This document shows, piece by piece, positions 1 through 18,222 of a stretch of 18,222 nucleotides of DNA. The notes under the pieces were generated by a model. That model did no database searches, was not told where the DNA came from, and worked only from the letters and a program-made list of their open reading frames with translations. Both the position numbers and the translations under genes were made by a program. The first letter of the stretch is position 1. Each line of letters starts with the position of its first letter. The stretch covers positions 1 through 18,222 of the forward strand of contig PIXT01000043.1 of the NCBI GenBank assembly GCA_003096235.1, given 5' to 3'. This stretch comes from Candidatus Bathyarchaeum sp. Its GTDB lineage: Archaea; Thermoproteota; Bathyarchaeia; Bathyarchaeales; Bathyarchaeaceae.

Positions 1-494
1 GACTAGGTTTTGTCTACGGGACAGAGAACCCGATTTTGGCTGTGGCTTCGGAAAGCATGGAGCCAGTGTTATACAAAGGAGATCTTATAGTCATTGAAGG
101 AATAGATAACGCTGCTGACATTCAGGTTGGCACTAAAGACTCTGATCAGGTTGGCGACGTAATCGTGTTTCATAAACCGGGTGGTCCAGATGAGCTGATT
201 GTTCACAGGGCAGTACAGAGGATAGATAATGGAGATGGAACTTACAGCTTCAAAACATGGGGCGATAACAACGTAGCGGCAGACTGGTGGGAAGTGCAAG
301 AGAGCGCTATCGTTGGCAGGTATCTTGATTTTAAAATTCCGTGGCTAGGCAACATTGCACTCTTTTTTGTGCCCTTTGAAGTGAAGGCGGCATTCATCGC
401 ATTATGGATAGTAGTCCTTGTACTGGTGGAATTCAGTCCACTGATAAAAAAGAAACTCAAGCACAGCGACGATAACGCAAGCCTTTATAAATAA
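1..494 (+). CDS. Signal peptidase I, archaeal Sec11-like (5' truncated by window)
   Basis: Membrane serine protease that removes signal peptides from exported proteins. The open frame runs to the left edge (first full codon at 3) without a start, and the residues before position 36 (LGFVYGTENPI) read as normal family sequence. The TTG at 36 is therefore internal and the true start lies outside. The SESMEP motif holds the nucleophile Ser at 54-56. A conserved IVHRA segment supplies the His that replaces the bacterial Lys, and TWGDNN supplies the Asp, which is the archaeal/eukaryotic Sec11 arrangement. A hydrophobic segment near the C-terminus (FIALWIVVLVLVEFSPLI) looks like a membrane anchor, followed by a Lys-rich tail. 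The stop is 14 bases before the TBP start on the same strand, so the two are probably co-transcribed. The N-terminal membrane segment cannot be seen. Confidence 0.9.
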   Translation, partial: LGFVYGTENPILAVASESMEPVLYKGDLIVIEGIDNAADIQVGTKDSDQVGDVIVFHKPGGPDELIVHRAVQRIDNGDGTYSFKTWGDNNVAADWWEVQESAIVGRYLDFKIPWLGNIALFFVPFEVKAAFIALWIVVLVLVEFSPLIKKKLKHSDDNASLYK

Positions 495-508
495 CTCTCA
501 GCAAATTC

Positions 509-1096
509 ATGTTGTTTTATAAGGAGGAGCTTGAGATACCCGAGGTTGTAGCTTCTATCCGAATAGAGAATGTTGTCGCGTCAGCTAGTTTAAATCAGAA
601 GATAGACTTGAACGCTGTTGTTAAAGGGTATCCAGGAGTTGAGTATCGCCCAGAACAGTTTCCGGGACTTGTTTTCAGGCTAAAGCGACCAAAGACGGCT
701 ACTTTAATATTCAATTCTGGGAAGATGGTTTGCACTGGAGCAAAATCAGAGAAAGAGTCAAAGAGGGCAGTCATGAAAGTTGTCAGGGAACTGAAGAAGA
801 GCGGAATAATTATTATCGGAAAGCCCGAATTGAAGATACAGAACATTGTTGCTTCAGGGAATTTGGCGGGCTTAATAGACCTTGAACGGTCTGCATACAC
901 GCTGGGAAGAACCATGTATGAGCCTGAACAGTTTCCGGGTCTCATCTACAGAATGGATGTCCCAAAAGTTGTGATTCTTCTGTTTGCAAGCGGAAAGCTG
1001 GTTTGCACAGGCGCCAAAAAAGAAGAAGACGTTTACGAGGCGGTCACAAAACTTCACGAAACACTAGAACTTGAAGACTTGATATATTACGAATAA
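509..1096 (+). CDS. tbp: TATA-box binding protein (TBP)
   Basis: General transcription factor that binds the TATA box and recruits TFB and RNA polymerase. The 195 residues form the classic two direct repeats of the saddle fold. Repeat one (about 17-105) carries YRPEQFPGLVFRLKRPK and GKMVCTGAK; repeat two (about 108-195) carries YEPEQFPGLIYRMDVPK and GKLVCTGAK. These match archaeal TBP at normal length. ATG 509 is the only reasonable start: no other ATG, GTG or TTG lies in frame before the first repeat except the adjacent TTG. There is no strong Shine-Dalgarno site, which fits translation after the signal peptidase gene 14 bases upstream. The tail is acidic (ETLELEDLIYYE), as in other archaeal TBPs. 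T-runs at 1112-1117 and 1135-1140 probably end the transcript. Confidence 0.97.
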   Translation: MLFYKEELEIPEVVASIRIENVVASASLNQKIDLNAVVKGYPGVEYRPEQFPGLVFRLKRPKTATLIFNSGKMVCTGAKSEKESKRAVMKVVRELKKSGIIIIGKPELKIQNIVASGNLAGLIDLERSAYTLGRTMYEPEQFPGLIYRMDVPKVVILLFASGKLVCTGAKKEEDVYEAVTKLHETLELEDLIYYE

Positions 1097-1104
1097 AAGG
1101 CAAC

Positions 1105-1145
1105 CTTGACCGTTTTTTGTCTTGTTGTAAAAAGTTTTTTGTTAC
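1105..1145 (+). terminator. T-tract terminator after tbp
   Basis: Two T-runs (1112-1117 and 1135-1140) follow the tbp stop within 45 bases with no convincing hairpin. Archaeal RNA polymerase commonly terminates on such U-tracts. The call rests only on the T-runs and their position. Confidence 0.4.
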
Positions 1146-1186
1146 TTGCAGTATCTGGATGTAACAATATTTTTTGTGTACCTAAG

Positions 1187-1363
1187 TCATTTGGTATGGG
1201 TAATTATTTTTCCGCATTTTGGGCAGTGAATGTGACGGATTGACTGCTGGGAGTTCCAGCCGGAAATCACGACGTCTTGTTTTGGTAATATGTAATCACA
1301 GCGTGGACAGCGATATAATTTGGAACGCTTGAAAAACTGTTTTATCCTTGCCAGCATGCACAC
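1187..1363 (-). CDS. Small zinc-ribbon protein (58 aa)
   Basis: Unrecognised small protein. It has two paired cysteine motifs, CPRC and CPKCGK, separated by about 24 residues, which is a typical zinc-ribbon arrangement for one Zn2+. The N-terminal part is basic and hydrophobic (MLARIKQFFKRSKLY). The start is uncertain. GTG at 1363 has an AGGGA Shine-Dalgarno site 6 bases upstream and gives 58 residues; ATG at 1357, two codons in, gives 56. It lies downstream of pyrE on the same strand but 160 bases away, so it probably has its own promoter; a TATA-like TCATAAAA lies about 40 bases upstream. Small ribbons like this are common in archaea and may bind nucleic acid or act as accessory subunits, but the function cannot be told here. 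The motif and the ribosome site together make a real gene likely. Confidence 0.75.
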   Translation of the reverse strand: MCMLARIKQFFKRSKLYRCPRCDYILPKQDVVISGWNSQQSIRHIHCPKCGKIITHTK

Positions 1364-1524
1364 TGATGTTCCCTGTTAAAAGGTGACAATGTACCCTCTT
1401 TTATGAATAATGAAAACAGTATAAGTATCAGAAAACAGAACAGTTACTCAATAAAAACAGAAAAACGTAAGTTATAGACAACAAACTAACACTGAAAAGC
1501 AAACCCAGAAGCTTTGAACACACA

Positions 1525-2142
1525 CTATTTCTGTTTGACGCGCTTCAATATTGTACCCAGTTGTTCTTTGGTTATAATTTCCATGTCGTGCAGTTTGCGG
1601 GCAAGCTCGCTTGTTGTGAGCACATAATGAAGTTTTATGCCGTCCTCAGCTAAGTTCTGTTTCCCATTCTCCTCGCGGTCAATCAAAACAACTGCGTCAG
1701 TTACTACTCCACCCTCGGATCGGACAGCTTCAGCGGCTTTCAGGATTGATCCGCCTTTGGTTATGAGGTCATCCATCAACAAGACACGTTGTCCAGGCAA
1801 TAGAATTCCTTCAACACGTCTTCCTCGTCCATGTTGGCGTTCGGCTGTGCGAACGTAAAGGAACGGTTTTTTTAGGTGATATGCAGCGATGGAAGCAAAT
1901 GATATGCCTGCGGTTGGGATGCCTGCTATTTTGTCAAAGCCGTCGGCGCCAACATCACTTTTTATCAGTTCAATGTAGAGGTCACATATTTGTCTAAATG
2001 CTTCAGGGAAGCTTGGAACAATTCTTAAATCCATGTAATATGGGCTTATTTCTCCGCTGGTGAGTTTGAATGTTCCAAATTTCAAAGCGCCAATCCTGTT
2101 CAGAATTTTGCCCAGTTCATTTTTCATTTCTGTTGTTTCCAA
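1525..2142 (-). CDS. pyrE: Orotate phosphoribosyltransferase
   Basis: Converts orotate and PRPP to orotidine 5'-monophosphate in de novo pyrimidine synthesis; cytosolic. The 205 residues show the type I PRTase fold. LTSGEISPYYMDLR is near the N-terminus, the flexible-loop RQHGRGRRVEG is at about 103-112, and the PRPP-binding signature VLLMDDLITKGGS is at about 120-132. A later VVLIDREENG segment matches the family. The TTG start at 2142 is supported by a strong AAAGGAGG Shine-Dalgarno site 7 bases upstream; Met6 would be too far from it. A TATA-like TTTAAAA around 2180-2187 lies about 40 bases upstream. The gene is divergent from larA, and no other pyrimidine gene is in the window. Confidence 0.95.
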   Translation of the reverse strand: METTEMKNELGKILNRIGALKFGTFKLTSGEISPYYMDLRIVPSFPEAFRQICDLYIELIKSDVGADGFDKIAGIPTAGISFASIAAYHLKKPFLYVRTAERQHGRGRRVEGILLPGQRVLLMDDLITKGGSILKAAEAVRSEGGVVTDAVVLIDREENGKQNLAEDGIKLHYVLTTSELARKLHDMEIITKEQLGTILKRVKQK

Positions 2143-2263
2143 GCTGTAACCTCCTTTATGCTGAAGGTTATGTGTAGACAGTTTTAAAGACGTTACGTAG
2201 GTTTCTCCGTTACTTTTAAATGAAGCACAAAGAAAACCTTCTAGCTAACCAGAAGTGTCTTTT
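2143..2263. promoter_or_regulatory. Divergent promoter region between pyrE and larA
   Basis: A short intergenic stretch with TATA-like boxes for both directions: TTTTAAAG near 2182-2189 (read on the minus strand toward pyrE) and TTTTAAAT at 2215-2222 (toward larA). From the second box transcription would start near 2245-2250, so the larA message would have almost no leader. pyrE in contrast has a strong Shine-Dalgarno site at 2150-2157. The boxes are read by eye. Confidence 0.5.
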
Positions 2264-3550
2264 ATGGTTGACGCATGGATGTCCTACGGGAAAACTGAAG
2301 TTTGTGCAAGAATACCCACCCGAAACTTTCTAGGGTATATAGAACCCAAAGAAAAAGAAGGAGTTACAGACGCAAAGGCTGAGATTGAACGCGCATTGAA
2401 TCAGCCGATTGGAACACAACAATTAAAGGAAATAGCAAAAGCAGAAGACAAAGTAGCCATAGTTATTGATGACGCAACACGTGCAACTCCAAGCCACTTG
2501 ATGATTGTTCCATTACTTGATGAGCTGAACAAGGCGGGAGTAAAGGATGAAGATGTTACGGTTATTTTTGGTTGCGGCTCTCATCGCCCAGTAACCCCTC
2601 AAGAAAAAGAAAAACTTGTGGGAAAAGAGGCACTCGAAAGAGTGAAAACAGTCAACCACGATTACATGTCGGAAGATCAGGTTTTTCTGGGAGAAACATC
2701 ACAAGGAACCAAAGTCAACGTAAACAAGGCATTCGCTGAAGCAAATGTGAAAGTTTTGGCGGGCGACATAAATCTGCATTATTACGCGGGCTATGGAGGC
2801 GGAAGAAAAGGAGTGCTTCCCGCAGTTTCAAGCGCCGAAACAATTCAACAAAATCATGCATTGCTTGTGCATCCTAAAGCAAGGACCGGGGTTCTTGACG
2901 GAAATCCTGTGCATGAGGACATGATGGAAGCGGCTAAACTTGCTAAAGTCGACTTCATTTTGAACATTGTTACAAACAGCAACAATGAACTGGTTAAAGC
3001 ATTCGCTGGAGACGTGGAGCAGGCTTTTCTTGAAGGAACAAAACTTGTAGATGAAATGTACAAGGTTCCTATTGAACAAAGATCAAACATTGTTGTTGTT
3101 AGTGCAGGTGGGCACCCACATGACATTAACCTGTATCAAGCATCCAAAGCAATCCATAACGCCTTAGAGGCAGTGAAACGCAGAGGGGTCATCATTTTGG
3201 CGGCAGAATGCCCTGAAGGGCACGGCAACGAAGCTTTTGCTGAGTGGATGGAAAAGTTTGATGACTTGAAACGGATAGAACGAGAAATAAAGAGACGGTT
3301 CGTGCTTGGAGGACACAAAGCATACTACCTAAACAAAGCACTACAGAAAGTCACCATCATTTTGTTGTCGGTTATGCCTGACTGCTACGCAGTAAACACA
3401 TTCAAGATGCGAACAGCAAGCGCAATGAACGATGCCCTGCGAGATGCCTTTGAGTTAGCAGGCAAAAACGCAAAAGTTTACGTTATGCCTCACGGAAGCG
3501 ACACGTTACCAGAATTCAAAGCCACAAACCAAAATGACAACGAGGAGTAG
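2264..3550 (+). CDS. larA: LarA-family nickel-pincer enzyme (lactate racemase-like)
   Basis: LarA proteins interconvert or epimerise 2-hydroxy acids using a nickel-pincer nucleotide cofactor covalently bound to a lysine. The residues known from LarA appear at matching spacing: DDATRATP with Asp72 and Arg76, GCGSHRP with His110, LHYYAGYGGGRK with His175 and the cofactor-binding Lys185, His201 in QQNH as the nickel ligand, and Gln295/Lys298 in YQASK. Numbers count from GTG 2255. The family alignment begins near WMSYGKTEVCARIP, so ATG 2264 (429 aa) is the likelier start; GTG 2255 and ATG 2279 are alternatives, none with a clear Shine-Dalgarno site. Cofactor genes larB, larC and larE are not in the window. 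The active site looks intact, but LarA homologues act on several hydroxy acids, so lactate is unproven. The gene is convergent with purC, with 3 bases between stops. Confidence 0.88.
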   Translation: MVDAWMSYGKTEVCARIPTRNFLGYIEPKEKEGVTDAKAEIERALNQPIGTQQLKEIAKAEDKVAIVIDDATRATPSHLMIVPLLDELNKAGVKDEDVTVIFGCGSHRPVTPQEKEKLVGKEALERVKTVNHDYMSEDQVFLGETSQGTKVNVNKAFAEANVKVLAGDINLHYYAGYGGGRKGVLPAVSSAETIQQNHALLVHPKARTGVLDGNPVHEDMMEAAKLAKVDFILNIVTNSNNELVKAFAGDVEQAFLEGTKLVDEMYKVPIEQRSNIVVVSAGGHPHDINLYQASKAIHNALEAVKRRGVIILAAECPEGHGNEAFAEWMEKFDDLKRIEREIKRRFVLGGHKAYYLNKALQKVTIILLSVMPDCYAVNTFKMRTASAMNDALRDAFELAGKNAKVYVMPHGSDTLPEFKATNQNDNEE

Positions 3551-3553
3551 CAG

Positions 3554-4348
3554 TTACAGGTCTTTGAATTTGGCTGTTATTTTGGCTATTTCCTCAAACT
3601 TTGTTAGAACATTGTCCACGTTTTCGCCCATACGGTAGGTGTCCTTGTCGAGCCTGCCTTTAGGGTTCAGTTCCTCCAGGACATTAGATTGGTTAAGGTC
3701 TGGGTTTTTGTGTGCATAAGGCCATAACCTAAAGGAGCCTCCAGTAATTTCATCAATCAAGTAGACGTCTCCGTCGATGATGCCATACTCTAGTTTCATG
3801 TCAACCAGTTGTATGTCAAATTGTGCGAAGGCACGCTCTAAGTGAAGAAAGATTTCTGTGTTAAGTTCACGCATTTTGGCGTAGTCTGTGCCGCCTTGCT
3901 TTGCTTTGATAATGTAGTTGATGTATTTGTCATCCAGCATCGGGTCGTGCAGTGGATCGTCCTTGTAATGGAACTGGGTGATCACAGGGTCAAATCTTGT
4001 TCCCTCAACTATGTTTCCCCACTTTAGTATGGAGCCTGCGGCGATTCTTCGGGACACAACTTCAAGGTTTATCTTTCGGTCGAGTTTCTTGACTAGCACA
4101 ACTTTTTCGTTGGGGCTAGAAATGTAGTGGGTACGGGCGCCTTTGCGGTTTAGTAACTCATAGATGTCGCGGTTTGTTTTCCAGTCGACCAAGGCTTTGC
4201 CTTTGATGATGTCGTGTTTTACGCCGTCTCCTGCGGTTATGTCATCTTTGAAGACCATGTAAGCGGTTTTTGGGTCTTCAGGGTTCTCATAGATTATTTT
4301 GGTTTTGCCTTCTGTAATTTTTTTAAGGGAACTAAAATCGACAGACAT
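3554..4348 (-). CDS. purC: Phosphoribosylaminoimidazole-succinocarboxamide (SAICAR) synthase
   Basis: ATP-dependent ligase that joins CAIR and aspartate to make SAICAR in purine synthesis. At 264 residues it has the normal length. It begins with the family's ITEGKTKIIYE nucleotide-binding strand-loop, followed by FKDDITAGDGVK, a VVSRRIAAGSILKW segment, and the signature VDMKLEYG before LIDEITGGSFRLW. In many relatives the last motif reads DE(I/F)(S/T)PDSxRLW; here Gly-Gly replaces Pro-Asp, while Asp-Glu and Arg-Leu-Trp remain. ATG 4348 fits the known N-terminus. A TATA box (TTATATAAA on the minus strand, about 4383-4393) lies about 36-45 bases upstream, giving a short leader. No other pur gene is adjacent. 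Confidence 0.95.
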   Translation of the reverse strand: MSVDFSSLKKITEGKTKIIYENPEDPKTAYMVFKDDITAGDGVKHDIIKGKALVDWKTNRDIYELLNRKGARTHYISSPNEKVVLVKKLDRKINLEVVSRRIAAGSILKWGNIVEGTRFDPVITQFHYKDDPLHDPMLDDKYINYIIKAKQGGTDYAKMRELNTEIFLHLERAFAQFDIQLVDMKLEYGIIDGDVYLIDEITGGSFRLWPYAHKNPDLNQSNVLEELNPKGRLDKDTYRMGENVDNVLTKFEEIAKITAKFKDL

Positions 4349-4382
4349 ATGGGTTACTCTCAGTTTTCTGGTATGTGAAACG

Positions 4383-4394
4383 GGTTATATAAAT
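4383..4394 (-). promoter_or_regulatory. TATA box of purC
   Basis: AATTTATATAACC on the minus strand is a near-consensus archaeal TATA box placed 36-45 bases before the purC ATG, which would put transcription start about 10-15 bases before the start codon. Confidence 0.55.
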
Positions 4395-4464
4395 TGTCTA
4401 ACGTCTAAAATGTAACCAGAACAATAGAAATCGATGGTACAATTAGGTTAAATGTCACTAAAAA

Positions 4465-4498
4465 TTCAAAAAGAAGGAAACTGCCTTTTGAGGGCAGT
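4465..4498 (-). terminator. Hairpin terminator after the 49-aa Cys protein gene
   Basis: ACTGCC (4480-4485) and GGCAGT (4493-4498) form a perfect 6-bp stem with a 7-base loop. On the minus strand it is followed by TTTCCTTCTTTTTG, the usual form of a U-rich terminator. It lies about 40 bases past the stop of the small minus-strand gene at 4540-4689. Confidence 0.6.
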
Positions 4499-4539
4499 CA
4501 TTATTTTTGTTTCGGGTATTAGTCGATGTTTGTTGTTGT

Positions 4540-4689
4540 TTAGACGCATCCGCCGCAGTTGACGCAGCCGCCCATAATTCCTCTGCACCATATGGGTAGA
4601 GGTCTTCTGGGTTTTCCACTTTCTATTTCTTTTTCTGGGTCTATTTCAGGTTTAGCCAATCTTTGGCTACTGCGAGGATGTTCCTGCAT
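4540..4689 (-). CDS. 49-aa cysteine-tailed small protein
   Basis: Unrecognised. The peptide has a polar, charged first half (MQEHPRSSQRLAKPEIDPEK, then EIESGKPRRPLPIW) and ends with WCRGIMGGCVNCGGCV. The four cysteines, at residues 35, 42, 45 and 48, give a CX6CX2CX2C pattern at the very C-terminus. A GGTGA Shine-Dalgarno site lies 6 bases before ATG 4689, and a hairpin plus U-tract terminator follows the stop, so the unit looks like a complete small gene. The clustered cysteines could bind a metal or an iron-sulfur centre, form disulfides, or be modified; the sequence does not decide. No signal peptide or membrane segment is seen. It stands alone between purC and a plus-strand gene. Confidence 0.65.
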   Translation of the reverse strand: MQEHPRSSQRLAKPEIDPEKEIESGKPRRPLPIWCRGIMGGCVNCGGCV

Positions 4690-4787
4690 TTCATTTCACC
4701 GAAGTAGTCTAATGTAATGGAGGTGATTATCCTTTAAGGCTAAAGGAATACTCGTTTAGAATTTTTGGTCACATTAATTGTTACTTA

Positions 4788-4800
4788 AGCTTATATAGTA
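4788..4800 (+). promoter_or_regulatory. TATA-like element upstream of the 480-aa gene
   Basis: GCTTATATAGTA is a good TATA match. It is about 80-90 bases before ATG 4881, implying a leader of about 60 bases. A second candidate, CTTTTATCC near 4847-4855, would give a nearly leaderless transcript. Direct repeats of GTTAC occur nearby at 4830-4834 and 4842-4846. Which site is used is unclear. Confidence 0.35.
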
Positions 4801-4880
4801 TAAACAAGAAATAGGGCATATAGAAACCAGTTACATTTGATGTTACTTTTATCCATAGTAAATGAAACGTATGTAACAAA

Positions 4881-6323
4881 ATGAAAAGAAAGGAAGGATA
4901 TATTGTGGGCACCAAAGATGCGGGGGAAGGAATTCCACTACCACTGTTGACTGAAAAATGGTTCAGCCAACGGTTTCCAGAAATGGAAAAAATCCAAGTC
5001 GTTGACGGAGCAGGCGAAGAATGGAATAGACGAAAACTCAATTCCGTCATAGTTGTTGCATTCCACGCAGACTTGGAAGTAGCACAACTAAAACACTTTC
5101 TACCGCTATTCCTTGTCGAGGAACTCATAGACAGCGGATATTCAATCAGCCCAGTTGTGTACATTGGAGCGCTACGAGACATTGGCAGAGGTTACCATCG
5201 AGGAGACATAAGAGAGCGTGTTGCAGAAGCGCACAAATTTTTCCAAGGAATCTTTGCTCCAAGCGCAAAAGCTGTGATTGTAGAAGACCGAGTGGAAATA
5301 CAAAGAGATGTGTACAGCATCTTAAGAATTCTTGATTTCGAAAAGAGCCTCCAGAATATTCTCAGCCAAATAAACAGCCATGAGAAGCTGCGTGAAGCAA
5401 CTACAGTTAATCTCACAGAAAAAACGTATACGCTACTGGAATACGAAAAAGAGCTGCTGGAGATATACCTTTTTGACAGAAACAAACTAGGAACAGAAAT
5501 CAAAACGTATCCATATGTCAGTTGGGGGTTAGAGTCCCTTAGTTATTTAGGAACATCATACAACATTTTTGACAAATCAAATGCAGGACTTTCAATTCTC
5601 AAGAAGTTAATCTGTTTAGACCATGGTATCGAATATCCTGCAACCATTGTGTTACCGGATCCAGTCACGATTTCAGGAAAACCTATGAGGTATTTGCAAT
5701 CAAGAGACTTGAACCCAGATGAAACACTGTTCATAAGTGACTCTTACAGGGATGTTAGCCGCAAAATTTACGAACAGGAAAAAGTGTCTCCCAAATTTCT
5801 TGATTATCTGGTAAGGAACATTATTCAGCCATTTGCTCCAGCAACCAAAAAGAGGGGAGAGGAACCATGCTGGAAAGATCTTGTAACAAAAAAGCATTTG
5901 GATAGTGAAACGGCTCCCCGTGAGTTGAAGCGGCTCTTTTTGAGGTGCTACTGGGATTTCATAAAGCCATACTATGAAGGCATGGAGACGATTCTTGGAA
6001 CTCATGAGAGCTTGTTTGTTCCAGAGGAATTGACTGAGAAAACATTGGATGCTTTAGGTTCTAAACGTAATAGGCAAATTCTCATGGAGTTAGCGGCTCA
6101 TTACAAAAAACACTCTGCCCCCATGACTGTAAGTGAATTGTTTGAAAAAATGGGTTTGAAGAAGGGAGCCAAGAAAGGTCTTTGGAGAAATTTGGAGACT
6201 CTTGTAAGGTGCGGTTTGGTGGATCGGATTCCTGAGGGCAGGAAACTTCACAAGTATAGCATATATGGGAACAAAACAACGATCAGGATAAGGTTGCCTC
6301 TTAGCAAGAAACGTCAACGATAA
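4881..6323 (+). CDS. Degenerate class I aaRS-like domain fused to a winged helix (480 aa)
   Basis: Not a family I recognise by name. Residues about 50-300 follow the order of a TyrRS/TrpRS-type class I tRNA synthetase core. DLEVAQLKHFLPLFLVEEL (64-82) sits where GxIHIGHL plus its helix would be. Next comes PVVYIGALRDI, then ICLDHGIEYPATIVLPDP. SGKPMRYLQSRDL (265-277) sits where KMSKS would be, and LFISDSYRDVSRKI resembles the post-KMSKS helix. The catalytic motifs appear lost: EVAQ for HIGH and KPMRY for KMSKS. Residues about 393-465 look like a winged helix-turn-helix (RNRQILMELAAHY, VSELFEKMGLKKG, LWRNLETLVRCGLVDRI, a wing, KYSIYG). The tail is basic. This suggests a ligand- or RNA-sensing regulator rather than a synthetase. 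The aaRS relation is inferred from motif order only; the winged helix is firmer. ATG 4881 is the first good start. Confidence 0.6.
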   Translation: MKRKEGYIVGTKDAGEGIPLPLLTEKWFSQRFPEMEKIQVVDGAGEEWNRRKLNSVIVVAFHADLEVAQLKHFLPLFLVEELIDSGYSISPVVYIGALRDIGRGYHRGDIRERVAEAHKFFQGIFAPSAKAVIVEDRVEIQRDVYSILRILDFEKSLQNILSQINSHEKLREATTVNLTEKTYTLLEYEKELLEIYLFDRNKLGTEIKTYPYVSWGLESLSYLGTSYNIFDKSNAGLSILKKLICLDHGIEYPATIVLPDPVTISGKPMRYLQSRDLNPDETLFISDSYRDVSRKIYEQEKVSPKFLDYLVRNIIQPFAPATKKRGEEPCWKDLVTKKHLDSETAPRELKRLFLRCYWDFIKPYYEGMETILGTHESLFVPEELTEKTLDALGSKRNRQILMELAAHYKKHSAPMTVSELFEKMGLKKGAKKGLWRNLETLVRCGLVDRIPEGRKLHKYSIYGNKTTIRIRLPLSKKRQR

Positions 6324-6562
6324 ATGAGGGAAAACTCAGGTTCCAGTGTCGAGCAAAATCTGAAGATTGTTTATGTTGCAGGTCATGGTGCGTGTAACCG
6401 AAGTTTTTGAGCGCGTAATCCAGCAGATAGCCATTTTTGTTGATTGTGTATCAGAGTTTTGCAGTTTTGTCCAAACCAGATTCATTCAGTAAAATAGCAT
6501 ATTTATGTTCATTTGTTCATTTATTACAGTTATTTCTGCATAAATCTTATTAATATCATCTC

Positions 6563-6572
6563 TTTTAATATA
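6563..6572 (+). promoter_or_regulatory. TATA box of the 42-aa coiled-coil gene
   Basis: TTTTAATATATG lies 33-42 bases before ATG 6605, with the GGGGGA ribosome site between them. Transcription would start near 6592-6598. Confidence 0.5.
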
Positions 6573-6604
6573 TGTTTGTCCAAAAATGTAAGGATGGGGG
6601 ATTT

Positions 6605-6733
6605 ATGTCAAAACCAACAGCAGCAGAACTCCAAAAAGAACTTGTCGACCTGAAAATACGCGTCAACAACCTCGAAAAAAAGATGTCTGCATTAGCAAGA
6701 AAACCAAAACCTAAAGGCCATAAATTCATATAA
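6605..6733 (+). CDS. 42-aa coiled-coil small protein
   Basis: Unrecognised small protein. It is a single predicted amphipathic helix (ELQKELVDLKIRVNNLEKKM, leucine/valine at heptad-like spacing) followed by a basic tail (ARKPKPKGHKFI), suggesting a coiled-coil dimer or oligomer with a nucleic-acid or acidic-partner-binding end. ATG 6605 is preferred: GGATGGGGGA ends 4 bases upstream and a TATA box sits at 6563-6572. An in-frame ATG at 6572 would add 11 residues (MFVQKCKDGGF) but overlaps the TATA box. A T-run at 6761-6768 follows. The combination of promoter, ribosome site and heptad pattern argues for a real gene. Confidence 0.6.
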   Translation: MSKPTAAELQKELVDLKIRVNNLEKKMSALARKPKPKGHKFI

Positions 6734-6754
6734 CCTGAAAAAAAGTTCTCCCAC

Positions 6755-6770
6755 CAACCCTTTTTTTTGA
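6755..6770 (+). terminator. T-run terminator after the 42-aa gene
   Basis: Eight T residues at 6761-6768 about 28 bases beyond the stop codon, with no hairpin. Such U-tracts alone can terminate archaeal transcription. Confidence 0.45.
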
Positions 6771-6870
6771 ACACAAAGTTAAGCATAAAAAATTCAAATC
6801 AGCCACCCAATCAAGAAACGTAGAAACAATATTTTGTACGATCTGATGTTCCGAAAGGATTTTAATCTAG

Positions 6871-7056
6871 ATGAAAAACAGAAAGGTTAGCATGACTAAC
6901 CAAACGGTGCTCGGAAAATATTCTGGAACAGAAAGCGTATGCAAAACGTGCAAGCACATCGACAAGATAGAGGGACGCTTCTACTGTAATTTGCTAGGTG
7001 CCTTTCTTGCCGAACAGACACTTTATGTTCCCTGTGACTTGAAAGAAACCGTTTAA
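6871..7056 (+). CDS. 61-aa four-cysteine protein
   Basis: Unrecognised. The cysteines at 24, 27, 39 and 55 (VCKTCKHI, RFYCNLLG, YVPCDLKE) make a CX2C-X11-C-X15-C pattern that could hold one metal ion or an Fe-S cluster. ATG 6871 gives 61 residues; ATG 6892 (starting MTNQTVLGKYSG) gives 54 and has AAAGGTTAGC just before it. The TATA-like TTTTAAT at 6860-6866 suits a start near 6892, so the shorter form may be right. No signal peptide or membrane segment is seen. It is followed closely by a hairpin and T-rich stretch that overlaps the end of the convergent surface-protein gene. Confidence 0.7.
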   Translation: MKNRKVSMTNQTVLGKYSGTESVCKTCKHIDKIEGRFYCNLLGAFLAEQTLYVPCDLKETV

Positions 7057-7071
7057 CACAAAAAAGTGAAT

Positions 7072-7102
7072 CCACTCTCAGTTAGAGAGAGTCTGGTTTT
7101 TG
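7072..7102 (+). terminator. Hairpin terminator between convergent genes
   Basis: ACTCTC and GAGAGT (around 7073-7091) form a short stem followed on the plus strand by TTTTTGTTTCTTCTTC. It serves the four-cysteine gene and overlaps the last codons of the minus-strand surface protein. Confidence 0.5.
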
Positions 7103-8422
7103 TTTCTTCTTCATCATAAAGAATATTACAACCACAATCACAACTGCAGCAACCACTAGAATGTAAATTAAGTTCGAATCGAAACCGCCGTTTGTGCTGT
7201 TTTGTTTAGCTATCAAATTGTTGTTTGTTACGGTGATGGTTCCACCTGAAGATTCGACGAACTCTTGCCCATCTGGACCCACAGAAGCTAGAACTGAACT
7301 GTCAACGTTTTCTATGAATGGGACATTAAATTTGATACTGCCATCATCGCCAATGTAAACGACAATTCTTGCATTGCTAGAGGTGGTTTTAATAAACCAA
7401 TCGTTTGCATCCAGTTCTCCGTTGTTCATCAAAGTCAATGAGTCGCTACACTCAAAATTGACACTAGAGAACCTCATATAATCCCAGTTTGTTATGCTGG
7501 CACTTCCAGAGCCAGAAAGGTCAACTGATTCAAAAAACATTGGACCACTACTAGACAAAATCGTTGTCGCGTTAACTGATGACATTGAAACGGTACAGTC
7601 AGTGACATAAACTTCACCAGTGTTTAAGCAGTTAATTGTTCCACCATTGTTAACTATCGAGCATGAGTCCAATGTGCTGTTTCCAATTAGAAAGTTTATT
7701 TCACTTTTCCGTCCATGAGATGCACCTGAAATATCCATGTTGCATTCAGTCATGGTCAGGGTTCCAGTTAGAGTGTTCAAGTTAACTTTGCCGCCGTAGT
7801 TAACATCAAACACGCCATGAGCGAGCTGAAGGTCACTGCTACTAAAGATTTCAATTTTTCCTTCTGCGCCGTTTGCAACAAAAGTGCATTCAGACAGGTC
7901 AGCAGTGCCATAGTTTGTGATTAATGTGCCATCAAACTGGTCTTTGAAATATCCGTTGTGTATAGTCAAGGAGCCGACGTTCTGTATGTAGGCGTAACCG
8001 CCAATAACGTCGAATGATGTTTCAGTCATACTGCAATCGACTGTGTTGCCGATGTTCAATGTAGAATCACCGACCACAGTGAAATGGCTCGTCTGGACTG
8101 TTAGGGTTCCCCTATTTTGTATGGTAAAATTAGCGTGATTACACCTGATTGAAGTGCTCTTTATGGTTAACTCGCCGAAGTTTATGATTTCAAAATTAAT
8201 CAGTGAATCATCTGTTCCATTGACAGATAGTGTACCTTCGATAACAGCTGTTTCTCCCGAATTCACAGCGAACACACTATCAGAACTGATGAGCACAGAT
8301 TCTCCAGAAGTAGGTAAATCATCCAACGTTAACACTGACTCTGTTGAGTAGCCAACTTGGCAAAATGCAACCAAAGACAACACAACAAGCAACACTAAAC
8401 ATAAACTCGTACTTTTACGCAT
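7082..8422 (-). CDS. Secreted beta-helix surface protein with C-terminal membrane anchor
   Basis: Exported cell-surface protein of unknown role. The N-terminus is a signal peptide (MRKSTSLCLVLLVVLSLVAF, cleavage probably near YSTES). The body of about 390 residues is made of short repeating beta-strand turns, such as GELTIKSTSIRCN, GTLTVQTSHFTVV, GSLTIHNGYF, GTADLSECTF and GTLTMTECNM. This is the pattern of a right-handed parallel beta-helix, rich in Ser, Thr, Asn and Gly. A membrane helix (LIYILVVAAVVIVVVIFFMM) and a KKKQK cytosolic anchor end the protein. The cysteines within the rungs recur and may stack or form disulfides. ATG 8422 is chosen over GTG 8425 because an AAGGAGA Shine-Dalgarno site lies 8 bases before it. 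Adhesion or cell-wall roles are possible but not shown. Confidence 0.8.
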   Translation of the reverse strand: MRKSTSLCLVLLVVLSLVAFCQVGYSTESVLTLDDLPTSGESVLISSDSVFAVNSGETAVIEGTLSVNGTDDSLINFEIINFGELTIKSTSIRCNHANFTIQNRGTLTVQTSHFTVVGDSTLNIGNTVDCSMTETSFDVIGGYAYIQNVGSLTIHNGYFKDQFDGTLITNYGTADLSECTFVANGAEGKIEIFSSSDLQLAHGVFDVNYGGKVNLNTLTGTLTMTECNMDISGASHGRKSEINFLIGNSTLDSCSIVNNGGTINCLNTGEVYVTDCTVSMSSVNATTILSSSGPMFFESVDLSGSGSASITNWDYMRFSSVNFECSDSLTLMNNGELDANDWFIKTTSSNARIVVYIGDDGSIKFNVPFIENVDSSVLASVGPDGQEFVESSGGTITVTNNNLIAKQNSTNGGFDSNLIYILVVAAVVIVVVIFFMMKKKQKPDSL

Positions 8423-8636
8423 CACATTTTTCTCCTTTTCGAAAACCGTGTGTAACTATTTATGAATTTAAGATTTCTTTTGGAATATAAGCGCTGTGAT
8501 ACAAAAACGTCATGCAACCATACGTCTAAACATGTTAGCACAGTTTCCGAGGAGTACAGACCACAATTTTTTGAGCTTTTAGATAGGTTTAAGAGTTGTG
8601 AATAACGAATTTTTAGTACAAACAGAGGTTTTTAAC

Positions 8637-9209
8637 ATGGAATTGAAAGGAAGCAAAACTGAGAAGAACCTACTCAAATCCTTTGCCGGTGAATCACAAG
8701 CAAGAAACAGATACACATTCTTTGCAAGTGTAGCAAAAAAGGAAGGCTACGAACAGATTTCAGCAATATTTACGGAAACAGCAGGCAACGAAAAAGAACA
8801 TGCTGAACTATTTTTCAAACTTCTCAAAGGCGGAATGGCAGAAATAACTGCGTCTTACCCTGCAGGAGTAATCTCAAGCACAACAGAGAACCTAAAGGAA
8901 GCAGCAGACGGAGAGAAAATGGAGTGGGGAACATTATATCCCGATTTTGCCGATGTAGCCGAAAAAGAGGGCTTCTCAGAGATAGCGAATACTTTTCGTA
9001 TGGTAGCACAAGTGGAAAAAGAGCATGAAACTAGATACCGCAAACTGCTGGCGAACGTTAAACAAGGCACAGTATTCAAGAAAGACAAACCCATCAAGTG
9101 GAAATGCAGAAACTGCGGTCACGTACATGAAGGCAGTGAAGCCCCAGATAAATGCCCAGTCTGTGACCATGCACAAAGCTACTTTGAAGTTTGGTGTGAG
9201 AACTACTAA
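8637..9209 (+). CDS. rbr: Rubrerythrin
   Basis: Non-haem di-iron peroxidase of anaerobes that reduces hydrogen peroxide in the cytosol. The four-helix ferritin-like domain (about 1-140) carries the iron ligands: Glu19 in [10 protein letters not shown], Glu52 and His55 in NEKEHAELF, Glu96 near EWGTLYP, and the second-half VEKEHETRY with Glu127 and His130. A C-terminal rubredoxin-like domain ([11 protein letters not shown] and [14 protein letters not shown]) supplies four cysteines (157, 160, 173, 176) for a Fe(SCys)4 centre. At 190 residues the length is normal. ATG 8637 is chosen because GAGGTT lies 6 bases upstream and family proteins begin with this [15 protein letters not shown] 8598 would add an unlikely 13 residues. 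It is followed 30 bases later by desulforedoxin, its probable electron-transfer or oxidative-stress partner. Confidence 0.95.
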
Positions 9210-9239
9210 ACTATTTCCGGATAAATGGAGGTGAAAAAT

Positions 9240-9356
9240 GTGACAGAAGAAGGACAAGTATACCTTTGCGAGATATGCGGAAACAAAGTAAAAGTAATCG
9301 AATCTGGTGCTGGAACTTTAGTTTGTTGCGGACAAGACATGACTCTTGTAGAATAG
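9240..9356 (+). CDS. dsr: Desulforedoxin, stand-alone (38 aa)
   Basis: Small redox protein with one Fe(SCys)4 centre per chain. The 38 residues match Desulfovibrio desulforedoxin and the N-terminal domain of desulfoferrodoxin: GQVYLCEICGNKVKVIESG, then GTLVCCGQDM. The ligands are Cys10, Cys13, Cys29 and Cys30; adjacent cysteines are the desulforedoxin hallmark. The stop after Glu38 shows there is no C-terminal superoxide-reductase domain. GTG 9240 is chosen because a near-perfect GGAGGTGA lies 5 bases before it; the nearby ATG at 9238 reads ATG-TGA and cannot serve. It is 30 bases behind rubrerythrin, and a hairpin terminator follows 8 bases after the stop, so the two form an operon. Confidence 0.92.
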   Translation: MTEEGQVYLCEICGNKVKVIESGAGTLVCCGQDMTLVE

Positions 9357-9364
9357 ACCTGCTT

Positions 9365-9397
9365 GCTGGAAGATGACTCCAGCTTCTTTCTTTTTGT
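9365..9397 (+). terminator. Intrinsic-type terminator of the rubrerythrin operon
   Basis: GCTGGA (9365-9370) and TCCAGC (9378-9383) form a perfect 6-bp stem with a 7-base loop, followed at once by TTCTTTCTTTTTG. The form and position are convincing. Confidence 0.75.
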
Positions 9398-9436
9398 TAA
9401 AAAATCAGCGTAATTTAGATTCACTGACAGTTACGC
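9398..9436 (-). terminator. Hairpin terminator of the 61-aa minus-strand gene
   Basis: GCGTAA (9408-9413) and TTACGC (9431-9436) can pair. Read on the minus strand the stem is followed by TGATTTTTTAAC. It lies 23 bases past the stop at 9459 and abuts the plus-strand terminator of the rubrerythrin operon, insulating the two units. Confidence 0.55.
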
Positions 9437-9458
9437 GAAAAAAGAGAAAAATAGAATG

Positions 9459-9644
9459 TTATTTGTCTTTGGGTTTTGAGCCTATTTCCACGCATAAAAT
9501 GTTGCATTGGTATCTTTTGTCCCCAACCTGCATTTTTCCCTGTGCGTGGTAGCCTCTACTTCCGGTTTTGAAGTCTTTTTTGTTTAGAATGAAATCCTGT
9601 TTTTCTCCATTCAACCGTATTGATACTAAGTTTGGTTCACTCAT
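9459..9644 (-). CDS. Small hypothetical protein (61 aa)
   Basis: Unrecognised. Sequence features are beta-rich segments (LVSIRLNGEKQDFILNKKDF and a later KRYQCNILCVEIG), a Gly-rich turn (GSRGYHAQGKMQVGDK) and two cysteines close together (CNILC). It reads like a small one-domain beta-barrel or a binding protein. It is highly charged, without signal peptide or membrane segment. ATG 9644 is supported by GGTGGGA 8 bases before it. A tiny open frame (9637-9693) overlaps this start. A TATA-like AGTATATC near 9709-9716 lies upstream, and a hairpin terminator follows. The kinase gene lies 114 bases upstream on the same strand. Confidence 0.7.
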   Translation of the reverse strand: MSEPNLVSIRLNGEKQDFILNKKDFKTGSRGYHAQGKMQVGDKRYQCNILCVEIGSKPKDK

Positions 9645-9693
9645 AATCTAAATCCCACCATTTTAGTAATGTGTCCACGTTGTCCCTTTTCAT
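9637..9693 (-). CDS. Possible 18-aa leader peptide overlapping the next start
   Basis: ATG 9693 opens an 18-codon frame (MKRDNVDTLLKWWDLDYE) whose TGA ends 5 bases past the first base of the downstream 61-aa gene's ATG codon (ATGAGTGA overlap). AAGGA lies 9 bases upstream. Overlapping stop and start codons are typical of translational coupling. At this size chance is a real alternative, and the TATA-like box would place the RNA start close to or inside it. Confidence 0.25.
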   Translation of the reverse strand: MKRDNVDTLLKWWDLDYE

Positions 9694-9758
9694 CTTTGCT
9701 ATTCCTTGAGATATACTGCAAGTTCCTGATAACGCGTATCATGCCCAAAAAAGAGTGT

Positions 9759-12700
9759 TTAGTTCACGAGAGTGTATGCCATCTTTGCGTTTTTGTCAAG
9801 TTTTGGGATTGTAATTGTGAATTGTGCCCCTTTTCCAGGCATGCCCGTTTCTTGGATTGTCCAGCCGTATGCAGCACACATTTTTCGTATCAGGTAGAGC
9901 CCGTATCCTGTGCCTTTGCCATAGCCTTCCTTGAAGATTTTTTCTTTTTCATCTTCAGGTATGCCGACTCCGTTATCCTCATAAACCAACTTGAGATGAC
10001 CGCTACCTTCTTTGAAGTATACTTTGATTTGGCTAACATGTCCGCCATGCTTCAGCGAGTCATCAATCAAATTATAGAAAAATTGCCTCAGCAACGAATC
10101 AGCCAACACCTTCAAACCAGAACAGCCATTTACAAGATGTATTGCATCCATTCCTGAAAACAACGAGGCTGCTTCGTCAACACAACGTTTAACGTCAACG
10201 TAAGTTAAATCTTCAGCGCCCAGCATCTCATAGATTCTTGCGAACGAAAAAAGGTTCTCAATCTGGTCAACAGCTGAGCTTATGGCATCAAAATAGTTTA
10301 CAATTCCATTGTTGTTGGCTAGCTGCTGTTTAGCCAGATAAACGTTGTTTACTATGATTGATAACTTGTTTCGAGCATCATGTCGCGTTAACTTGCCAAC
10401 AACATCCAATTTCTCATTAATCAGCACAAGCTCATTCATTGTCTTATCTAGCAAATCCGAGGCTGCTTTGAAGGCAGTTATGTTTCTTCCGTAAATGTTC
10501 ACGTAGTCTGCTTCAGGAATTGGTGCAACAACAAACGAGAATGTTTGGTCACCACACTCAACTTCAACATCTTCAATGCATCCAGAACGAAGACTGCTAA
10601 CAACCGAGTTCATGATTACCTCGGGTACACCCTCTTTATGGTTACATCCATACTTCTGGGCGATTGCGTTGGAATAAAGAATTGTACCGTCTTTGGCTAT
10701 ACGCAAAACAGGGTTAGGGTTTTCAGATGGAAATTTAGCCAAATCGTGGATTGTTTTTTCAGCTTTCTTTTGCTCTGTTATGTCTCGTGTGATAACATGG
10801 AAAAATTGTTTCCCATCCATCACAATCACATGCACTGTGTTGAGTATGTCTCGGATTTCACCTCTTTTTGTACGATGCTTGGTTTCAAACAAATCTTTTC
10901 CTGATTTCAGGATCTGTTGCATCCGCGCTATTGTTTCATCACGAGTTTCTACAACTTCATAATCAAAAACAGTTAGTTTCTCAAACTCTTCTCTTGAATA
11001 ACCCAGTTGACGATGAGCTTGGTCGTTAAACTCAACTGCAATTCCATTAGAGTCAACAATCAAAATACCCAACGGGGCTTTATCAAAAAGCGCACGATAC
11101 CGCTGTTCAGCATCTTGAAGCCTACTCTCCATTTGTTTTCGCTCATTTACACACACAGAAAGCTCAGAAACTGCAACTATCTCCCCATTTTTGTCTTTAA
11201 TTGGATTAGCAATAAGCTGTACCCATGTAAGTTGACCACCAGAAACAGAAACTAATTGTTCACTTACAACATGCTCTTTTCCGGTTTCAAAAATTTCTTT
11301 AGCTCCACAACCAGAACAAACACTAGCACGGTCACGATACACAGAATAACAAGTCTTACCAGTTACATCTCCACAAGATTTTCTAAAAAACTTGTTTGCC
11401 CACAAAATCTTGTAATCTTTGGAGATAATCGTTAGCCCAGCACCAATATTAGCCGTGAAAAGCTCAAGCATTTCGTGCTCCTGACGTAGTGCATCCTCTG
11501 CTCTCTTGCGTTCTGTGACATCTCTTAGGGTACCTTGTATACCCACAAAATGTCCATTTGAATCTCGCAGTAATTTAGGCTTAAATTCACCCCAAGCCTT
11601 GGAACCGTCTTTACATACGTATTCGTAACGTCTGAACGGAAGTTCAACATCAGGATTTTTTTCAGCAGCAAAAAGTGCCTCCTTGAAATCTGCTAGACCA
11701 GACTCAAAAGATTCTTCGGTCATCAAAAATTTAGGTCCTAATTTCATAACTTCTTCAGGAGTGTACCCAGACAAAACCTCAACAGAAGGACTCACGTATT
11801 TTACGTTTAAATCCAAATCCTGAATGAACGTAACATCAGTATTGTTTTCTTCCAACAAACGATGCCTCTTCTCGCTTTCCTTGAGTTGTTGCTCTGTTCT
11901 TTTGCGTTCCAGACTACTTCCAATAAGTTCTGAAACAATCTGAAGAAGAGCAACATCATCGGAACTCCAAGCTCCAAGTCGTTCCACATTATCAAAGCCA
12001 ATAAATCCAGCAAGCTCTCCAGACACAGTTAGGGGCAAGACTATGACCGATTTTATGTCTTGATTTTCCAGAATTTCCTTCTCAGCTTTTGCCTCTGGAG
12101 ACATCAATGAAACATCTTTTACGTGGATTATATTACCATCACGGAGTTGCTTCATCCACCAAGGTATCACCTCAACGGGCAAGTTCTGGAGGCGTTCAAT
12201 TTGAGGAGTTACACCTTTTGCACACCATTCATACGTGTTGTCCAGTGCAGTCTCGTTTTTCTGTAAAAGAAAGATGTACACACGACTAGCATCGCTTATT
12301 TGTCCCATTTCTGCAAGGGACGAATTAATAGCCTCATCAAAGTCAACGGGATTCACAAATCGCGAAGATATACGCACAATAACTGACTCAAACTCAACCT
12401 TATACTTCAAGCGTTCTTCGGCTTGTCTATTTTGTAGAGCATTGAAGATATAATGTGAAAGTTGAGAATAGACAGTTTCAGGATTACCGACTTTATTGAT
12501 GTAATAATCTGCACCAAAATTCAGTGCTTTAATCGCTACTTCTTCTCTGCCTTTTCCGGTGAATAAAATAAACGGAATATTACTACCAGTTTCCCGAAGT
12601 TCTTTCAAAAAAGTTAAACCATCTTTTCCAGGCATCTGATAATCAGAAACAATAACGTCAAACTCTGTTTCCCCAAGTTTTTGGGTAGCTTCCGTAACAG

Positions 12701-12881
12701 AGGAAGCTGTTTGCACATGGAATACTTTTTGAAATTCCAAAATCTGTTTTGTAGTCGTTAAGAAACCCGTCTCATCATCCACATGCAAAACGCGAACCTT
12801 TTGAAGATTAGAGTTCAATGAATTTCTTGAACAAGGGTCAGCAGCAGAACACAATGGTTTCATCAGTTTATCCAAGTTCAC
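9759..12881 (-). CDS. Hybrid sensor histidine kinase (receiver-GAF-multi-PAS-kinase)
   Basis: Cytosolic signal-transduction protein of 1040 residues with no membrane segment. Domains in order: response-regulator receiver at about 28-150 (acidic Asp35/Asp36, phospho-acceptor Asp80 in IVSDYQMPG, Lys130 in YYINK); GAF at about 165-325; PAS at about 335-460; a cysteine-bearing PAS at about 465-585; PAS at about 590-705; a divergent PAS at about 710-805. The kinase core has His834 in LTRHDARNKLSII, an N-box reading FFYNLIDDSLKHGG, and EDNGVGIP and KGTGYGLYLIRKM for ATP. An Asp replaces the usual second Asn of NLIDN in the N-box. GTG 12881 has CAAGGTTAT upstream; ATG 12863 is an alternative. The receiver sits at the N-terminus, ahead of the sensor domains. 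No partner regulator is adjacent. The ligand cannot be told. Confidence 0.92.
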   Translation of the reverse strand: MNLDKLMKPLCSAADPCSRNSLNSNLQKVRVLHVDDETGFLTTTKQILEFQKVFHVQTASSVTEATQKLGETEFDVIVSDYQMPGKDGLTFLKELRETGSNIPFILFTGKGREEVAIKALNFGADYYINKVGNPETVYSQLSHYIFNALQNRQAEERLKYKVEFESVIVRISSRFVNPVDFDEAINSSLAEMGQISDASRVYIFLLQKNETALDNTYEWCAKGVTPQIERLQNLPVEVIPWWMKQLRDGNIIHVKDVSLMSPEAKAEKEILENQDIKSVIVLPLTVSGELAGFIGFDNVERLGAWSSDDVALLQIVSELIGSSLERKRTEQQLKESEKRHRLLEENNTDVTFIQDLDLNVKYVSPSVEVLSGYTPEEVMKLGPKFLMTEESFESGLADFKEALFAAEKNPDVELPFRRYEYVCKDGSKAWGEFKPKLLRDSNGHFVGIQGTLRDVTERKRAEDALRQEHEMLELFTANIGAGLTIISKDYKILWANKFFRKSCGDVTGKTCYSVYRDRASVCSGCGAKEIFETGKEHVVSEQLVSVSGGQLTWVQLIANPIKDKNGEIVAVSELSVCVNERKQMESRLQDAEQRYRALFDKAPLGILIVDSNGIAVEFNDQAHRQLGYSREEFEKLTVFDYEVVETRDETIARMQQILKSGKDLFETKHRTKRGEIRDILNTVHVIVMDGKQFFHVITRDITEQKKAEKTIHDLAKFPSENPNPVLRIAKDGTILYSNAIAQKYGCNHKEGVPEVIMNSVVSSLRSGCIEDVEVECGDQTFSFVVAPIPEADYVNIYGRNITAFKAASDLLDKTMNELVLINEKLDVVGKLTRHDARNKLSIIVNNVYLAKQQLANNNGIVNYFDAISSAVDQIENLFSFARIYEMLGAEDLTYVDVKRCVDEAASLFSGMDAIHLVNGCSGLKVLADSLLRQFFYNLIDDSLKHGGHVSQIKVYFKEGSGHLKLVYEDNGVGIPEDEKEKIFKEGYGKGTGYGLYLIRKMCAAYGWTIQETGMPGKGAQFTITIPKLDKNAKMAYTLVN

Positions 12882-13179
12882 AGCTATAACCTTGAGTGTA
12901 TCAATTAAGTTCCTTTAGTTAAACTATAAACATTGTGTAAACAAGATACTGATTTGTGACATTAGTTCGAAATCAGAAAAAGGAACAAACAGCAGACAAC
13001 ACTTGATTTCAGCAACCACTTTTTTCTGACCGCTCCTAGAACTGAATGGTAATTCTTTTGAACATGGAACCAGTGGATACATCACACCCAAAGAACCCCG
13101 CAAAATCCCTTTTTTGGAACGGATTTTCCAGCATATCCCTTAAATTAAAGACAGAATAACAAAGACTGGAGGAAAAAAT
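12882..13179. other. Intergenic region between the kinase and the repeat peptide
   Basis: 298 bases holding probable divergent promoters. GTTTATAGTT on the minus strand at about 12923-12932, some 45 bases upstream, serves the kinase; TTAAATTAAAG at about 13140-13150 serves the peptide gene. A 31-37 codon open frame starting at 13046 or 13064 has no ribosome site and is not called. Confidence 0.45.
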
Positions 13180-13395
13180 ATGAACAAAATTGTAGGCATC
13201 ACAATACTGGTTTTAGTGTGTGCAAGCATGTTTTGTGGAATTGTAACAGCCGACAATAGTGCGGGACCAGCACCAAATTCAGGCGATGGAAATCCAGACG
13301 GCAGCGGATTCGAATCAGATCACTGGCAAAATGAAGACAGCCCTGGACCAGCACCCAATTCTGGTGATGGCGAACCAGACGGCAGCGGGTTTTGA
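13180..13395 (+). CDS. Secreted small peptide with two Gly-Asp-Pro-rich repeats (71 aa)
   Basis: Unrecognised exported peptide. Residues 1-24 form a clear signal peptide (MNKIVGITILVLVCASMFCG, then IVTA before ADN). The mature part of about 47 residues contains two near-identical 16-residue units, GPAPNSGDGNPDGSGF and GPAPNSGDGEPDGSGF, joined by a polar linker (ESDHWQNEDSP). The second ends exactly at the C-terminus. The Asp/Gly/Asn-rich turns could bind Ca2+, but there is no exact EF-hand or RTX motif. GGAGG lies 7 bases before ATG 13180 and a TATA-like TTAAATTAAA about 30 bases before it, so expression is likely. The cysteines lie in the signal peptide; Cys19 followed by GIV does not form a clear lipobox. 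No membrane anchor follows. Confidence 0.75.
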   Translation: MNKIVGITILVLVCASMFCGIVTADNSAGPAPNSGDGNPDGSGFESDHWQNEDSPGPAPNSGDGEPDGSGF

Positions 13396-13715
13396 TTTAA
13401 ACTAACAAACCAAACCATCCATTTTTTATTTTAATTATCATGTTTTTTTAGTTTAGATTTAGTTTACGCTTCATTTAACTTGAATTAGATCAGAATAAGC
13501 TTTTTCGAAGATGACCTTTTTGTGGTCACGAGGATTTGCCCCGTGGACAAAATGGAGACATCACCCGTTTTTCCCGTAATTCTTCTTTTTAAAAAGGAGT
13601 TACAGTTTAATCCTCAAACCAAACTTATTTGATGGATACGAGATAGTGTTCCAAAATGGTTTCACATAAGAACAAACAAGAAAGCCATTTGAAAGATAAC
13701 CGGAGCTGATGATAA
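13396..13715. other. Non-coding stretch with T-runs and a tRNA T-arm-like fragment
   Basis: 320 bases without a supportable gene. T-runs at 13421-13433 and 13444-13450 probably end the peptide transcript. 13524-13548 resembles the T-arm and acceptor end of the tRNA at 14410-14485. A palindromic TTTTTAAAAA near 13584-13594 could be a TATA box for the methyltransferase, with a leader of about 95 bases. Confidence 0.45.
13524..13548 (-). pseudogene. Candidate tRNA 3'-end remnant
   Basis: 13524-13538 matches 14413-14427, the 3' acceptor and T-arm of the tRNA, at 13 of 15 bases in the same orientation; CCCCG and GGAC follow in both, with small indels. The fragment lacks two bases of the TTC in the T-loop. 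The match stops after about 25 bases, so no D-arm or anticodon arm is present and it cannot be a functional tRNA. Confidence 0.3.
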
Positions 13716-14384
13716 ATGTCTGCAGACGTGTTATTAGAGATAGAAAAGAATCGGTTTCGAGAGCGGTTGAGTAAATACACAAAATTAGCTTTTCAAATGC
13801 TACCTGAAATTAGAAGCCCTCACATACTTGATGTTGGTTGTGGTTCAGGTATTCCAACCATTTTGTTGGCAAAGTTGAGTGATGGTGAAGTCGTTGGAAT
13901 AGACATAGATCAACGCCTTCTTGATAGACTTGAAAAAAGAGTTGAAGAATTGGGGCTTTCAAACCGAGTTTTCATAAAAAAATGTTCGCTATGGGATATA
14001 GATTTTCAGGATGAAACTTTCGATGTTATCTGGGCTGAAGGCTCAATAAACATAATTGGTTTTGAGAATGGTCTCAAAGAATGGAGACGATTACTAAAAC
14101 ATGGAGGTTTCTTAGTTGTTCATGATGGGGTCAAATTCGTATCAAATAAACTAAAGAAAATACCTGACATGGGTTATGAGCTTGTCAACAGGCTTGTGTT
14201 ACCCGACGACGCTTGGTGGATAGACTACTTTGAGCCTCTAGAAGCGCTAATTAAAGAATGGTGTAAAAAAGCCAAATGTACTGAAAGTCTAAACATTCTA
14301 GAAAGATACCAAAATGAAGTGAACACGTTCAAAAGAAATCCAAAAGAACACATTTCAGCATTCTACATTTTCCAGAAAACATGA
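13716..14384 (+). CDS. Class I SAM-dependent methyltransferase
   Basis: Transfers a methyl group from S-adenosylmethionine to an unknown acceptor. The 222 residues show the Rossmann methyltransferase order: motif I HILDVGCGSGIPTILLAK (about 36-53), the acidic end of strand 2 VVGIDID (Asp63 or Asp65 for the ribose hydroxyls), DIDFQDETFDVIWAEGSINII for motifs II/III, and WRRLLKHGGFLVVHDGVKF for the later strand. The start has CGGAG 10 bases upstream. The C-terminal part (WWIDYFEPLEALIKEWCKKA) is characteristic of ubiquinone/menaquinone-type or general small-molecule methyltransferases, but the substrate is not shown. It lies between a tRNA-like fragment and an intact tRNA. It has no operon partner. 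Confidence 0.88.
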   Translation: MSADVLLEIEKNRFRERLSKYTKLAFQMLPEIRSPHILDVGCGSGIPTILLAKLSDGEVVGIDIDQRLLDRLEKRVEELGLSNRVFIKKCSLWDIDFQDETFDVIWAEGSINIIGFENGLKEWRRLLKHGGFLVVHDGVKFVSNKLKKIPDMGYELVNRLVLPDDAWWIDYFEPLEALIKEWCKKAKCTESLNILERYQNEVNTFKRNPKEHISAFYIFQKT

Positions 14385-14409
14385 GTAACTCTCGCATGCC
14401 CCAATGTGG

Positions 14410-14485
14410 TGGGGTCGCGGGGATTTGAACCCCGGACCTCGCGCGCCCCGGGCGCGAATCTTAGTCCATGCTAGACCACGACCCC
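14410..14485 (-). tRNA. tRNA-Pro (anticodon GGG), with C33
   Basis: 76-nt cloverleaf without intron. The acceptor stem GGGGTCG/CGACCCC is perfect with discriminator A73. D-arm GTCT/AGAT surrounds a loop with G18G19. The anticodon stem CGCGC/GCGCG closes a 7-base loop CCGGGGC. The T-arm CGGGG/CCCCG has the TTCAAAT loop. The anticodon is GGG at 14447-14449 (Pro), with G37 as expected for proline tRNAs. Position 33 is C rather than the near-universal U. CCA is not encoded. No alternative pairing shifts the loop. Confidence 0.9.
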
Positions 14486-14901
14486 AATAATGGCAGAACT
14501 ATTAACACATCATTTTAACTTAAAAACATTGGCAAAACATGATCATGTCAGGAAACTGAAAAGAAGTTTGCTGAAAACAGTTTACGTATTTTGTTTTCTT
14601 TTTTGGAGTTTATTTCAGCTCAATAATAACTACGTGAATGAACAGTTAACAGGTTTTGCAAACATGAGTAAAAAAAGTTTTACTTGCAGGAAAAATAAAC
14701 AGGGCACTTGATCTGAACAAGGAATATAGAGTCTACAATACTTTTTGCCTTTAGGTCAATGTCACAGATGTCGCACACAAAAACGCTTTATATCAACAAG
14801 CAATAAAGACGTACACTACTAAACAACTGCGAAACAAAAGAATGATCGAATTAAACAATCTCTTAGAAGCTTAAGCTCAATATGTCAAAAACGAAAGAAA
14901 A
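14486..14901. other. Intergenic region between tRNA and propeller gene
   Basis: About 415 bases with no supported gene. A 73-codon plus-strand frame starts at 14490 but has no ribosome site and an unconvincing composition. CGCTTTATATC at about 14783-14793 is a good TATA box on the plus strand; only a 10-codon frame follows (ATG 14842). The right edge (14888-14901) is the A-rich strand of the U-run that ends the structured element next to it. Confidence 0.4.
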
Positions 14902-15010
14902 GGGTTTGCTGAGGCTTTTGCACGGACAATAGAGGAAGAAAAAATGAACAAAACTCTGCTACAATCGCTTTGATCATTTTAGTTTTCCGCGCGTGAGCCT
15001 TTTCAGCCCC
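14888..15010 (-). ncRNA. Structured 3'UTR element / terminator, copy 1
   Basis: Read on the minus strand after the propeller gene stop: GGG, GCTGA, GGCT and GCGCGG pair in order with CCGTGC, AGCC, TCAGC and CCC. An inner stem AAAATGA-x-CAAA pairs with TTTG-x-TCATTTT around the loop GCGATTGTAGCAGAGT. The outer stem is followed by TTTTCTTTCGTTTTTG. The same helices occur in copy 2 (17965-18078), including one G-U versus A-U change, which supports the fold. It may be the terminator, a stabilising 3' structure, or the source of a small RNA. Confidence 0.6.
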
Positions 15011-15031
15011 TTGTTCTTTCAAGGTTTTTGT

Positions 15032-15051
15032 CTCCCTACAAAAAAAGGGAG
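15032..15051 (-). terminator. Hairpin just after the propeller gene stop, copy 1
   Basis: CTCCC (15032-15036) and GGGAG (15047-15051) flank a T-rich loop on the minus strand, 18 bases after the stop. The equivalent at 18098-18117 keeps the stem with a slightly different loop, so the hairpin is conserved along with the larger element beyond it. Confidence 0.45.
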
Positions 15052-15068
15052 CAAGGGAAATTGTTTTG

Positions 15069-17654
15069 TTATTTTCGTTTTCGTAGTGCCCAGAATGCTG
15101 CTACGCCTATTACGCATGCTACTGCGACTGTTGCGATTATTGCCAATTCTGTAGAGATCAGTGGTGCTTCTGTTGCTGGTGTTTCCGTGTCTGGAGTTTC
15201 AGTGTCAGGAGTTTCTGTATCAGGGGTCTCGGTGTCAGCTGTCTGTGTATCTGGGGTTTCAGTGTCAGGCTCTATTGGAGTTGATGCTGAAGCTGCGGGG
15301 TCTACTGTCATGTAAGTTGTTGATGTGGAACCATAGTATGCCTTGGAGCCTTCAAAGGTAGCGATTATCGTGTATGTACCTTCAACTTCAGGCTCAAACG
15401 CGAAACCGTAGTTGCCATAAGAATCACTTGTGGTTGTACCAAGATTCTGGTAGTTACCGTTAGGGTCTATTGCTTCTAATTTCACTGTAACTCCTGTTGC
15501 GTCTGCTGGGCGCTCAAACTGCATATACACATATTCCATCCACTTGCTCATGTCATCATCAGCTACTACTGGAACACCATTTGGGAAACGCAATGTCAAA
15601 TCGGTAGCATCTGTGCCTGGAGAAACATCCAGTACTGTGCCTTCTATTAGTACGCTGTTTCCTTGTACTGCAACTTTTGGTGAAGCTGTCACTGTGGTTG
15701 CGCTTGGTCCTTTACCTATAGCGTATACCTGCTGGTCGTACGAGTTCGCTACCACTGCTACGCTGTCTCCGATAACTGCGCTTGCTGAGTAGTAAAAGTA
15801 CATACTCATTGACCATACTTCTTTTCCAGTTTCTACATCAATGCAGATAATTGGTCCACCACGTGGTTTAGGATCAACAGGAGAGTGCTCACCATGGATC
15901 AAGTAGATTTTTCCGTCAGCAATGAAATTGATGAACATAGGCCAGTTGTTACTCCACAAGATTTCATTTAAGGGGTCTCTTACTTCGTATTCCCACAATG
16001 GGTCGCCTGTTTGCAGATCGTAGCAGTTTACTATTCCGTCATAGAAACATGTAAAGAGCCTACCGTAAGCGATACCAGCTGAAACTCCATATGCAGCCAA
16101 GTAGTGCTCAGGAGCGGTTGGACCCCAAAGGTAATCACCGGTTTCAAGGCTAAAGCCATACCATTGCATAGTCTCTTTTACCCACACTGTTCCGACGCCC
16201 TCTAGTAAGCTCATGCCTCTGCCCCAAGATACTGTTAAGTTGCCGTCAGCCCATTCAGAAGGCGCATCCCAAACTTCGTCGTATAACAATGTTCCTTCGT
16301 GTCCTGGCTCCAAACTGAACGCCCATAGCTTGACTGCGTCTGTGGTTACACTTGCGCCGACAACTTTTTCATTTACAACAAATCCAGTGACGCTTCCTGC
16401 TAATTCTGTTGGTATAGTTTTGTTCCACTCGATGCCACGTGCAGCGTCAAGTGTTACACCCACAGCTTTAGAACCCCAACTTCCATGATCTGAAACAACT
16501 CTACTTGAGTTCCACAAAGTCATCCAGCCATTGTTGACGTTAACCGTGGCTATGTAAATCTCACCTTTTGGACCAAAAGCAGTTGTGCCACTAGGAACGT
16601 TTGTCATACTATATTCCCAGCGTCCAGTAAAGGCATCATATGCATTCCAAGTACTGCCAGTTTTTGTCCATAAGTATGCGAAAACTCCGTGATAGTTATA
16701 GGAGTCAAAATAGAACAGTTGACCAAATGATAGTCTAGTGTTGTTCCAGTTTCTTGTCCAGAGTTCTTCACCAGTATGTAAATCAACAGCAACAACTACC
16801 TGCTCGGCATTAGTGCCTCCGTTTGCTTCGTATTGATTGTAGTAAAGTACTCCGTTGAGAACTACCGAGTCAGCAAATTTTGCTTCATATGCAGCTCCAC
16901 ATTCAATTGCATGGTTACCCATCGATCCTCCAGCGAGACCTCCCGTTGCTATTGGCTTTGTCCATAATATATGACCTGTCTCGGGTGCATTATCATTGTA
17001 AGGAGCGAACTTTGAATCTCCTGACACTACGTTGACCTGACCACCAGGTCCGCCACCCAACCAGTTTCCTGCAATTGTCGACCATTCTCTAAACTGTGCG
17101 TTTATTGGACGCGTCCAGTATTCGCTTGGAAGCGGTTGCGGTGTGTAGTAATCTATGGGCTCCGGCAATATTTCAAGTTCGAGTACTTTGCTTTCACTGG
17201 CTAAATATGTTACATCATAAGGGTCTCCTGCACGTGGAATCATGGTTATTGTTTGTTCAGGGAAGTGTGTCTGCAAATGATATGTGCCAGCCATCGTTGG
17301 CGTGAATAATTGCCCTGTTCCACCTGTTGAATCGGTTTGGATATCATTTATAGAGCTTTCTTTGCCTTCAGGATCTATAATTGATACTGATAGATCTTCA
17401 TAGCCCATGTTTACATTTGACAGAGCTTCTGTAATCCCGACATGTAATAATACGCCTTGACCAACGCCTGATGGGTTAGGTACACATCCAAGGAAAGCAT
17501 ATGTCTGTTTAGTAGATGTTTGTGCGGTAGCAGCGGGTAATGTGATTAGTAACACAGATAGTGTTAGTAATATAACGAAGGTTATAGCGAATGTTTTTGA
17601 GTTCATTCTTAGAATTTTTGTTTTACATATATCGAAATTTTTAGTCATTTTCAT
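15069..17654 (-). CDS. Surface-anchored PQQ-type beta-propeller protein
   Basis: Exported protein of 861 residues, probably displayed on the cell surface. It starts with a signal peptide (KTFAITFVILLTLSVLLITL, then PAATAQ). An N-terminal beta-sandwich follows at about 50-155. A PQQ-like propeller (about 180-660) has blade motifs such as VVAVDLHTGEELWTR, YDLQTGDPLWEYE, CIDVETGKEVWSMSM and DSVAVVANSYDQQVYAIGKG. An Ig-like domain at about 670-795 (SPKVAVQGNSVLIEGTV, GTYTIIATFEG) comes next. A low-complexity linker of DTETP units leads to a membrane helix (LAIIATVAVACVIGVAAFWA) and an RKRK anchor. The propeller may be a binding scaffold; PQQ use is not implied. ATG 17654 is chosen because AAAGGA lies 5 bases upstream; Met17 lacks a ribosome site. 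A paralogue lies upstream on the same strand. Confidence 0.85.
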   Translation of the reverse strand: MKMTKNFDICKTKILRMNSKTFAITFVILLTLSVLLITLPAATAQTSTKQTYAFLGCVPNPSGVGQGVLLHVGITEALSNVNMGYEDLSVSIIDPEGKESSINDIQTDSTGGTGQLFTPTMAGTYHLQTHFPEQTITMIPRAGDPYDVTYLASESKVLELEILPEPIDYYTPQPLPSEYWTRPINAQFREWSTIAGNWLGGGPGGQVNVVSGDSKFAPYNDNAPETGHILWTKPIATGGLAGGSMGNHAIECGAAYEAKFADSVVLNGVLYYNQYEANGGTNAEQVVVAVDLHTGEELWTRNWNNTRLSFGQLFYFDSYNYHGVFAYLWTKTGSTWNAYDAFTGRWEYSMTNVPSGTTAFGPKGEIYIATVNVNNGWMTLWNSSRVVSDHGSWGSKAVGVTLDAARGIEWNKTIPTELAGSVTGFVVNEKVVGASVTTDAVKLWAFSLEPGHEGTLLYDEVWDAPSEWADGNLTVSWGRGMSLLEGVGTVWVKETMQWYGFSLETGDYLWGPTAPEHYLAAYGVSAGIAYGRLFTCFYDGIVNCYDLQTGDPLWEYEVRDPLNEILWSNNWPMFINFIADGKIYLIHGEHSPVDPKPRGGPIICIDVETGKEVWSMSMYFYYSASAVIGDSVAVVANSYDQQVYAIGKGPSATTVTASPKVAVQGNSVLIEGTVLDVSPGTDATDLTLRFPNGVPVVADDDMSKWMEYVYMQFERPADATGVTVKLEAIDPNGNYQNLGTTTSDSYGNYGFAFEPEVEGTYTIIATFEGSKAYYGSTSTTYMTVDPAASASTPIEPDTETPDTQTADTETPDTETPDTETPDTETPATEAPLISTELAIIATVAVACVIGVAAFWALRKRK
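15178..15267. repeat. Six 15-base tandem units encoding the DTETP linker
   Basis: The units run 15178-15192, 15193-15207, 15208-15222, 15223-15237, 15238-15252 and 15253-15267, each about GGNGTTTCNGTGTCN on the plus strand. On the coding strand they read Asp-Thr-Glu-Thr-Pro, with one unit giving Asp-Thr-Gln-Thr-Ala. This is a Pro/Thr/acidic spacer between the Ig-like domain and the membrane anchor. Confidence 0.85.
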
Positions 17655-17964
17655 TTTTTTCCTTTTTCATTTTTTTAGAGATGAGTATCGAAAAGATTCG
17701 ATTCTCCACCTATGAAAAGCAGAAGTATCCAAATTCAAACTTAACAGTTTGTAGCTAGGACAGCCAACCACAAAAAACAAGTATAATATAACTCATTGAA
17801 AAACAAAAGAAAATATAAGATAATACACTATGGAAACTAAAGACTAAGAGCTACAAACCCTAAAAAATAGGACGTACCTACAGGCAATCACAGATTTTTT
17901 GGCTCTTGTTCAATTGCATAAACATGAAAGAAAAACTTAGAATATTATCAAGACAACAAAAGTG
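17655..17964. other. Promoter/leader region of the propeller gene
   Basis: 310 bases without a gene. The minus strand carries AAAGGA just before the start, and TATA-like elements TTATATTATA (about 17783-17793) and TTATATTTTC (about 17810-17819). These would imply a leader of 100 or more bases. Two small inverted repeats lie between: ATCGAA-AAGA-TTCGAT (17687-17702) and AAACT-TAAC-AGTTT (17737-17750). Confidence 0.4.
17687..17702. promoter_or_regulatory. Inverted repeat in the leader of the propeller gene
   Basis: ATCGAA, a 4-base spacer and TTCGAT form a perfect 6-bp inverted repeat 33-48 bases before the start codon. It could be an operator or a leader hairpin. Only the symmetry supports it. 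Confidence 0.25.
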
Positions 17965-18078
17965 AAAAAAGGGTTTGCTGAGGCTCTTGCACGGCAACTT
18001 AGAGGAAAAAAATGAACAAATCTCTGCTACACTATCGCTTTGGTCATTTTCATTCCGTGCTAGAGCCTTTTCAGCCCC
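17965..18078 (-). ncRNA. Structured 3'UTR element / terminator, copy 2
   Basis: Minus-strand helices GGG/CCC, GCTGA/TCAGC, GGCTC/GAGCC and GCACGG/CCGTGC, plus an inner stem AAAATGA-x-CAAA/TTTG-x-TCATTTT around GCGATAGTGTAGCAGAGA, then a TTTTTT run at 17965-17970. It follows the stop of the second propeller-family gene exactly as copy 1 follows the first. The stems are more complete here (5- and 6-bp Watson-Crick). Confidence 0.6.
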
Positions 18079-18097
18079 TTCTTCTTTTGATGTTTGT

Positions 18098-18118
18098 CTC
18101 CCACAAAAAAAGGGGAGA
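18098..18118 (-). terminator. Hairpin just after the paralogue stop, copy 2
   Basis: CTCCC (18098-18102) pairs with GGGAG (18113-18117) across a T-rich loop on the minus strand, 17 bases after the stop. It matches the hairpin at 15032-15051. Confidence 0.45.
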
Positions 18119-18134
18119 AAAGGGAAATTGTTGG

Positions 18135-18222
18135 TTATTTTCGTTTTAGCAGTGCAAAATATGCTGCTACGCCGATAACGCAAGCTACTGCGACTGCTGC
18201 GATGATGGCTACTTCTGTAGAA
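18135..18222 (-). CDS. C-terminus of a paralogous surface protein (cut by window edge)
   Basis: Only the last 29 codons are visible. They read STEVAIIAAVAVACVIGVAA, then YFALLKRK and TAA, nearly the same membrane anchor as the full-length propeller protein (STELAIIATVAVACVIGVAA, then FWALRKRK). The gene continues past the right edge on the minus strand. It lies upstream of the complete propeller gene and shares its 3' non-coding region, so it is the other half of a tandem duplication. The domain content before the anchor cannot be seen. Confidence 0.85.
   Translation of the reverse strand, partial: STEVAIIAAVAVACVIGVAAYFALLKRK

Follow-up and report, generated by a model that had tools for sequence, protein, structure and literature searches.

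An RNA element downstream of PQQ-propeller genes in Bathyarchaeia, covarying in its stems and predicted to pair with ribosome-binding sites of the same gene family

The two folded elements that lie behind tandem genes at one end of the window (the whole 18,222-nt stretch of Candidatus Bathyarchaeum sp. contig PIXT01000043.1, assembly GCA_003096235.1, that was analysed) represent something larger in reach: as judged from homology searches, the element is an uncatalogued folded RNA with several to dozens of copies in many Bathyarchaeia. Its position there is after genes for PQQ-propeller surface proteins. A pyrimidine linker and the strand preceding it were shown statistically to match the complement of the ribosome-binding sites (RBSs) of the family, with an apparent anti-Shine–Dalgarno (anti-SD) and anti-AUG at matching spacing, a complementarity that is new here. 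The reading we prefer, to which we give about an even chance, is that of a folded RNA domain with a regulatory role, situated 3′ of PQQ-propeller genes, that would act in translational control through pairing of the 3′ UTR with RBSs, in cis or in trans. This suggests that translation of a message may be governed by the message itself or by others of the family.

Results

Two copies of the element in the window

Both copies are found where the earlier note had placed them, with arms spanning 14902-15010 and 17971-18078 on the minus (sense) strand, and covariance-model matches were obtained at both places (Table 1). The helices it named are present, including the inner AAAAUGA/UCAUUUU stem, as is the pair that is G-U in copy 1 and A-U in copy 2 (GCGCGG/CCGUGC vs GCACGG/CCGUGC). 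That description is refined here in that a separate U-tract hairpin lies between each stop codon and the element. From the aligned homologues, the inner AAAAUGA stem is limited to some lineages and the outer three helices are general. The product of gene 1 matches PF13360 (E 2e-13). A 129-nt stretch, 81% identical, adjoins both elements and holds the C-terminal coding ends, that of gene 2 falling inside the repeat, so that duplication could explain the likeness of the copies if judged from the window alone.

Table 1. Positions of the element copies and associated features in the window.
Feature	Position	Strand	Sequence	Basis or remarks
Element copy 1	14890..15018	-		covariance-model match, 3′ of gene 1; 106.9 bits with R1, 98.3 bits with R2
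Copy 1, 3′ arms of P1-P3 including conserved AAA bulge	14902..14925	-	CCGUGCAAAAGCCUCAGCAAACCC	fold, arm reading, unfitted alignment
Copy 1, anti-start and anti-SD strand	14932..14948	-	UUCAUUUUUUCUUCCUC	
Copy 1, inner stem P4, 5′ side	14969..14980	-	AAAAUGAUCAAA	resembles start region
Copy 1, 5′ arms of P1-P3	14987..15010	-	GGGGCUGAAAAGGCUCACGCGCGG	fold and arm reading; pairing class backed by unfitted alignment
Post-stop U-tract hairpin, gene 1 to element	15032..15051	-	CUCCCUUUUUUUGUAGGGAG	likely terminator
Gene 1	15069..17654	-		ORF, 861 aa; signal peptide, PQQ propeller, C-terminal TM, RKRK end
Gene 1 RBS and start	17650..17663	-	AGGAAAAAAAUGAA	
Element copy 2	17959..18086	-		covariance-model match, 3′ of gene 2; 122.4 bits with R1, 111.6 bits with R2
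Copy 2, 3′ arms of P1-P3	17971..17994	-		fold and arm reading
Copy 2, anti-start and anti-SD strand	18002..18016	-	UUCAUUUUUUUCCUC	predicted duplex with gene 1 RBS -16.1 kcal/mol
Copy 2, inner stem P4, 5′ side	18039..18050	-	AAAAUGACCAAA	
Copy 2, 5′ arms of P1-P3	18055..18078	-		fold and arm reading
Post-stop U-tract hairpin, gene 2 to element	18098..18117	-		read from sequence
Gene 2, C-terminal end only (cut by window end)	18135..18222	-		stop codon 18135-18137; sequence reading

The outer rod is maintained by covariation

At their minimum free energy, four folds of the minus strand reached between -38 and -44 kcal/mol, with z between -3.8 and -4.5, and none of 200 dinucleotide shuffles was as stable. 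Of the two plus-strand folds, one had a z of -1.8, with 12 of the shuffles matching its stability, and the other a z of -2.5, with 3 matching it. An alignment of 36 copies, one per genome or source and fitted to no model, was used to assess covariation, which the earlier note had named as a check. In this alignment 92.0% of cells pair, two-sided changes occur at 13 of the 17 pairs and the covariation score is 0.308, compared with 0.155 in shuffles (none of 500 as high). The comparative evidence thus shows the outer rod as three helices held by covariation: GGG/CCC, GCUG/CAGC and a variable helix (GGCUCUGG/CCAGAGCC). The GCUG/CAGC helix (P2), of which three of the four pairs are invariant in the 36 copies, is flanked by two 3-nt bulges, the one on the 3′ side being a conserved AAA that is kept in 96–97% of 118 copies. 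The unfitted alignment contains 25 G-U and 20 A-C (p 0.55), an asymmetry that does not settle the strand; fitted alignments gave 174 G-U to 135 A-C and 130 to 104.

Spread, and position after PQQ-propeller genes

Covariance-model searches of six Bathyarchaeota genomes gave 7–46 matches in each. Among 250 genomes sampled from the class 41 were positive, and a sample of 398 genomes of the phylum added one weak match outside the 250-genome class sample. The Bathyarchaeum tardum genome (G002) has 19 matches. When the whole window was run through cmscan against Rfam 15 (up to E 5) no family fell on the element, the three matches obtained all lying off it (the tRNA-Pro region twice and 9232-9409 once), and a plasmid collection gave no match.

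In five genomes 75 of the 99 elements (95 earlier matches and four found by R2 only) lie 3′ of PQQ-propeller surface-protein genes. With 108 matches reduced to 102 by removing antisense and overlap duplicates by hand, 74 sit 27–68 nt past an ORF of >600 aa in fixed orientation. Conversely, 48 of 123 PQQ loci (one gene fragment having been dropped from this five-genome count as part of its neighbour) are without a detected element, some of these loci being contig-end fragments. Eighteen element-less paralogues were read, and most of them have a C/U tract after the gene. Some copies of the element sit at the end of a contig, next to a decayed gene or by a truncated gene start. The expectation that a covariance model would find homologues in related archaeal genomes, 3′ of PQQ-propeller genes, was therefore borne out, and the earlier note's view of a conserved structured 3′ UTR element, larger than an archaeal terminator, is supported by homologues, position and covariation alike. 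For its function the note offered mRNA stability, protein binding or a small RNA as possibilities, to which the present data add a narrower proposal, pairing with the RBSs of the family.

The linker and the ribosome-binding sites of the family

Depending on lineage the linker reads UCUCCU, CCUUC or UUCCUC, often with UUCAU just before it, and is largely unpaired. In the window, 14 bases of copy 2 are exactly complementary to the gene 1 RBS (chance expectation 0.07 sites with one mismatch or fewer). Energies, which were calculated without target accessibility, gave a predicted duplex of copy 1 with this RBS of -11.4 kcal/mol (28-nt linker) or -15.3 kcal/mol (34-nt linker), and by energy two other minus-strand sites in the window outrank the gene 1 RBS for copy 2, while for copy 1 this RBS lies outside the best six.

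Across genomes, pairing between linker and RBS was stronger within than between genomes (p 0.0001), compared with p values of 0.30 for the reversed linker, 0.53 for the post-stop spacer and 0.66 for the 5′ part of P4. For this test the window was taken as one of 28 ‘genomes’ and 57 of 169 rows were dropped, either for want of a full ORF of >600 aa no more than 130 nt upstream, for lying at the edge of a contig or locus, for lacking a signal-peptide core or for being antisense. The p value became 0.007 without the lineage of G002, G003, G050 and the window, and 0.09 when G184, G004 and G178 were left out too. The SD sequences of PQQ genes differ from those of other genes in the same genome, and do so in the lineage-specific manner: GAAGG is found in 10/14 PQQ genes vs 8/60 others in G002, AGGAGA in 7/7 vs 4/38 in G001 and GGAGA in 28/33 vs 26/110 in G004. 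For PQQ genes the region examined was located by means of the signal peptide, for the other genes by the start of the longest ORF. Of 112 linkers 86 have a CAU ahead of the anti-SD (21 in shuffles), and for 32% of the 60 of these 112 genes that were used the gene's own RBS was the best of about 105 mRNA windows, against 3% with shuffled linkers. The linker–RBS match was seen again on 66 held-out genes (20 of 86 rows dropped), with CAU in 36 of the 66 linkers; these are new genes, from seven genomes all of which had given others to the discovery set.

Several results bear on how specific such pairing would be. The anti-SD core is unpaired at 0.78 on average in the predicted element fold and the CAU at 0.34, that is, mostly paired inside the element, and the CAU could owe its retention solely to the inner stem. 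In G004 and G006, PQQ paralogues without an element pair just as well as those that bear one (18 genes of three genomes were compared with 48), linkers of G005 have no preference for PQQ genes, and pairing of an element with its own gene is no better than with paralogues. Orphan copies in G002 include those at C1 2127971-2128097, 2045120-2045240 and 416451-416583; five orphans of this genome ranked 2nd, 2nd, 4th, 10th and 15th of 15. Self-avoidance (the own linker being weaker than those of paralogues) had a p of 0.0003 for 104 genes from 20 sources, but a repeat with unchanged settings on 66 further genes gave p 0.13, so we make no claim for it; the discovery set contributes to the combined p of 0.0016.

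On the plus strand of the window, the RBS of a gene for a 71-aa secreted protein (13180-13395) shows strong complementarity to the two elements (-25.5 and -24.3), exceeding that of the RBS of gene 1. Homologues occur in 11 of 28 genomes. As the means for the eight compared (the G002 and G003 loci being without a row) were -11.4 to -18.6, close to those of PQQ start sites or below, this RBS was dropped as a conserved target.

Discussion

If translational control by pairing is correct, the linker strand, when transcribed, would pair with the RBSs of family mRNAs, the unpaired anti-SD acting as a toehold; the inner stem would then open so that the AUG is reached, loading of the 30S subunit would be blocked and translation of the paralogous surface proteins would become coupled. 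Pairing could be in cis, in trans or both, and some trans action is plausible given the stand-alone copies and the element-less targets. Transcription may end before the element, since the C/U tract precedes it. A more ambitious version, an RNA network in which each PQQ-propeller mRNA would bear behind its gene the antisense of the family's common RBS, so that excess transcripts silence paralogues with help from stand-alone sRNA copies, we regard as unlikely.

Among the alternatives, a 3′ UTR element whose rod and conserved bulges (AAA; GCUG/CAGC) serve as the recognition site for a protein involved in stabilising or localising the mRNAs of abundant surface proteins is possible, if somewhat improbable. 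Concentration of conserved sequence in P2 and the AAA bulge, and carriage by one gene family, fit it, but alone it leaves both the linker–RBS match and the free-standing copies unexplained. A structure for transcription termination or 3′-end processing is improbable: the element comes soon after the stop codon and T-rich tracts lie downstream of both window copies, but a C/U tract already stands between stop codon and element, as it does after most of the element-less paralogues, many copies end without a clean T-run, and a terminator has no need of the invariant P2, the bulges or the linker match. More improbable still is a DNA-level element folding as single-stranded DNA, that is, a mobile or recombination site or a gene-conversion tract. 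The many copies per genome, those at contig ends or beside decayed or truncated genes, and the strand left unsettled by the G-U vs A-C asymmetry would suit it, but fixed orientation, the 27–68 nt spacing after one gene family and retention of pairing in strongly diverged copies would not. Integron attC sites and REP-type mobile hairpins were considered by eye, and the orientation and spacing after one gene family argue against them; kink-turn, SECIS and attC readings were discarded on the same visual basis. Recent duplication of gene and 3′ flank in this genome, and nothing more, is almost certainly wrong, since in spite of the 81%-identical stretch the homologues in other genomes remove this doubt, with compensated stems in copies from 36 sampled genomes or sources and 41 positive class genomes, and the unfitted 36-copy alignment contradicts chance or duplication as the sole cause.

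Bathyarchaeia are described as having very many genes with PQQ domains, 46 in one closed genome (PMC11697101). The element provides a concrete, genome-wide handle on how the cell chooses among these genes, and it is testable in Bathyarchaeum tardum because the type genome (G002) has so many matches; the type genome M17C-01 is described as a complete chromosome from a cultivated enrichment (PMC10477458). Should pairing fail, there would nonetheless be a covarying RNA family that nothing in Rfam matches, in many copies per genome of a widespread archaeal class. Should it work, this would be, to our knowledge, the first case of a 3′ element coupling translation across an archaeal family of paralogous surface proteins.

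The 16-mer of trypanosome VSG mRNAs is similarly described as one 3′ UTR motif common to a large surface-protein gene family, and differs in being a short linear motif in a eukaryote; the protein-binding alternative would be comparable in logic to this shared motif of surface-antigen mRNAs. We know of no antisense match to start sites in the 16-mer. Methanosarcina mazei sRNA162 is like the element in being an archaeal RNA with cis- and trans-encoded mRNA targets but is a single sRNA (PMC3510493), for which a family-wide 3′ element is not known to us. The streptococcal csRNAs resemble the element in being related multi-copy RNAs with an unpaired region complementary to SD and start codon (CAU in 53/61), but are reported as free-standing bacterial small RNAs with CiaR-controlled promoters and another structure (PMC3091779), whereas most copies of the present element lie, in archaeal hosts, 3′ of the PQQ genes that it would target. 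In the Staphylococcus aureus icaR mRNA a 3′ UTR anti-SD (UCCCCUG) pairs with the SD region and blocks the initiation complex, cis or trans being left open there as here; that case is one bacterial gene, reported as experimentally shown and with RNase III involved (PMC3868564). What was found here is likewise a 3′ UTR motif complementary to the SD region, in this instance of a family and weaker in some lineages; known from sequence, it would combine anti-SD and anti-AUG with a covarying rod across a whole archaeal paralogous family.

Structure and distribution of the element

The earlier note placed the two elements correctly: each is present at the given position on the minus strand, one after each of two tandem genes. 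A stretch of 129 nt, 81% identical, adjoins both and contains the coding ends of both genes, so that duplication and conservation are inseparable from the window alone. A search of genome contigs with gene 1 returned six loci, all in Bathyarchaeota; the element is present in the 3' flanks of four of these (L001, L002, L003 and L006) and missing from those of L004 and L005, with copies elsewhere in both genomes. When the six genomes were scanned whole with a covariance model built from seven copies (R1), it matched 11, 19, 24, 46, 7 and 12 sites at E ≤0.1; the 24 include one antisense counterpart of another match. Matches at E 0.001 were found in at least 41 of 250 genomes drawn from the class Bathyarchaeia, a lower bound as 13 candidates were scored per genome. 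A second model (R2, eight candidates scored per genome) matched at least 22 of 398 genomes of the phylum, namely 20 of the same 41, one more belonging to the class sample (G077) and one outside it (G467), the last being weak (27.2 bits, E 8e-4). Within the sensitivity of these scans the element looks confined to Bathyarchaeia. It has no match in Rfam. A number of copies are found no more than about 40 nt from a contig end, as expected of repeats that break assemblies.

To assess the fold, 36 copies, each from a different genome (the window counted as one), were aligned with MAFFT, no model being used for fitting. From this alignment RNAalifold predicted a rod of 18 pairs, 14 of which show two-sided changes. 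In the named structure of 17 pairs, paired cells make up 92.0% (83.3 in shuffles), two-sided changes occur in 57 cells (16.6 in shuffles) and the covariation score is 0.308, compared with 0.155 in shuffles, none of 500 reaching the observed value, and 0.039-0.129 in slides; as relatedness survives shuffling, the result supports the fold strongly but does not amount to a formal probability. Pair 19-127, for example, is GC in 16 copies, AU in 13, GU in 6 and other in 1. The outer rod is built of three helices, P1 (GGG/CCC), P2 (GCUG/CAGC, invariant at three of four pairs) and P3 (variable, about 9 bp); P1 and P2 are separated by a 3'-side AAA bulge, P2 and P3 by a 5'-side bulge of 3 nt. P3 encloses an inner stem, P4, that is specific to certain lineages, followed by a pyrimidine linker that leads into the 3' arm of P3. 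The rod also agrees with larger fitted alignments, with the caveat that fitted sets lean toward the model. We regard the existence and fold of the element as near certain.

Association with PQQ-propeller genes

We take the element to be a true structured RNA of Bathyarchaeia that occurs in multiple copies and is linked to a single surface-protein family. Across six genomes and the window, 74 of 102 matches sit 27-68 nt after an ORF of >600 aa, with a Pro/Thr-rich stalk, a TM segment and a basic end in the C-termini inspected. The 28 others include some at contig or locus edges, some near PQQ genes or decayed PQQ ends (L079, L104, L057 and L046) and about a dozen that are free-standing. Of the 99 elements in five genomes, 75 are downstream of a PQQ homologue, and among the 123 PQQ loci there 75 have an element; in further genomes the element lies 31-87 nt past the stop codon in 39 genes. 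At one locus (L061) a copy comes immediately after an apparent PQQ-gene start with signal peptide, which looks like loss of the gene remainder or insertion of the element. Expanded PQQ families are reported in Bathyarchaeia (PMC11697101), and the cultivated Bathyarchaeum tardum, whose type genome, M17C-01, is G002, is described in PMC10477458.

Positions of features, in the window unless a genome or locus is named
Feature	Position	Strand	Remarks
Element copy 1	14890-15018	-	3' of gene 1
Element copy 2	17959-18086	-	3' of gene 2
Gene 1	15069-17654	-	PQQ-propeller protein (PF13360), signal peptide, C-terminal membrane anchor
Gene 2			truncated by window end
U-tract	15032-15051		C-rich, post-stop
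U-tract	18098-18117		C-rich, post-stop
71-aa secreted protein	13180-13395	+	two repeats of about 24 aa; no Pfam match
Large ORF	7082-8425	-	no Pfam match at E 0.001; resembles secreted protein with C-terminal TM segment
Large ORF	4881-6323	+	no Pfam match at E 0.001
71-aa-protein homologue, G002	C1:2125467-2125670
Orphan element, G002	C1:2127971-2128097
Copy near contig end, G004	C17:428290-428407
Copy near contig end, G004	C26:342308-342425
Copy near contig end, G004	C25:41-147
Copy near contig end, G003	C8:35-164
Copy after apparent PQQ-gene start, L061	about 12423-12538	-

Linker complementarity to ribosome-binding sites

Linker sequence varies by lineage, as do the Shine-Dalgarno (SD) sequences of PQQ genes, and PQQ start regions are predicted to bind linkers more strongly than non-PQQ ones in four of the five genomes, with little difference in G005.

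PQQ loci, SD motifs and predicted pairing in five genomes
Genome	PQQ loci with element	SD motif	PQQ genes	Non-PQQ genes	Pairing: element-less paralogues	Element-bearing	Non-PQQ
G001	8/10	AGGAGA	7/7	4/38
G002	14/15	GAAGG	10/14	8/60
G004	39/53	GGAGA	28/33	26/110	-19.9 (n=7)	-18.9 (n=35)	-16.8
G005	7/15	GGAGA	2/6	1/17	no difference	no difference	no difference
G006	7/30 (many contig-end fragments)	GGAGA	5/6	7/21	-19.2 (n=7)	-18.4 (n=6)	-15.0

The linker resembles the 16S anti-SD tail (of eight genomes searched, six yielded a 16S end, which is GGATCACCTCCTAAG in five and GGATCACCTCCTATG in one), and composition accounts for part of the pairing; shuffles, reversal, non-PQQ genes and held-out genes were therefore used as controls. 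For 112 genes from 28 sources (genomes, the window counting as one), predicted duplexes between linker and 5' region averaged -17.35 kcal/mol within genomes and -15.64 between them (interaction -1.65, p 0.0001), and the same comparison gave no signal when the linker was reversed (p 0.30) or replaced by the post-stop spacer (0.53) or the 5' part of P4 (0.66). Dropping G002, G003, G050 and the window lineage left p 0.007, and dropping G184, G004 and G178 in addition p 0.09, so a limited set of lineage shifts carries the signal. A CAU complementary to the start codon is present 5' of the anti-SD in 86 of the 112 linkers (21 in shuffles), and 65 of these have it at 6-10 nt, resembling the SD-to-AUG distance; pairing covers both the SD and the start codon for 56 of the 112 (17-32 in shuffles). 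When about 105 windows of the mRNA were compared, a gene's own ribosome-binding site (RBS) came first in 32% of 60 genes, as against 3% for shuffled linkers. In 66 held-out genes from seven genomes, CAU stood at 5-11 nt in 26 (3.4 expected from shuffles), SD plus start were paired in 25 (7-12) and the RBS was again preferred over other mRNA (p 7e-4; median rank 10.5% vs 21.3%), more weakly than in the first set. Within the element the anti-SD core is mostly unpaired (0.78) and CAU mostly paired (0.34), suggesting that the anti-SD might act as a toehold for subsequent strand exchange.

Possible action in cis or in trans

In the window, 14 bases of copy 2 are exactly complementary to the RBS and start of gene 1 (0.07 sites with one mismatch or fewer expected by chance). 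With short linkers the predicted duplex at this RBS is -16.1 for copy 2 and -11.4 for the gene's own copy, the latter reaching -15.3 with a 34-nt linker; by energy alone this RBS ranks only third among minus-strand sites for copy 2 and outside the top six for copy 1. On both strands outside the elements, the best site is the start of the 71-aa-protein gene, whose RBS and first codons give -25.5 and -24.3 with the two elements. This protein is matched in 11 of 28 Bathyarchaeia genomes searched, and strong pairing is inconsistent among eight homologues compared. In G002, G003 and G131 a homologue and an orphan element (one standing free of a PQQ gene) are about 2.3 kb apart on the same strand.

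Element-less paralogues are predicted to pair as well as element-bearing ones in G004 and G006, which could also be explained by common descent of 5' flanks. The orphans ranked 2nd, 2nd, 4th, 10th and 15th of 15 for family pairing in G002, and 3rd, 3rd and 5th of 7 in G006. Together the element-less paralogues and the orphan ranks favour, without proving, action in trans. Elements at first seemed to avoid the RBS of the gene they follow (p 0.0003), but the held-out genes did not reproduce this (p 0.13).

Possible function

A C/U tract precedes the element; transcription would thus need read-through to reach the element. Most PQQ genes read, including most of 18 without an element, keep such a C-rich tract shortly past the stop codon. 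The best-supported explanation from the sequences, to which we give about an even chance, is that the predicted anti-RBS pairing would control translation; paralogues might also control one another. Among the open-licence PMC titles listed none deals with the element, which does not prove its absence from print. The nearest mechanisms found to the proposed pairing are those of icaR and the csRNAs.
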